From the NCBI GenBank assembly GCA_001914955.1, contig MNDM01000047.1, positions 1 to 57,326 of the forward strand: a DNA stretch of 57,326 bases, in the 5' to 3' direction. Each line of letters starts with the position of its first letter. The first letter of the stretch is position 1. The position numbers and the translations under genes were made by a program. Below, piece by piece: positions 1 through 57,326 of the stretch. The DNA comes from Nitrospirae bacterium 13_2_20CM_2_62_8 (GTDB lineage Bacteria; Nitrospirota; Nitrospiria; Nitrospirales; Nitrospiraceae). The notes beneath the pieces were generated by a model, which was not told where the DNA came from, did no database searches, and saw nothing but the letters and a program-made list of their open reading frames with translations.

Positions 1-452
1 TGGATGGCCAGATCGTCCACATGCACGTCCTTGATCCTCGTGGACGATTTGACTTCGATGATGCGCCAGGCAGGCGGACCGTCCTGGGCCTGACTGACCC
101 GTTCCAGGATATCCACGCGCACGAGTACGTCCTGGAATTCAAAGGCCCCCTCAAAGATTGCGGTGACGGTTGGATCCTGGAGGAGGTTGGCCGTTCGCCG
201 TAACGCCTCTGTGGGATGACGGTGATCAGTTTCCACCAGGACTCCACCCGGGAAACGCCTCCTGGCCAACTCGCCCACGGTCGTTCCCATATCCAAGATG
301 GCTTGGGTGTGCTCGTCAGGCTCGGTGGCAAGCTCGGGTGAGTGGATTGCCAGATACAGCCGCTTGTGGCACTGGAGGCCGGAGAGGTATTTGGATTTGG
401 AGAGACGGAACCCGGCGCGGTCCTTGGCCTGGATCAACACCGGCTCAGGCAT
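1..452 (-). CDS. DUF2779-type nuclease-like protein, N-terminal part
   Basis: The gene runs off the left edge, so only about 150 N-terminal residues are visible. The reading frame is open from an ATG at 452 down to base 1. The protein opens with a stretch containing LSKSKYLSGLQCHKRLYL, which resembles the start of DUF2779 proteins. Later come RVDIL and, about 17 residues on, WRIIEVKSS; this D...ExK arrangement is the core of the PD-(D/E)XK nuclease fold. Family membership is from memory of the motif; the substrate is unknown. The start codon overlaps the stop of the upstream reductase gene by 8 nt (ATGCCTGA), which suggests translational coupling. Confidence 0.7.
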   Translation of the reverse strand, partial: MPEPVLIQAKDRAGFRLSKSKYLSGLQCHKRLYLAIHSPELATEPDEHTQAILDMGTTVGELARRRFPGGVLVETDHRHPTEALRRTANLLQDPTVTAIFEGAFEFQDVLVRVDILERVSQAQDGPPAWRIIEVKSSTRIKDVHVDDLAI

Positions 453-1806
453 GGTTTCCTTTGAGTGATGGCCGCGTGTCCTTGCCCGGCCCTTCGGTCA
501 GCTCGATGCGCACCACTCCCTTGACATTCGCGCACAGGTCCCCGAGGCCCGGTGTCACGAGCCTGTATGGGCCCCCGTTCTGCTCGGACAGCGGTTCTTC
601 ATCGAGTTGATAGATCAGAATGCCGTGTTCGGTCGCCTGCTTCAGCGTCAGGCTGGCGGCGAACCGGCCGTCCGCCGAATGGAACGTGGCATGATCCGCG
701 CCGATCGTGAGAGCAGGCACCTCCAAGACTCCCTTCATCCGGACCCCCCTGCCCCGCATCCCGGGAACCAGCGCGCCCACGTCCGAGATCTGGTACTCGG
801 CCGGCAATTTGGCCAGCGCGTCGCAGTCAAGCATAATCGGCTGAATCACCGCTCCCTCAATCCGCAAGATCCCGGGCCCGCTTTTCTCCAGCTCGGTGAT
901 CACCTTCACCATCGCCGTAAGCGCCTCGTTGAGCGGTGTCGGAATCCCCAGGTCCCTTCCTCGTTGTACGATGTACCCGTTCAGGAAATCAATTTCGGTC
1001 GGGCGGCCGGCCTTCCAGTCGTCATACATGGAGGTATGGATGTCGCGAATCTCCTGGGACCACCGCACCACCTTGTCGGCCATATCGGGAGACAGTGGAA
1101 CTTTGAGCCCCGCCGCCACGGCTCCCACCTCGCCCACGATCTGAGGAATGACCTGCAGCATCTCGGGATGGTCGAGCGCCTTGGACACGCGGTCATTAAT
1201 GATCACCGTGAGGGGGTTGAAGACGCAGTTCCAGCACATCTTCTCCCACTTGCTTCGCCGGATGTCCTCGACCACCTGACAGGTCAGCCCGGCCCGCTTG
1301 AACAGGTCAACGATCTGGAGCACCCGGGGACTGGTGTGCCCCATGAGCTCCCCGATGGCGACCGATCCCCGCTTATAGTGCTCGATCACTCCCGGCTCGA
1401 CGATCTTGGAATAGATAAAGGCGACTCCACCCACCACGCAGTCACGTTTGAAACGGGCGAGGAGACGATCTTCGGCATCCACGCCATTCTGCAAGGTCAA
1501 CAGGACCGTGTGTGGGGTCATCACCGGCGCGATCTGGTCCATCACGTCATCCAGGTCGTAAGCCTTGACCGACAGGATGATCAGGTCCGGTTGTGGGAGA
1601 TCGCGCGGATCGGCGGCCGCCGGAGGCCTTACCGTGAAGGTGCCCTCGGCGCTGCGGATCGTGAGGCCATGCTCTCGGACCGCCTGAAGCGTCCGTGGCC
1701 GGAGCAAGAAGGAGACGCCGGGATTATGTGTGGCCAGGTGCGCGCCGAAAAATCCGCCGACCGCGCCGGCTCCGACCATCATCACTTGCTTCATCCTCGA
1801 CTCCAT
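445..1806 (-). CDS. ketopantoate reductase-like protein with C-terminal molybdopterin-oxidoreductase-like extension
   Basis: Residues 1 to about 310 form an ApbA/PanE-type protein. There is a Rossmann glycine motif (VGAGAVGGFFGAHL) near the N terminus, then SVKAYD and LTLQNGVD, and a C-terminal helical half with KWEKMCWNCVFNPL. PanE reduces 2-dehydropantoate to pantoate with NADPH on the way to CoA. The family is normally about 300 residues, but this protein has 453. The extra 130 residues (containing GRFAASLTLKQATEHG, LDEEPLSEQNGGPYRLVTPG and CANVKGVVRIEL) look like the second half of a sulfite-oxidase-type molybdopterin domain. The Met at residue 5 is an alternative start with GGAG seven bases upstream. 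The reductase half is secure; whether the enzyme acts on ketopantoate is inference, and the tail assignment is moderate. Confidence 0.85.
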   Translation of the reverse strand: MESRMKQVMMVGAGAVGGFFGAHLATHNPGVSFLLRPRTLQAVREHGLTIRSAEGTFTVRPPAAADPRDLPQPDLIILSVKAYDLDDVMDQIAPVMTPHTVLLTLQNGVDAEDRLLARFKRDCVVGGVAFIYSKIVEPGVIEHYKRGSVAIGELMGHTSPRVLQIVDLFKRAGLTCQVVEDIRRSKWEKMCWNCVFNPLTVIINDRVSKALDHPEMLQVIPQIVGEVGAVAAGLKVPLSPDMADKVVRWSQEIRDIHTSMYDDWKAGRPTEIDFLNGYIVQRGRDLGIPTPLNEALTAMVKVITELEKSGPGILRIEGAVIQPIMLDCDALAKLPAEYQISDVGALVPGMRGRGVRMKGVLEVPALTIGADHATFHSADGRFAASLTLKQATEHGILIYQLDEEPLSEQNGGPYRLVTPGLGDLCANVKGVVRIELTEGPGKDTRPSLKGNHA

Positions 1807-1890
1807 CTGTTTTCCCGCCTACGGGTTGGGTTACTATAGCATGCCGATTGGGGTGACAACAGTGGCGTTCCATCAGGGCCAGGAGTGGTC

Positions 1891-2646
1891 GTGACGCGCG
1901 AGGCCGGCATTCAGGAGGTCCGAACCAAGCTCTCGAACGCCCGTGCCGTCACCGTGCTCACGGGAGCCGGCATCTCCGCCGACAGCGGGGTACCAACCTT
2001 CCGTGGAACAGACGGCCTATGGCGGAACTTCCGGGCCGAGGACTTGGCCACACCGGAAGCGTTCGCGCGAGACCCTCGCCTGGTGTGGGAATGGTACAAC
2101 TGGCGGCGCGAGATCATCGCCGGGAAACTCCCTAATCCGGCGCATGCCGCGCTCGTCGAGATGGAACGGCGCTTTGATCGCTTCTGGCTGATCACGCAAA
2201 ACGTAGACGGCCTGCATCGCCTGGCAGGCTCGACGAAGTTGTCCGAGATTCACGGCAACATCTGGAAAGTGCGCTGCACGGTCTGCGGTCGGGTGGACAC
2301 GAACCACGCTGTGCCGATCCCCATCCTCCCCCTGTGCGCGGCCTGCCGAGGGCTCTTGCGCCCGCACATCGTCTGGTTCGGTGAATCCCTGGACTCGGAA
2401 GAGCTTGGCCGGAGCTTCGACGCGGTGAACTCCTGCGAGGTGATGCTGATCATCGGGACGTCAGGGATCGTCTACCCTGCTGCGTCGTTTGCACCTGGTG
2501 CGAAAGCGGCCGGCGCGTTTGTCGCCGAGATCAACCTTGATCCGACCCCCAATTCGGATGTGGTGGATCTCTGTATCCACGGGAAGGCGAAGGAGCTCGC
2601 GCTCATCCCCTTCCCCCGCCTCGCCTGTCCACACGAGTCAGTGTGA
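1891..2646 (+). CDS. cobB: NAD-dependent protein deacylase, sirtuin family
   Basis: Sirtuins remove acyl groups from lysines, consuming NAD and releasing nicotinamide and O-acyl-ADP-ribose. Visible motifs are TGAGISADSGVPTFRG, the catalytic TQNVDGLH and EIHGN, two CxxC zinc pairs (CTVCG and CAACR), and IIGTSGIVYPA near the C terminus. The segment WEWYNWRREI carries the Tyr-x-x-Arg pair that marks class III sirtuins such as E. coli CobB and SIRT5, so removal of succinyl or malonyl groups is plausible. I chose GTG 1891 because AGGAG lies five bases upstream; GTG 1885 is in frame but overlaps that site. The gene converges on the HAD hydrolase with only 3 bp between the stops. Confidence 0.93.
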   Translation: MTREAGIQEVRTKLSNARAVTVLTGAGISADSGVPTFRGTDGLWRNFRAEDLATPEAFARDPRLVWEWYNWRREIIAGKLPNPAHAALVEMERRFDRFWLITQNVDGLHRLAGSTKLSEIHGNIWKVRCTVCGRVDTNHAVPIPILPLCAACRGLLRPHIVWFGESLDSEELGRSFDAVNSCEVMLIIGTSGIVYPAASFAPGAKAAGAFVAEINLDPTPNSDVVDLCIHGKAKELALIPFPRLACPHESV

Positions 2647-2649
2647 CTA

Positions 2650-3384
2650 CTAGAGGGTAGCAACCAATTGAGGGAGTTCATTCAACGTGCGAATCGTAGG
2701 AACCTGCAACGCTGAGGGCTTGTGCTCGCCAGAATCCATGCGCTGGCGGTCGATGAGCACGCCGTGGAGCCGAGCCAGACGCGCCCCTTCCACATCGTCT
2801 CCTATGCTGTCCCCGACATGGACCGCCTCTTCCGGGTCAACCGCGTGCTTCTCCAGAGCCAGACGGAAGATCTGAGGGGCCGGTTTCGCAGCATGCGCCA
2901 AGCTCGAGATCGTGACTGTATCGAAGAGTTCGGCAATGCCGAGCCCTCGAAGCACGTTGAAAAGCCTGGTATCGAAGTTCGAGATAATCCCCAACTCCAG
3001 ACCGCGATCCTTGAGCTCTTTGAGCACACCCGACGTCTCTGGATACAGCGCCCAGTGCGCAGGTCCTCCGAAGGCGTGAAAGACCTCTTCGAAGTAATCA
3101 TCGAACCGATTGAACATCCCGACGCGGTAAAACACATTGTGCACGATGTCGAACCACCACAGCCGCTCACACCGTTTGATCTCGGTAGGGTCGCCGACGG
3201 CAAAGACCGGCGGCGGAGCCTCACGGAACGCACGCCGGAACGCGGCATTGAGAGCCGAAAGCGACTCGTCGGTGCGCCTGACCCCATATTTCTCGGCGTA
3301 GTGCAAATAGACCTCTCCCACCGACCCCTTCACATGAAACAAGGTCCCGGCTGCGTCCAAGAATATGACTTTCACCCGGCTCAC
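2650..3384 (-). CDS. HAD-superfamily hydrolase (HDHD3/haloacid dehalogenase-like)
   Basis: This 244-residue protein has the HAD motifs in order: FLDAAGTLF near residue 9, ISNFDT in the middle (motif II), the lysine in AAKPAPQIF (motif III) and VGDSIGDDVEGAR (motif IV). A helical cap lies between motifs I and II. Motif I is DxAGT, so the second aspartate of the usual DxD phosphatase motif is alanine, as in haloacid-dehalogenase-like members; a plain phosphatase role is therefore not certain. The start is a GTG with no strong ribosome-binding site, and GTG 3375 is possible. The substrate cannot be told from sequence. Confidence 0.85.
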   Translation of the reverse strand: MSRVKVIFLDAAGTLFHVKGSVGEVYLHYAEKYGVRRTDESLSALNAAFRRAFREAPPPVFAVGDPTEIKRCERLWWFDIVHNVFYRVGMFNRFDDYFEEVFHAFGGPAHWALYPETSGVLKELKDRGLELGIISNFDTRLFNVLRGLGIAELFDTVTISSLAHAAKPAPQIFRLALEKHAVDPEEAVHVGDSIGDDVEGARLARLHGVLIDRQRMDSGEHKPSALQVPTIRTLNELPQLVATL

Positions 3385-3478
3385 GATGCTGAGGATGTCT
3401 CGGGACAGACGTAATCGGACGGAGTGACGTCATCGGATGCGCGGCTGACTTTATCGAAATGATCGTTCCCTTGATGGC

Positions 3479-3589
3479 CTACCGTTTCGCTCGTTTCGTC
3501 CGCCTCGCCTTCTCCAGCGCTTTCAGACGCTGAATGTTTTTCCGGTGCTTCTTGCGCACGTTGCGGTCCTTGTCGCGTCCTCGTGCCAT
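3479..3589 (-). CDS. very small, strongly basic protein (36 aa)
   Basis: This is a short frame with ATG at 3589 and TAG at 3481-3479. The peptide begins MARGRDKDRNVRKKH and ends RRTKRAKR; more than 40 percent of its residues are Lys or Arg, with very few hydrophobic ones. AAGGAG stands about 12 bases upstream of the ATG, a little far but clear. The composition resembles small ribosome-associated or RNA-binding proteins, but I do not recognise a family. It lies in the 390-bp gap between the HAD gene and valS, which otherwise shows nothing I can support. It could be a chance frame in high-GC DNA; the ribosome-binding site and regular charge pattern are the reasons for listing it. Confidence 0.5.
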   Translation of the reverse strand: MARGRDKDRNVRKKHRKNIQRLKALEKARRTKRAKR

Positions 3590-3775
3590 GAGTCAACCCA
3601 TCTCCTTTCTGAAGCTCGCGTGCGATGCCGACAGCCGGCGCGATGTATAGCACAAGTTTGCGCCCCTGGACAAGCGCCGTTCCAGACTCGGCCTCACAGC
3701 ACCCGTCACCTTGTCGGGCAACGAGCAGCATGTTAAGATTCGTCACCGTTTTTCAACCCAGAGGAACCGTTGACG

Positions 3776-6523
3776 ATGCCTGGTCGGCAGCTAGAGAAAA
3801 TCTATGACCCCACGCAGGTCGAAGAACGGTGGTACCGGTTCTGGACCGAAAAGGGCTATTTTCATGCCACGGTAGATCGCCCGGGCGCCCCCTACTCGAT
3901 CGTCATCCCGCCTCCCAACATTACCGGCTCGCTTCATCTCGGCCATGCGCTGAACAATACCTTGCAGGACATTCTCATCCGTTGGCGGCGGATGCAAGGT
4001 CGTAATACCCTCTGGATGCCGGGCACTGATCATGCCGGCATCGCCACCCAGAACGTAGTCGAACGCCAACTCCTGGCGGAAGGAACATCACGGGAGGTGC
4101 TGGGCCGAGAGGCATTCGTCAAACGAGTCTGGGACTGGAAAGCTCAGTCCGGTGGATCCATTCTCCAGCAATTGAAACGGTTAGGAGCCTCCTGTGACTG
4201 GGATCGCCTTCGCTTCACCATGGATGAAGGACTGTCCCAGGCGGTCCGAGAGGTGTTCGTTCGTCTTCACGAGGACGGGTTGATCTACCGGGGCGAACGC
4301 TTGATCAATTGGTGCCCCCGCTGTCTCACCGCGCTGTCAGACATTGAAGTCGAGCACGAGGAAACCAAAGGCAAGCTCTATCATATCGAGTACCCGCTCG
4401 CCGATGACCCGAAAACCCGTCTCGTCGTCGCCACCACCAGGCCGGAAACCATGCTGGGCGACACCGCCGTCGCCGTCCATCCGGAAGACCCGCGTTACAA
4501 TCATCTGATCGGAAAGAAGGTGAGGCTGCCGTTAACGTCTCGCGACATTCCGATCATTGGTGATCCGATCCTGGTGGACCGGGAATTCGGCACGGGAGCC
4601 GTCAAGATCACCCCCGGGCATGACTTCAACGATTTCGAGGCAGGCGAGCGGCACAACTTGCCTCGAATAGCGATCCTGAACCAGCGGGCGCAAATGGATG
4701 CATCCGGGCTCCACGACGCTCAGGTAGATCCGAGCTTGAATCTCACACTCAAGCCGGTTCACCAAGCTCGGGCTCTCATGGTGGACGCCTTGCGCGAGCG
4801 GGGGTTCCTCGCGAAAGTCGAAGACCACAAGATGTCGCTCGGCAAGTGCTATCGGTGCAAGACCGTGGTTGAGCCCTACCTGTCACCGCAGTGGTTCGTC
4901 AAGATCAAGCCACTGGCTGAACCTGCGATCAAGGCAGTGGAGGATGGACGAATTCGTTTGATACCTGAAGGCTGGGTGAACAATTATCTTGGCTGGATGC
5001 GGGACATTAAGGATTGGTGTATCTCCCGACAAATCTGGTGGGGCCATCAGATACCGGCCTGGTACTGCCGGAGCTGCAACGAGGACGCCATCATTGAGGC
5101 GGCACCCAATTCATTCACGATGACCTCTGACGCGAAACCCGTCGTCGCGAGAACCGCGCCGGCTCATTGTCCCGACTGCAGCGCCAGCGACTTCATCCGG
5201 GATCCGGATGTCTTGGATACCTGGTTCTCCTCCGCCCTCTGGCCGTTCTCCACGCTTGGCTGGCCTGAGCAGACGCCGGAACTGAAGACGTACTACCCCA
5301 CCAGCACGTTGGTCACTGGCTTAGACATCCTCTTCTTCTGGGTAGCCCGCATGATCATGATGGGCCTCAAGTTCACAGGAAACGTCCCCTTCCGAGACGT
5401 ATACATCCATGCGCTAGTCCGTGACGCGGAAGGCCAGAAGATGAGCAAGTCCAAAGGCAATGTCATGGACCCGCTGAGCGTGATGGAGAAATACGGGACC
5501 GATGCGCTCCGGTTCACGCTCGCCGCCATGGCCTCGCCAGGCCGGGACGTCAAGCTGGCCGAGGAACGGATCGAAGGCTACCGAAACTTTGCCAATAAGA
5601 TCTGGAATGCGGCGCGATTCATTTTGATGAACCTCGACGGCCCGCGCGAAGCGGCCCCGCCGAAAGACCGTTCCTTTGCTGATCGCTGGATCCTCAGCCG
5701 CCTCAATCGGACGATCCGGGACGTCAACGCATCGCTCGAGGCGTATCGGTTCGACCAGGCCTCTAGCCAGATATACCACTTCATCTGGCATGAGTACTGC
5801 GACTGGTACCTGGAGCTGGTCAAGCCGTCTTTCCAAAGCAAGGACTCGGCTGACGCCAAGCGAACCAGGCAGACGCTGGTCGAATCTTTCGAAACTCTCC
5901 AACGGCTGCTCCATCCAGTGATGCCGTTCATCACCGAAGAAATCTGGCAGACCCTTCCCCACGAGGGAGACAGCCTCGTGATCCAGCGGTACCCCGTACC
6001 GATTCCGGAGTGGAACGCAAAAGATATCGAAGCGGAGTTTGCCGTACTTGAACAGTTCGTGACGACCGTGAGAACAGGGCGAGCTCAATTGAACTATCAA
6101 CCGGGGAAAGTCCTCGCTCTCTACGGTGCCACCTCGAGAGGGGAACAGCTCACAACGCTGCGTCATCTCCTTCCCTTTATCGAGCATCTCAGTCGAGGTT
6201 CTGTGAAACTGGCTGCCGTAGAAACATGGCCGACCGACAAAGTCCTTCGTCTGCCGGTCGAAGGAATGACAGTGGGATTGGTTGTCGAGGGCGAGGTGGA
6301 CTTGGAAAAGGTGCTTTCCAGACTCCAGAAACAGTCCGAAGAGAAGGAGCAGGAAATACAACGACTGGAAGCAAAGCTTCATAACGTGGAGTTCACGTCA
6401 AAAGCTCCCGCTGAAGTCATTCGCGAACATGGCGACCGCTTAAGGATCCTGCAACAGGACAGCAGATTACTCGTCGGCAGCGGACAGCAACTCCGTTCCA
6501 TGATGCAGTCGAGGAAAGAGTGA
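3776..6523 (+). CDS. valS: valyl-tRNA synthetase
   Basis: This class I aminoacyl-tRNA synthetase charges tRNA-Val with valine in the cytosol. The 915-residue length is normal. The HIGH signature is PPNITGSLHLGHALNN (HLGH at residues 54-57) and the KMSKS loop is EGQKMSKSKGNV near residue 555. Between them is the editing domain with TTRPETMLGDTAVAV. Cys-rich segments (CYRCK; CRSCNEDA and CPDCSASDF) may bind zinc. The last 70 residues form the charged coiled coil typical of ValRS. I start at ATG 3776, with GAGGA nine bases upstream, rather than the in-frame TTG at 3770. The stop overlaps the nadC start. Confidence 0.97.
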   Translation: MPGRQLEKIYDPTQVEERWYRFWTEKGYFHATVDRPGAPYSIVIPPPNITGSLHLGHALNNTLQDILIRWRRMQGRNTLWMPGTDHAGIATQNVVERQLLAEGTSREVLGREAFVKRVWDWKAQSGGSILQQLKRLGASCDWDRLRFTMDEGLSQAVREVFVRLHEDGLIYRGERLINWCPRCLTALSDIEVEHEETKGKLYHIEYPLADDPKTRLVVATTRPETMLGDTAVAVHPEDPRYNHLIGKKVRLPLTSRDIPIIGDPILVDREFGTGAVKITPGHDFNDFEAGERHNLPRIAILNQRAQMDASGLHDAQVDPSLNLTLKPVHQARALMVDALRERGFLAKVEDHKMSLGKCYRCKTVVEPYLSPQWFVKIKPLAEPAIKAVEDGRIRLIPEGWVNNYLGWMRDIKDWCISRQIWWGHQIPAWYCRSCNEDAIIEAAPNSFTMTSDAKPVVARTAPAHCPDCSASDFIRDPDVLDTWFSSALWPFSTLGWPEQTPELKTYYPTSTLVTGLDILFFWVARMIMMGLKFTGNVPFRDVYIHALVRDAEGQKMSKSKGNVMDPLSVMEKYGTDALRFTLAAMASPGRDVKLAEERIEGYRNFANKIWNAARFILMNLDGPREAAPPKDRSFADRWILSRLNRTIRDVNASLEAYRFDQASSQIYHFIWHEYCDWYLELVKPSFQSKDSADAKRTRQTLVESFETLQRLLHPVMPFITEEIWQTLPHEGDSLVIQRYPVPIPEWNAKDIEAEFAVLEQFVTTVRTGRAQLNYQPGKVLALYGATSRGEQLTTLRHLLPFIEHLSRGSVKLAAVETWPTDKVLRLPVEGMTVGLVVEGEVDLEKVLSRLQKQSEEKEQEIQRLEAKLHNVEFTSKAPAEVIREHGDRLRILQQDSRLLVGSGQQLRSMMQSRKE

Positions 6524-7389
6524 CGACACCCTCGTCCCAAACCATCCGCAAGGCAGTTCAGGTCGCGCTGGAGGAAGACCTCGGCCAGGGTGACGCAACC
6601 ACGGCAGCGCTCTTCCCCAAACCGGTGCCTGCGCGCGGGACCATCGTGGCACATGAAGCCATGACCGTCGCCGGCGTGGCTGCGGCCAGGCAGACGTTCC
6701 TCGCTGTGGATCGTTCGGTCAAAGTCGTTCGCACCGTTCGCGATGGCTTGACGATCGAGCGTGAAAGCCCGGTATTGATCGTGGAAGGAGACGCCCGCTC
6801 CCTGTTGATGGCGGAGCGGGTCTCGTTGAATTTCCTGCAACACCTGTCCGGGATCGCCACCCTCACCGCTCGGTTCTGCCAGGCTGTCCGGGGGTATCGC
6901 GTCAAGATCCTGGATACAAGAAAAACCACGCCAGGCCTCCGCGCCCTGGAAAAATGGGCGGTCCGCCTGGGCGGAGGGCGGAATCACCGGCACTCCCTCA
7001 GCGACGGGATCCTGATCAAAGAGAATCATCTTGCCCTGGCCGGTCATGACGTGGCCAGCGCTTGCAGACTGGCCCGGGAGGGGGCTGCGCACGGATTGAA
7101 AATCGAGGTTGAAGCTCAGACCCTCGATGAGGTGCGCGCGGCACTCGATGGTCAGGCCGATATTATTCTGCTGGACAATATGGACGTGCCGTCGATTCGC
7201 ACCGCTGTGGACCTCATCAAGGGTCGAGCCCTCGTCGAGGTGTCCGGCGGAGTCACGTTAGCCACTGTCCGAGAAATCGCAGCGGCTGGCCCCGACTTCA
7301 TTTCCATCGGCGCGCTCACCCACTCGGCGCCCGCGGCCAACTTGAGCATGGACATCCTCCCGCTCTCATCCCCCGGGAGGAGGCGGTGA
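6520..7389 (+). CDS. nadC: nicotinate-nucleotide pyrophosphorylase (quinolinate phosphoribosyltransferase)
   Basis: NadC converts quinolinate and PRPP to nicotinate mononucleotide, CO2 and pyrophosphate in de novo NAD synthesis. The 289 residues contain the N-terminal LEEDLGQGDATT, the segment LNFLQHLSGIATLT, the active-site stretch ILDTRKTTPGLR followed by RLGGGRNHRHSLSDGILIKENH, and the late IEVEAQTLDE and ILLDNM motifs. The GTG start overlaps the valS stop as GTGA, with GAGGAAA just upstream, so the two genes are probably translated together. birA follows after 4 bp. Confidence 0.96.
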   Translation: MTTPSSQTIRKAVQVALEEDLGQGDATTAALFPKPVPARGTIVAHEAMTVAGVAAARQTFLAVDRSVKVVRTVRDGLTIERESPVLIVEGDARSLLMAERVSLNFLQHLSGIATLTARFCQAVRGYRVKILDTRKTTPGLRALEKWAVRLGGGRNHRHSLSDGILIKENHLALAGHDVASACRLAREGAAHGLKIEVEAQTLDEVRAALDGQADIILLDNMDVPSIRTAVDLIKGRALVEVSGGVTLATVREIAAAGPDFISIGALTHSAPAANLSMDILPLSSPGRRR

Positions 7390-7393
7390 TCAC

Positions 7394-8239
7394 ATGACCG
7401 CTTCCGCCGCCTTCCAGGCCCTGACCGCTCAATCCGTCCAGCAGGCCCTTTCAACCAAAGCGTTCGGCCGGACGCTGCACCTGCTGGAAGGAACCTCCTC
7501 CACCAACACGGTTGCCATGACCTTGGGGCAGGAAGGAGCCTCACATGGCACCGTCGTCGTGGCGGAAACTCAGACCGCCGGACGAGGCCGATCCGGACGA
7601 CAGTGGTACTCCCCTCCTGGGAAGAATCTTTACTGCTCGGTGGTTCTTCGCTCGATGCCGTCCCCTGACCAGTTGGCGCTCTGGCTGTCTTGGATTCCTC
7701 TGATCGCGGGCCTCGCCGCAGTCCGCGCCGTTCAAACGACGGCTGCGCTCCATCCGTCCGTCAAATGGCCAAACGACATCCTGGTCGGAACACGGAAGCT
7801 CGGGGGCACTCTGTGCGAAAGTACGGGCCTCGGCTCGCCTCATCCGTTCGTCGTGGTCGGCATCGGCCTCAACGTCAATCTGCTTCGGCACGAGTTTCCG
7901 GACGACTTACGCGAGCTCGCCACGTCCATGGCGATCGAAGCGGATCGGCCCTTCGATCGCGCCGCCGTACTGGCCGCGCTGCTCCTGGAACTTGAAAGCC
8001 GGTGCGACGCATTTCTCGCGGGCCGACACAGAGACCTGTTGAACGAGTATGTGCTACGCTGTTCCACCGTGGGCAAGCAGGTCTGCATCGATCTGGCCCA
8101 TGGCGAGCGGGTGGAAGGCTATGCGGACTCGATCTCGCCCGATGGCTCACTCAGAGTCGTCCAGGGAGGCCGATCAAGCCGTCCGGGGGGCGGATCCACG
8201 GTCAACGTCCGCGCCGGAGATGTGACTCACGTGAGGTGA
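7394..8239 (+). CDS. birA: biotin--[acetyl-CoA-carboxylase] ligase
   Basis: This enzyme activates biotin as biotinyl-AMP and attaches it to the carrier lysine of biotin-dependent carboxylases. The catalytic signature GRGRSGRQWYSPPGKNLY lies near residue 62, followed by KWPNDILVGTRKLGGTLCES and VVGIGLNVN. A small C-terminal SH3-like domain follows. At 281 residues it lacks the DNA-binding winged helix of E. coli BirA, so it is a monofunctional (group I) ligase and not a repressor of biotin genes. A strong GGAGG precedes the ATG. It sits between nadC and coaX, giving a small cofactor group. Confidence 0.95.
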   Translation: MTASAAFQALTAQSVQQALSTKAFGRTLHLLEGTSSTNTVAMTLGQEGASHGTVVVAETQTAGRGRSGRQWYSPPGKNLYCSVVLRSMPSPDQLALWLSWIPLIAGLAAVRAVQTTAALHPSVKWPNDILVGTRKLGGTLCESTGLGSPHPFVVVGIGLNVNLLRHEFPDDLRELATSMAIEADRPFDRAAVLAALLLELESRCDAFLAGRHRDLLNEYVLRCSTVGKQVCIDLAHGERVEGYADSISPDGSLRVVQGGRSSRPGGGSTVNVRAGDVTHVR

Positions 8240-8247
8240 GACGTTGT

Positions 8248-8308
8248 GTCCGTTAGTCCGTTACGTCCGTTCGCAACTGACAAAACGGACTGAACTGACC
8301 AAACGGAC
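8248..8308. repeat. clustered GTCCGTT / AACGGAC inverted repeats
   Basis: The 84-bp gap between birA and coaX carries three GTCCGTT words (8248, 8256 and 8265) and then two copies of the reverse complement AACGGAC (8284 and 8302). Several alternative hairpins can form. It may work as a weak terminator or be a fragment of a dispersed intergenic repeat. No T-run follows, so termination is not certain. Confidence 0.5.
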
Positions 8309-8323
8309 CTAACGCCTATTCGC

Positions 8324-9097
8324 ATGCTGCTTGCGATCGACATCGGCAACACCAACGTGGTCTTCGGGTTGTTCGAGAGCCAGACCTTGAAGGGGCATTG
8401 GCGCCTCACGACTGACGCCTTCAAGACCGCAGACGAGTACGGTGTTCTCTTCCAGAGCCTCCTCCGCGCAGCGGGGATCGGATCGGACCAGGTCACGGCT
8501 CTCATCCTGTCGAGCGTAGTCCCATCCCTGACTCCTACCTTCGAGCACATGGCGGAGACGTACTTTCACCACCGCATGCTCGTGGTCTCCCCGAGCTTGG
8601 ATACCGGGCTCAGGCTGTGTTACACGAACCCGCAGGAGCTTGGAAGTGATCGGTTGGTGAACGCCGCGGCCGCCTATGCGCGCTACAAAACGGCCTTGAT
8701 TATCGTCGATCTTGGGACGGCGACCACGTTCTCTGCGGTCAGCCAATCCGGAGAATACCTGGGTGGGGCCATCGCGCCGGGGCTCGGCATTGCCGCAGAC
8801 GCGCTGTTCTCCCGAACAGCCCAGTTACCCAGAGTGGACCTGATCCCTCCCAAGACCGTCATCGGCAGGGATACCATCAGCAGCATCCAGGCTGGCCTGA
8901 TTATCGGCCACACGGGCCTGGTGGACGAGATTGTCGGTCGCATGCAGGCTGAACTTGGTCAGACTGCGACGGTGATCGCCACCGGAGGCCTGGCCTCACT
9001 GATTGCTCCCCAGTCCCGCACGATCCAGGAAGTGAGACCTTTCCTGACGCTGGAGGGTTTGGAGTTGCTCTACAGGCGGACCCGTGGCGACGACTAA
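8324..9097 (+). CDS. coaX: type III pantothenate kinase
   Basis: CoaX phosphorylates pantothenate in the first step of CoA synthesis. It belongs to the acetate kinase/Hsp70-like fold and needs a monovalent cation. The 257-residue protein begins MLLAIDIGNTNVVFGLF (phosphate-binding loop with the Asp-x-Gly-Asn-Thr signature). It continues with NPQELGSDRLVNAAAAYAR, the conserved IIVDLGTATTFSAVS and the substrate loop GGAIAPGLGIAADALF. A late VIATGGLAS motif closes the nucleotide site. No clear ribosome-binding site is seen before the ATG at 8324. A ketopantoate reductase-like gene lies 7 kb away, but the two are not in one operon. Confidence 0.95.
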   Translation: MLLAIDIGNTNVVFGLFESQTLKGHWRLTTDAFKTADEYGVLFQSLLRAAGIGSDQVTALILSSVVPSLTPTFEHMAETYFHHRMLVVSPSLDTGLRLCYTNPQELGSDRLVNAAAAYARYKTALIIVDLGTATTFSAVSQSGEYLGGAIAPGLGIAADALFSRTAQLPRVDLIPPKTVIGRDTISSIQAGLIIGHTGLVDEIVGRMQAELGQTATVIATGGLASLIAPQSRTIQEVRPFLTLEGLELLYRRTRGDD

Positions 9098-9858
9098 CCC
9101 TTCCCGGCTTCCCCTACTTACAACGGCTCTTCCGGCTTTCGTGTAGGTAGAGATTTCAGGGAAAAGCCGCCTCGGCTGACGAAGGGCAGTGGGGCGGGGC
9201 GGCCAGGCTAATCCCCCGTGCTCGCGCATCGCACACGTGACGAGCGGGGCAGGAGAGCAGGTGGCCTCACGTGCTCGCGCGTCGCGCACACAGGATTGAT
9301 CGTTCCGGGCAAGGGTGGATGGTGTGCTCGCCGGACGCGCGCAGTCTGAGGCCGCCTGCCCTCCTGCCCGCTTCGAGGAGAGCCTGCGGAGCCGCGACAC
9401 CCGTTGTCCTTCAAGTGCAAGGGATGATGACGCGCGCAATAGGGGATCAGCCAGGGACCCCTGTCATGAGTCCCGCGATGGCGACTGCTCTTCACGCCCA
9501 CCCTTCCAGCCTCGACCTCAGCGGGGATACACACACGAGGCCATCAGGGCGAGGATGACGCGACCTTGCGGGGGAGCCCCGCTGGTGTGCGCAGCGGCGG
9601 CCCGAGCGAGGCCCGACCGTCCAGGCCTCGGGTACCCGTTGCTCTTCTAGGTGCAACGGGTGTAACAGGGATGGACGGATCGGAGAACCCCCACCATGTG
9701 GGGGATGGGGGGAGCCGGAGCCGGGCCGCCGCTCGTTACAGCAGCGTGGCGAGCCTGCACGGAGCGGAGTGCCTCGCCCTGACGGCCTGGACATGACCCA
9801 CACGAGAGCCGGAAGAGCCCTTATGGCTATTTCCCTTTGAACAAATGCGAGTTTGTGG
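9098..9858. repeat. repeat-rich intergenic block without genes
   Basis: These 760 bp carry no frame that resembles a protein; the translations are Pro/Arg/Ser-rich and full of rare patterns. The DNA holds several related units. GTGCTCGCGC followed by a near-palindromic CAC-ending partner occurs at 9218-9237 and 9271-9291, and a variant lies near 9324. A second pair of units, starting with ACCCGTTG and ending in a GTGCAA word, lies near 9400 and 9638. This looks like decayed copies of a dispersed GC-rich element. It separates the cofactor genes from the grpE promoter. Confidence 0.55.
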
Positions 9859-9887
9859 TTGACTTTAGAATCTCTGGTGGCTATCTG
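9859..9887 (+). promoter_or_regulatory. candidate promoter of grpE-dnaK-dnaJ
   Basis: TTGACT (9859-9864), a 17-bp spacer and TATCTG (9882-9887) fit a housekeeping-type promoter 22 bp before the grpE ATG. The minus-10 box is only half matched. I looked for a CIRCE element (inverted TTAGCACTC) and for a sigma-32 consensus and saw neither in the 100 bp upstream. Confidence 0.4.
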
Positions 9888-9908
9888 GCGCTAACATTGG
9901 TGTAGGAC

Positions 9909-10535
9909 ATGGACCAGAAAGAGGAACATACGAATACATTCAACAAGTTAGAGGCGGCTTCCGAAGACCGTCTGACCGACGACCAGGGAAAAGCAGGGTC
10001 TGACGAGGAGTTGAAACAGGCACTGGCCGCCAGGATTGAGGAGGCGAAGGCGCTTCAAGATAAGTACCTCCGCTTGGCCGCCGAGTTCGAGAATTTCAAG
10101 CGCCTGACCCAACGGGACCAGCGCGAGTACTATCGGTTCGCCAACGAGAGCCTCCTGAAGGAGCTGCTTCCCATTGTCGATAACCTGGAACGCGCGATCA
10201 AATCTTCAAAAGAAAGAATGGGGAGCGGCGGACTGATTCAAGGTGTGGAACTCGTCCTGAAGCAGTTTCTGGAAACGCTGGCGAAATTCGGGGTACGCCC
10301 ATTGAAGAGTGTGGGAGAGACGTTCGATCCGTCCCGTCACCAGGCCGTTGCCCACGTGGAATCGCAAGATGCCTCAGGAAAGATCGTGGTGGAGGAATAC
10401 GAGAAAGGGTACCTCTTACATGACCGGATCTTGCGCCCCGCGATGGTTACTGTCGCCGATGTGCCGAGACGTGCCGGCCGAGAGGGCGGCAAGACCTCTC
10501 CCTCGACTGATGAGAGTCCGGTTGACACTGAGTAA
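9909..10535 (+). CDS. grpE: nucleotide exchange factor GrpE
   Basis: GrpE releases ADP from DnaK and so resets the chaperone cycle. The 208-residue protein has an acidic N-terminal region, a long coiled coil (about residues 33-90, containing KYLRLAAEFENFKRLTQRD) and the C-terminal beta domain with GVRPLKSVGETFDPSRHQAV and GYLLHDRILRPAMVTV, the family signature. Only a weak ribosome-binding site precedes the ATG. dnaK follows after 29 bp. Confidence 0.96.
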   Translation: MDQKEEHTNTFNKLEAASEDRLTDDQGKAGSDEELKQALAARIEEAKALQDKYLRLAAEFENFKRLTQRDQREYYRFANESLLKELLPIVDNLERAIKSSKERMGSGGLIQGVELVLKQFLETLAKFGVRPLKSVGETFDPSRHQAVAHVESQDASGKIVVEEYEKGYLLHDRILRPAMVTVADVPRRAGREGGKTSPSTDESPVDTE

Positions 10536-10564
10536 TCATGTTCATCATGGGAAGGAGATAACAC

Positions 10565-12499
10565 ATGGGTAAGGTCATAGGCATCGATTTGGGCACGACG
10601 AACTCGTGTGTGGCGATCATGAGCGGGGGGGATCCCGTGGTCATCGCCAACGCCGAAGGGAGCCGGACCACTCCCTCGGTTGTCGCGATCACGGACAAGG
10701 GCGAGCGGCTTGTCGGTCAAATCGCGAAGCGCCAAGCAATCACGAACCCCGAGAACACCATCTATTCGATCAAACGGCTCATGGGCCGGAAATACAACAG
10801 CCGGCAGGTTCAGGACGCCATCAAGCGCCTGCCGTACAAGATCATCGAGGCGAGCAACGGCGACGCCCACGTCGAGATCCGTGGCAAGCGGTACAGTCCA
10901 GCCGAAGTCTCCGCGATGATCCTGCAGAAGATGAAGCAGACGGCGGAGGACTACCTGGGCGAAAAGGTCACTGAAGCGGTCGTGACCGTGCCGGCCTATT
11001 TCGATGACAGCCAACGGCAAGCCACCAAGGATGCCGGCCAGATCGCCGGCCTCAACGTGCTCCGGATCATCAACGAGCCGACCGCCGCCTCGCTCGCCTA
11101 CGGGCTCGACAAGAAGAAAGACGAACGCATTGCCGTCTATGACCTGGGCGGAGGCACGTTCGATGTGTCCATCCTGGAAATTGGTGAGGGTGTCTTCGAG
11201 GTGAAGTCCACCAACGGCGACACCTACCTGGGTGGGGACGATTTTGACCTTCGCGTCATGGACTGGCTCGTGGAGGAATTTAAGCGGGATCAAGGCATCG
11301 ACCTGCGCAGGGATCGCATGGCCTTGCAGCGTCTCAAAGAAGCGGCCGAACGGGCGAAGATCGAGTTGTCATCCTCGCAGGAGAGCGAGATCAACCTCCC
11401 GTTTATCACCGCGGACGCCAATGGACCCAAACACCTGGTGATGAAACTCACCCGGGCGAAGCTCGAACAACTCGTCGATGATCTGATTCAGCGCACGGTT
11501 GAGCCGTGCAAGAAGGCTCTGGCCGACGCCGGCGTGACCGCGCGTGACATCAACGAGGTGGTTTTGGTCGGCGGCATGACCCGGATGCCCAAAGTGATTC
11601 AGGTCGTGCGGGAATTTTTCGGTAAAGAGCCGCATAAAGGCGTCAACCCCGACGAGGTCGTGGCGGTCGGCGCCGGGATTCAGGGTGGCGTGCTGAAAGG
11701 TGACGTGAAGGATGTGCTGCTCCTGGACGTCACGCCGCTCACGCTCGGCATCGAAACCCTGGGCGGGATCTACACGCACCTCATCGAGCGCAATACGACC
11801 ATCCCGACGAAGAAGAGCCAGATCTTCTCCACCGCAGCGGACAATCAGACGGCGGTGACGATCCGGGTCTTCCAGGGTGAGCGTGAGATGGCCAACGACA
11901 ACAAACTGCTCGGTCAATTTGACCTGGTCGGCATACCGCCCGCCCCGCGCGGCATGCCTCAGGTCGAGGTCACGTTCGATATCGACGCCAACGGGATCGT
12001 GCACGTCTCCGCCAAAGACCTTGGGACCCAGAAGGAACAGTCGATCAAGATCACCGCCTCCAGCGGACTGACCAAGGAAGAAATTGATCGACTCGTCAAG
12101 GACGCTCAGGCCCATACGGAAGGAGACAAGCAGCGGAGGAGGCTGGCCGAAGCCAGGAACCAGGCCGACAGCTTGATCTATAACACCGAAAAGAACTTGA
12201 CTGAGCATGGGGATAAACTCGGCGAGGCTGACAAGAACAACATCAAAGACGCCATCGCGGCGGTCCGCAAGGCGATGGAAGGCAACGATCCGGCGGCGAT
12301 CGAGTCGGCGGTGCACACGTTGACGACCGCCTCGCACAAGCTGGCCGAGGAGATGTACAAGAGAGCCTCGGCGGCAGGTGACCAGGGCGCGGCAGGAGCC
12401 GATGCGAGTCCTGGCGGCCACGGGGATGGCGGCAGTTCCGGAAAGGACGACAAAGTCGTGGACGCAGAGTTTGAAGAAGTGGACAAAGATAAAAAGTAG
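10565..12499 (+). CDS. dnaK: chaperone DnaK (Hsp70)
   Basis: DnaK is the ATP-dependent Hsp70 that binds exposed hydrophobic segments of client proteins together with DnaJ and GrpE. The 644 residues show all the signatures: [18 protein letters not shown] at the N terminus, [17 protein letters not shown] near residue 190, [16 protein letters not shown] near 340, the linker with [18 protein letters not shown], and an acidic Gly-rich tail ending [16 protein letters not shown] precedes the ATG at normal spacing. It is cotranscribed with grpE. Confidence 0.98.
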
Positions 12500-12518
12500 G
12501 TTACAATACGATCTCGAC

Positions 12519-12555
12519 ACACTGGATCAGGCTCGCGCCTGATCCAGTGTTGTTT
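12519..12555 (+). terminator. perfect 13-bp hairpin between dnaK and dnaJ
   Basis: The arms 12519-12531 and 12538-12550 are exact reverse complements around a 6-base loop and are followed by TGTTT. It lies in the 70-bp gap between dnaK and dnaJ. It could be a partial terminator or an mRNA-stabilising hairpin that sets a lower level of dnaJ than dnaK; the T-run is short. Confidence 0.7.
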
Positions 12556-12569
12556 CAACCCACTCCTGT

Positions 12570-13679
12570 ATGGCAAACGTGGCCAAACGCGACTATTACG
12601 AGACGCTCGGAGTCGAACGCAACGCGTCCGACGAGGACATTAAGAAAGCGTATCGCAAGCTTGCCCGCCAGTACCATCCGGATCTCCAAACCGGAGACCA
12701 ACGGAAAAAAGCCGCGGAAGAACAATTCAAGGAGATCAACGAAGCCTACGAAGTGATCAGCGACCAGGATAAGCGTAAGCAGTACGATATGTTCGGACAC
12801 GTCGGCGGGCCGCAGGGGTTTGGCGGCGGGTTTGAGGGATTTGATGTCGGACGCGGCGGGTTTGGCGATGTGTTCAACGACATCTTTGAGGATTTTTTTG
12901 GAGGAGCCGGCCGCGGGAGACACCGAGGCGAGCGCGGATCGGACCTGCAGTATAATCTGGACCTGACCTTCGAGGAAGCGGTCTATGGCAAAGAGGCCAA
13001 GCTCAAGATTCCACGGTGGGAAAGCTGTCAAGACTGTGGGGGAACAGGGGCACGTTCCGCCGCCGCGCTGAAGGTCTGCCCGAGTTGCAAGGGAGCGGGC
13101 CAGCTCCGATTCCAGCAGGGGTTCTTCAGCGTGAGTCGACCCTGCAACCACTGCGAGGGAACCGGCCAGATCATCTCCGACCCCTGCGGAACCTGCCGGG
13201 GCCGCAAGCGTGTGTACCGTGAACGGACGCTGGCTGTGAACATTCCGGCTGGCATTGAATCCGGCATGAGACTGCGTCTCGCTCATGAAGGCGAACATGG
13301 AACCAATGGGGGTCCGCCGGGCGACCTGTACGTCGCCGTCAACGTCAAGCCTCATCCAGTCTTCATGCGCAAGGGCACTGATATCCTGTGCGAAGTCTCA
13401 ATCAGTTTCGTGACGGTGGCGCTCGGGGGCAAGGTGGAGGTCCCGACCCTCAAAGGCACGACAGTCATCAAGGTTCCTGCCGGGTCTCCGCATGACAAAG
13501 CCTTCCGCTTACGCGGACTCGGCGTGCCGAGCCTGAAGGGGCAGCACCCGGGCGATCAGATCGTCAAGATCAAAGTGGAAATTCCTGCCAAGCTGACTCC
13601 CAAGCAGAAGGAGCTGCTGACGGAGTACGCCAAAGAGAGCGGAATTCCCGTGGATAGGGATGGAGACGGGCTCTCCTAA
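12570..13679 (+). CDS. dnaJ: chaperone DnaJ (Hsp40)
   Basis: DnaJ delivers clients to DnaK and stimulates its ATPase. In order the protein shows a J domain ([20 protein letters not shown] then KLARQYHPD with the HPD triad), a Gly/Phe-rich stretch, and four zinc-binding CxxCxGxG repeats, of which the first is CQDCGGTG and the last CGTCRGRK (final Gly replaced). The C-terminal substrate domain follows. Length is 369. No ribosome-binding site is clear; GTG 12579 would give the classic N terminus [11 protein letters not shown] and may be the true start. The stop is 11 bp before rsmE. Confidence 0.96.
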
Positions 13680-13690
13680 CCTCCCTGCAC

Positions 13691-14431
13691 ATGCCGGTCT
13701 TCTTCATCACCGCGGACCACGTCCAAGACGACACTGTGAGGATCGAGGGTCCTCTACTCCATCATCTGCGGAGCAGTCTCCGTTGTCAGGTTGGGGAAGA
13801 GGTGTGGCTCGGGGACGAGGCGAAGCAGCGGTACCGCGTCCAGATCGTCGACATCAACCGTCGGGTGCTGAGCGGCCGAATCCTGCAACGGCAACGCATG
13901 CCCTCTCCCACCAGTCCGACTCTCACCATCGGACAGGCCTTGCTGAAGGGAGAACGCATGGATTGGGTCATACAGAAAGCGTCCGAGCTGGGCGCTGCGT
14001 CACTCATTCCGCTTGTTTCACGCCAGGTCATCGCGAGGCCCCCGGCGGATCGTCTCGTGCCCCAGCAGCAACGCTGGCAGCGCATCGCGCTCGAGGCGGC
14101 ACAGCAGGCCGAACGATGGGAGGTGCCGGTGGTGCACACGACGTGCGAAGCCACCGAGTTCTTTGCCGGGCAGCCCGTCCACACGGTCAGCTTGATCCTG
14201 ACTGAGCGTGGCGACGGGCGCAGCCTGGCCTCGGTCGCATTGCCGTCCGGCCCCGAGGGTCGTGTGGCGATCGCGGTGGGACCGGAGGGAGGCTGGACGA
14301 AGGAGGAACGAGGGAACGCCCTGCACTGCGGTTTTACGCCGGTCACGCTGGGGACGCGCATCCTGCGGGCCGAGACTGCGACAGTGGTGGCCCTGGCGAT
14401 CCTGCAGAGCCGGCTCGGGGAACTGGGCTAG
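13691..14431 (+). CDS. rsmE: 16S rRNA (uracil-1498-N3)-methyltransferase RsmE
   Basis: RsmE methylates U1498 of 16S rRNA in the assembled 30S subunit, using S-adenosylmethionine. It is a SPOUT-class enzyme with a C-terminal trefoil knot. The knot motifs are visible: AIAVGPEGGWTKEER and VTLGTRILRAETATVVALAI. The middle part has GERMDWVIQKASELGAASLI. The N-terminal PUA-like part has LLHHLRSSLRCQVGEEV. The length of 246 is normal. The link dnaJ-rsmE is common in bacteria and fits one operon here. Confidence 0.95.
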   Translation: MPVFFITADHVQDDTVRIEGPLLHHLRSSLRCQVGEEVWLGDEAKQRYRVQIVDINRRVLSGRILQRQRMPSPTSPTLTIGQALLKGERMDWVIQKASELGAASLIPLVSRQVIARPPADRLVPQQQRWQRIALEAAQQAERWEVPVVHTTCEATEFFAGQPVHTVSLILTERGDGRSLASVALPSGPEGRVAIAVGPEGGWTKEERGNALHCGFTPVTLGTRILRAETATVVALAILQSRLGELG

Positions 14432-14452
14432 GGTTAGCGGGGTAATGAGGGA

Positions 14453-14492
14453 TAACGGGGTACAGGGATCACGCTGCTACTCTACCCCGTTA
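14453..14492. terminator. bidirectional hairpin between converging genes
   Basis: TAACGGGGTA (14453-14462) pairs exactly with TACCCCGTTA (14483-14492). It lies between the ends of rsmE and the minus-strand propeller gene. The loop is 20 bases and there is no strong T-run, so it may end both operons only partly. The surrounding GGGGTAA/TTACCCC words extend the pairing. Confidence 0.55.
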
Positions 14493-14510
14493 CCCCTTTA
14501 CCCCAGGTTT

Positions 14511-15488
14511 TCACTTCGCTGTGATCCGCAGGATCACGCCACGTTCCCCGCTGGCCCATCCACGGGTCGGATCGGGAAATGTCAGGCCGAAGAGAGAGGC
14601 CTTCGTTCCATTTGGCTGCTCGACCCAGCTAAATCCAGCGTCGGTGGTACGAAAGATCGCGCCGCGCTCCCCGACGATCCAGCCTGATTTCGAGTCAGTA
14701 AAACGGACCTTGATGAGGTCGGTTGGCCGGGAACACGTCCGGGTACAGGCCAGCGTCCGATCGATCCAACGCGTCCCGCCATCCATCGTCTGAAACAGGG
14801 CGCCGGCATTTCCAACCACCCATCCGTTGAGCGGATCGGTAAAGGACACGTCGAAAAAGGTGGCGGCACTCTGCGTGTCCTGAGCGATCCACGTGAGTCC
14901 TCCGTCTTCAGTCGCAAGGATCGTCCCCAACGCCCCAACGGCCCGTCCGTGCGTCTGATCCACGAAATGGATGGCGTACAGGGCGGCGTTGGTGCCGCTG
15001 ATCTGGTCCGTCCAATGAAGTCCTCCGTCCTTCGTGTGCAAGATATTCCCTCCCGCGCCGACCGCCCACCCCAGCGAGGGAGTCAAGAAGGAGAGGCCAT
15101 ACAGCGCCGATTGCGTCCCGCTCGACTGCGCCACCCATTTCTCGCCGCCATCTGTGGAGTGCAGAATGGTGCCGTCTGCTCCGACCACCCAGCCATGCGA
15201 TGCGTCGGCAAACGACACATTGGTCAGCAGGACGGTGGTCCCGCTCGACACCGGCCGCCACCGCTTGCCGCCATCGGAGGTTCTCAGGATCGCGCCGCCG
15301 GCCCCGACGGCCCAGCCAACGCCGACGTTTTGGAAATAGACACTGAGGAGGGTCACCTCTGTCCCGCTTTTTTGCAGGGCCGCGATGGAGCGGAACTCCG
15401 CCGCGCTGAGCGACTGTTCAGAGACGAGGGCGAGCAGGGTCCACGTCGCCATCCAGATTGCCCCTCGCGTCAAAGACCGGGACCGCAT
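14511..15488 (-). CDS. exported YCF48/BNR-repeat beta-propeller protein
   Basis: After a signal peptide (MRSRSLTRGAIWMATW...) the protein consists of about six repeats of 42 residues with the pattern GWxVGxxGxILxTxDGGxxW, for example GWAVGAGGAILRTSDGGKRW. This is the YCF48/HCF136-like or BNR propeller, a structural scaffold in photosystem assembly factors and many secreted proteins. The start at 15488 (325 residues) is supported by GAGGAGGGG just upstream; longer in-frame starts would run into the neighbouring gene. It is the last gene of the minus-strand run. Its role is unknown; a binding or assembly function outside the cytoplasm is inference. Confidence 0.8.
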   Translation of the reverse strand: MRSRSLTRGAIWMATWTLLALVSEQSLSAAEFRSIAALQKSGTEVTLLSVYFQNVGVGWAVGAGGAILRTSDGGKRWRPVSSGTTVLLTNVSFADASHGWVVGADGTILHSTDGGEKWVAQSSGTQSALYGLSFLTPSLGWAVGAGGNILHTKDGGLHWTDQISGTNAALYAIHFVDQTHGRAVGALGTILATEDGGLTWIAQDTQSAATFFDVSFTDPLNGWVVGNAGALFQTMDGGTRWIDRTLACTRTCSRPTDLIKVRFTDSKSGWIVGERGAIFRTTDAGFSWVEQPNGTKASLFGLTFPDPTRGWASGERGVILRITAK

Positions 15489-15501
15489 GGACAGCCCCTC
15501 C

Positions 15502-17157
15502 TCAGTCCCGACCCGGTCCCGGATCGTTGTAATACCCCTGATCAGGGAGCCCTTTGGGTTGGATGGTGAACTCTCCGGCCACCACACTGACCCATCGTTT
15601 GGGTGTGCAACAACTGCCGTCCGGCAGCAGATCCCATGATCCCCGACGCACGACGAGAGGTCCCTTGCTCAGATCAGGGAAAAATTGTTCATGGATGCCC
15701 GTTCCAAATAAGGCTCGTCGCGGCACACGCACCTTGATCTCCGTGTCGTTCCAGGACACCACCATACCGGCTACGCCGTTGAAGAGGACTTCGCTGCGGG
15801 CGATATCTTCACCGAGTTTAGTCGGGAGGAAGTCGTGTCCTGCCTCGTTCAGACCGGATTGCGTCGCTTCCGCGGTCTTGAGAAAGTCGCCGAAATGAGC
15901 GCCTGTGATCGTCACGATCTCATCGAGCCCCGCGGCAGTCGGCGAATAGGACTCGACCGTCGGTGTGGTGATCTCGAACGTACCAGCCACCACAGACACG
16001 ACCCCGCGTTCGGCACAACACGAGCCGTCCGGTTTTGGTTTGGTGCCCCCTCGCCGGATCACGACCTGCCCATTCTTGACGCTAAACGGCACCCAGACAT
16101 CGATCTTGTCGTCATGCCAGCGGTAGACAATGGCCGGCACGCCCCCGATAGTGACTCCGTTATCACCCTTGTTAAAGTCGATGAATGAGAACGGGGTTGA
16201 GCCGCTTTCCGAATAGAAGCCAAAGTTCTCCCCCGTGATCCGCACCAGCGTCCCAATTGGCGCCCGCGTCGGCGAGAGGCCGGTTGCTACCGGAGCGACC
16301 ACCGTAAAGGTCCCCAGGGAGCGCTCCGTCTCTCCACGCTTGAGCACGAGCGGGCCGCTGCTCGCGTCCAACGGCACATGCACGACGACCTCCTTATCGG
16401 TCCACTGGGCGACCGTGGCCGGTTGCCCGTGAAACAGAACGGCATCCCCGGGCGCCTTGCCCGGGCCGAAGCCGTTCCCGAACAACACCACCTTCGTTCC
16501 AACCGGCCCTCGCGCCGGATCAACACGGATGGAAGGCAACAGCTTGAGCGGTACGGCATTGCTGACGCTGTATTCAACCGGTCTGCAGCAGGACCCGTCG
16601 GGCAACGGGTCCGAGGACGCCAGCCGAACGATGACGTCGCCTGATGCCGCGTTGCCCGGGATCTCCACTTCGATCTTGTCGTCGCGCCAGCGCCGAATTC
16701 GAGCCGGCACGCCGCTGATCAGGACGTCATTGACTCCGAACATGGTGTTCGGATCCTTGGAGCCGGCTGTATTCCCGAAATGCGCGCCCGTGATCTGGAG
16801 CAACGCTCCGTGTTCCGCTTCTGCCGGCGCGACCGCCTGGATCGTCGGTCGCTGCACCGAAAAGCTTCCGACCGCGATCCTCTTCTTGCCCCTGATGACC
16901 TCGACCGGGCCGCTGGTAGCCCGGAGCGGGACTTTGACCTCGAGGAGGTCGGGTTCCCATCGCTGGATCAGGGCCGGTGAGCCGTTAAACAGAACGCGGT
17001 TGTCCTGGGTGGTCTTAAACTGCCCGAATCCCTTTCCCGAAATCGTCACGGTCGCTCCGGGGGGAGCGGCCTCAGGAAACACGCCGGGATCGGCCCAGAC
17101 AGGTGAGAACCAACCGGCTGCCGGAAACCCGAGGCAAACGAGGATGGCCCACCACAT
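15502..17157 (-). CDS. exported protein of five IPT/TIG domains
   Basis: A signal peptide (MWWAILVCLGFPAAGWFS...) is followed by five IPT/TIG immunoglobulin-like domains of 80-130 residues. Each has a strand pattern such as GATVTISGKGFG, then VLFNG, then an SGPVEVIRG-like end. The motif PDGSCC appears three times, at the ends of domains 2, 4 and 5, always before a short hydrophobic strand; paired cysteines in an exported protein suggest disulfides or metal binding. The 17157 start has CAGGAG eight bases upstream. A longer frame to ATG 17208 directly abuts the stop of the HEAT gene but has no better site. The function is not known; the genes on both sides are also exported repeat proteins. Confidence 0.75.
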   Translation of the reverse strand: MWWAILVCLGFPAAGWFSPVWADPGVFPEAAPPGATVTISGKGFGQFKTTQDNRVLFNGSPALIQRWEPDLLEVKVPLRATSGPVEVIRGKKRIAVGSFSVQRPTIQAVAPAEAEHGALLQITGAHFGNTAGSKDPNTMFGVNDVLISGVPARIRRWRDDKIEVEIPGNAASGDVIVRLASSDPLPDGSCCRPVEYSVSNAVPLKLLPSIRVDPARGPVGTKVVLFGNGFGPGKAPGDAVLFHGQPATVAQWTDKEVVVHVPLDASSGPLVLKRGETERSLGTFTVVAPVATGLSPTRAPIGTLVRITGENFGFYSESGSTPFSFIDFNKGDNGVTIGGVPAIVYRWHDDKIDVWVPFSVKNGQVVIRRGGTKPKPDGSCCAERGVVSVVAGTFEITTPTVESYSPTAAGLDEIVTITGAHFGDFLKTAEATQSGLNEAGHDFLPTKLGEDIARSEVLFNGVAGMVVSWNDTEIKVRVPRRALFGTGIHEQFFPDLSKGPLVVRRGSWDLLPDGSCCTPKRWVSVVAGEFTIQPKGLPDQGYYNDPGPGRD

Positions 17158-17208
17158 CGTTGAATCTCCTGAGTGCTTGACCATGGGATCGCGCCCTGGG
17201 CGTCGCAT

Positions 17209-18105
17209 CTAGAAGCCTGGAGGGGACGCCAACGCCGCCTTCGCGGCTGCCCGCACCTCATGGTCTGAGTCCTTCTCTGCCAGGCGCTCGAACGCAGACA
17301 AGGACTTGACTTCACGCATTGATTGCAGGGCGCGTACAGAAGCGAGCCGCACGCCGGGGTCAGGATGCTCAAGGAGCGTGACCAACACCGGGACTGCCCT
17401 CGGGTCCTGAAGCCGACCAAGCTCGTGGATCGTTTTTTCGCGCGCCAGCCTCGTGTAGTGACTCTCGAATGTGGGAAGGGTCGACTCGGCGGCTGGCAAC
17501 TGATCACCAAGTGGCGACATGAGTATTGATTGATCCTTCGCCTCGATCCGCTCCAACCCCTCGATCAGCGCGCCGGTCATGTCGAGACGAGAGACGACAT
17601 GCCCCCTGATAATGTCCCCAAGAAAATAAAAGTACGGGTTGGTTTCAAGCCTCTGAAGTACCTGTAAATAGGGCGCATTGCCCATCTCATTCAGGCCGGA
17701 GGATTCACGGATCGTCAGACGGAGGAGTTGGCCCTCGGTCGGATGTTCAAGGCTGGCCACAAGGCTGATATCAGTCGCGTAGAGATCGATGCGGAATTGG
17801 CTTCCTCGTTCCTCTCTATACTCGACCTTGAGGGTGAGATCATGCGGATCAGTCTGGTTCTGGACGACGGCAAACCCTGCTGATTGCAGTTTCATCCTCA
17901 CTGAAGGGACAACCTGGAAGGAGACCCGACCACGTGACCTCCAGGTTGAAGACGTGGCATCCACATACACAGTGGTGGCTCGGTCCACCAGCTGACGCTC
18001 CGCACCACCCACCATTTGTTCCTCGGCCGGCGCCACCGGAGGCCTCATCACCAGGCACAGCACGAACAAGGAAAACAGACCCCCGAACCAGGCCGCGACG
18101 AACAT
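17209..18105 (-). CDS. exported HEAT-repeat protein, paralogue B
   Basis: The 298-residue protein has an N-terminal signal or membrane segment (AAWFGGLFSLFVLCLV), a central domain of unknown type and a C-terminal HEAT-like repeat pair (IHELGRLQDPRAVPVLVTLL then VRLASVRALQSM). The central domain contains TTVYVDATSSTWRSRGRV, VVQNQTDPHDLTLKVEYREE and NPYFYFLGDIIRGHVVSR. It is clearly paralogous to the next gene upstream. I start at ATG 18105 (GGTGG just upstream); a GTG at 18144 is in frame. It lies first of three tightly packed genes (HEAT-B, IPT, YCF48). The function is unknown. Confidence 0.72.
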   Translation of the reverse strand: MFVAAWFGGLFSLFVLCLVMRPPVAPAEEQMVGGAERQLVDRATTVYVDATSSTWRSRGRVSFQVVPSVRMKLQSAGFAVVQNQTDPHDLTLKVEYREERGSQFRIDLYATDISLVASLEHPTEGQLLRLTIRESSGLNEMGNAPYLQVLQRLETNPYFYFLGDIIRGHVVSRLDMTGALIEGLERIEAKDQSILMSPLGDQLPAAESTLPTFESHYTRLAREKTIHELGRLQDPRAVPVLVTLLEHPDPGVRLASVRALQSMREVKSLSAFERLAEKDSDHEVRAAAKAALASPPGF

Positions 18106-18209
18106 CTTCCACCATCCTTTCTCTGGCAGGCCACGTCGAACCACTCGCCCGAGGCAACCCCTATTCTACGGAGGCCGCCGGTGCAAATTCTACAGCCTTA
18201 TAACCGGGT

Positions 18210-19130
18210 TCAACAAGGCCCAGGCGGGGCACACGTCATCTGGGAGGAGGGTGGCAGGCCAGCCAGGGCCGCGGCAGCGGCCTGTCGGACTTCTCGGTCT
18301 CTATCCTGTCGGGCCACGCGTTCAATGGCGGAACGGGAGTCGACCGCGGAGATCGATGTCAGAGCTCGCACCGAAAGGAGTCGTACGCGTCGTTCGGAAT
18401 GACCCAGGAGTTTGGTTAAGATTGGCACTGCTCGGGGATCCTTGAGTCGGCCAAGCTCCTGAATCACGTTCTCGCGGGCGGAGGCGAAAAACATCACCTC
18501 ATCCGACGACATCAAAAATTCGCCTTTCAAGGGGTCGCTTTTCATGGGCTCATGCGCCGCTAATCGCTGCAGCCCCTCAATCAAAGCGCCGGTCGTGTCC
18601 GAGCGGGACACAACCCTTCCCTTGACCAGGTCCCCCAGTAAATAGAAATAGGGATTGGCGACGAATTTTTCGAGCGCTTCCAGGTAGGGCGGTGTCCCGG
18701 TCTCGGGGAATGTGGATGATTCCTCGATCCTCAGGTTAAGGAGCGGCCCCATCCCGGCATGCTCGAGCTGGACCGCGCAGGTGATGTCGGTGCCGTATGT
18801 GTCGATCCGGTACTGTCTGCCCTGCTCTTCTCGGTACAAGACTTTCAACGTGAGATCGTGCCGATCGGTCTGATTCCGCACCACGGTGAAGCCTGCTGCG
18901 GTCAGCTTCGTTCTCAGAGATGGCCCCACATCTGAGAGGGTTCGGCCCCGACGCATCCACGTCGTGGCGGCGACGTCCACATAGATGGTCTTGGCGCGAC
19001 TGAGTAGCTGAAGCTGCTCATCGGTCAGGATCGGTTCGGCTGCCGGCACCACCGGGGCGCCGGAGAGAAGGCAGGCCACCGTCATACAAGACAGTAGGGA
19101 TATTGTGAGGGCGCGTTGTCGTCCTCCCAT
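18210..19130 (-). CDS. exported HEAT-repeat protein, paralogue A
   Basis: This protein matches paralogue B along its whole length. It has a signal peptide (ALTISLLSCMTVACLLSG), the shared domain (KTIYVDVAATTWMRRGRTLS, VVRNQTDRHDLTLKVLYREE, NPYFYLLGDLVKGRVVSRSD) and C-terminal HEAT-type helices (IQELGRLKDPRAVPILTKLL). GGGGAGG stands at good distance before ATG 19130, giving 306 residues. The tandem pair is an old duplication, as only about half the residues agree. HEAT repeats bind proteins, so a scaffold role in the periplasm is a fair guess and nothing more. Confidence 0.72.
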   Translation of the reverse strand: MGGRQRALTISLLSCMTVACLLSGAPVVPAAEPILTDEQLQLLSRAKTIYVDVAATTWMRRGRTLSDVGPSLRTKLTAAGFTVVRNQTDRHDLTLKVLYREEQGRQYRIDTYGTDITCAVQLEHAGMGPLLNLRIEESSTFPETGTPPYLEALEKFVANPYFYLLGDLVKGRVVSRSDTTGALIEGLQRLAAHEPMKSDPLKGEFLMSSDEVMFFASARENVIQELGRLKDPRAVPILTKLLGHSERRVRLLSVRALTSISAVDSRSAIERVARQDRDREVRQAAAAALAGLPPSSQMTCAPPGPC

Positions 19131-19167
19131 GCCAACCTCCCCCGTGTCCGTCAGGCCTGTCAATTCG

Positions 19168-19626
19168 CTAGGAGACCTGCACAATGAGCTCCAGCTCAAC
19201 CGGCGAGTTTAGCGGCAGTTGGACCGAGCCAACGGCGACACGCGCGTGACGGCCTGCCTCACCAAAAATGCTCACCAGCAGGTCGGAGGCCCCGTTGATG
19301 ACGGCAGGTTGCTGCACGAATCCCTCCGCTGACGCCACATGTCCCACCAGGCGGACGATTCGCTTCACACGATCCAGGGTACCCAGTTCAGTGCGCACGA
19401 TGGACAGTGCATTCAGGAGCGCGATGTGCGCCGCCTCATAGCCCTGCTCCACCGTCAGGTCCCTTCCCAGCTTCCCCTCCATCGTCAGCTTTCCGTTACG
19501 GAACGGGATCACGCCGCTCAGAAACAGTAAGTCGCCAGCCTGGACTGCCGGGACATAGGTCGCCACCGGTTTGGGGGGCGCCGGCAACTCGATGCCGAGT
19601 TCTCTCAGCCTGCCCTCAAACGACAT
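19168..19626 (-). CDS. RidA/YjgF family protein
   Basis: RidA-type proteins hydrolyse reactive enamine/imine intermediates released by PLP enzymes; many relatives have other small-molecule roles. The 152 residues contain AGDLLFLSGVIPFRNGKL and the C-terminal ARVAVGSVQLPLNSPVELE. In true RidA the late motif is RxAVxVxxLPxxxxVEIE, and here the arginine of that motif is present (ARVAVG). The protein has an N-terminal extension with LGIELPAPPKPVATYVPA, as in the YjgH/Rv3718c-like subgroup. It lies 35 bp after deoB, so cotranscription is likely. Confidence 0.88.
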   Translation of the reverse strand: MSFEGRLRELGIELPAPPKPVATYVPAVQAGDLLFLSGVIPFRNGKLTMEGKLGRDLTVEQGYEAAHIALLNALSIVRTELGTLDRVKRIVRLVGHVASAEGFVQQPAVINGASDLLVSIFGEAGRHARVAVGSVQLPLNSPVELELIVQVS

Positions 19627-19661
19627 ACGATGAAGGTTGAATCATGAATGGTGAACCTTTC

Positions 19662-20837
19662 TCACGCCGTGGTGAGCGCATCCAGGAAACTTTCCCCCCA
19701 AGCCAGGCGCTTCGCGCCCAGCGCGTCCGCGATCGTTTGGCCAAGATCGGCCAGGGTTCGCCGCGTACCCAGGTTCACCCCGCGCGCGAGGCGTGGCCCA
19801 TACGCCAGCAACGGGACGAATTCCCTGGAATGATCGGTGCCGGGCCTCGTCGGATCGCTGCCATGGTCAGCCGTCATACACAGCACGTCGCCATGGCGCA
19901 ACAGGCCGACCAGCTCCGGCACCCTGGCGTCAAACTCTTCTAAGGCCTTGGCATAGCCGGAGACATCGTGGCGATGGGCAAACAGGGTGTCAAAATCCAC
20001 AAGATTGGTGAAGATGAGTCCCCGGGGCACCTCTTTGAGCGCCCGGAGGGTTTCGTCTATGCTGGCCGCATTGGTGCCCGTGTAGCTTGAACGCGTCACT
20101 CCACGCCCTGTAAACAGGTCCGCGATCTTCCCGATGGCGACGACCGGCTGCCCGGAGATCGTCAACACATCGAGCAGGCTCTGGCCAGGTGGCTCGACTG
20201 AAAAATCACGCCGCCGCTCCGTTCGTACAAAGGCGCGAGGTTTTCCGTTGAACGGGCGCGCGATCACCCTCGCGACCTGATGAGGAGGCACCAGCACCTT
20301 TCTGGCCGCACGACAGGTCCGGTACAGTTCATCGACCGGGACAACCTGCTCATGGCAGGCAATTTGAAACACGCTGTCACCGCTGGTATACACGATGGGC
20401 GAACCCGTTCGCAGGTGTTCCTCGCCGAACTCCTCGATGATCTCGGTTCCGGAGGCGGTCCGATTCCCCAGTACCTTGCGGCCGATGGCCTGCTGGAACG
20501 GTTCAATCACCTCAGCGGGAAACCCGTTTGGGTAGACCGGAAACGGTGTCTCCAACACCACCCCGGCCATCTCCCAATGCCCTGCGGTCGTATCCTTCCC
20601 CTTGGACAACATCGCCATCTTCCCGAAGCAACTTTCCGGATTGCTCATCCGCTGGACTCCGGTGAAGTCTCCGATGTAGCCCAGCCCCAACGCCTCGAGA
20701 TTCGGAAGAGCGAGCCCGCCGACCGTATCGGCCACATGGGCCAGCGTGTTGGTTCCCACGTCGCCGTAGGCGACTGCATCCGGCAATTCCCCGACTCCCA
20801 GGCCGTCCAGCACGATGACCGTGACGCGGCTGATCAT
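19662..20837 (-). CDS. deoB: phosphopentomutase
   Basis: DeoB interconverts (deoxy)ribose 1-phosphate and 5-phosphate in nucleoside salvage and belongs to the alkaline phosphatase superfamily with two manganese ions. The N terminus reads VTVIVLDGLGVGELPDA, with the first metal aspartate. Other motifs are TTAGHWEMAGV (catalytic threonine), the mid-protein YTGTNAAS, and CMTADHGSDPTRPGTDHSRE with the metal-binding Asp and His residues. The length of 391 is normal. A GTG at 20849 is an alternative; neither start has a clear ribosome-binding site. Confidence 0.94.
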   Translation of the reverse strand: MISRVTVIVLDGLGVGELPDAVAYGDVGTNTLAHVADTVGGLALPNLEALGLGYIGDFTGVQRMSNPESCFGKMAMLSKGKDTTAGHWEMAGVVLETPFPVYPNGFPAEVIEPFQQAIGRKVLGNRTASGTEIIEEFGEEHLRTGSPIVYTSGDSVFQIACHEQVVPVDELYRTCRAARKVLVPPHQVARVIARPFNGKPRAFVRTERRRDFSVEPPGQSLLDVLTISGQPVVAIGKIADLFTGRGVTRSSYTGTNAASIDETLRALKEVPRGLIFTNLVDFDTLFAHRHDVSGYAKALEEFDARVPELVGLLRHGDVLCMTADHGSDPTRPGTDHSREFVPLLAYGPRLARGVNLGTRRTLADLGQTIADALGAKRLAWGESFLDALTTA

Positions 20838-20949
20838 GAATCTACGCACAAGTCGTCGGCCACACGGTCACGGGAGATCTGACGCACACGTCGGAGGCGG
20901 AGCAGCGGGATACCGAAACTGGAGTGCGACGGATTGCGGGTGTGGTGAT

Positions 20950-23397
20950 TTATTGGGCCGTCTTGACCGACTCATCGACCTGGTTGAGCAGGACCTCATC
21001 GGTGACCACCTCATAAAAGGAATTCGTGGTTGGTTTGCCGAAGTTGGGCTCCTGCAGATCCAGGAGGCGCATGCTCCCTTCCCGGATCACCAACCGCTGC
21101 ATGGTACCCTTGAGATCGGGATACCGACCCGTGTGCAGAATGGCGGGATGGTCGTCACCAGGTGCTGGAAGCTCCAGCCGTTGCAAGGTGATTTCAGACT
21201 GGAGTTTGACGAACCCCGCGGGGTCAAGCTCGATTCCGTTGACATTGTAACGCAGATGGGTCTCCCCTTTCTCACCGCGGAGGGGATCGCCGTCGGGAAG
21301 TTCATAGACCTCGACGTTCGTGGCCATATTATTGCGCTGGCTCCGTTGCTTTCGGAGGAGCCAGGAACACGAAGAGAGCCGGTCTGCCTTCCCGATTGCC
21401 GATGAAATCATGATCGGAGAATCGCCGTCGTAGAGGAAGGCCGGCGCCTCATCCCCGAACGCGAGCCCGATGCCCAGTTCCAGCTCCGGGAGCCCGCCCT
21501 TTCTGCACAGACTGTTCTGAGCGTGCAGGACGCTCAAGAGCCTTTTTGCCAGGCCGCAGGCGCGCGCCACACACAGCCGATGCTCCTGAGTTTCTTGATA
21601 TTCAAAGAGGCTGAGGATCACCGCGTCACCTTCGATAAACACCTTGCTGGCGCCATAGGTCTCGAGCAGGGCGTGGATGGGATCAAAGAGGTTCTGGCTG
21701 AAATGGGACGCAGGGTTCAGATTACGTTTCCGGAGCTCGGCGACCACAGTCGTAGACCCGCGCACGTCGGCTTTCAGGATGACGTGGTTCAGGATTGTTT
21801 GCGTGACCGCTTCCTCCTCCTGCGGGGCGAGGAATTCATACAGGGTCTTGTTGGTCTGTGACAGGCGGACATCCTTCGGGTCCTCCAGCACATGGAGGAG
21901 ATTCATCGCATCCTGAGCGAGGTGGTAATAGCTCAGATCGCGCCGACAGGTCAGGAAGTCCTTTAAGAAACGGACCAGATACTCCCGTCGTTGCCGGCGG
22001 GGAGTGCTTGCGGTTCGAACCGCCGCCTTGATCAACGGCTCGGCGGGCCAGGTTTTGCCGCTGAGATGCCCCATCTCTTGAAGCCTCTCCACGATGTCTT
22101 TCTTGCTGATGTTGCCACGCAGCAACTGATGGAGCTGTTGCGCCGTGAGTATCGAGGAATAGTCGCGCTGTGTGGGCAGCAATTCGTAGGCGGCGATGAT
22201 CGGGGTCAGCAATCCCGCGTCGACGAAGGCCCGTTCGGCGTGATCCAGTAACGATCGTTGGAATCGGATCTGTGCTTTCAGCGTCGAGACCCGTTCGCGG
22301 TCCTTCTCCTTCCGCACCACGCGAAGTTGTTCCGTCGCGAGGAATACGTCGAACAGCGTGGTCACATTTGCCGGGACGTCCGCCCAGGCGTAATTGGCCT
22401 TCAGGTATTCCGCCCGGATGGCGTCCAGCTCAGCCGTGGCCTTGCTGATCTCGCCTTCTAGCCCCTCCTTGCGCGTCTCCAGCGAGGCAATGGCGGAACT
22501 CGCACTGGCACGCGCTCGTTTTTTCCTGATACGCTCGAGTTCAGTCGCGAGCCGTCCGGAAACCTGTTCCGCCCGTGTCAGGGCCATCTCGGTCTGGTCA
22601 TCCGAGCGACGTTGTCTGAACAGATACGCAAGGAACCTGTCAATCGCGGCAAAACTATAGGCATCATCCTGGTCCTGACCCAGTAAGACGTAATGGGTCG
22701 TCATGACCTCGTCGTCAAACGGGGTCTCTGCTTGAAGTAAGGGATTACACAACGCCTCCTGCGGGACGGGCCATCGATCATCCAGGAGGGATTGGCGCAA
22801 ATCGCCCAACTGGCCTGACTCGACCTTGGCCAGTTGGTCGAATAACTGGCGGTTCATTCGATATCGAATCCGGGCCCGATTCCGTGCGAACCAGCTCATG
22901 CGTTCGTTGTGCTCAAGCTTGCGACTGTCAACCGCCGAACCGCCGGAGGATGCGGAGGCGCGTAACCCTTGCCGCATGAGCTCTATCTCACCCTGGACGT
23001 ATTGCAACAGGAATGCCATCACAGCGAATTGGACCAGGGGCACGAGGGTAAAGGACCCGGTCACCTTGTCACGATGAACAGCGCCCTCAACCATACGGGC
23101 GTAGCTTGTCCTGAATTGTTCCCAATCCCCGCTGGTTGGGCCGGGAGATTTCTGACCTGGACGACCCTGGTTGGCATGCTGCTCCATCATGCTGGTGATG
23201 ATGCGTGTCGCGTGGCCCACGAACTGTGGGCTGAGGCGAACATCAAAATGGATGTTGTCAATCCCCTTGGTGAGGCCGGCAAAGCTAAAGTTGAGCGGGA
23301 CGGCGCGCTGGAGCGGCACGACTGAGTCGGACGGCGAGAGCAGTCCGCGTAGTGCGCGGACAACCCTGCGGAGCATATTTGGGACGAAGGTTAGCAC
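20950..23397 (-). CDS. large protein with a C-terminal nucleotidyl-cyclase-like domain
   Basis: I do not recognise the whole 815-residue protein. Residues 265-335 are charged, with heptads typical of coiled coil. Residues 535-700 look like a class III adenylate/guanylate cyclase domain: KADVRGSTTVV with a possible metal Asp at 544, KVFIEGDAVILSLFE with Asp 591, and GIGLAFGDEAPAFLYDGDS followed by AIGKADRLSS, matching the usual order of motifs. The substrate-selecting residues are not conserved enough to call, so it may be a degenerate sensor domain. The N-terminal 250 residues have a short hydrophobic stretch (LVQFAVMAFLLQYVQ) but no convincing membrane anchor. The start is a GTG; ATG 23376 is possible. 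It sits between deoB and mltG. Confidence 0.6.
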   Translation of the reverse strand: MLTFVPNMLRRVVRALRGLLSPSDSVVPLQRAVPLNFSFAGLTKGIDNIHFDVRLSPQFVGHATRIITSMMEQHANQGRPGQKSPGPTSGDWEQFRTSYARMVEGAVHRDKVTGSFTLVPLVQFAVMAFLLQYVQGEIELMRQGLRASASSGGSAVDSRKLEHNERMSWFARNRARIRYRMNRQLFDQLAKVESGQLGDLRQSLLDDRWPVPQEALCNPLLQAETPFDDEVMTTHYVLLGQDQDDAYSFAAIDRFLAYLFRQRRSDDQTEMALTRAEQVSGRLATELERIRKKRARASASSAIASLETRKEGLEGEISKATAELDAIRAEYLKANYAWADVPANVTTLFDVFLATEQLRVVRKEKDRERVSTLKAQIRFQRSLLDHAERAFVDAGLLTPIIAAYELLPTQRDYSSILTAQQLHQLLRGNISKKDIVERLQEMGHLSGKTWPAEPLIKAAVRTASTPRRQRREYLVRFLKDFLTCRRDLSYYHLAQDAMNLLHVLEDPKDVRLSQTNKTLYEFLAPQEEEAVTQTILNHVILKADVRGSTTVVAELRKRNLNPASHFSQNLFDPIHALLETYGASKVFIEGDAVILSLFEYQETQEHRLCVARACGLAKRLLSVLHAQNSLCRKGGLPELELGIGLAFGDEAPAFLYDGDSPIMISSAIGKADRLSSCSWLLRKQRSQRNNMATNVEVYELPDGDPLRGEKGETHLRYNVNGIELDPAGFVKLQSEITLQRLELPAPGDDHPAILHTGRYPDLKGTMQRLVIREGSMRLLDLQEPNFGKPTTNSFYEVVTDEVLLNQVDESVKTAQ

Positions 23398-23410
23398 GCC
23401 GTTGAGAGGA

Positions 23411-24487
23411 TCAAGGCGAGAGACTGAATGATGGGGCGGTGAGTCGCATCATGCGTGATGCCTGTGTTCGCACAGATCGCCGCTGATACTTATTCACGGC
23501 CCGGTTATGCTCTGCCAGCGTCGAGGAAAACACATGCGTTCCGTCATTTCGGGACACGAAATAGAGGAACGTGGTTGGCGCCGGAAAGAGGGCTGCGCGG
23601 ATCGATCGGGCGCCTGGGTTCGCGATGGGACCTGGAGGAAGGCCTCTGACACGGTACGTATTGTACGGACTGGCCGAGGACAAGTCGCGTTTTCTCAGAT
23701 TTCCATCGTAGGCCTTCAGTCCGTAGATCACGGTGGGGTCGCTTTGAAGCGGAATCTTCCGACGCAAGCGGTTGTGAAACACGGCCGAGATCAGCTCGCG
23801 TTCTCCATCGACACTCGTTTCCTTTTCGATGACTGAGGCCAACGTGAGGACTTGGTGCACGCTCATGTTGATGTCCTTCGCGCGTGCGCGAAGCTCCGGC
23901 GCAAATGCCTGCCAGAGGTCGGCGACCATGGTGCTGATGATCTCCTTACTCGTGGCATGTCTGGCGACGTGATAGGTATTCGGAAACAGGTATCCCTCGA
24001 GGCTGGACACGTCGAGACCCTGGGTACGGATGAAGTCTTGGTTGTGTGCCAGGCCGAGTAACTCGGCCTTATCGGCCAGTCCTCTCTGGTCAAGCAGGCT
24101 GGCGATCTGGGCGACTGTGTAGCCTTCCGGAATCGTGACCGGGTAGTGCACGACGTGCCCGTCGCGGAGTATTCGGAGAATCTCCGTCGGACGCATGCCG
24201 GCATGCAGCGCGTATTCGCCCGCCGGGATTCGGCGATCCGCCCAGGTCAATCTGCCCAGAATCTCGAAGCCCCATTGGCTGGCGATCAGGCGCTCATGTT
24301 CCAGCATGGAGGCCAGTTGGCGGAACGTCGTCCCTTCCGACACCACGATGATCCTGACCGCCGGAGGCTCGGAAGCACGGGTCTGATTGACGAGCGGCAG
24401 CAGCAACCACTGCGCTGCCAGGTACCCCGCGATGCCCGCGACGCACAGAACGAGCGCAATCAGCCACGCTCTCTGCTCACGATTCAT
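23411..24487 (-). CDS. mltG: endolytic murein transglycosylase MltG
   Basis: MltG cuts nascent peptidoglycan strands and probably sets glycan length. It is anchored in the inner membrane by an N-terminal helix (WLIALVLCVAGIAGYLAAQW, residues 8-27). A LysM-like part (IIVVSEGTTFRQLASML) is followed by the YceG catalytic domain with LEGYLFPNTYH, LASVIEKET (catalytic Glu), VFHNRL, PLQSDPTVIYG and SPYNTYRVRGLPPGPIANPG. Length is 358. The ATG overlaps the ruvX stop as ATGA, so the two are coupled. Confidence 0.95.
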   Translation of the reverse strand: MNREQRAWLIALVLCVAGIAGYLAAQWLLLPLVNQTRASEPPAVRIIVVSEGTTFRQLASMLEHERLIASQWGFEILGRLTWADRRIPAGEYALHAGMRPTEILRILRDGHVVHYPVTIPEGYTVAQIASLLDQRGLADKAELLGLAHNQDFIRTQGLDVSSLEGYLFPNTYHVARHATSKEIISTMVADLWQAFAPELRARAKDINMSVHQVLTLASVIEKETSVDGERELISAVFHNRLRRKIPLQSDPTVIYGLKAYDGNLRKRDLSSASPYNTYRVRGLPPGPIANPGARSIRAALFPAPTTFLYFVSRNDGTHVFSSTLAEHNRAVNKYQRRSVRTQASRMMRLTAPSFSLSP

Positions 24488-24945
24488 ACATCCTCAGAGG
24501 ACGTGCCACCTGCGGCCTCCCCGCCGGATGCGAGACTCTGGAGGTAGCTTTGGAGTAGGATCGCGGCGGCGATGCGGTCCACCGCTCCTTTGCGTTTCTT
24601 GCGGCTCACGTTGGCGTCGATCAAGATCTGTTCCGCAGACTTGCTGGTCAGTCGCTCATCCCAGGCGATCACCGGAACGTTCAGGGCCCCTGCCAGCGTT
24701 TCGAGGAACCGTTGCACAGACTCAGCTTCCGGACCCGCGTGGCCGTCCATTCGGACCGGAAGTCCCATGACCACCTGGCGGACATTGTGCTGCTGCACCA
24801 ACTGCCGGATATGCGTCACGTCCTCCGCCACCGACCGCCGTTCGTATGTCTCGAGCGGCTGAGCGGTCCAGCCGAGTTCGTCGCTCAGCGCGACGCCAAT
24901 GCGTTTGCTCCCCGGGTCCAAGGCCAAGATGCGTGTGCCAGCCAT
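24484..24945 (-). CDS. ruvX: putative pre-16S rRNA nuclease / Holliday junction resolvase-like RuvX (YqgF)
   Basis: YqgF-family proteins adopt an RNase H fold and act in 5'-end maturation of 16S rRNA. The 153-residue form begins MAGTRILALDPGSKRIGVA with the first catalytic Asp. It continues with VVMGLPVRMDGHAGPEAE, WDERLTSKSAEQ and the late VDRIAAAILLQSYL, which carries the last acidic residue. I chose ATG 24945, four bases after the alaS stop; an upstream in-frame start at 24981 would overlap alaS. Confidence 0.93.
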   Translation of the reverse strand: MAGTRILALDPGSKRIGVALSDELGWTAQPLETYERRSVAEDVTHIRQLVQQHNVRQVVMGLPVRMDGHAGPEAESVQRFLETLAGALNVPVIAWDERLTSKSAEQILIDANVSRKKRKGAVDRIAAAILLQSYLQSLASGGEAAGGTSSEDV

Positions 24946-24949
24946 AAGC

Positions 24950-27598
24950 TTACCGCTGAATGCCCTGTCTGACCAACTCAAAGGCCTTTTTCAACGCAGC
25001 CTCCAGTCGCGCCGGGTTCTTTCCTCCCGCCTGTGCCATTTCCGGTCGCCCACCGCCCGTCCCGCCGATCTCGGCGGCCAGCGGTTTGATCAGTTCGCCC
25101 GCGGGGAAGCGTGCCGATAGATCAGGCGTCGTTGCGACCAGCAACGCCGGCTTGTCATCCTTCACAGAGCCCAACACGATCACACCGGACTTCAGTCTGT
25201 CACGTATCGAATCGGCCAGCGTCCGCAAATCCTTCATCTCCATGCCATCAACCCGCTGCACGTGTACGGTCACGCCGGCGACGGTCTTCGTCTGTCCGGA
25301 ATCAGCCGATGCTTGGCCGGAAGCAAATCGGGCCTTGAATTGTTCCAGTTCCTGCTCTTTCTCCTTGAGCAGGGTCACGAGCTTTCGAGCTTTGGGGAGG
25401 ACATCACTCCGGTTGGTTTTGAGGACCTCCGCCAGTTCGTCGAGCTCCGTATCCCGCTGTCTCAACAATTCATGCGCCCCGACGCCTGTCTGAGCCTCGA
25501 TGCGCCGCACGCCCGCCGCAACCCCCGTCTCCGACACAATCTTGAAGACCCCGATCTCACCCGTGTGCCTGCAGTGGGTGCCTCCACAGAGCTCCTTGCT
25601 GAACGTATTGATACTCACGACCCGCACCTGGTCCCCATACTTGTCCCCGAAGAACGCCAGGGCTCCAGTAGCCACTGCCTCCTGGACGCCCATGATGTGG
25701 GTCCGCACGGCATTGTTCCTCCGCACGTGCTCGTTCACCATTGACTCGATGTCGTCAATGTCCCTTGAGGACAGGGGCTTGAAATGCGCAAAATCAAACC
25801 GCAGCCGGTTGGGAGCCACCAGCGACCCATACTGCTTCACGTGAGGGCCCAAGAGTTCCCGCAACGCAGCGTGGACGAGGTGCGTGGCCGTATGGTTGCG
25901 CGCCGCGTTCTGGCGAGGGACCACGCTCACCGAGGCCTTCAACCGTTCGCCCTTACGGACCCGGCCTGCACGGACAATGCCCTTGTGCAGGAACAAGTCC
26001 GGCGCAGGTTTGGTCGTCTCCTGAACCTCCACCCGTCCCTCCGGACCGATCAGCAGGCCGTGGTCGCCAACCTGCCCTCCTCCTTCCGCGTAGAACGGCG
26101 TGACATCGAGCACCAGTTCAACTTCCTCCCCTTCCACCGCCTCTTCGGCCAACTGCTCACCCTTGAGAATCGCCTGGACGATCCCTTCCGCCTCGAGCTG
26201 GTCGTAGCCGACAAACCGGGTGGGCATGACCGCGGTTGATTTCAGTTGAGCCCGGAGAACCTCGCTGACCTTGGCGGTCTCGAAGCCGGAAACCTTCCGA
26301 GCCCGCTCGCGCTGTTCGGCCAAGGCGGCCTGAAAGCCTTCGAGGTCCAGCGTCAGCCCCTTGTCCCTGGCCGAATCCGCGGCCAGGTCCAGAGGGTATC
26401 CGTAGGTGTCATAGAGCTCGAAGAGTTTCTGACCTGGAATCGTCTTCTGGTTGGCCTTCAGCACTGACGCAATGGCTGCTGCCAGCAAGGGTTCCCCTTT
26501 TTCCAGTGTGGCCAGGAACCGCTCTTCTTCAGCCGCTGTGACCTGTCGAACCGTGTCCCTCGCCTGTTCCAGCTCGGGATAGGCTGCTTTCATGCCGGCG
26601 ATGACCGACTCAGTGAGGCGATGCAAGAACGGACCATCGAGCCCCAGCCCGAGCAATCGTCCATACCGCCCGGCACGTCTGATGATCCGCCGCAGCACAT
26701 AGCCTCGGCCTTCATTTGAGGGAAGGACGCCATCCGCCACCATGAAGACCATGCCCCGCAGGTGATCCGCGATGACCCTCATTGACCGGTCATCGTCCGG
26801 CGACACCCCATAGCGCCTGCCAGTCGTGTCTGCGATCGCGCGGAGGATCGGTCGAAAGAGGTCGGTGTCGTAGTTGCTGTGCACCCCCTGCGCCAAGGCC
26901 GCCAGTCGCTCGAGCCCCATCCCGGTGTCGATGCTCGGCTTGGGGAGCGGCCTGAGCGTCCCGCTGCTGTCACGGTCGAACTGCATGAACACCAGGTTCC
27001 AGACCTCGATCACCCGGTCTCCCGCTCCGTTCGGAACCGTGTCTCCCGCCACATCGGGACCTTGATCGTAATGGATTTCCGAGCATGGCCCGCACGGGCC
27101 GGTCTCTCCCATCTGCCAGAAGTTGTCCTTTTCACCGGAGCGCATGATCCGCGAGGCCGGCATCCCGATCTTCTTCCACAGATCGAAGGCCTGGTCGTCG
27201 TCCTGGAAAATCGTGACCCAGAGCTTGTTCTTCTGCAGCCCGACCACCCGCGTCAGAAAGTCCCACGCGAACCGGATGGCGTCTTCCTTGAAATAGTTCC
27301 CGAACGAAAAGTTCCCGAGCATCTCAAAAAACGTGTGATGGCGGGCAGTATAGCCCACGTTCTCAAGGTCATTGTGCTTGCCTCCGGCGCGCAGGCACTT
27401 CTGCACCGTGACCGCCCGCTTATACGGACGCGTCTCCTCGCCCAGGAACACGCCCTTGAACTGGTTCATGCCGGCATTGGTGAACAAGAGGGTGGGGTCG
27501 GCCTGGGGAATCAGCGAGGAACTCGGCACGGACGTGTGCCCATGCTCGACAAAGTACCGGGTGAAGGCTTGACGAAGTTCCTGGGCGCTCTGATTCAT
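24950..27598 (-). CDS. alaS: alanyl-tRNA synthetase
   Basis: This class II synthetase charges tRNA-Ala and edits Ser/Gly mischarging. The 882 residues contain the catalytic core with TVQKCLRAGGKHNDLENVG and TFFEMLGNFSFGNYF, the tRNA-binding middle part, the editing domain with the zinc motif (HTATHLVHAAL then CGGTHCRHTGEIG) and the C-Ala domain ending GGGRPEMAQAGG. Its ATG overlaps the recX stop as ATGA. The order recA-recX-alaS is common in bacteria. Confidence 0.98.
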   Translation of the reverse strand: MNQSAQELRQAFTRYFVEHGHTSVPSSSLIPQADPTLLFTNAGMNQFKGVFLGEETRPYKRAVTVQKCLRAGGKHNDLENVGYTARHHTFFEMLGNFSFGNYFKEDAIRFAWDFLTRVVGLQKNKLWVTIFQDDDQAFDLWKKIGMPASRIMRSGEKDNFWQMGETGPCGPCSEIHYDQGPDVAGDTVPNGAGDRVIEVWNLVFMQFDRDSSGTLRPLPKPSIDTGMGLERLAALAQGVHSNYDTDLFRPILRAIADTTGRRYGVSPDDDRSMRVIADHLRGMVFMVADGVLPSNEGRGYVLRRIIRRAGRYGRLLGLGLDGPFLHRLTESVIAGMKAAYPELEQARDTVRQVTAAEEERFLATLEKGEPLLAAAIASVLKANQKTIPGQKLFELYDTYGYPLDLAADSARDKGLTLDLEGFQAALAEQRERARKVSGFETAKVSEVLRAQLKSTAVMPTRFVGYDQLEAEGIVQAILKGEQLAEEAVEGEEVELVLDVTPFYAEGGGQVGDHGLLIGPEGRVEVQETTKPAPDLFLHKGIVRAGRVRKGERLKASVSVVPRQNAARNHTATHLVHAALRELLGPHVKQYGSLVAPNRLRFDFAHFKPLSSRDIDDIESMVNEHVRRNNAVRTHIMGVQEAVATGALAFFGDKYGDQVRVVSINTFSKELCGGTHCRHTGEIGVFKIVSETGVAAGVRRIEAQTGVGAHELLRQRDTELDELAEVLKTNRSDVLPKARKLVTLLKEKEQELEQFKARFASGQASADSGQTKTVAGVTVHVQRVDGMEMKDLRTLADSIRDRLKSGVIVLGSVKDDKPALLVATTPDLSARFPAGELIKPLAAEIGGTGGGRPEMAQAGGKNPARLEAALKKAFELVRQGIQR

Positions 27599-28107
27599 GA
27601 TGCGCCGCTCCCTAAGACCGCTTCGATCGACTCCTCGGCAAATCCGTACCGCCTCAGCAGGGTCGCGTCGCGCAGGCGGTTCGCCGGGTTCCGTGCCTTG
27701 CGTCTCTGCCGCAACAGCGCCAGCGCCAACTCGGGCTCACTCCGTCCGCCATACACCTGCTCCAGCGCACGCGCCGTCGTCTCGCGGTCGAGCCCCTGCC
27801 CCATCAGCTCCGCCTCGAGTCGTTCTCGACCCATCGGGCGACGCGCAAGACGTTCGGTCGCCCATTGCAGCGCATATCGCTCGTCGTTCAGATAGCCTCG
27901 TTCAACAAGCCGCTTGATCATGTTCCTGACGGAAGTCGAGGATGCCCCCAGTCTGACCAAGTAGGCTTTCATCTGGGCTTCGGTTCTGTCCCGGCGGGCC
28001 AGGTACCGAAGAGCCGCCTGCTCGGTCGGATCAACGACGGGAGAAAGGGACCGAAGTGTCTGACGGCGAGGCATACCCTTCGAGGCGGGAATGCGCTTCG
28101 CGACCAT
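27595..28107 (-). CDS. recX: RecA regulator RecX
   Basis: RecX binds RecA filaments and limits recombinase activity. The protein has the three-helix repeats of the family: ALRYLARRDRTEAQMKAYL, IKRLVERGYLNDERYALQWA and LRDATLLRRYGFAEESIEAVL. The signature LNDERYA is intact. It lies 35-70 bp downstream of recA depending on the start. I use ATG 28107 (170 residues); TTG 28119 and ATG 28074 are also in frame and no ribosome-binding site decides. Confidence 0.9.
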   Translation of the reverse strand: MVAKRIPASKGMPRRQTLRSLSPVVDPTEQAALRYLARRDRTEAQMKAYLVRLGASSTSVRNMIKRLVERGYLNDERYALQWATERLARRPMGRERLEAELMGQGLDRETTARALEQVYGGRSEPELALALLRQRRKARNPANRLRDATLLRRYGFAEESIEAVLGSGAS

Positions 28108-28142
28108 GTGTTGGATCAACGCCTGCGTTGGCGGCCTTCCAT

Positions 28143-29252
28143 TCAGGACACGGCGCGTCCTGCGTGAGGCCGCCTGTCGTCGGCGCGAGCATCCGGACGT
28201 TTCTCATCGAGACGGGTATCGGCGCGTTTCTCGGTTGGCCGTGGAGAGACGCCGGCCATCTCGCGCAAACGGGCTTCGATCTCTTTGGCCACGGCCGGAT
28301 TCGCCTTCAGGTAATCCCGTACCGCCTCTCGCCCCTGGCCGAGTCGTTCCCCTTTGTAAGAATACCAGGCGCCGGACTTTTCCAGCACCCGTTTCTCCAC
28401 GCCCAGATCTACCAGCTCGCCGGCCTTGGAGATCCCCTCGGCGAACATGATATCGAACTCCGCCTGCTTGAAGGGAGGGGCCATCTTGTTCTTGACCACC
28501 TTGACCCGGACCCGGCTGCCGATGACTTCCTGGCCTTCCTTGATCGACTCGATGCGGCGGATGTCCAAACGGACCGAGGAGTAAAACTTCAGCGCATTCC
28601 CCCCCGTGGTGGTCTCTGGGTTTCCGAACATGACGCCCAATTTCATCCGGATCTGATTGATGAACACGACCGTAGTTTGCGACTTGGAAATCGCCGCGGT
28701 GAGTTTGCGGAGCGCCTGGGACATCAGCCGGGCCTGAAGGCCCATGTGGGCGTCCCCCATCTCGCCCTCGATCTCGGCCCGTGGCACCAACGCCGCCACG
28801 GAGTCCACGGTGATGATATCCACTGCGCCGCTCCGAACCAGCGTCTCGGCGATCTCCAGCGCTTGCTCTCCCGTGTCGGGCTGTGAGACCAGGAGATCAT
28901 CCGTGTGGACCCCCAGCTTTTTCGCATACCCCAGGTCCAGGGCATGTTCGGCATCGATAAACGCGGCGACTCCCCCCGCCTTTTGCGCCTCGGCGATTAC
29001 ATGCAAGGAGAGCGTGGTCTTGCCGGAGGCCTCTGGGCCGAAGATCTCGATCACCCGCCCTCGGGGAAAGCCGCCCACTCCCAGCGCGAGGTCCAGCCCC
29101 AACGATCCGGATGAAATGGCCGGCACATCCGCCGGTATCTCGGCCGTGCCGAGTCTCATGATGGCCCCTTTCCCGTACTGCTTTTCGATTTGGGAAAGCG
29201 CCAAGTCCAGCGCCCGTTTTCTCTCGTCTTTTTCAATTGTTCGGTCGGCCAT
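28143..29252 (-). CDS. recA: recombinase RecA
   Basis: RecA forms filaments on single-stranded DNA, pairs homologous strands and triggers LexA self-cleavage. Motifs are the Walker [11 protein letters not shown] near residue 70, the Walker B region [15 protein letters not shown], loop L2 with [20 protein letters not shown], and [15 protein letters not shown]. Length is 369. The C-terminal tail after about residue 335 is unusual: it alternates Arg, Asp and Lys with repeated short words of the type EKRxDxR, whereas the usual tail is mainly acidic. GGAGG precedes the ATG. Confidence 0.98.
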
Positions 29253-29272
29253 TGCGCCCTCCTTTGGACTTC

Positions 29273-29288
29273 GGAATGTTCCATTATA
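29273..29288 (-). promoter_or_regulatory. recA minus-10 box and overlapping GGAA-N2-TTCC dyad
   Basis: Reading the minus strand, TATAAT (29288-29283) is followed at once by the palindrome GGAACATTCC (29282-29273), about 20 bp before the recA ATG. The dyad would cover the transcription start, a good position for a repressor such as LexA. It is not the E. coli or Bacillus SOS box, so its identity is inference. No good minus-35 box is seen. Confidence 0.45.
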
Positions 29289-29358
29289 CTCAACTCATCG
29301 AGGGAAACATAGCAGTCTCATTCCAGTGCTGAGTGCTGAGCGAAAGATGACCAACTCG

Positions 29359-29979
29359 TTACCCAGCACTCGCCTTGAGTGGGACCTCCCAGAGCCTGGT
29401 GTACACGGCGCCGGAGGGCTTGAGGTCACTTCTGATCAGGGCGACGGCCTCCACCCTGAGGCTCCCCAGGCTCTCCGTCTGTGCCATCAGACCGCTTTCA
29501 GCCAAGGCTTTGCCGACCTCCCGAGATCGCTCTTTGATCCTTGCCAGCGTCAGATGCGGGCTGAACGGCCTCGCCTCACGCGGGAACCCGAGCGTGTCAA
29601 GCCCTGAGTCCACCTCCGTGGCTAATCGAGCCAGCGCGTTCACCTGCTCGCGCTGACCGGACACTCCCACCCAGAGCACCCGCGGCGCGCGCAGGTCCGG
29701 GAACACTCCGAACCCGCCCACCTCGATTGAAAACCGAGGCTGCGCCTGGATCGTGACCGAAAGGGTGCGGCGGATCTCCTCAACCTGCGTGTCGGCGATC
29801 TGGCCGAGAAACTTGAGCGTCAGGTGAATAGAGTCCGGCCGTGCCCATTGAACGCGCGCCTCCGGAGCCAGACGAGACAGCTCCCGCATGGTCCGGTCTT
29901 TCGCCTGCTCCTGGGCTCGGGCCAGGACCTTCCGGGAATCTGCATCCAGGTCCACCGCGACAAAGGCTCTGATCATCAT
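29359..29979 (-). CDS. thpR: RNA 2',3'-cyclic phosphodiesterase (2H family)
   Basis: ThpR (LigT-like) opens 2',3'-cyclic phosphates and can join tRNA halves in vitro. The two HxT motifs that form the active site are both present: HLTLKFLG near residue 51 and HLTLARIK near residue 143. The protein begins MIRAFVAVDLD as in the family. I start at ATG 29979, which overlaps the cinA stop (ATGA); ATG 29976 follows directly, and an in-frame start at 30009 would lie inside cinA. About 206 residues. Confidence 0.92.
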   Translation of the reverse strand: MMIRAFVAVDLDADSRKVLARAQEQAKDRTMRELSRLAPEARVQWARPDSIHLTLKFLGQIADTQVEEIRRTLSVTIQAQPRFSIEVGGFGVFPDLRAPRVLWVGVSGQREQVNALARLATEVDSGLDTLGFPREARPFSPHLTLARIKERSREVGKALAESGLMAQTESLGSLRVEAVALIRSDLKPSGAVYTRLWEVPLKASAG

Positions 29980-31223
29980 CGTCCGCGCGAGCCGGTCGTC
30001 ACCAACCATTGCCGGAGCATCTCCAACGCGGCCTGGGACGCCCGCAGCTTGATCGAGTGGCGATCCCCATGAAAGCGAAACTCGCGGGTGGTCCTCCGGC
30101 CCGGCGCGTCGAGACCAACGAAGACGAGCCCGACCGGTTTCTGAGCTGTCCCGCCGGTTGGGCCTGCGATGCCGGTCACGCTCAGTCCGACACCGGCCTG
30201 ACTCCGACTTCGTATCCCGCGCGCCATCGCCTCCGCCACCTCGGCACTCACTGCCCCATGCCGACGAATGAGGGCTTCCGGGATACCGAGCAGGTCGACT
30301 TTCGCTCGATCGCTATAGCAGACCGCGACCCGATCGAGATAGGCGGAGCTGCCCGACACTTGGGTGAGTCGATGCCCGACCAGACCGCCGGTACACGACT
30401 CGGCCACCGCGAGCGTGAGATGGTGAGCGGCCAGATGACGTCCGACCACCTCCTCCATCGTGTCCTTCCCTTCGGCATAGACAGACTGGCCCAGACGCAC
30501 GCGCACCCGCCGCGCGAGTCGGTCCAGGTCGCTCACGTGTTGTCTCCATGCCGTCAGCGAGACCGTCACGCCGAGTGGAGAGGCCAACAGCCCGAGCCGG
30601 ACACCGCTCCCGGCCCGCACGACCCCGCCCAGCCGTCCTTCCACGTCGGATTCAGGCAACCCGAACGTATGCAGAAGCCGGCGTTCGAGCCGCTCTTTCA
30701 CAGTCGAATCGAGAGCCAGCTTCGGCCCAACGGATCCCGCGAACGTGCGTTCGGCTTCGGCAGGCACGCCGGGCAAGGCCACCACCAGGCAGCCTCTCCA
30801 TGAGAGGCAGAATCCCGGTGCTGATCCGACCGGATTGACGAGCACCTCTGCGCCGGACGGAATGAGCGCCTGGCGGAGCTGGGGACCCGTGGGAGTCCGT
30901 CCCCATTCGGCCAAACGCCGGCGCATGCTTTCCATGGCCTCCGGCCGTCGGCGCAACGGGCGGCCGGTCAGGCGGGCGACCGCGTGCCTGGTACAATCAT
31001 CCCGGGTCGGCCCCAACCCTCCCGTGAGGACCACCACCTTGGCGCGTCGAGCAGCGGTCCGAATTGCGGCCGCAATGTCGGCCTCCACATCCCCCACCAC
31101 GGACTTGAACCGGACCTCCACCCCCACCGAGGCGAGCTGTTCTGTGAGAAATAACGAGTTGGTGTCCAGCCGCCCTCCCAGGAGCAACTCGGATCCGATC
31201 GCGATGATCTCTCCTGCTCGCAT
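29976..31223 (-). CDS. cinA: CinA-family protein: nucleotide pyrophosphatase and NMN amidohydrolase
   Basis: CinA couples an N-terminal MoaB/MogA-like (COG1058) domain, active on ADP-ribose or NAD(P) breakdown products, with a C-terminal PncC domain that deamidates NMN. The first domain shows GEIIAIGSELLLGGRLDTNS and VVLTGGLGPTRDDCT. The second shows AESCTGGLVGHRLTQVSGSS and LSVTGIAGPTGGTAQKPVG, with the conserved Ser and Gly-rich loop. ATG 31223 gives 415 residues, the normal size. An in-frame upstream codon at 31271 would add 16 residues without clear support. It is the first gene of the cinA-thpR pair. Confidence 0.93.
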   Translation of the reverse strand: MRAGEIIAIGSELLLGGRLDTNSLFLTEQLASVGVEVRFKSVVGDVEADIAAAIRTAARRAKVVVLTGGLGPTRDDCTRHAVARLTGRPLRRRPEAMESMRRRLAEWGRTPTGPQLRQALIPSGAEVLVNPVGSAPGFCLSWRGCLVVALPGVPAEAERTFAGSVGPKLALDSTVKERLERRLLHTFGLPESDVEGRLGGVVRAGSGVRLGLLASPLGVTVSLTAWRQHVSDLDRLARRVRVRLGQSVYAEGKDTMEEVVGRHLAAHHLTLAVAESCTGGLVGHRLTQVSGSSAYLDRVAVCYSDRAKVDLLGIPEALIRRHGAVSAEVAEAMARGIRSRSQAGVGLSVTGIAGPTGGTAQKPVGLVFVGLDAPGRRTTREFRFHGDRHSIKLRASQAALEMLRQWLVTTGSRGR

Positions 31224-31297
31224 GGGGATTTCCCGACCATACTCCCCCACCAATGCGGCGGATGCTATCATCGGTCCCCACGGTGGTCAACCGGCCA

Positions 31298-31477
31298 AGC
31301 CCGGATTGTTCGTGAATGCCGTCACGAGGCGGACGAGACCGAACCCCGCCGGGGCTTCTCGCAAGTAAGGCCGACGGAGGCGTACTCCCTGCAGCACGTC
31401 GAGGAGGCCGAACGAGAAAAGCTCCGCCGGGGGAGAGGATCGAACGCCGCAGTAGGTGTTCACGAATAATCCGGGCT
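31298..31477. repeat. 180-bp element bounded by 19-bp inverted repeats (MITE-like)
   Basis: AGCCCGGATTGTTCGTGAA (31298-31316) is repeated in reverse at 31459-31477 with one mismatch. The inside is itself highly paired: a CCCCGCCGGGG-CTTCTCG segment near 31344 faces a CGAGAAAAGCTCCGCCGGGG-like partner near 31413, so the single strand could fold into one long hairpin. It has no coding frame of note and ends 3 bp before the stop of the next minus-strand gene. Part of the same end (AAATAATCCGGGCT) is found alone at 33115-33128. This is the shape of a non-autonomous mobile or palindromic intergenic element; no transposase is nearby. Confidence 0.75.
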
Positions 31478-31479
31478 AG

Positions 31480-32100
31480 TCAATCGATCTGCTTGAAATC
31501 CAACTCAAACGACACTTCGCCGCCGCTGCCCGGCAAGACCGAGATTCTCGTCTTGGCGAGCGGGTCCAGATCGGCATAGGAGAACGACGCCACCACCTTG
31601 GCCCGATAGGCTGGGGCATTCGGCCAGACGGCGGTCCGGCTGGCTTGGCCGTCGAACCGCACTGTGATCGGCTTGATCGTCCGCGGACCTTGCAGCAAGA
31701 CCACATAGCTGTCTGCGGCAAAATTCGGACGGTCCCCGAAGATCGAGAGGCTGATCAAGAGCGTCCGCTCTTCAAGGATCCGATTGATCTCGGCGTCGGA
31801 GAGGGTGGCAGAGCGGAGTGCAAAATGCGTTGCCATCACTGTGAGCCCGGCCAGTTTGGTCATGACAAAGCCACGCGGCTCTAATTCATTGGTGGAGCCG
31901 AACCAGGCGTAGAGTCGATCTGGAGGGGTCCGAGCCGCCGCCGCGACTTTCCCTCGCTCAAGGGCAGCCTCGATCTGCAATCGGGTGGGCTGCACCTCAA
32001 TTGCCTGAGCGCAAACCGACCCCGCGAGGACGTATCCGAGCGCGATGGTCCGCGCCAACCTTCCGATCCAGTCACGTGTCCGCCCCTCTGCCGTTCCCAT
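31480..32100 (-). CDS. exported protein of unknown function
   Basis: The 206-residue protein begins with a charged stretch and a hydrophobic core (RTIALGYVLAGSVCAQA), a likely signal peptide with cleavage at AQA. The mature part is mixed alpha/beta and contains YAWFGSTNELEPRGFVMTK and INRILEERTLLISLSIFGD, then a beta-rich half ending in SFELDFKQID. I recognise no family. ATG 32100 was chosen because it gives a proper signal peptide; the frame stays open much further upstream but there runs opposite the chlorite dismutase-family gene and is not protein-like. It is transcribed away from that gene. Confidence 0.65.
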   Translation of the reverse strand: MGTAEGRTRDWIGRLARTIALGYVLAGSVCAQAIEVQPTRLQIEAALERGKVAAAARTPPDRLYAWFGSTNELEPRGFVMTKLAGLTVMATHFALRSATLSDAEINRILEERTLLISLSIFGDRPNFAADSYVVLLQGPRTIKPITVRFDGQASRTAVWPNAPAYRAKVVASFSYADLDPLAKTRISVLPGSGGEVSFELDFKQID

Positions 32101-32310
32101 CGGGGTGAGGCGATAGCAGATCGCCAGACCCCTGTCAACGCCCGGCCTGGCAGCGGATCCTCTCGTCGAAGTCGATCTCGGCGATTGAGGCTCCGAGACG
32201 CGCGGGAGCTTCATTCCGAACCCGGTGGCGCGGGTTGACAAACAATGGGGGGAGGTGGTAGATAGCACCGTTCCGCTGACTACCTGAGATGCGGTCGAAG
32301 GAGGAGCGCA

Positions 32311-33018
32311 ATGGCTAGCGCTGAACAGGCCGGCAAGCGGCAATTCATCAACTTCTGCTTCTTCAAGGTGGATCCCGCTTGGCGGAGGCTGCCGGAGGAA
32401 GAGCGGAGCCGGGGCAAGCAGGAATTCATCCGGGTCGTGGAAGAGTACGCCGGAAAAGTCATCGTGATTCCGTATACCACGGTGGGGATCCGGGGAGACT
32501 GCGACTTCATGCTCTGGCGGATCGGGTACGAGCTGGAGCTGTTCCAGGAGATGATGTCCAAGCTGCTGGCCACCGCGCTTGGCAAATATCTCGCGGTGCC
32601 CTACTCCTACCTGTCCCTGACCAAGCGATCGATCTATGTCGACCACCATGTGCATGAAGGCCAAGAGAGTAAGCGGCTGCACATCGTTCCGGGGAAGAGT
32701 AAATACATATTCGTCTACCCCTTCGTGAAAACGCGTTCATGGTACCTGCTGACCAAAGCGGCCAGGCAGGGCATGATGGACGAGCATATCGAGATCGGCC
32801 ACCGCTATCCGTCGGTCAAGCTGAACACCACCTATTCCTTCGGGCTGGATGACCAGGAGTTTGTGGTCGCGTTCGAAACGGACAAGCCGGAGGATTTCCT
32901 GGATCTGGTGATGGAGCTTCGCCAGGCCGAGGCGAGCCGATACACCGAGCGCGACACCCCCATCTTTAGCTGCATCATGAAGAGTCTGAAAGAAGCGCTC
33001 GACACTCTGGGTGGGTGA
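32311..33018 (+). CDS. chlorite dismutase-family heme protein, without the distal arginine
   Basis: The family includes true chlorite dismutases and coproheme decarboxylases (HemQ/ChdC). The 235 residues match along their length: KYIFVYPFVKTRSWYLL (Tyr 136 may correspond to the ChdC radical Tyr), MMDEHIEIGHRYP with proximal His candidate 159, and TTYSFGLDDQEFVVAFETD. By alignment on the GLDD motif from memory, the position of the distal Arg essential for chlorite turnover (Arg 173 in Nitrospira defluvii, Arg 183 in Dechloromonas) is Leu 171. Heme synthesis or sensing is therefore a better guess than chlorite detoxification. GGAGGAG stands just before the ATG, and a strong terminator follows, so it is a single-gene unit. 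Confidence 0.88.
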   Translation: MASAEQAGKRQFINFCFFKVDPAWRRLPEEERSRGKQEFIRVVEEYAGKVIVIPYTTVGIRGDCDFMLWRIGYELELFQEMMSKLLATALGKYLAVPYSYLSLTKRSIYVDHHVHEGQESKRLHIVPGKSKYIFVYPFVKTRSWYLLTKAARQGMMDEHIEIGHRYPSVKLNTTYSFGLDDQEFVVAFETDKPEDFLDLVMELRQAEASRYTERDTPIFSCIMKSLKEALDTLGG

Positions 33019-33041
33019 TCCAGCCTTCTCCCGTCGCCTGG

Positions 33042-33080
33042 AGCACGGCCTTCCGGTCCCCACGGAAGGCCGTGCTGTTT
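33042..33080 (+). terminator. strong terminator after the chlorite dismutase-family gene
   Basis: A 14-bp perfect stem (33042-33055 with 33063-33076) around a 7-base loop is followed by GTTT. It begins 24 bp after the stop codon. Confidence 0.8.
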
Positions 33081-33132
33081 AGGCTGCCCTCCCCTTCACC
33101 CGCATCGGATGCCTAAATAATCCGGGCTCAGC

Positions 33133-33819
33133 ATGCCCCTTGATCCCCAACATGCAGGCCCTCGTGATCCCGTGGCTGCCGTCTTCTCATCGGTGGTGCC
33201 GGGGTCAGGCCAGGCGCTCCGAGGACGGATTCCACAGGCCGCCATCGCCTTTCTGATCAGCGCGGCATTGCTCGGTTGCACCTGGTTGATCGAGCGGGCT
33301 CACGGAGGGGGCGCCGCCGCCTTGTTTCTCATGCTCCTCGTCCTTCCGTGGTGGGCGACCCAGAGTTACGATGCCTGGCTCACCGCTCAGTCATCGGAGG
33401 CAGGGCTAGGGCAAACCCTGAAGGTCATCTGGGTGCGCGCCCACGACGTGCGGTATCTTGGAGCCCTCTTCTTGCTGACCGCCTTGACGGACCTCTATAT
33501 TATCGTAGCCAATCCCGGTTACTCCTTGACCGTCTTTTGTACGAAGCCAGCCGGCCTGCTGGGAGCCCTGGCGAAAGCGCAGTCCCCTACCCTCCATACA
33601 CTCATCGGCTACGGCTTCCTGCGGCTACGCCGCTGGTCGCTCCTGCTCTACCTGGCCTATGCCGCCTTCGGTCTTCTGAACGGAACCGCGAATTATGCCT
33701 GCTTCGGGTATGGGCGCGTCAGGACGGTCTTTCTGGTGACGTTGATCGCCTTCACCGCGTACGTCTTCTGGCGCCGACGCTGCTTCACAGCGCCGAGGGC
33801 GGGGTATCCAGGGCTTTGA
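33133..33819 (+). CDS. multi-pass membrane protein of unknown function
   Basis: This 228-residue protein has about five hydrophobic segments: near residues 36-52 (AAIAFLISAALLGCTWL), 60-75 (GAAALFLMLLVLPWWA), 108-126 (YLGALFLLTALTDLYIIVA), 168-182 (LLLYLAYAAFGLLNG) and 198-212 (FLVTLIAFTAYVFW). The N terminus AAVFSSVVPGSGQALRGR resembles the start of small TM2/DUF5683-like proteins, often described as membrane-associated hypothetical proteins. The tail is basic and cytoplasmic by the positive-inside rule. The function is unknown. Confidence 0.65.
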   Translation: MPLDPQHAGPRDPVAAVFSSVVPGSGQALRGRIPQAAIAFLISAALLGCTWLIERAHGGGAAALFLMLLVLPWWATQSYDAWLTAQSSEAGLGQTLKVIWVRAHDVRYLGALFLLTALTDLYIIVANPGYSLTVFCTKPAGLLGALAKAQSPTLHTLIGYGFLRLRRWSLLLYLAYAAFGLLNGTANYACFGYGRVRTVFLVTLIAFTAYVFWRRRCFTAPRAGYPGL

Positions 33820-33899
33820 CAGAGCAGGTGAGGCTGTGTTATCAGGGAGTCGAACGCGCAGATCCGGCGTAGGGGCACCCCGCGCCTAAGGCGTATCGC

Positions 33900-34112
33900 A
33901 TGGGCGAATCAACTTCCCTGTGTGCCATCAGACATCCGGACGGGTCCGTGAGCCTCTATGTGGATGAAGAGTACGCCATCGAAAAGGGCGTCGATCCAGC
34001 CAAACTGGTGAAAGTCGAGATCCCCCGGGAGCTCTATGTCAACGGATCAGTGCAGCAGATCCGGGAGTACGTGGCGACCTACCTGGAGTCCCAAGCGAGC
34101 AGCTCTGCGTAA
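33900..34112 (+). CDS. small hypothetical protein (70 aa)
   Basis: This is a soluble 70-residue protein rich in Glu, Val and Tyr, with two likely beta strands at the start (LCAIRHPDGSVSLYVDEEY) and a C-terminal helix (QIREYVATYLESQ). No family is recognised. The ribosome-binding site is weak. It is 33 bp ahead of the next gene and in the same direction, so probably cotranscribed with it. Confidence 0.6.
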   Translation: MGESTSLCAIRHPDGSVSLYVDEEYAIEKGVDPAKLVKVEIPRELYVNGSVQQIREYVATYLESQASSSA

Positions 34113-34145
34113 TTCATTCACCTCCATCGCGCGGAGAACACCAGC

Positions 34146-35324
34146 ATGGCCACCGTGCTGACTCCGGAACAGATCGAAGCCGTCGTACATGCACTCCCGG
34201 TGCAAGGGCGGATCATGTTACGTCTGTTGTTGCTTCAATATCTGGACGTGACGCGGGAGGAAATTGAGTATATGGCAGCCGATCGCCCGGACCCCCGATT
34301 TCATGCGGGGGAGAAGCCAAAAACGCCATACATTTCGCAAGAGACCATTCAGGGCATCACGGATCGCGTGGCTCAATACCGAACCAGAATCCGGCAGAAA
34401 CGGGAACGTACCTGGCTTCAGATCCAGTGCCTGCGCTCACAGATTGCGGTGAGCGGATCGCTGTGTGCTCTGTCCGAACAGCTGCTCGCCTCGCGGTTTG
34501 GAATGGATGCGGAAGAGGTTCAGGCGCTGAAAAAGGGGGCGCGCACCGATGTCCCCAAAACAGCCATCCGGGAACTTGATCGCAAATGGGAAGCGGACGA
34601 GATCGCAGAAGAGAGCTACCGCAAGGAGCGTCTGCGCATTGAATATCAGCGTCAACTCAGGAGACTCGAGCGGGAACACAAACGCTTGGACATCGCGAAG
34701 CGGGAACTCGAGGCGTCGAGCGGGGTACCGCTCCAGGACCACGAGATCGCCCACATTTGGGGGATTCCCGCAGGCAGTCTCGCCGCTCGCAAGGCCAAGT
34801 ACCTCCACCAGTATCTGCAGGGTCTCCAGGGCAAGCTCCAAGAGGTCAGGTTACCGGCGGAGCAAGCTCTTACACCTCCGATCGATCTATGGAAGGAGAC
34901 GTTTGTTGCCCTCTCGCGGCGACCCGTAGAACGAACCGTGGCGGTGTACGACGGCTTTGAAGGGACCGAAGCCACATTGGTGGAGAAGCTGATGGCATTC
35001 GCAGCAGGCACCTTCCCGGAAGATCAGGAAAACCGCTTTTGGCTGTCTCTGGTCCAGGAATCCAGGACCAATGCTGAGTATGGCGATCGAACCAAATCGC
35101 TCTTCCCGCTCCAGCGTCTGTCAGCCATCCTGACCGAGATGGACACCTCACCGGACGCACTCGAGCAAGAGTTGATGAGCAGAGTGTCTCCGAAGCCCAA
35201 AGCGCCGGCCGGTGAACCGCTGAAAGAGAAGGGAGCGGCCGACCTCCAACTCGGCGAAATGGGCGAGCATGTCCTGAAGAGTTTCCTTGGCGAGCAGCAC
35301 CCCGATGTGCACGGTCGCCGGTAA
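34146..35324 (+). CDS. hypothetical helical protein (392 aa)
   Basis: The protein is almost wholly helical and highly charged. A segment about residues 150-215 (containing AEESYRKERLRIEYQRQLRR) should form a coiled coil. The N terminus PEQIEAVVHALPVQGRIMLR could be a helical DNA- or protein-binding unit, but no clear helix-turn-helix is seen. No signal peptide or membrane segment is present, so it is cytoplasmic. I know no named family. A middle region with LWKETFVALSRRP and FEGTEATLVEKLMAFAAGTF looks globular. Confidence 0.65.
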   Translation: MATVLTPEQIEAVVHALPVQGRIMLRLLLLQYLDVTREEIEYMAADRPDPRFHAGEKPKTPYISQETIQGITDRVAQYRTRIRQKRERTWLQIQCLRSQIAVSGSLCALSEQLLASRFGMDAEEVQALKKGARTDVPKTAIRELDRKWEADEIAEESYRKERLRIEYQRQLRRLEREHKRLDIAKRELEASSGVPLQDHEIAHIWGIPAGSLAARKAKYLHQYLQGLQGKLQEVRLPAEQALTPPIDLWKETFVALSRRPVERTVAVYDGFEGTEATLVEKLMAFAAGTFPEDQENRFWLSLVQESRTNAEYGDRTKSLFPLQRLSAILTEMDTSPDALEQELMSRVSPKPKAPAGEPLKEKGAADLQLGEMGEHVLKSFLGEQHPDVHGRR

Positions 35325-35370
35325 GGAAGCTCAAAGAGAGGCTGATTCCTACCCTACTCCCTGCCGACGG

Positions 35371-35376
35371 TATAAT
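35371..35376 (+). promoter_or_regulatory. TATAAT box only 8 bp before a start codon
   Basis: A perfect TATAAT ends eight bases before the ATG at 35385. Transcription would start at or within one or two bases of that ATG, so the mRNA is probably leaderless. No good minus-35 box is visible. There is no ribosome-binding site before the ATG, as expected for a leaderless message. Confidence 0.5.
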
Positions 35377-35384
35377 GGTCGCCT

Positions 35385-35825
35385 ATGACGACCTCCTGGC
35401 CCAGGAATAAATTGTTGCGATATGCGTGCGCCGCGGCCCGCAACGCAGCCTTCCTGTTCACGGCCTTCCTCCACGCATCGTTGCCGGAGACAGCTTCGGC
35501 CGGAGGCATGTTGGAGATTGCCGACCTGCTGTCCCACGCGGATCAATACGATAAGCAGGTGGTCGTGGTGGTGGGGAAGGTCACCGGTCTGCAGGTTGCC
35601 ACGAACCGTCAGGGACAGCTCGCATATGGATTTCTGCTCAATGACGCGAAGGGTTCGGTGAAGGTGGTGGGATTGGGTAAAGCGGAAGTGCATGACGGTG
35701 AACAGGTCATCGTGGAAGGCGTCTTCAGTCGCCTTCGCCAGGTGGGCCGGGCTGTGGTCTACAATGAAATTAAAGCCAGCAGCATTCGGGCTTTAGATCG
35801 GCTTAATCCCGATTTGGTCGGTTGA
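35385..35825 (+). CDS. exported OB-fold-like protein
   Basis: After a signal peptide (CAAARNAAFLFTAFLHAS..., likely cut near ASA at residue 39) the mature 105 residues read as an OB-fold of the tRNA_anti/NirD-like type. The pattern is YDKQVVVVVGKVTGLQ, then LAYGFLLNDAKGSVKVVG, then HDGEQVIVEGVFSRLRQVG. Proteins of this kind bind small ligands, nucleic acid or partner proteins outside the cytoplasm. The exact role is unknown. The upstream TATAAT suggests leaderless expression. Confidence 0.65.
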   Translation: MTTSWPRNKLLRYACAAARNAAFLFTAFLHASLPETASAGGMLEIADLLSHADQYDKQVVVVVGKVTGLQVATNRQGQLAYGFLLNDAKGSVKVVGLGKAEVHDGEQVIVEGVFSRLRQVGRAVVYNEIKASSIRALDRLNPDLVG

Positions 35826-35965
35826 CATCCTTCCCGCTTCAATCTCCTCTTAGCTCCCTGGACTTATTGAAGGATTGTGACGACCCCGTGCTTGGGTCAT
35901 CGCTCTCCCGTCCGTTGAGAGAACCCTTGACGTGGAGGATGGCCCTTGGTACATACCATGTGCGT

Positions 35966-36041
35966 GGCGGTGTAGCTCAGTAGGTAGAGCAGCGGACTCA
36001 TAAGCCGCGGGTCGGCGGTTCGATCCCGCCCACCGCCACCA
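35966..36041 (+). tRNA. tRNA-Met (anticodon CAT)
   Basis: This is a complete 76-base tRNA including an encoded CCA. The acceptor stem GGCGGTG pairs with CACCGCC. The D arm contains AGCTCAGTAGGTAGAGC, the anticodon loop holds CAT at 35999-36001, and the T arm is GGCGG-TTCGATC-CCGCC. A first acceptor pair G-C and the D-arm type point to an elongator, not an initiator. A CAT anticodon could also be the lysidine-modified tRNA-Ile2; sequence alone cannot exclude this. Confidence 0.93.
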
Positions 36042-36266
36042 GCCTTCGCTAACGCTACGGCTGGCAAGCCAGCAGGCCTCGATAGATATCCCCCTCGACA
36101 GGAGCGCTCTTTTAGCGGATCGGACCGCGGACCGGGGGATACGAAGGGGGCGTGCCCCCTTCGTGGGAAGCATACGAGGGGGCTGGCCCCCTCCGTAGGA
36201 GCCGGTGAGGCAGGATTCAGAGCTGAACCGGCGACGAAGGCGGTTCGATCCCGCCCACCGCCACCA
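36014..36266. repeat. 28-bp direct repeat of the tRNA-Met 3' end (att-like)
   Basis: The last 28 bases of the tRNA (36014-36041, T arm through CCA) recur exactly at 36239-36266. The 197 bp between the copies hold a small GGCTGG hairpin just after the tRNA and two tandem hairpins: 36141-36164 (11-bp perfect stem) and 36174-36196 (similar sequence, one bulge). There is no gene. A duplicated tRNA 3' end is what integration by a tyrosine recombinase leaves behind. The apparently accessory genes begin just to the right. No integrase is visible, so the element is decayed, satellite-like or only partly in view. Confidence 0.7.
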
Positions 36267-36535
36267 TACCAAGCTTCGCTTGATCCGCCGCGTTCGATCA
36301 GATCGCGGCGGAGAGTTCCTTTGCCACCAGTAAGCTTAAATTCCTTGCGTCGTGTGAACCGCCCCTTAGACTGAGATTCTTCCCTTCGATTCGACCAGCC
36401 GCCCATCAAATTACTCTTGGCAGCTGCGTCAGGACCTCCAACATGCACTCCTGATGTTCAGGATCGAACCCCGGATGGCCTGGGGAGGCGGAAAGAGAGC
36501 TGTCAAGTTGGTGATTTTATATTTAGAATTTAATG
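36267..36535. other. intergenic stretch without recognisable genes
   Basis: Apart from a GC-rich dyad near 36280-36315 (CCGCCGCG facing CGCGGCGG), I see nothing. Minus-strand frames here that continue through the tRNA are artefacts. The last 60 bp turn AT-rich ahead of the promoter of the barrel gene. Confidence 0.4.
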
Positions 36536-36565
36536 TTGACAAAGTGAATCAATTATATGTATATA
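36536..36565 (+). promoter_or_regulatory. sigma-70-like promoter of outer-membrane barrel gene 1
   Basis: A perfect TTGACA (36536-36541) is followed by an 18-bp spacer and TATATA (36560-36565), 31 bp before the ATG. The flanking sequence is AT-rich, in contrast to the high-GC surroundings. It includes TATATGTATATA, a near-palindrome that could also serve as an operator. Confidence 0.6.
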
Positions 36566-36596
36566 GCACCCCACGGAGCGTATTGTTGGCACTAAC

Positions 36597-37679
36597 ATGA
36601 ACATTCTTACTGCAACTTCGAAGCGCGTTGACATCAGCCTCCTCGTGGGATTCACATTCCTCGCGCTTGCCTATTTCTATGTACATGATCCAGTAACCCT
36701 CTCAGCGTTCGAGTGGGTCCCCTCTGAAGAAGAAATTCAAAAATACCGTCAGAGCTGGAACCCGTTGTCAGAAGGTCCACTCCTCATTCAAGCTGTCGAT
36801 ATCCACCCAGAGGGACAACTTTCCGTCCGCCCGTTTATTTACGGACAGGTGGCCGAACACAGCTATGGTAATCGCTTCACGTTGCCGACCGAGCGCAAAC
36901 CCGGTCCGGTGCATTTGTACTCCGTGTCCCCATTAGTGACGATCGCCTATGGCCTCACGAACCACGTGGAGATCGGCACCGCCCTCTCAATGTCCTCGTT
37001 CTGGGCCAGGGATTCTCAGAGCTTCAATCAGGGCAAGGGGGGACCGATGACGACCAATACCGGCTTTGGGGACGTCTCCCTGTTCGTCAAGTATCGCCCG
37101 ATCATCCAGGATCCTGACACCTCGCGGCCTTCCGTCACACTTTATAGTCAAATCATCCTCCCCTCTAGCCGATGGACTGGCACAGAGAGGCCGCCCGGTG
37201 GGTTTGCGCCCATTGGCCGGCTTCCCTCAACCCGGTTTGGGGAGTTGGGCTTCACGGAAGGGCTCACGTTTCGGAAGAATTTCAGGCCATTCCGGGTCAG
37301 CGGCGGCGTGTTTTACACCTATGCCGCGCCAGGCAGTGAGGGAGCCACCACCACCTATACGGGTGACATCGTCAATACCAGGTTCGTGTTTGAACACTTC
37401 CTCGATGACAAGAAAAGCTTGGCCTACAACCTCGAATTCGTGGGTCTCCATACCCTCACCTGGCGCGCGGACGGGCATGCCATTAATCGGGGACAGCGGA
37501 GCGGCTCCACCACGTTGGGGATTGAGCCGGTGATTCAGTGGCGGTTCGGGGACAGCAACTTTGTCGGCGCAGCGGGGGTTCTGTTCACGGTGGCGGGACA
37601 GAATGCACTGGATGCGATCTACCCGAACTTCTCCATCCAGTGGTACTGGCGCAAGACCGGCAAGGTGATTATGCGGTGA
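36597..37679 (+). CDS. predicted outer-membrane beta-barrel protein, paralogue 1
   Basis: This 360-residue protein has an N-terminal hydrophobic segment (DISLLVGFTFLALAYFYV). A polar region shared with its paralogue follows (WVPSEEEIQKYRQSWNPLSE), then many alternating strands rich in aromatic residues and glycine, such as GFGDVSLFVKYRPI and RVSGGVFYTYAAPG. It ends with YPNFSIQWYWRKTGKVIMR. The pattern fits an outer-membrane channel of the phenol-degradation/transporter type, although the last residue is Arg, not Phe. The same protein occurs again at 46.9 kb and as a remnant at 45.6 kb, each beside the molybdate genes, so a role in oxyanion entry is possible. It overlaps the end of modC by 11 bp in convergent orientation. 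Confidence 0.65.
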   Translation: MNILTATSKRVDISLLVGFTFLALAYFYVHDPVTLSAFEWVPSEEEIQKYRQSWNPLSEGPLLIQAVDIHPEGQLSVRPFIYGQVAEHSYGNRFTLPTERKPGPVHLYSVSPLVTIAYGLTNHVEIGTALSMSSFWARDSQSFNQGKGGPMTTNTGFGDVSLFVKYRPIIQDPDTSRPSVTLYSQIILPSSRWTGTERPPGGFAPIGRLPSTRFGELGFTEGLTFRKNFRPFRVSGGVFYTYAAPGSEGATTTYTGDIVNTRFVFEHFLDDKKSLAYNLEFVGLHTLTWRADGHAINRGQRSGSTTLGIEPVIQWRFGDSNFVGAAGVLFTVAGQNALDAIYPNFSIQWYWRKTGKVIMR

Positions 37680-38649
37680 CCGCCGCAAGGCTGCCCTGTC
37701 TGGGCACCAAATGGATTGCGCCGGTCTTCACTGCGGCAACGACGGGTCCCCCTGCAATCAGGTGCAAATCTTCCATCGCCGAGCGCGTTACAATCGCGGA
37801 GAGCGAAAACCCGCAGTCGATCTCCACGCGAAGCAGCGCTCCCATTGAACTCACCCCACGCACCGTGCCGGACAGTCGATTCCTGGCGCTGCTGAGTCCG
37901 TTGGAAGCCTCGCGGATCCGGCCAGGGATGACCGTCTCGATGCCGACCACTTGAGCAACCTCGGCATCCTTCGGCTGGCTGAACACCTGTTGCGGCGGCC
38001 CCATTTGAAGGAGACGCCCCGCCCTCATCACCGCCATCTGATCTCCCAGCGCCAGCGCCTCCTCCCAATCATGGGTGACCACTAGCGAGGGAATGCCGAG
38101 CTGCCGCAGTAGATTTCTGAGCTCAGCACGCAACTTGACGCGAGTCGGTAGATCGAGCGCCGAGAGTGGCTCGTCAAGCAAGAGGAGACGTGGATGCCGT
38201 GCAATCGCTCGCGCGAGCGCCACGCGCTGTTGCTGCCCTCCGGACAGTTGAGCAGGCCTTAGATTCTCCACGCCCTGTAACTGAAGAAGCGTGATTGCAT
38301 CCACGACACGCCGTCGTCGTTCATCAGCCGTCAGCGTGCCCAACCCATAGGCGATGTTCCCCGCGACTGAGTGAGTGGGAAACAGGGCATAGTCCTGGGA
38401 CATGTGACCAAGCGCCCGCTGTTGTGGCGGGAGCCTCACACCCGCGCCTGTTTCGAGCCAGGTATCTCCCTGGAATCTGATGAGCCCGCGTTCCGGCCAC
38501 TCCAACCCAGCTAAGCACCGGAGCACCGTCGTCTTCCCGGAACCGGATGGCCCAAAGAGGATCAGGACAGTCGGCGGTTCCAACGCCAGTGTAAAACGAA
38601 TGTCGATTACCAACCGGCCTGGAAAGGACTTCGTGATGTCGACGATCAT
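37669..38649 (-). CDS. modC: molybdate ABC transporter ATP-binding protein ModC
   Basis: ModC powers molybdate import through ModB. It carries Walker A GPSGSGKTTV, the Q loop in MSQDYALFPT, the signature LSGGQQQRVALARAIA, Walker B LLLLDEPLSALD, and the H-loop VVTHDWEEAL. After residue 230 a TOBE-like domain binds oxyanion (about 100 residues). I start at ATG 38649, which overlaps the modB stop as ATGA; in-frame ATGs at 38661 and 38670 lie inside modB. A sulfate or tungstate transporter is the alternative, but modA and modB upstream make molybdate likely. Confidence 0.92.
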   Translation of the reverse strand: MIVDITKSFPGRLVIDIRFTLALEPPTVLILFGPSGSGKTTVLRCLAGLEWPERGLIRFQGDTWLETGAGVRLPPQQRALGHMSQDYALFPTHSVAGNIAYGLGTLTADERRRRVVDAITLLQLQGVENLRPAQLSGGQQQRVALARAIARHPRLLLLDEPLSALDLPTRVKLRAELRNLLRQLGIPSLVVTHDWEEALALGDQMAVMRAGRLLQMGPPQQVFSQPKDAEVAQVVGIETVIPGRIREASNGLSSARNRLSGTVRGVSSMGALLRVEIDCGFSLSAIVTRSAMEDLHLIAGGPVVAAVKTGAIHLVPRQGSLAAVTA

Positions 38650-39320
38650 TTCTGAGGCCATAAAGCCCACACTCTCCGGTTCATCGCGTACACTGCCAGC
38701 AACACGCTGTACGAGATCGCCAGGAGAAACAGCGCCGTCCTGGCAGCGCCCGCGTAGTTGAGTGCTTGCACCTCATCGTAAATGTCGATCGAGACCGTTC
38801 GCGTCTCGCCCTCGATGTTACCGCCCACCATCAAGACCACGCCAAACTCACCCAAAGTGTGAGCGAAGCTCAGCACGAACCCGGTCACTACGCCGGCCTT
38901 TGCCAGCGGGACCATGAGCTTGAAGAAAGTTTTCAGCCGAGAGACCCCGAGAGTCCAGGATGCCTCAAGCAGGCGCCGGTCGATCTGCTCAAAGGCTGTT
39001 GCAAATGGCTGGACTGCGAACGGCAGGCTGTAGAGGATTGACGCGAAAAGCAACCCTTCAAAGGTGAACGGCAACGGATGACCGACGAGACTCGTATAAA
39101 ACCGCCCAAGCGGGCTGTGCGGGCCGATCGCCACCAAGATATAGAAGCCCAGGACAGTCGGCGGTAACACCAAGGGGAGTGCGACCACCGACTCGATTAG
39201 GAATTTCCATCGCCATCGTGAGAAGCTCAGCCAATAGGCAAGCGGCAGCCCGATAATAAGCAGGATCAGAGCCGTCAGCGTCGCCAGCTTGAGCGTCAGA
39301 ATGATTGCCGTCCAGTTCAT
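38646..39320 (-). CDS. modB: molybdate ABC transporter permease ModB
   Basis: This 224-residue inner-membrane permease has about five hydrophobic segments. The EAA loop that docks on ModC is visible: EASWTLGVSRLKTFFKLMVP near residue 140, then the typical AHTLGEFGVVLMVGGNIEGE. Early segments read LATLTALILLIIGLPLAYWL and VVALPLVLPPTVLGFYILVA, the latter close to other ModB proteins. About 100 bp upstream without a gene separates it from the small lipoprotein. Confidence 0.94.
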   Translation of the reverse strand: MNWTAIILTLKLATLTALILLIIGLPLAYWLSFSRWRWKFLIESVVALPLVLPPTVLGFYILVAIGPHSPLGRFYTSLVGHPLPFTFEGLLFASILYSLPFAVQPFATAFEQIDRRLLEASWTLGVSRLKTFFKLMVPLAKAGVVTGFVLSFAHTLGEFGVVLMVGGNIEGETRTVSIDIYDEVQALNYAGAARTALFLLAISYSVLLAVYAMNRRVWALWPQK

Positions 39321-39420
39321 AATCGCTACGCCTCGCCATGTGGTATTGGTACAAGGCGTAATGTGGCACGTGGTGTTTTCGAGAGAGTCAGTTGGTCTCC
39401 CGTGGCCCGCTGTCCGGAAC

Positions 39421-39759
39421 TCAGCTGGCCTTGCATCGGAACTGCAGCCCCCAGCGCCGGTGCGTGGTGAGGTCTCCGGTTCCCTCTGTCGTGCCCGATA
39501 CCATGCTGTACCCTCGTGTCTCGCCTTCTCTCAGAATGGTGTACCCGGACGGACATTTGTTCGCCATGACCCCAAGCGCTTCCTTGCGAAAACCCGAAAA
39601 CATCGGGCCTCCCCTATCTTCCTTGTAGGGGTACGTCACCACCCCGCCCGACGCGCTCTCCTGAACCAGTTTGGCCCCTTCGGCGCACCCGCCGCAGGCA
39701 AGGAAGACGGCAAGCCCTAGGACTCGCCAGCACCATTTAACCGGGCAACGTAAATCCAT
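39421..39759 (-). CDS. small lipoprotein between modA and modB
   Basis: The 112 residues begin with a hydrophobic signal (VLGLAVFLACGGCAEG) that contains candidate lipobox cysteines. The mature part has YKEDRGGPMFSGFRKEALGV, CPSGYTILREGETRGYSMVS and ends LQFRCK, with two conserved-looking cysteines likely to pair. I do not know its function. Its start overlaps the end of modA by 23 bp, so it is translated from the modA message. The position inside the mod operon suggests a part in metal uptake, but it could be a passenger. Confidence 0.7.
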   Translation of the reverse strand: MDLRCPVKWCWRVLGLAVFLACGGCAEGAKLVQESASGGVVTYPYKEDRGGPMFSGFRKEALGVMANKCPSGYTILREGETRGYSMVSGTTEGTGDLTTHRRWGLQFRCKAS

Positions 39760-40540
39760 ACCGTCGCATAATCTCCTGTCCTTCGGATCCTCTCACAAAC
39801 TCGAGAAACTGCTTCGCGGCCTCTTTGTTTTTCGCGTTCTTGAGGATCACCGCGCCCTGCTCCAGAGGAGGATGAGATTCAATTGGGATCTGCCAATATT
39901 TACCAGCCGTCTTCATCGAAGGCGCAAGCGCCAGCGACAGCGCGACAATTCCGATGTCGCAGGCGCCGGACTCAATGAATTGCGCGGCCTGAGAGACGTT
40001 TTCACCCAGGACCATTTTGTCCTTCACGCGATCATAGACCTTGAAATACTTCATGGCTTCCACAGCCGCCCGTCCGTAGGGGGCGTGCTTGGGATTGGCA
40101 ATGGCTATCTTCTTGACAGCCGGGTCCGCCAAGGCATCCAGACCTTTCTGCACGTCCACCTTCGACTCCATCGGAGTCCATAGCACGATGCGCCCAACGG
40201 CATATTTGTACAACGAACCGGGGAGCGCATGCCCGGCCTCCCCAAGCTTCTGAGGATAGCGGATATCTGCCGAGAAGTAGAGATCGAATGGGGCGCCGTT
40301 TGAGATCTGTGAAAAGAAGTTGCCGGATGACCCCAGTGAGAGCTTAACGTGGACGCCTGTCTTCTTCTCATATTCGGCCACCAGATCTTTGAACGCGAAG
40401 TTCAAGTCAGACGCAGCTGCGATAGTTAGCTCTTCGCTTAAGGCCACCGATGGCCAGACCGACCCTAACGCGGCAACCCCTATGATCAATACCGTGCATA
40501 TCCTGCGTCTCGCTCGTAATGTGGCTTTTCTGAAGATCAT
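39737..40540 (-). CDS. modA: molybdate-binding periplasmic protein ModA
   Basis: ModA captures molybdate or tungstate in the periplasm. After a signal peptide (ICTVLIIGVAALGSVWPS...) come the oxyanion-binding landmarks AASDLNFAFKDL, SLGSSGNFFSQI and APFDLYFSAD. ANPKHAPYGRAA and the late IGIVALSLAL follow. Length is 267 with ATG 40540, chosen because GGAGG lies seven bases upstream; ATG 40546 overlaps that site. It follows the large porin gene by about 140 bp. Confidence 0.93.
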   Translation of the reverse strand: MIFRKATLRARRRICTVLIIGVAALGSVWPSVALSEELTIAAASDLNFAFKDLVAEYEKKTGVHVKLSLGSSGNFFSQISNGAPFDLYFSADIRYPQKLGEAGHALPGSLYKYAVGRIVLWTPMESKVDVQKGLDALADPAVKKIAIANPKHAPYGRAAVEAMKYFKVYDRVKDKMVLGENVSQAAQFIESGACDIGIVALSLALAPSMKTAGKYWQIPIESHPPLEQGAVILKNAKNKEAAKQFLEFVRGSEGQEIMRRYGFTLPG

Positions 40541-40683
40541 CAGCATTCCTCCGGTTGAGACCGCTCTATAGATGAACAGGACGCAGTACTCCTTATCATA
40601 AATAAGAGCCGAGAAATAGTGGGAGGGTCGTCCTAAGCCAGACAAGGCGACCCTCCCAGAATTCAGAGGACACAGGAGGAACT

Positions 40684-42480
40684 TTAGAAAAAGATCTGCA
40701 TCTGGACGCGCAGGATATTGTCAATCAGCGTGCCTCCCTTCGCGTCCAACGGCACGCAGCCGGAAGGCCACATGGCCGTGTTGTTGCAATTCGTGCCAGC
40801 CTGCGAGCCATTGACCGTATTTGGCAACGGGTTGCTTCGGCCGATCGCATAGCCGCCGGTTCCCATCGCCACATTCGAGTAGGTGATCATGAACTGATAA
40901 TCGTAGGTTCCGAACGGGAACCAGTTGATCGAGACATCGGCCTCCTTGATGAGATCGCCGGAAGCATTGGTGTCCGGGTCCCAGTAGGCATAACGGGCCG
41001 CGACTTCGAGGTGGCGGGGAATGAAATAGTAGCCGGATTGGACGTACCATCCGGTGGCGTTTCCAAGCAGGCCCCCAGCAAAACCCGTGCAAGGGCCTCC
41101 TGTCCCGTTCGTCTGGACGCAAGGCAGCCCCTTCTCATGTCGGTTGATGTTCTTGAAGTAGTACTCTCCCTGGAGCGAGAAGCCACGATATTTGAGAACG
41201 CTATCTAATCCCCAGGTGGTGTAATCCACGATCCCCCATCCGAGCTGGCGCGCGTTTCCGAAGGTCGCCAGTTGCCGGCGCCAGTTCAGATTCGCGAGAT
41301 CAATGCCAACGAAGGCGTTGTCAGTGCTCGTGTTGATCCCGGGGTTATAGGCAATATTGCCGGCCACAGCCACTTGCGGCGTTTCCGAATAGACCAAGTC
41401 CCCTTCGCCGTAGCCAGGCCGTCCCGTCACGTTCCACTGGATCCGGCTCGTGTACATGAGTTGGTTGATCCAATTGCCTCGAAAGTCCGCATTCAGGTTG
41501 CGCTGATTCCCAGGACAGCCGGCCGGGGACGGAAAGGGATTCCCGCTGGTCTGCCCGCCGGGACAGTCCTGGTTCGGCTCTTTGCTCTCAAAAGACCCGT
41601 AGTCGGTGAAGAGAGGGCCACCGCCGTTGAAGATCCCGAAGTAATAGTTGACGGGATAAACTTCGTCATCGTTCATGATCGTCACGCCGATATCGCGCCG
41701 GTTCACCCCGTTGGCCGTAAAGGCATCCGAGACGAGGGAGCGCTCGGCGAATTGCATGGCGGCCGTATTGTTGATCTGAGTTCGGTTGAAATAGACCTTG
41801 TACTGGCCAGCCTGGACGTTAAAGAGCGGGAAGTGGGTGCTGGTGAAGTAGTAGTCCAGCAGATTGACCGATCCCGGCGTTTGCGCGTTTTCAGCTGTTT
41901 CCATGCCGAGCTGGAGGAAGTACTTAAAATCCGGGTTGATCAGATGCCCCAAGAACAGCAACCGTGCGCGCCGCAGGTTGAATTGGGAGCTTTCACCGAC
42001 CGAGCGGTTTGCGCGATAGTCACCGAACACGCCGAGGAGTTCCGGGAAATTCTTGGCATCACCGGGATTTCCCCAGGCATTATTCCGCCACCTCGTTGTT
42101 TCCCGTAATTGCAACCGGCCGCGGATTTTCAGAAAAAACGCATTGTCGTTCATCGAGAAGTTGAAGCCACGGTCGTACCAGACCTTGAACGGGAGCTGAG
42201 TCTGGTAGCGGTAGGTCTCCGATTCCTTGAGGGCCTGCTCAAACTCCTCCTTGCTAATGATTCCCTTCTGAAGAGCCCGCTCCAAGAGAAGACGCAACGC
42301 TGGGTCCTGGCTCTCGATAAAGACGTACTTGCCGTCCTTCTCGACCAGCTTCCCCGATTCGGCTGCAGGAGCGTTCATTGGGGCAGCAAGCATCCCTATG
42401 CCAGTGGCCGCCAGGATAATTGCACTTACCCGCCAGACTTTGATGGGACGCGTATGAATTAATTGATGCCAGATGTTCAT
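40684..42480 (-). CDS. large outer-membrane porin (phosphate-selective porin O/P-like)
   Basis: The 598-residue protein has a signal peptide (VSAIILAATGIGMLAAPM...), a helical segment (about residues 45-85, ALRLLLERALQKGIISKEEF) and a long beta-barrel with strands such as FFLKIRGRLQLRETTRW, FKYFLQLGME and FNVQAGQYKVYFNR. It ends QMQIFF with the C-terminal Phe that the BAM machinery recognises. The layout matches OprO/OprP-type porins, which pass anions; an anion channel inside a mod cluster fits molybdate entry. ATG 42480 has GGAGG at proper spacing. Loops carry several Cys-Pro-Gly stretches. Confidence 0.82.
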   Translation of the reverse strand: MNIWHQLIHTRPIKVWRVSAIILAATGIGMLAAPMNAPAAESGKLVEKDGKYVFIESQDPALRLLLERALQKGIISKEEFEQALKESETYRYQTQLPFKVWYDRGFNFSMNDNAFFLKIRGRLQLRETTRWRNNAWGNPGDAKNFPELLGVFGDYRANRSVGESSQFNLRRARLLFLGHLINPDFKYFLQLGMETAENAQTPGSVNLLDYYFTSTHFPLFNVQAGQYKVYFNRTQINNTAAMQFAERSLVSDAFTANGVNRRDIGVTIMNDDEVYPVNYYFGIFNGGGPLFTDYGSFESKEPNQDCPGGQTSGNPFPSPAGCPGNQRNLNADFRGNWINQLMYTSRIQWNVTGRPGYGEGDLVYSETPQVAVAGNIAYNPGINTSTDNAFVGIDLANLNWRRQLATFGNARQLGWGIVDYTTWGLDSVLKYRGFSLQGEYYFKNINRHEKGLPCVQTNGTGGPCTGFAGGLLGNATGWYVQSGYYFIPRHLEVAARYAYWDPDTNASGDLIKEADVSINWFPFGTYDYQFMITYSNVAMGTGGYAIGRSNPLPNTVNGSQAGTNCNNTAMWPSGCVPLDAKGGTLIDNILRVQMQIFF

Positions 42481-42532
42481 GGCCGCCTCCACAGATGAGA
42501 ACGAATGAAATACTGATCATGAGCGGTCGTTC

Positions 42533-43234
42533 TTACCTCCTGCTGGGCAGGACGGGGGACTTGAGGAAGTCGCGATACAACACCCCTCGCTCGTGCTCAG
42601 CAGGATTAGTGATCCAGAAACGATTAGGCTCGAAAAAGAGCAGGAAGGTGCCGGGCTCGGGCGGAATGGCGGGATAGCGGAGATCCCACAGCTCCTGTTT
42701 CCGGGTCGGAAACTGCGCGTGAAAATGTTCGAGGGTGAGGTGAAAGTACGGATCCCGGACGGCAATCCAGCCGCCGGTTGTGTCACGCTCGTAGGCCGGA
42801 TTCATACCTGGAGCCAGTACCTGAAAGTGCACCCGCTCATCAGGCCCGACTTTCTGCAGCGCCTCGGCAAGAAAGGGGGCCAGCGCCTCAAGCTCATCCT
42901 GCCGGAAGACTGTTTTCGGGGGCACCTCTTCTGCGAACCAACGGAGTGGCAACCTCTGTTTCGCCCGGAAGGAGAAGGAACTGAGAATCTGGCCCAACTC
43001 TTGGGCACTCAGTTGAACCGGATGGCTGTACCCGGCCGGCTTGACCTCCCGCTGGATCGTGACCACCACCCGCTGATCCTCATGCACGGTCCGGACGGTG
43101 TAAGGCATCCGCGCGCAGCCGAATAGCGACAACAGTCCTCCGATTAGACCCACCCAGAAGGCTGCGGTGACCCACCGTTCAATCTGGTTGAGTGTCGTGG
43201 CATCGCCTTCCTCCAGCACTTCTTGTCCAGGCAT
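42533..43234 (-). CDS. membrane-anchored hypothetical protein in the mod cluster
   Basis: This 233-residue protein begins with a short cytoplasmic part, one membrane segment (VTAAFWVGLIGGLLSLFGC, residues 30-48) and then a periplasmic domain of about 180 residues. The domain contains RVVVTIQREVKPAGYS, FRQDELEALAPFLAEALQKV, PYFHLTLEHF and the late LLFFEPNRFWITNP. A cysteine at the end of the membrane segment resembles a lipobox but lies far from the N terminus. AAGGAGGGG precedes ATG 43234. I know no named family; the gene order places it between a binding protein and a porin. Confidence 0.68.
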   Translation of the reverse strand: MPGQEVLEEGDATTLNQIERWVTAAFWVGLIGGLLSLFGCARMPYTVRTVHEDQRVVVTIQREVKPAGYSHPVQLSAQELGQILSSFSFRAKQRLPLRWFAEEVPPKTVFRQDELEALAPFLAEALQKVGPDERVHFQVLAPGMNPAYERDTTGGWIAVRDPYFHLTLEHFHAQFPTRKQELWDLRYPAIPPEPGTFLLFFEPNRFWITNPAEHERGVLYRDFLKSPVLPSRR

Positions 43235-43290
43235 GTCGCCCCTCCTTTCATCCGGCACCGCCAGAAGTCTCCTGTAATTTATCTATGTAA

Positions 43291-43298
43291 AGTATACT
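43291..43298. promoter_or_regulatory. AGTATACT palindrome upstream of the hypothetical/porin genes
   Basis: The 8-bp palindrome AGTATACT lies in the 93-bp gap before the membrane-anchored protein. The same word occurs twice more as an inverted pair at 46829-46851. It could be half of an operator or simply a minus-10 box (TATACT). A second matching half is not seen here. Confidence 0.35.
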
Positions 43299-43327
43299 GA
43301 CACTTCGAGACAAAAAATTTCCCCCCC

Positions 43328-44194
43328 CTACGGCCCACCTGGAGACAAGTACCCCAGAGACTTCACTACCTTCTTGGCCTCCGGGGATTGAATAAATGAA
43401 AGAAACTCCTCGCACAGCGCACGGTTGGGACAGAATCGTTCCATGGCCATCGAATGTATGGTTGGTTTAAAGGTTGGCTTACCCGCTGTAGCCACGACTC
43501 GGATCCGTTCCTGCTCCTTCACCGCATCCGGGCCGAAAATGATCCCCACATCGGCCTGTCCATACAGAAGGTGATCGAGCACGCCGCGGGCATCCGAGGC
43601 CACATCCAGCCGCCCTTTGACGTCATTGACAATCCCTAAGGCCTCGAAGACTTCTTGTGTTTGCCTCCCCAACTCGGTTAAGACCGGATCCGCGATCGCA
43701 ATTCTGTACTTGGCCCCCTTGCCCAGTTCCTCGAAAGATGCCGGCGCCTCAACGAGCGTCACTGGAACGACCAGGGCCAAGGGAACAGCCGCATAAGGCC
43801 TGCGCGTGCCAGGAAGCACATAATATTTTTGCTCCAGTCGCGTGAGGAGCTCATCACCACCTGGGGCGATCAGATGGATCGGACCAGTGCCGATGAAATA
43901 CGTCTTCTGACCTACCTTGTTCTCCATCCCGGCAATAGTCCACCGGAGCTCCAACCCTGTATCGTAGTAGATCCGCACCTTGACGTCCGGATGTGTCGCT
44001 TCGAAGGCGTGCGCAAGTGTTTCGACCGGTGCCTTCATACTGGGCGACGCGGCGATCACCAACGGCTCCGCGTTCGCAGGTGGTGTCACCAGTAAGGAGT
44101 AAGGAGTGAGGAGTGAGGAGAGGAGGACCGCGAGCAGAATCCTTCGAGGGACCACCAACGTCCCCGCACCGGCACACTTCCCTTGCGGTTTCAT
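43328..44194 (-). CDS. second ModA-like substrate-binding protein
   Basis: The 288-residue protein has a signal peptide (RILLAVLLSSLLTPYSLLVT..., cut near ANA) and a type II periplasmic-binding fold. Motifs are LVIAASPSMKAPVETLAHAF, VRIYYDTGLELRWTIAG, PVLTELGRQTQEVFEALG and a C-terminal YLSPGG. It is related to ModA but lacks the GSSG loop. Its ligand may be molybdate, tungstate or another oxyanion. It has no permease of its own nearby and would have to share ModBC. The signal peptide is encoded by a low-complexity CTC-CACT-type repeat. Confidence 0.78.
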   Translation of the reverse strand: MKPQGKCAGAGTLVVPRRILLAVLLSSLLTPYSLLVTPPANAEPLVIAASPSMKAPVETLAHAFEATHPDVKVRIYYDTGLELRWTIAGMENKVGQKTYFIGTGPIHLIAPGGDELLTRLEQKYYVLPGTRRPYAAVPLALVVPVTLVEAPASFEELGKGAKYRIAIADPVLTELGRQTQEVFEALGIVNDVKGRLDVASDARGVLDHLLYGQADVGIIFGPDAVKEQERIRVVATAGKPTFKPTIHSMAMERFCPNRALCEEFLSFIQSPEAKKVVKSLGYLSPGGP

Positions 44195-44242
44195 CAGTCG
44201 CCTCTCCTAACTCTTCTCACTCCTGACTCCTTACTCATCACG
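44088..44242. repeat. inverted low-complexity CTCACTCC repeats around the second modA-like start
   Basis: A run of AGTAAGGAGT/GAGTGAGGAG units (about 44091-44125) faces its reverse-oriented relative CTCACTCC-type run (about 44214-44240). The two lie on either side of the start codon at 44194. The first copy codes for the signal peptide LLSSLLTPYSLLV; the second overlaps the last codons of the regulator. They could pair in the mRNA and hide the ribosome-binding region. Confidence 0.45.
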
Positions 44243-45424
44243 GAAGGGCTGCACTTTCCCGGTGTCCCGCGTGTCGTAGCCCCCGAGGGCTTCGATCTCT
44301 CTTCGGAACGGATGACTCACGATGGTGTCCAGCAATATCGAGAGGCCGGGGTGAGTCGTCAAATACCGACTTGGCATCACCAAATCGTACCGCTCCTCCT
44401 GCAATGGAATGAAGTCCAGGCCCATCAACCTGGCGGCAGCCTCAACGCCCACGCCCACATCGGCCCAGCCGTCCGCGATCAGGCGAGCCACTTCCAAGTG
44501 GGAGCGGGCGATCCGACCATAGCCTCTGACCTGATCGGCCTTCATCCCGGATGCCGCCAGCTTCTGATCGAGCAACAGTCGGGCTCCGGCCCCTGCCTCC
44601 CGGTTCACCACGGCGACCTCTTTCCTTGCCAGATCCGCCACCTCCCTGATCCGCTTGGGGTTGCCGTGCTGGACCAGGAGCCCCTGTTGCCACCTGGCGA
44701 ACGTCACGACCCTAAAGTCTCCACCCTTGAGATGCCGCCTCAGATACGGCAGATTCGATTCTCCTGATTTGGCATCCACGACGTGGAGCCCGGCGACGTG
44801 CACCTCCTCTCGCTTCAGGGCTTCCAAAGCGGCCGCACTTCCCATCGTCCACCCCACCACCGTCATTCCCCGCTGTCGACGGCGGAGGTGTTCCCCTGCC
44901 AGGAAGACCGCCGGATCACAGCCGGCAACTGCAATCTCACTCTCGATGGCTGGACGATCTCTGAGCAGTCGGACCCGGACCTTCCCGCGATCCCGCGAAG
45001 AGCGCTGCGCGGCGTCTATTGGCTCCATGATCAGCCCGTCCGCCGCGACGGCATAACAGAGAGTATCGCCCAGCTCAGCCACGGGCCGGACCACCAGTCG
45101 ATCACCGACCTTCGCGACCTTCACTCGCACCTGTGAGGAACCGGGTGCGCCAGTGGGAGGAGAGCCGATCAGATCTCCCTCTATCGCTTCTCCCGTCGCC
45201 ACGAGGCTGAAGAGGTCTTCCACCCGGCGGTCCAGCGCATCAGCCAGACGGAGCGCCACCGCCGTGGTGGGAAGATACTGGTTCGCCTCGATCGCGTAGA
45301 CCGCTTGTCGGGTGATTCCGGCCTTGGCGGCCAGCTCGGCTTGCGTGAGCCCATTGGCCAGGCGGAGGCTTCTCAGCCGATTCTGGATGTTGCTGGCCGG
45401 TTCTGCTTTGTTCTTCTCACCCAT
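44231..45424 (-). CDS. transcriptional regulator: XRE-type HTH plus PBP-like (molybdate/oxyanion-sensing) domain
   Basis: Residues 13-70 are a Cro/XRE helix-turn-helix (LRSLRLANGLTQAELAAKAG then ITRQAVYAIEANQYLPTTAV). Residues 190-390 form a periplasmic-binding-like domain without a signal peptide: VVGWTMGSAAALEALKREEV, LLVQHGNPKRI, VNREAGAGARLLLDQKL and GWADVGVGVEAAARLMGLDF. This design, common beside mod genes in bacteria and archaea, senses the transported ligand inside the cell. Probably it controls the genes downstream on the minus strand. An upstream segment at 45440-45470 holds TTGACA on the minus strand, a possible promoter. Confidence 0.85.
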   Translation of the reverse strand: MGEKNKAEPASNIQNRLRSLRLANGLTQAELAAKAGITRQAVYAIEANQYLPTTAVALRLADALDRRVEDLFSLVATGEAIEGDLIGSPPTGAPGSSQVRVKVAKVGDRLVVRPVAELGDTLCYAVAADGLIMEPIDAAQRSSRDRGKVRVRLLRDRPAIESEIAVAGCDPAVFLAGEHLRRRQRGMTVVGWTMGSAAALEALKREEVHVAGLHVVDAKSGESNLPYLRRHLKGGDFRVVTFARWQQGLLVQHGNPKRIREVADLARKEVAVVNREAGAGARLLLDQKLAASGMKADQVRGYGRIARSHLEVARLIADGWADVGVGVEAAARLMGLDFIPLQEERYDLVMPSRYLTTHPGLSILLDTIVSHPFRREIEALGGYDTRDTGKVQPFRDE

Positions 45425-45566
45425 GCCGTTGACACCCGTATCAGAATAGCGTACATATTGTCAAGTATAATATCCCTCTTCCATTGGAGAACAAGGCCTT
45501 TTGCGCAGAGCCTGGTTCAACCCTGGAATCCGCATCTCCCACAAATAACGACTCTGTAATCAGGGC

Positions 45567-45788
45567 ATGATTTCGGTACTGGGCGCGGCTGGGGTCCTGC
45601 TTACAGTCGCAGGTCAGAATGCTATAGATTCCATCTACCCGAATTTCTCTATTTTCTGGTATTGGAGCAAGACAGACAGGGTGATTATGCGGAAGCGGTT
45701 CAGGTGTAGGTGTGGAGCATGCCGAAGAGGAAGGGCGCTCTTGGCTGATGCTGGCATCAATTATTTTGAAAACCAACCTCCCACATGA
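45567..45788 (+). pseudogene. 3' remnant of a third outer-membrane barrel gene
   Basis: The first 40 codons give LGAAGVLLTVAGQNAIDS followed by a match to YPNFSIFWYWSKT and RVIMR, nearly identical to the C termini of the two intact barrels. The normal stop after VIMR is lost and the frame runs on into 35 unrelated Arg/Cys-rich residues. Upstream the homology ends abruptly, and stop codons break the expected frame. This is a fragment left by duplication or recombination. Confidence 0.75.
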
Positions 45789-45804
45789 TTTCTTAGACTG
45801 GACA

Positions 45805-46695
45805 TCATAGTCCAACCTCTTCCCTGGCAGCGAGCGTATCTGCAGTCGTCCCATCCCCTAATTGGCCATCCTCGTTGTCCCCCCAGCATTGGACATATTT
45901 CGGATTCAAGGCACAGGTGTGCTGTCCCCCAGCTGTGATCGTCTTTATCCCGCTGGTCAGCCCCACGACATCTGCCGGGGTTCTTCTGTTGATCGCTGTG
46001 CCATCCCCTACCTGCCCATCGTGGTTCTTTCCCCAACATTTGACGCCCCCGCCCGTGGTCAAGACACAGGTGTGCCGCCAGCCGGCTGTAATCGCCGCCA
46101 CCCCGCTCGTCAATCCCGCGACATCCACGGGGGTGTTTCGATCAATCCCTGTGCCATCCCCTAGCTGACCATCGTGGTTGTTCCCCCAACATTTGACGCC
46201 CCCGCCCGTGGTCAAGGCACAGGTGTGCCGTTCCCCGGCTGTGATCGCCCTTACCCCGCTGGTCAGCCCCATGACATCCGCGGGGGTAACCCTATCGTTC
46301 ACTGTTCCATCGCCTAACTGATTATCGTGGTTGTTCCCCCAACATTTGACGCCCCCACCCGTGGTCAAGGCGCAGGTGTGCCGTTCCCCGGCCGCGATCG
46401 CGTTCACCCTGCTCATCAGCCCCACTACATCCACCGCGGTGACCCTATCGACTTCTGTTCCATCGCCTAACTGACCATCGTGGTTGTTCCCCCAACAATT
46501 GACACCCCCGGCGGTGGTCAAGGCACAGGTGTGGTGCCACCCAGCCTCGATCTCCACAAGGCCCGTAAGGACGGTGGAAGGACCGCTCTTCCCGGCACAG
46601 GCGAATAGGAGGAGAGCGGAAAAAACCAAAAGGCCGAGTATCACCCACCGACCGCTGCGTGAGAATAAAAGTCGCGAGACATTCAGTCGAGTCAT
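45805..46695 (-). CDS. lipoprotein of near-identical RCC1-type repeats
   Basis: A lipoprotein signal (GRWVILGLLVFSALLLFAC, Cys as lipid anchor) is followed by about five repeats of 51 residues. The core pattern is HTCALTTGGGVKCWGNNHDG plus QLGDGT and ITAG. RCC1-like repeats build beta-propellers that bind proteins; here each repeat has two cysteines (HTC and KCWG), probably a disulfide. The repeats are almost identical in DNA, so copy number may vary by slippage. Seven blades are usual for a closed RCC1 propeller and five is short. ATG 46695 has GGAGGG upstream; ATG 46767 is an alternative. Divergent from barrel paralogue 2. Confidence 0.75.
   Translation of the reverse strand: MTRLNVSRLLFSRSGRWVILGLLVFSALLLFACAGKSGPSTVLTGLVEIEAGWHHTCALTTAGGVNCWGNNHDGQLGDGTEVDRVTAVDVVGLMSRVNAIAAGERHTCALTTGGGVKCWGNNHDNQLGDGTVNDRVTPADVMGLTSGVRAITAGERHTCALTTGGGVKCWGNNHDGQLGDGTGIDRNTPVDVAGLTSGVAAITAGWRHTCVLTTGGGVKCWGKNHDGQVGDGTAINRRTPADVVGLTSGIKTITAGGQHTCALNPKYVQCWGDNEDGQLGDGTTADTLAAREEVGL
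45850..46555 (-). repeat. tandem 153-bp repeats within the RCC1-like gene
   Basis: About four to five units of 153 bp, visible by the recurring TTCCCCCAACATTTGACGCC word on the plus strand (near 46029, 46182 and 46335). The copies differ by only a few bases each. This is a likely site of expansion, contraction or assembly collapse. Confidence 0.7.
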
Positions 46696-46827
46696 AACCG
46701 TCCCTCCATCTCTGGTCGACTCCACCTTCCCAGGGATCAGTTTTGCGAACCTACACTCAGTGTTCATAGCTGCTTCCTGCCATTCACCTTTCAGATCAAG
46801 TTCAGCATAGCGGCGAGGTCTGCAGCA

Positions 46828-46852
46828 GAGTATACTGGAGAAAAGTATACTC
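46828..46852. promoter_or_regulatory. 25-bp perfect dyad GAGTATACT-N7-AGTATACTC
   Basis: Between the RCC1-like lipoprotein and barrel paralogue 2, GAGTATACT (46828-46836) and its exact reverse complement (46844-46852) stand seven bases apart. Half-site size and spacing resemble ModE-type operators (TATA-rich 8-9 bp halves), although the sequence is not the ModE consensus. It could equally hold divergent minus-10 boxes, but no minus-35 boxes fit. Confidence 0.5.
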
Positions 46853-46881
46853 CGCACCGCTTTCTAGCCTGGAAGGACTGG

Positions 46882-47922
46882 ATGTATCGGCGCATCCTTA
46901 TTTGCGTCGTCTTTTCCTCCGTCGCTCTGTTCCAACTCGCCTACCTCAGCGTGCCCGAGTCAGTCGGCGCTGTTGACTGGGTACCCACGGAGGAAGAAAT
47001 CCGGAAGTACCGGCGGAGCTGGAACCCGTTTTCGCACGGGCCGGTCCTGCTGTCGGCGGTGGATATCCAGCCGAAGGGCCAGTTGCATGTTCGCCCGTTC
47101 ATCTTTTCCCAGATCGGGACCCGCAGTTACGGGAACACCCTCGGAGGCTTCCCGAGTGCGAAACCTGGGCCTGTCCATCTCTACAGTGTGCAGGACCCGT
47201 TCATTCAATCCGCTTACGGGCTGACGGACCACTTCGAGCTCGGCGCCGCCACATCGCTCCAGTCCTTTTGGGCCAGGCAGAACGGAAAGACGACCACAGA
47301 GACCGGAATGGGGGACACCTCGTTAGTTCTGAAGTACCGACCGATCGTGCAGGATCCGGAAACATGGCGTCCTTCCGTCACGTGGTTCAATCAGCTTGTA
47401 CTTCCCACCAGCAAATGGCTCGACACCGAGAAACCGCCAGGCGGGTTCGCGCCGATCGGCCGTTTGCCGTCCACCCGTTTCGGGGAGATCGGCATCACCC
47501 AAGGGCTTACGATGCGGAAAAACATCCAGCCTTTCCGGTTCAATGCCGGTGTCTTTTACACCTATGCCGCACCGGGGAGCCAGGGGAATAAGACCACCTA
47601 CACAGGCGATATCATCAATACGCGATTCGTCTTCGAGCACATCCTGGATGATAAGCGGGGCCTCGGCTATAACATCGAGCTCGTGACGCTCCATGGGCTC
47701 ACGTGGCGGGCTGACGGACATGATATCAACGCCGGGCAACGGTCGGGATTTGACACGATTGGGATCGAGCCGGCCATTCAATGGCGGTTCGGGGATTCGA
47801 ACTTCGTCGGAGCGGCCGGCTGTCTGTTTACGGTTGCCGGACGGAACTCGATCGATGCGTTTTATCCGAATTTTTCGGTCTTCTGGTACTGGAGCAAGAC
47901 CGGGAAGGTGATTATGCGTTAG
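46882..47922 (+). CDS. predicted outer-membrane beta-barrel protein, paralogue 2
   Basis: This 346-residue protein is the close paralogue of the barrel at 36.6 kb. It has a signal peptide (ILICVVFSSVALFQLAYLSV) and a conserved N-terminal region (WVPTEEEIRKYRRSWNPFSH). The barrel strands include GMGDTSLVLKYRPI and RFNAGVFYTYAAPG, and the C terminus is YPNFSVFWYWSKTGKVIMR. GGAAGGA precedes the ATG. The family is not one I can name. Of about 340 aligned positions, well over half agree with paralogue 1. The gene is preceded by the dyad at 46828-46852. Confidence 0.68.
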   Translation: MYRRILICVVFSSVALFQLAYLSVPESVGAVDWVPTEEEIRKYRRSWNPFSHGPVLLSAVDIQPKGQLHVRPFIFSQIGTRSYGNTLGGFPSAKPGPVHLYSVQDPFIQSAYGLTDHFELGAATSLQSFWARQNGKTTTETGMGDTSLVLKYRPIVQDPETWRPSVTWFNQLVLPTSKWLDTEKPPGGFAPIGRLPSTRFGEIGITQGLTMRKNIQPFRFNAGVFYTYAAPGSQGNKTTYTGDIINTRFVFEHILDDKRGLGYNIELVTLHGLTWRADGHDINAGQRSGFDTIGIEPAIQWRFGDSNFVGAAGCLFTVAGRNSIDAFYPNFSVFWYWSKTGKVIMR

Positions 47923-47955
47923 ATATCTAAGTCGAAGCCTTAGGGAGGGTCCCTT

Positions 47956-48261
47956 ATGAAGATGGTTATGGTTGTCTACCGCCATTCGGTTGATCAAGAC
48001 ATTCGGCGTGTTCTCAAAGGACTGGATGTTGTAAATTTTGCTGATGCCCCCAAGGTCTTCGGCATTGGTGACGCAGGACACGCATTTGGCTCCATCACGT
48101 GGCCTGGCCACCACGCCATCATCCTTTCGGCCATGGAGGAACTCCAAGCGGATCGGATTATCGAAGTACTGAAAGAATTTCGGGACCACATGGCCCAAAT
48201 GCGAGGGGGGACCAAGATTCCGATGAGAGTGTTTGTTCTTCCGTGCGAACGAATGATCTAG
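47956..48261 (+). CDS. PII-superfamily transporter-associated protein, copy 1
   Basis: A 101-residue cytosolic protein with the alternating beta-alpha pattern of PII/GlnB-like folds: MKMVMVVYRHSVDQDIRRVL, VFGIGDAGHAFGSITWPGHH, DRIIEVLKEFRDHM and the final strand IPMRVFVLPCERM. It resembles the PG0541-type proteins that are encoded beside RND pumps (recalled from memory). Such proteins probably form trimers and sense a ligand. GGGAGG stands before the ATG. It directly precedes a second copy. Confidence 0.7.
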   Translation: MKMVMVVYRHSVDQDIRRVLKGLDVVNFADAPKVFGIGDAGHAFGSITWPGHHAIILSAMEELQADRIIEVLKEFRDHMAQMRGGTKIPMRVFVLPCERMI

Positions 48262-48316
48262 CCAGATGTGCACCTCACTACTCCTCTTTTCAACCTCGAC
48301 GCAAGGAGAACTCCAA

Positions 48317-48622
48317 ATGAAGATGCTGCTCATCGTGTTTCGTGACTCCCTCGAAGACGAAATTGTCGTGCTACTGAAGGAATTCAATGTCAAGGCCTTC
48401 ACGGAGCTGCACAAGGTAGGCGGTACCGGCGAGACCGGTGACGCGTTTCATTCCTTTGCGTCGCCCGGAGCCAACTCGATGATCCTCACAGCATTGGCGG
48501 AGGATCAGGCGGAGCGCGTGGTGGAGGGATTGAAATCGTTTCGTGACCAACTGGCTAAGCAGCGAAAAGGGATGAAGATCCCCTTGCGGGTGTTCGTCCT
48601 GCCCTGCCTGCAGGTGGTGTAG
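48317..48622 (+). CDS. PII-superfamily transporter-associated protein, copy 2
   Basis: Also 101 residues and colinear with copy 1: MKMLLIVFRDSLEDEIVVLL, VGGTGETGDAFHSFASPG, ERVVEGLKSFRDQLA and IPLRVFVLPCLQVV. Roughly 40 percent of residues agree, so the pair is an old duplication that may form a mixed trimer. AAGGAGAA precedes ATG 48317; an upstream in-frame codon at 48266 is less likely. Stands 78 bp before the pump gene. Confidence 0.7.
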   Translation: MKMLLIVFRDSLEDEIVVLLKEFNVKAFTELHKVGGTGETGDAFHSFASPGANSMILTALAEDQAERVVEGLKSFRDQLAKQRKGMKIPLRVFVLPCLQVV

Positions 48623-48700
48623 TGCAGCACACGCGTCTTTCGCGTCCCGCGTCTATCGCGACAGATGTTAGCGACGCAATGGACGCATTGGTGGTGACTA

Positions 48701-51700
48701 ATGATTCGTGCGGCGCTTAACAATCCCTATGCGGTGGTGGCGATCAGTCTGATCGTCGTGATCCTGGGGGCGGTCTCCTACCAGACCATGGTGGTGGACA
48801 TCTTCCCCGAGATCAACCTGCCGGTGGTGGCGGTGGCCACCTTCTATAAGGGCATGGGCCCCTCGGAGGTCGAGGGGGCTATCACGCTAAGATTAGAACA
48901 GCTCTTCCTACAGGCCTCCTATGTCGAGCATATCGAATCCCGCTCCTTACCCGGCGTCAGCCTCATCAAGGTCTATTTCCATCCCTCGTACGATGAGAAC
49001 GCCGGGATGGCCGAGATCACCAGCCTCGCCTATTCCACCCTGCGCTTCCTGCCGCCGGGGATCTGGCCGCCGATCATCATCAAGTTCGGGGCGGCCAGCC
49101 TGCCGATCGGCACCCTGACCGTCAGCAGCGAGACGCTGAGCGAGAAGGAGGTGCGGGATCTGGCCTACTTCAGTGTGCGGCCCCAACTGGCCAATGTGCC
49201 CGGGGTCTTTGTGGCCCCCAGCTTCGGCGGGCCGCTCCGTCAGATCACGGTGTTTCTGGACCGGGAGCGCATGCTGGCCCGCGGCCTCTCGACGACCGAC
49301 ATCGTCAACGCGGTCAATGCCCAGAGTCTCCTGCTGCCGGCCGGCAATGTGAAGATCGGCGAGTTCGACTACAACGTCTACACGGACAGCATGATCAAGA
49401 TCGTGGAGCAGATGAACGACATCCCGGTTAAGGTGGTGGGCGGCGTGCCGATCATGCTGAAGGATGTGGCGCGGGCAGCGGATTCGACGATCATCCAGAC
49501 CAACATCGTGCGGATCAACGGCCACCGGGCGGTCTATCTTCCGATCATGAAGCAAGCCGGGGCGAACACGATCCAGGTCATTGATGGGATCAAGGCGACG
49601 CTGCCGAAGCTGATTGGGCTACCGGAGGACCTGACCGTCAACCTGATCTTTGACCAGTCGCTCTATATCCGGCAGGCGATTCAGACGCTCGAGGAAGAAG
49701 GCCTACTGGGGGGCGGCCTGGCCTGCCTGATGGTGCTGCTGTTCCTCGGCAGCCTCCGCTCCACCGTCATTATTGCTCTGGCGATTCCCCTGTCCATCCT
49801 GGCGGCGTTTGTCCTGCTCTACTTCACCGGGCACACCGTGAATGTGATGACCTTGGGTGGGTTGGCCCTGGTGATCGGAACGCTGCTGGACAACAACATC
49901 GTGGTGCTGGAGAACGTGCATCGGCATCTGGGAATGGGCAAGACGCCGGGGCGGGCGGCCGACGACGGCACCCGTGAGGTGGCGCTCCCGATGCTGGTGG
50001 CCACGATCAGTATCCTGATCGTGTATCTGCCGATCATGTTTTTCACCGGGATCGTCAAGTTTCTGTTCGTCCCGTTGGCCCTGGCGGTGGCCTACGCGAT
50101 GGTGGTCTCGTATCTGACTTCAATGACAGTCGCTCCGGTTGCGATGACCGCTCTCTTCCGAGAACAAGCCCACGCGCCTGCTGACCATCCCCGCCTCTTT
50201 GATCGGCTCTTTGGCAGCTTGGTGGATCGGTACATCCTTGTGTTGCGCTGGTGTCTGGCGCACAAGGCGCTGGTGGTGGGTGTGGTGACGCTGACGTTTG
50301 GCGGCTCATTGCTGCTGGCGCCCCGGCTGGCCACCGAGTTCTTTCCGAGGGTGGATGCCGGGCAGTTTATCCTGAACGTGGCCGCGCCCGAAGGCACACG
50401 GGTGGAGAAGACCGAGGCGATCGTGGGCCAGATCGAATCCCTCATCCGCCAGGAGATCCCCCCTGTGGAGCTGGACCAACTCGTGGCGAATATCGGCTTG
50501 CCGCATGGCTGGATGGTGCTCTACACGCCGGTCAATGGCCCGCATCAGGCCTTTCTCCTGGTCAGCCTCACGCGGGGGCACCGGCTGCGCACCGATGCGA
50601 TCATTGCGCGGTTGCGCGCGCGGCTCGCCCGTGAGTTCCCCGGGCTGAAGTTCTCGTTTCAGACCGGCGGGATCGTGAGCGATGTGCTGAACTTTGGCCT
50701 GCCGGCGCCGATTGATATTAAGGTGAGCGGGCCGAAGCTGAGCGAGGTGGCCGAGACCGCGACTCGGATTCAGCGGGTGGTGATGGATCTGATCACGGGC
50801 CTCAGCTCCAACATGGCGCTCAACCCTGGCTACTGGATTGATCCCAAATCGAACAATGCCTATTTTGTCGTGGCCCAGTATCCGGAGCAGACGCTGATCC
50901 GGTTCGAGGATTTCCTGAATACGCCCTTGGTCGGCGCCCGCGTCGAGCAGCCCTCCGTGTCCAGCGCCGTGAGTCCCTCGGGACGAGGCAGTGCGCTGGC
51001 CCTACAGCAGACCCCCTTCCCCGAGCACCCCACGCTCCCGCGCGTCGGGCAGGATGGAAGTGCCCCAGTGCTGCTGCGGGATCTGGTGGAGGTGACGCGG
51101 AAGACCGGGCCGGAGACCGTGGACCACTACAACCTCCAGCGTACCATAGACGTGCTCGTCAATGTGCCGGGCAATGACCTGGGCCGGGTGGCCGGCCAGA
51201 TCGAAAAGACCCTGGCGAGCTTGGCGCTCCCTAAAGATGTCATGGTCCTATTCAAGGGTGAAGCGGACAGCATGCGGGCTGCATTCGAAGGGTTTAGCGG
51301 GACGCTGCCGCTGGCGATGGTGCTGATCTACCTGGTCATGGTCGGGCTGTTCCGTTCCTACCTGGACCCGTTCATCATCATGTTTGCGGTGCCGCTGGGC
51401 TTCATCGGCGTGATCTGGATGCTGCTGCTCACCAACACGTCTGTGAATGTGGAATCGCTCATCGGCACCCTGATGATGATCGGCATCGTGGTCTCTAACA
51501 GCGTGCTGTTGGTGGATTTTGCGAACCGGATGGTGCGGGAGGGCATGAAGGTCGAGCAGGCGGTCATTGCCGCGGGACGGCTGCGAATCCGCCCGATCCT
51601 GATGACCTCGCTGGCGACGGTCATTGGACTGGCACCGATGGCGCTCGGCATGGGTGAAGGCAGTGAGACTAACATGCCGCTGGCGCGGGCGGTCATCGGG

Positions 51701-51817
51701 GGGCTGCTCGTCTCTACCTTCATGACCTTGCTGTTCGTGCCTGTCCTGCATGTCCTCGCCCGCCGTCGTGTAATAGCCCACCTGGCAGCTCAACCACCTC
51801 AGGGGATAATGGTATGA
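48701..51817 (+). CDS. RND-family efflux pump (AcrB/CusA-like inner-membrane protein)
   Basis: The pump expels substrates from periplasm or cytoplasm in exchange for protons. The 1038 residues show the duplicated RND plan. There is a first membrane helix (AVVAISLIVVILGAVSYQT), a large periplasmic loop, then a six-helix bundle with LVIGTLLDNNIVVLENVHRH. The second half has its own loop, then LIGTLMMIGIVVSNSVLLVDFANR and PILMTSLATVIGLAPMALGM. The fourth-helix motif is LLDNNIVVLEN; AcrB has two aspartates in a row here, so the proton path is of the other common type. It is unclear whether drugs or metals are exported. The upstream ribosome-binding site is weak. Confidence 0.93.
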   Translation: MIRAALNNPYAVVAISLIVVILGAVSYQTMVVDIFPEINLPVVAVATFYKGMGPSEVEGAITLRLEQLFLQASYVEHIESRSLPGVSLIKVYFHPSYDENAGMAEITSLAYSTLRFLPPGIWPPIIIKFGAASLPIGTLTVSSETLSEKEVRDLAYFSVRPQLANVPGVFVAPSFGGPLRQITVFLDRERMLARGLSTTDIVNAVNAQSLLLPAGNVKIGEFDYNVYTDSMIKIVEQMNDIPVKVVGGVPIMLKDVARAADSTIIQTNIVRINGHRAVYLPIMKQAGANTIQVIDGIKATLPKLIGLPEDLTVNLIFDQSLYIRQAIQTLEEEGLLGGGLACLMVLLFLGSLRSTVIIALAIPLSILAAFVLLYFTGHTVNVMTLGGLALVIGTLLDNNIVVLENVHRHLGMGKTPGRAADDGTREVALPMLVATISILIVYLPIMFFTGIVKFLFVPLALAVAYAMVVSYLTSMTVAPVAMTALFREQAHAPADHPRLFDRLFGSLVDRYILVLRWCLAHKALVVGVVTLTFGGSLLLAPRLATEFFPRVDAGQFILNVAAPEGTRVEKTEAIVGQIESLIRQEIPPVELDQLVANIGLPHGWMVLYTPVNGPHQAFLLVSLTRGHRLRTDAIIARLRARLAREFPGLKFSFQTGGIVSDVLNFGLPAPIDIKVSGPKLSEVAETATRIQRVVMDLITGLSSNMALNPGYWIDPKSNNAYFVVAQYPEQTLIRFEDFLNTPLVGARVEQPSVSSAVSPSGRGSALALQQTPFPEHPTLPRVGQDGSAPVLLRDLVEVTRKTGPETVDHYNLQRTIDVLVNVPGNDLGRVAGQIEKTLASLALPKDVMVLFKGEADSMRAAFEGFSGTLPLAMVLIYLVMVGLFRSYLDPFIIMFAVPLGFIGVIWMLLLTNTSVNVESLIGTLMMIGIVVSNSVLLVDFANRMVREGMKVEQAVIAAGRLRIRPILMTSLATVIGLAPMALGMGEGSETNMPLARAVIGGLLVSTFMTLLFVPVLHVLARRRVIAHLAAQPPQGIMV

Positions 51818-51858
51818 TGGAACCTACGCTGCAGTAGAATGCATGAGATTAGCTAACG

Positions 51859-53025
51859 ATGAGGAATAGTCGGCTTAAAATGAGGATGATCCTGGCTGGA
51901 GTGGGGTGTATCCTCCTCCTTGCGGTCGCGTTTACCGTGCTCAAAGGACAGGACCCGACCTCCACAACGCCAGACACAGACAGCAAGGCCGAACAGGTTG
52001 AGCAAAGAGCCGACAGTGCTTTGCCTGTCCAGATCATGAAACCCCAGCGGCAGGATGTATCTTACACGATCACCCTGCCGGCCAACGTCTCGCCTTGGTA
52101 CCAGGCCACCCTGTACGCCAAGGTGCCGGGTTACCTTACATCGATGGGCTTTGACAAAGGTGACGCGGTCAACAAAGGGCAACTCCTTGCAGTGATTGAT
52201 GCTCCGGAGGTCGAGCAGCAGTACCGGCAGGCCGAGGCCGATTATGCGATCAAGCGGATCACCTCTGAACGGCTCCATAACGTCTGGAAAGAAAACCCGG
52301 ATGTCATCGCTAAGCAGGATGTAGATGTGGCGGAAGCCGCGGCCGAGGGGGCCAAACATCTAATGAATAACCGTCGCACGATGCTCGACTACACCAAGGT
52401 GTATGCCCCATTTTCAGGGGTCATCACCGCGCGGTTTGCTGACCCTGGGGCCCTCATCCAGTCGGGGAGCGCGTCAGCTACGCAGGCGGTCCCGCTGTAC
52501 ACGATCATGGATCTGGAAACTGTTCGGGTCTACGTGAGCGTTCCCCAGGAAGTCGCCCTGCTTGCCAAGGCCGGTGTGCCGGTGGTGGTGACCACCAAAG
52601 AGATGCAGGGGAAGGAGTTTAAAGGATCAATCACCCGGACCACCGAGGCCTTGGACCCCGCTACCCGGACGCTGCTCGTCGAGATCGACATGCCGAATAA
52701 GGAACGTCAGCTCCAGCCGGGCACGTTCGTGAGCGCCACGCTCTATTTGCTGGAGCATCCGAACGCCCTCGTGATTCCACCCACTGCGATTATGACGAGC
52801 GGCTCCGACAAAAGGAAGTCTGTCTTAGTAGTCGAGCAGGGCAAAGCCCACCAGATCCCGATCAAAACTGGTATCGACGACGGCGTGTGGGTCGAGGTCG
52901 TAGAGGGTCTCAGTGGCAATGAGGACATCGTTGTGGTGGGCAAAGCTGGCCTGACCGATGGGCAGACGGTGAAAGCATCGGCTTACAATCTTCCAGCAGG
53001 CAAACCGTCCAGCCAGAAATATTGA
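51859..53025 (+). CDS. RND periplasmic adaptor (membrane fusion protein)
   Basis: This 388-residue protein is anchored by one N-terminal helix (MILAGVGCILLLAVAFTVL). It contains a barrel-sandwich (lipoyl-like) half YAKVPGYLTSMGFDKGDAVN, a short alpha hairpin with VEQQYRQAEADYAIKRI, the second half YTKVYAPFSGVITARFADPG, and a C-terminal beta domain with LVIPPTAIMTSGSDKRKSVL. It joins the pump to the outer-membrane channel. A long hairpin is missing, as in many HME- or HAE3-type adaptors. It follows the pump gene by 41 bp and precedes the channel gene by 12 bp. Confidence 0.92.
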   Translation: MRNSRLKMRMILAGVGCILLLAVAFTVLKGQDPTSTTPDTDSKAEQVEQRADSALPVQIMKPQRQDVSYTITLPANVSPWYQATLYAKVPGYLTSMGFDKGDAVNKGQLLAVIDAPEVEQQYRQAEADYAIKRITSERLHNVWKENPDVIAKQDVDVAEAAAEGAKHLMNNRRTMLDYTKVYAPFSGVITARFADPGALIQSGSASATQAVPLYTIMDLETVRVYVSVPQEVALLAKAGVPVVVTTKEMQGKEFKGSITRTTEALDPATRTLLVEIDMPNKERQLQPGTFVSATLYLLEHPNALVIPPTAIMTSGSDKRKSVLVVEQGKAHQIPIKTGIDDGVWVEVVEGLSGNEDIVVVGKAGLTDGQTVKASAYNLPAGKPSSQKY

Positions 53026-53037
53026 GGGAGGATAACC

Positions 53038-54432
53038 ATGCAACGAACTTACGTGAACAGAGGGGCAATTGCGGTAGCCACGTTCATCGTCCTTTGTTTG
53101 TGGCTTCAACCCCCGGTTAGCGCGGAGATGCGGAAGCCATCGGTGAAGCCTGCCGGTCAAAGCGGGGCCTTGGGCAGCTTTCTGGGACTGAGGCAAGCCA
53201 TCGAGATCGCGCTGGAGAAGCATCCGGTCATTCAAGCGGCCGGCGCCAATCTCAAAGCTGCCGAAGCCCGCACCGAACAGACCCGCTCCCTCTATTACCC
53301 ACAAGTCTATGCGAACTTCGATACCATTTCCGGGGTTGGAGGGATCAACCCCCGCTTCGTGGCTCCGGCTGGCGCTATGCTCCGACAGAACCTGAGCCAA
53401 TACACGGGGGGGGTGATTGCTAATCAGCGACTCTATGACTTCGGATTCACCAAAAACCTCGTGGAATCCTCGGACCTCGCCGCTCGTGCGCAGGAACAAG
53501 ATGTCAACTCTCAGCGCGCATTAGTGATCTTGAACGTGCAGCGAGCTTACCTCAACAGCCTGAAGCGGCGCCGCTTGGTGCAGATAGCCGAAGAAACTGT
53601 GCGGCAACGCGGGATCATTCGGTCGCAGGTGGACACGCTCTACCGTCAGCAACTCAAATCCAAGCTGGACCTTGACCTTGTCCAGGTGGAGCTTACGAAC
53701 GCGGAATCGGCACTGGTCAAAACCAAGAACGATCTGAAGGCGAGCTTTGCAGACCTGAACCGGGCGATCGGGATCACCGGGCCGGAGGACTATGTGCTCG
53801 AAGATGTGCCCATCGAGGTGCGGCCCCAGCGGCCTCTGGAAGCGCTCATTACGGACAGCCTGTCTCATCCCGAGCTCCAGCGGGCGAAAGAGTTTGCGCG
53901 CTCGGCAGAGGCCCGTCTCCAAGCCACAAAACGGCTATACCTCCCTACCATCTCAGCAGTGGCCAGCGCCGGCGACTACGAGGTCTTCGATACCAGTCGG
54001 AACCAAAGAACTGGTGGCTGGTGGACTGCGGGTGGCCTGGTCTCGATGCCGCTCTTCACCGGCTACCTGATCGAAAATCAGGTCCGGGAGGCCAGCGCCC
54101 AGCAGGTCGCCGCGGAGTCCGGCAGCCAGAACATCGAACAGGCGTTGACGCAGCAGGTAACCACTGCGTACCTGGATACCTTCACATTCGAGCAGTTGAT
54201 CAAGCTGGCGCAGGAGCAGGTGAAGACCGCGCAGGAGGCTCTGCAGCTAGCCAGAGAGCGGTACCGATTGGGATTGGGATCGATCGTTGAGGTCACGCAG
54301 TCGGAAGTGGCGCTCTTCGGTGCTCAGACCAGGCTGGCAGAGGCCCAGTATGACTATAAGATTGCTGAGGTCACGCTGGCTTATGCTGCCGGTCTTACGA
54401 GAACGGGCGACGCAGCCAATTTTCAACCATAA
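53038..54432 (+). CDS. TolC-family outer-membrane efflux channel
   Basis: This 464-residue protein has a signal peptide (AIAVATFIVLCLWLQPPVSA), then the two OEP repeats of the TolC family. The first includes LRQAIEIALEKHPVIQAAGA, RTEQTRSLYYPQVYANFDTI and RRRLVQIAEETVRQRG. The second includes QVREASAQQVAAESGSQNIE and LARERYRLGLGSIVEVTQSE. TolC homologues trimerise into a tunnel through the outer membrane. GAGGGAGG precedes the ATG. It completes the tripartite system. Confidence 0.93.
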   Translation: MQRTYVNRGAIAVATFIVLCLWLQPPVSAEMRKPSVKPAGQSGALGSFLGLRQAIEIALEKHPVIQAAGANLKAAEARTEQTRSLYYPQVYANFDTISGVGGINPRFVAPAGAMLRQNLSQYTGGVIANQRLYDFGFTKNLVESSDLAARAQEQDVNSQRALVILNVQRAYLNSLKRRRLVQIAEETVRQRGIIRSQVDTLYRQQLKSKLDLDLVQVELTNAESALVKTKNDLKASFADLNRAIGITGPEDYVLEDVPIEVRPQRPLEALITDSLSHPELQRAKEFARSAEARLQATKRLYLPTISAVASAGDYEVFDTSRNQRTGGWWTAGGLVSMPLFTGYLIENQVREASAQQVAAESGSQNIEQALTQQVTTAYLDTFTFEQLIKLAQEQVKTAQEALQLARERYRLGLGSIVEVTQSEVALFGAQTRLAEAQYDYKIAEVTLAYAAGLTRTGDAANFQP

Positions 54433-54491
54433 AGCATCAGGTGAAGAATAGCTGTTAAGTTATTGTTGAATATGAATATCTTGTAGCAATC

Positions 54492-55013
54492 TCAGGCCAG
54501 TGGCTGCTTGGTGACGACCAGGACGCCGTCGCGCACGGGGACGAGGTCTGCGGTGATAGTGCGATCAGCGGTCACGAGCTGGCGCAGCTCCTGGATGGCG
54601 GCGATGGCGGGATCTGCAGCAGGATCCACCGCGCCGAGGGTCATGCCCCGCGTGTTGTCCAGGAGCAGCGCCCCGGCGGGCGCGAGCAGCTCCAGGCCCC
54701 GGCGGTAATACTGAACATAGTTTTTGGTGTCGGCGTCCACGAAGATCAGGTCGAACCAGCCGGCAAGGGACGGAAGGGTCTCGAGCGCCGGCCCGACCCG
54801 TACGTCAATCTTGTGACCATGTGGGCTGCGGCTGAGGCGTTTGCGGGCAAGTGCGACGAAGCCCGGGTTGATCTCACAGGTAATCAGGGTGCCGTCGTCC
54901 GGGAGCGTCTCGGCCATGGCGATCGCACTCGTCCCATCGAACGTGCCGATCTCCAGCACGCGCCGGGCGCCGACCCTCTTCACCATGGTCTTGAGGAACG
55001 TCGGGTCTTTCAT
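54492..55013 (-). CDS. class I SAM-dependent O-methyltransferase, short form
   Basis: The 173 residues contain the SAM-binding core of catechol/caffeoyl-CoA O-methyltransferases. VGARRVLEIGTFDGTSAIAM is motif I. TCEINPGFVALARKRL follows, then FDLIFVDADTKNYVQYYRR with the metal-binding Asp, and ALLLDNTRGM. The family usually has 30-45 residues more at the N terminus; here translation begins only 10 residues before motif I. The ATG stands two bases after the stop of the radical SAM gene, so the N terminus is lost or replaced, but the core is intact. Cotranscription with the radical SAM gene is clear. Confidence 0.85.
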   Translation of the reverse strand: MKDPTFLKTMVKRVGARRVLEIGTFDGTSAIAMAETLPDDGTLITCEINPGFVALARKRLSRSPHGHKIDVRVGPALETLPSLAGWFDLIFVDADTKNYVQYYRRGLELLAPAGALLLDNTRGMTLGAVDPAADPAIAAIQELRQLVTADRTITADLVPVRDGVLVVTKQPLA

Positions 55014-55015
55014 GC

Positions 55016-56875
55016 CTAGAGATTGGGATTCATCGGCAGGGCGAGTGTGAAATACTTTCCCTTTTCTTCGTAGAGCAGCCTCTTCTCCACCAGCTCAGCG
55101 AGGGCTTGCAGGAGGCGGGCCGGGTCCGAAGCCGCCGCATGCCCCTGGTCCTTCAGCCCGTCCCGGATTTGCTCCAGAGACTTTGCCGCTTCATTACAAT
55201 ACTCAATCATAAATGCTTCGGGCCAGTCATACCGTTGCCGCGATGGCGTCCCCTTGGTGCGGCCATCGTAAATCGTCACGTAACCCATGGACTTGGAGTA
55301 ATACAGAAACGGCTTATCGGCCGAGGCGTGCCTGCGTTGCCACTCATGAACGAGCTGGACCAGTTCCTCATAGACACCTGGGTCAACGTGCGACGTGATC
55401 TCGTACTCAAAATCATAGGCAATCTTCTTCAAATCCACCGCGTTGGGATCATACACATACTCGTAGGCTGAGCCGGGACCCGTGATCCGGAGGCCATACT
55501 TCTCCGGCCGCATGAAATAAGGGCTGAATCGCTCGAGCCAGAACCTCCCGACGCTCTCGGGCGGCTGCAAATGAAGAATCGAGGGGATGAGCGCGATCTG
55601 TTTTCGGTAATCCTCGTGCGTCTCCTTCGGAAACCCGAGGAGAATGTTCCACGAGACGTCAATATGGTAATAGAGGCTCCATTTCAGGCACTGAAGATTC
55701 TGAAGGGGCGTTACCCCTTTATCCATTTCCTGCAGTTGCCCGGCGCTCAAGCTTTCAATGCCAGGTTGCATGCACTTCACGCCGCCTTGCGCAAGAGTCT
55801 GGATCTGGCGCTTGCTGAGGTTGCTCTTCGTTTCGATAAACACGTCCAGATCCAACCGCTCGGCCGCGAATGTCCCGAACAGATTGTCGATATATTTCAG
55901 ATCGATAATATTATCGACCAATCTGAACCGGATGGCATCATACCGGCTCGAAAGATACGCCATTTCACGCGACACCTGATCGGGAGACTTGGCACGAAAC
56001 TCCATCGCCTGCGCATTCAACCCGCAAAACGTGCAGTGATGTTTCTCCCCCCACCAGCATCCGCGGGAGCCTTCATAGAGCAGGATCCGATCCAAGCCCT
56101 TCGAGGGCCCAGCCTCGAGCTCCCCTAATTGTTCATAGTAGTCGTCATAATCGGGGGGCCCCATGCGCTGAAAATCGGAAAACAAATTGGGGTTCGGTTC
56201 AAAGCGGACGCGCCCGTCCTGCCGATAGGCCACTCCCGGCGGGAAACGACCCTCCCTCCCCTCCAGAATCTGCTTCACCAAAGGCGGAAAGACCTCTTCG
56301 CCCTCTCCGATCACCACACAGTCAATCCAGGGAAACGCTCTGAGGTGCTCTAGGCCCATTTCCCCGTCGTAGTTTGCTCCCCCGAAGACGATCTTCACGG
56401 ACGGATAGAGATCCTTGATGAGCTTGGCCAGGGAGAGACTGGCGACATTCTGGTCGAAGGTCGACGTGAACCCCACGATTTTATACTGTCCCCAGTCAAT
56501 GGCCGTCATCGCCCAGCTCAGGAACTGAGGAGCGATCCTGGTCGCCATCTCTTCAAAATAGGAGATGGGATGCCCGCTCTCGCGGGAGATATCCTCGAAT
56601 ACAGGTTTAAAGGTTGCGAGATATTCCGCCCGCTTGGGGTTGTCTCTGAAAAGGAGATAGGAAAAGAGCCATTCGCCGAACAGGGCCCGCTTCTCACAGA
56701 GGCGTTCATACAATGGGACGCCGATCCGGTGGGCAAACAACAGGTTCAGGTAGTAGGTTTTGACCCCCAGGCCATGGGATTTGAGCAGTGCCGAGAGCGT
56801 GCCGAGTTGAATCGAGGGGTACTTGGAATAGCCGAAGGGCATGTTGACGAGCGCTATGGATGCCCTGTCGCTCAT
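55016..56875 (-). CDS. B12-binding radical SAM enzyme of the RiPP-maturation C-methyltransferase type
   Basis: Residues 1-215 contain a cobalamin-binding Rossmann-like domain (IALVNMPFGYSKYPSIQLGT, YKIVGFTSTFDQNVASLSLA, IVFGGANYDGEMG). Then follows the radical SAM domain with SRGCWWGEKHHCTFCGLNAQ; cysteines are spaced C-x7-C-x2-C instead of C-x3-C-x2-C, which I recall as typical of this group. IETKSNLSKRQIQTLAQGGV and DVSWNILLGFPKETHEDY belong to the barrel. A long C-terminal part follows, about 180 residues. Relatives methylate peptide natural products; the substrate here is unknown. It is immediately ahead of the O-methyltransferase. No obvious precursor peptide is adjacent. Confidence 0.85.
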   Translation of the reverse strand: MSDRASIALVNMPFGYSKYPSIQLGTLSALLKSHGLGVKTYYLNLLFAHRIGVPLYERLCEKRALFGEWLFSYLLFRDNPKRAEYLATFKPVFEDISRESGHPISYFEEMATRIAPQFLSWAMTAIDWGQYKIVGFTSTFDQNVASLSLAKLIKDLYPSVKIVFGGANYDGEMGLEHLRAFPWIDCVVIGEGEEVFPPLVKQILEGREGRFPPGVAYRQDGRVRFEPNPNLFSDFQRMGPPDYDDYYEQLGELEAGPSKGLDRILLYEGSRGCWWGEKHHCTFCGLNAQAMEFRAKSPDQVSREMAYLSSRYDAIRFRLVDNIIDLKYIDNLFGTFAAERLDLDVFIETKSNLSKRQIQTLAQGGVKCMQPGIESLSAGQLQEMDKGVTPLQNLQCLKWSLYYHIDVSWNILLGFPKETHEDYRKQIALIPSILHLQPPESVGRFWLERFSPYFMRPEKYGLRITGPGSAYEYVYDPNAVDLKKIAYDFEYEITSHVDPGVYEELVQLVHEWQRRHASADKPFLYYSKSMGYVTIYDGRTKGTPSRQRYDWPEAFMIEYCNEAAKSLEQIRDGLKDQGHAAASDPARLLQALAELVEKRLLYEEKGKYFTLALPMNPNL

Positions 56876-56952
56876 ATCAACGCCATACTATCGTAAGGTG
56901 CGACAGGAAGACAACCGGCGGAGGGAGGTACAGACTCGATCAGACGCTCAGC

Positions 56953-57162
56953 CTAGAGCTGGGTGGGAACCTTCTGTCGCCCTCGGCCAATCAGAGGTGA
57001 AGGGCGAGTTTCTCTATTTCTCACGATCACGGGGTCCAGGATCTCCCCACAAATGATGCAACGCCACCCGTTGAAGCACAGAGTCCCGGTGTCGTCTCCC
57101 AAGTCTTCAAACACGTCCTTGACCATGACGCTCTGGCAACGCGGGCAGTCTGCACCGTTCAT
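56953..57162 (-). CDS. small zinc-ribbon protein
   Basis: The 69-residue protein starts MNGADCPRCQSVMVKD and continues with GDDTGTLCFNGWRCIICGEI. Two CxxC pairs (CPRC and CIIC) plus a further Cys make a zinc ribbon. The C-terminal third is basic. GGAGG stands 12 bases before ATG 57162; a longer frame to 57267 exists but lacks support. Small ribbons of this type are frequent in this group of bacteria and may bind RNA polymerase or nucleic acid. It lies 77 bp upstream of the radical SAM gene on the same strand. Confidence 0.78.
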   Translation of the reverse strand: MNGADCPRCQSVMVKDVFEDLGDDTGTLCFNGWRCIICGEILDPVIVRNRETRPSPLIGRGRQKVPTQL

Positions 57163-57269
57163 TGTGCTTGCACAACCTCCCTTGTGCACGACTCCATACA
57201 TTCTCGCGCCGGCATAACCAAGATTCGAGCCAACCCGCCGGCTATGAGAATGAACGACTGTGAACAAGA

Positions 57270-57297
57270 GAGGCAGGAGAGTTTTCCCTCCTGCCTC
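57270..57297. terminator. 10-bp perfect hairpin near the right edge
   Basis: GAGGCAGGAG (57270-57279) and CTCCTGCCTC (57288-57297) are exact reverse complements around an 8-base loop. A partial T-run follows on either strand. It probably ends a gene that lies beyond the window; the window's own genes do not need it. Confidence 0.6.
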
Positions 57298-57326
57298 CCT
57301 GTTGTCGAGGGGAGAGCGCGCCGCGT

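Follow-up and report, generated by a model that had tools for sequence, protein, structure and literature searches.

Our analysis of a gene locus from a Nitrospirales genome identified two exported proteins, a five-domain IPT/TIG protein (TIG) and a YCF48-like β-propeller (YCF48), as its core. The constant unit within the order is this pair and not the run of four genes in which it was found, and the two genes very probably form a co-expressed envelope unit. The pair is apparently undescribed and combines known folds with one unusual structural element, a hairpin carrying two adjacent cysteines that is repeated on three domains of the TIG protein. As the original prediction had supposed, no description of the set was found in the literature searched, which also yielded no paper on fusions of LptE with HEAT or on the TIG and YCF48 proteins of Nitrospira.

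Gene organization of the locus

The window, meaning the whole stretch of DNA analysed (57,326 nucleotides), is contig 11 of a draft Nitrospirales genome of 2.0 Mb that is 73% complete. Open reading frame calls placed four genes on its minus strand, and Pfam matches (HEAT_2, TIG, PSII_BNR) gave them the folds that had been claimed: HEATa (18210-19130, from an ATG start within a longer ORF reaching 19199), HEATb (17209-18144), TIG (15502-17208), and YCF48 (14511-15488, from an ATG start within a longer ORF reaching 15587). HEATa and HEATb are separated by 65 bp, HEATb and TIG by 0 bp, and TIG and YCF48 by 13 bp, so that the reported packing of three genes within 15 bp holds for HEATb, TIG, and YCF48. 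Each of the four proteins begins with a hydrophobic stretch followed by an Ala-x-Ala-type site, in line with the signal peptides expected for all of them; these predicted signal sequences were recognized by eye, hydropathy, and cleavage-site pattern, without a trained predictor.

Upstream of HEATa, the minus-strand run continues with a RidA/YjgF family gene (ridA, 19168-19626), syntenic in nearly all loci, followed by a phosphopentomutase-like gene, a gene encoding a protein of 815 aa, mltG, ruvX, and alaS. On the other side, locus comparison identified rsmE (13691-14431, plus strand) as a conserved neighbour lying beside dnaJ, dnaK, and grpE, all convergent to the four-gene run. The 815-aa protein (20950-23397, minus strand) had no family match above the cut-off, and its C-terminal part resembles, by eye, a nucleotide cyclase; its gene is syntenic in several f1 genera and was not seen in others. 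Elsewhere in the window, a minus-strand gene (40684-42492) encodes a 602-aa protein with a weak match to the porin ExtI of a selenite/tellurite reduction operon. A scan for promoters and terminators gave results at chance level.

TIG and YCF48 form a constant pair across the Nitrospirales

Among 197 sampled Nitrospirales genomes, a TIG match was found in 185 and a YCF48 match in 183, and all 12 genomes without a TIG match were also without YCF48. Both genes could be placed in 134 genomes; in 132 of these they are adjacent on the same strand, and in the other two they lie on different contigs. In most loci YCF48 starts no more than about 16 bases from the TIG stop, and in several lineages its start codon overlaps the TIG stop codon. 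The absence of both genes from family f4 is real, as one member (G033) has different genes beyond rsmE, and other genes also occupy the expected position in genome G132. Apparent absences of TIG or YCF48 in three further genomes (G020, G045, and G169) were found to be contig ends, and in G078 the seemingly missing YCF48 gene lies past a large insertion, at the end of its contig. At this last locus (L142, G078:C16:403500-423000), the insertion separates rsmE from YCF48 and holds very large ORFs of 3260 and 2323 aa, whose products look like large repeat or secreted proteins.

The neighbourhood, for which the original prediction had proposed a survey, is conserved well outside this genome. The block alaS-ruvX-mltG-ridA-(HEAT)-TIG-YCF48, facing rsmE-dnaJ-dnaK-grpE, recurs in loci of some thirty genera in the order. 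Local variations were observed. In L106 (G028:C81:18000-36000), incomplete copies of the 5' portion of dnaK stand in tandem at positions 2064-5001, which may be an assembly artefact, and in L087 of a g6 genome (G071:C1:361000-379000), two extra small genes, one apparently encoding a lipoprotein, lie between ridA and TIG (6494-7793).

Since synteny across the order extends to the whole chromosomal block from alaS to birA, adjacency is weaker evidence than it appears. RidA, mltG, ruvX, alaS, rsmE, and dnaJ are nearly as syntenic, and the genes might therefore encode unrelated exported proteins without a shared function, having stayed neighbours because the dnaK-alaS block rearranges slowly. We consider this improbable, given that TIG and YCF48 are present and absent jointly, including their joint absence in f4, that the pair stays together while HEAT moves, and that stop and start codons overlap in several lineages. 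The presence of an outer membrane was rejected as the cause of the pair's distribution, because LptD was detected in 21 of 22 genomes, both with and without the pair.

About ten genomes encode a second full TIG gene. As no YCF48 gene adjoins either of two such copies, in L103 (G060:C6:3325000-3343000) and L114 (G054:C21:51000-69000), TIG may also function without the propeller. Both copies adjoin a gene that, judging from the beginning of its sequence, is Sua5/YrdC-like. Outside the Nitrospirales, no full-length TIG protein was found in the phylum sample, where matches were partial, and a plasmid search returned nothing beyond generic TIG proteins, from Hymenobacter and Persicobacter.

HEAT proteins are patchy accessories

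The two HEAT proteins of the window are paralogous, as had been proposed, with 51% identity over 276 aa that include a shared N-terminal domain. Both match HEAT_2 (61 and 49.5 bits, gathering score 27.7), as do all 24 members collected, and both have the same layout, which in HEATb consists of an alpha/beta domain at about residues 54-202 followed by C-terminal HEAT repeats. The AlphaFold model of HEATb has a mean pLDDT of 86.7, with values mostly above 90 in the N-terminal domain, and Foldseek searches of the PDB with this domain retrieved LptE, DUF330, CsgG, PelC, and FlgT structures (E 8e-5 to about 5e-3, probability about 1.0, TM by target about 0.3-0.5). The shared domain, which the original prediction had called unknown, is thus predicted to adopt an LptE/PelC/CsgG/DUF330-like periplasmic fold. 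Neither the 24 HEAT members nor PDB sequences gave a sequence match to LptE, PelC, CsgG, or DUF330, so this is a fold assignment and not family membership. A lipobox-like site (LLSC) was seen in only one of the 24 proteins, HEATa of the window. A role of the HEAT protein as a stand-in for LptE is unlikely, as a separate LptE-family gene occurs in 5 of 8 genomes tested, though not in G003.

The distribution of the HEAT genes differs from that of the pair. Several f1 and several f3 genera have one HEAT gene between ridA and TIG; in g2, g12, g13, g15, and g16, HEAT is located apart from TIG, and most genomes of the large Nitrospira-like genera lack it. It is doubled only in the window genome and in genus g22 (G187/NS_7; L034 and L099). 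A scan of genome contigs with HEATb yielded only four loci, all in Nitrospirae or Nitrospira records. Between HEAT and TIG, the f3 genus g24 has one or two genes whose predicted products are β-barrel proteins ending, as we read their sequences, in Phe.

A single envelope complex built from all four gene products, HEAT included, would agree with the contiguity of all four genes in the window and in G187/NS_7, and with the loci of f1 and f3 in which one HEAT gene adjoins the pair. Against it stand the loci in which HEAT lies apart from TIG, the persistence of the TIG-YCF48 pair without HEAT, and the detection of the HEAT N-terminal domain in 26 of 296 phylum genomes as compared with 105 for TIG (at different thresholds); we judge such a complex very unlikely. 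Of the envelope module originally put forward, the exported binding folds and the neighbourhood kept beyond this genome are retained; its unity as a module of four genes is not, as HEAT is mostly missing or elsewhere and rarely doubled. The HEAT genes are a patchy accessory and not part of the core.

Three invariant cysteine pairs in the TIG protein

The TIG protein matched Pfam TIG in five stretches (113 bits against a gathering score of 20.9, E 6e-33). Its AlphaFold model has a pLDDT of 80.8 and a pTM of 0.61, so that the arrangement of the five domains is moderately confident, and Foldseek matched it to the IPT rods of plexin and MET, S-layer proteins, and a xyloglucan-binding protein (5e7g). 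The domain alignment revealed that domains 2, 4, and 5 carry an additional hairpin between their last strands, typically with the motif [PA]DG[ST]CC, whereas domains 1 and 3 are without it. The cysteine pairs are residues 207/208, 397/398, and 533/534. Computed from residue numbers, the codons of the three PDGSCC motifs (residues 203-208, 393-398, and 529-534) occupy positions 16585-16602, 16015-16032, and 15607-15624 of the minus strand, respectively.

All six cysteines are invariant in 43 of 43 loci and also in alignment A2, and in 26 TIG ORFs they are the sole cysteines of the mature part. The alignment contains no invariant His or Met, and DGSCC hairpins were not found in the distant TIG relatives inspected (partial matches elsewhere in the phylum). 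In an exported protein, such adjacent cysteines would most simply form vicinal disulfides.

The YCF48-like propeller

The YCF48 protein matched Pfam PSII_BNR (PF14870) with 165 bits (gathering score 27, E 3e-48). Six complete repeats were predicted correctly from the outset, and a partial seventh had been overlooked; six full repeats and a partial one fit a seven-bladed propeller closed by its ends. A CxxxC loop follows the fifth repeat in 83% of 41 loci. This loop is missing in family f2, where the CC pairs of TIG are retained.

The six invariant paired cysteines and the frequent CxxxC loop would be compatible with a periplasmic metal or thiol-redox device, in which the vicinal cysteines of TIG and the CxxxC of the propeller coordinate a soft metal such as copper or take part in disulfide exchange. 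This is an unlikely explanation, as the CC pairs remain in f2 while CxxxC is lost, the pairs sit on separate domains of a rod, and TIG is without an invariant His or Met.

The original prediction had drawn on photosystem II as an analogy and suggested that the set perhaps assembles a respiratory enzyme; to our knowledge, photosystem II itself is not to be expected in Nitrospirales. The propeller could, for example, hold an immature subunit of a periplasmic or membrane respiratory enzyme, with TIG and HEAT as scaffold. Family membership at the Pfam level, the fact that the best sequence matches among solved structures are Ycf48 proteins, and the near-universal single-copy presence of the pair, even in genomes of 1.3-1.8 Mb, speak for such a role. 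The protein nevertheless reached only 150 bits with the NCBIfam Ycf48 equivalog (NF010237), far under its cut-off of 326. An Arg patch of Ycf48 that binds D1 has been described (PMC10403576), and in the window protein residues other than Arg stand at the four readable Arg positions of 5ojr (SSRG, HNRTTSRR); the assignment of patch residues is our own reading of the alignment, whose register is less certain owing to internal repeats. The respiratory markers likewise did not track the pair: COX1 was present in 9 of 22 genomes, unrelated to TIG and YCF48, and for the type-II DMSO-reductase-family marker TIGR03479, found in 23 of 38, no clear relation emerged, the latter being a weak test, as the single-contig genome G071 was also without a match. 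The conserved neighbourhood contains no respiratory gene. Taken together, these results make a respiratory assembly factor quite improbable.

Discussion

Our findings suggest a two-gene operon whose products, a TIG rod and a seven-bladed propeller of the YCF48 type, both exported, would work jointly, either in the periplasm or at the cell surface. We infer that each CC pair forms a vicinal disulfide in the oxidising envelope and thereby creates a rigid hydrophobic patch, and that the propeller interacts with the TIG rod as a fixed partner that caps or docks it. The three patches might then bind a repetitive ligand, for which an envelope or capsule glycan would be the most likely candidate, or a surface protein. 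Where present, HEAT could serve as an optional periplasmic adaptor that combines a HEAT arm with an LptE/PelC-like domain. The proposal of a binding scaffold that works through vicinal disulfides is offered tentatively. TIG and propeller folds bind many things, and a glycan as the ligand of the TIG rod is a rather doubtful proposal.

A large share of global nitrite oxidation is due to Nitrospira and its relatives, whose envelope has been little studied. A near-universal exported pair, found in our sample only in the Nitrospirales, provides a handle on the distinctiveness of this order, and the repeated double-cysteine loop is a precise target for structural and ligand work. The conservation of TIG and YCF48 is more general than a single window could show. 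In its widest form, the proposal would be that the Nitrospirales, nitrite oxidisers included, share an undescribed, order-defining envelope structure of TIG rod and propeller, and that ligands are bound there by a new element, the DGSCC hairpin, which is formed by a vicinal disulfide and repeated on three domains of one chain; as a whole, we hold this to be somewhat doubtful.

Several known systems resemble parts of this unit. Ycf48/HCF136 proteins (PF14870) are exported and built from the same seven-bladed propeller repeat as the YCF48-like protein, which differs from them in falling under the equivalog cut-off, in being without the Arg patch at the aligned positions, and in always being paired with a TIG protein in the Nitrospirales. 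The N-terminal domain of the HEAT proteins has its predicted fold in common with LptE, PelC, CsgG, and DUF330 (PqiC-like) domains, but the HEAT proteins are without sequence matches to them, mostly lack a lipobox, and are fused to HEAT repeats. Plexin and MET ectodomains and SGBP-type xyloglucan-binding proteins arrange tandem TIG domains as a rod, as TIG does here; in contrast to these IPT/TIG surface proteins, the TIG protein described here is limited to the Nitrospirales in our sample and has the DGSCC hairpin inserted in three of its domains (2, 4, and 5).
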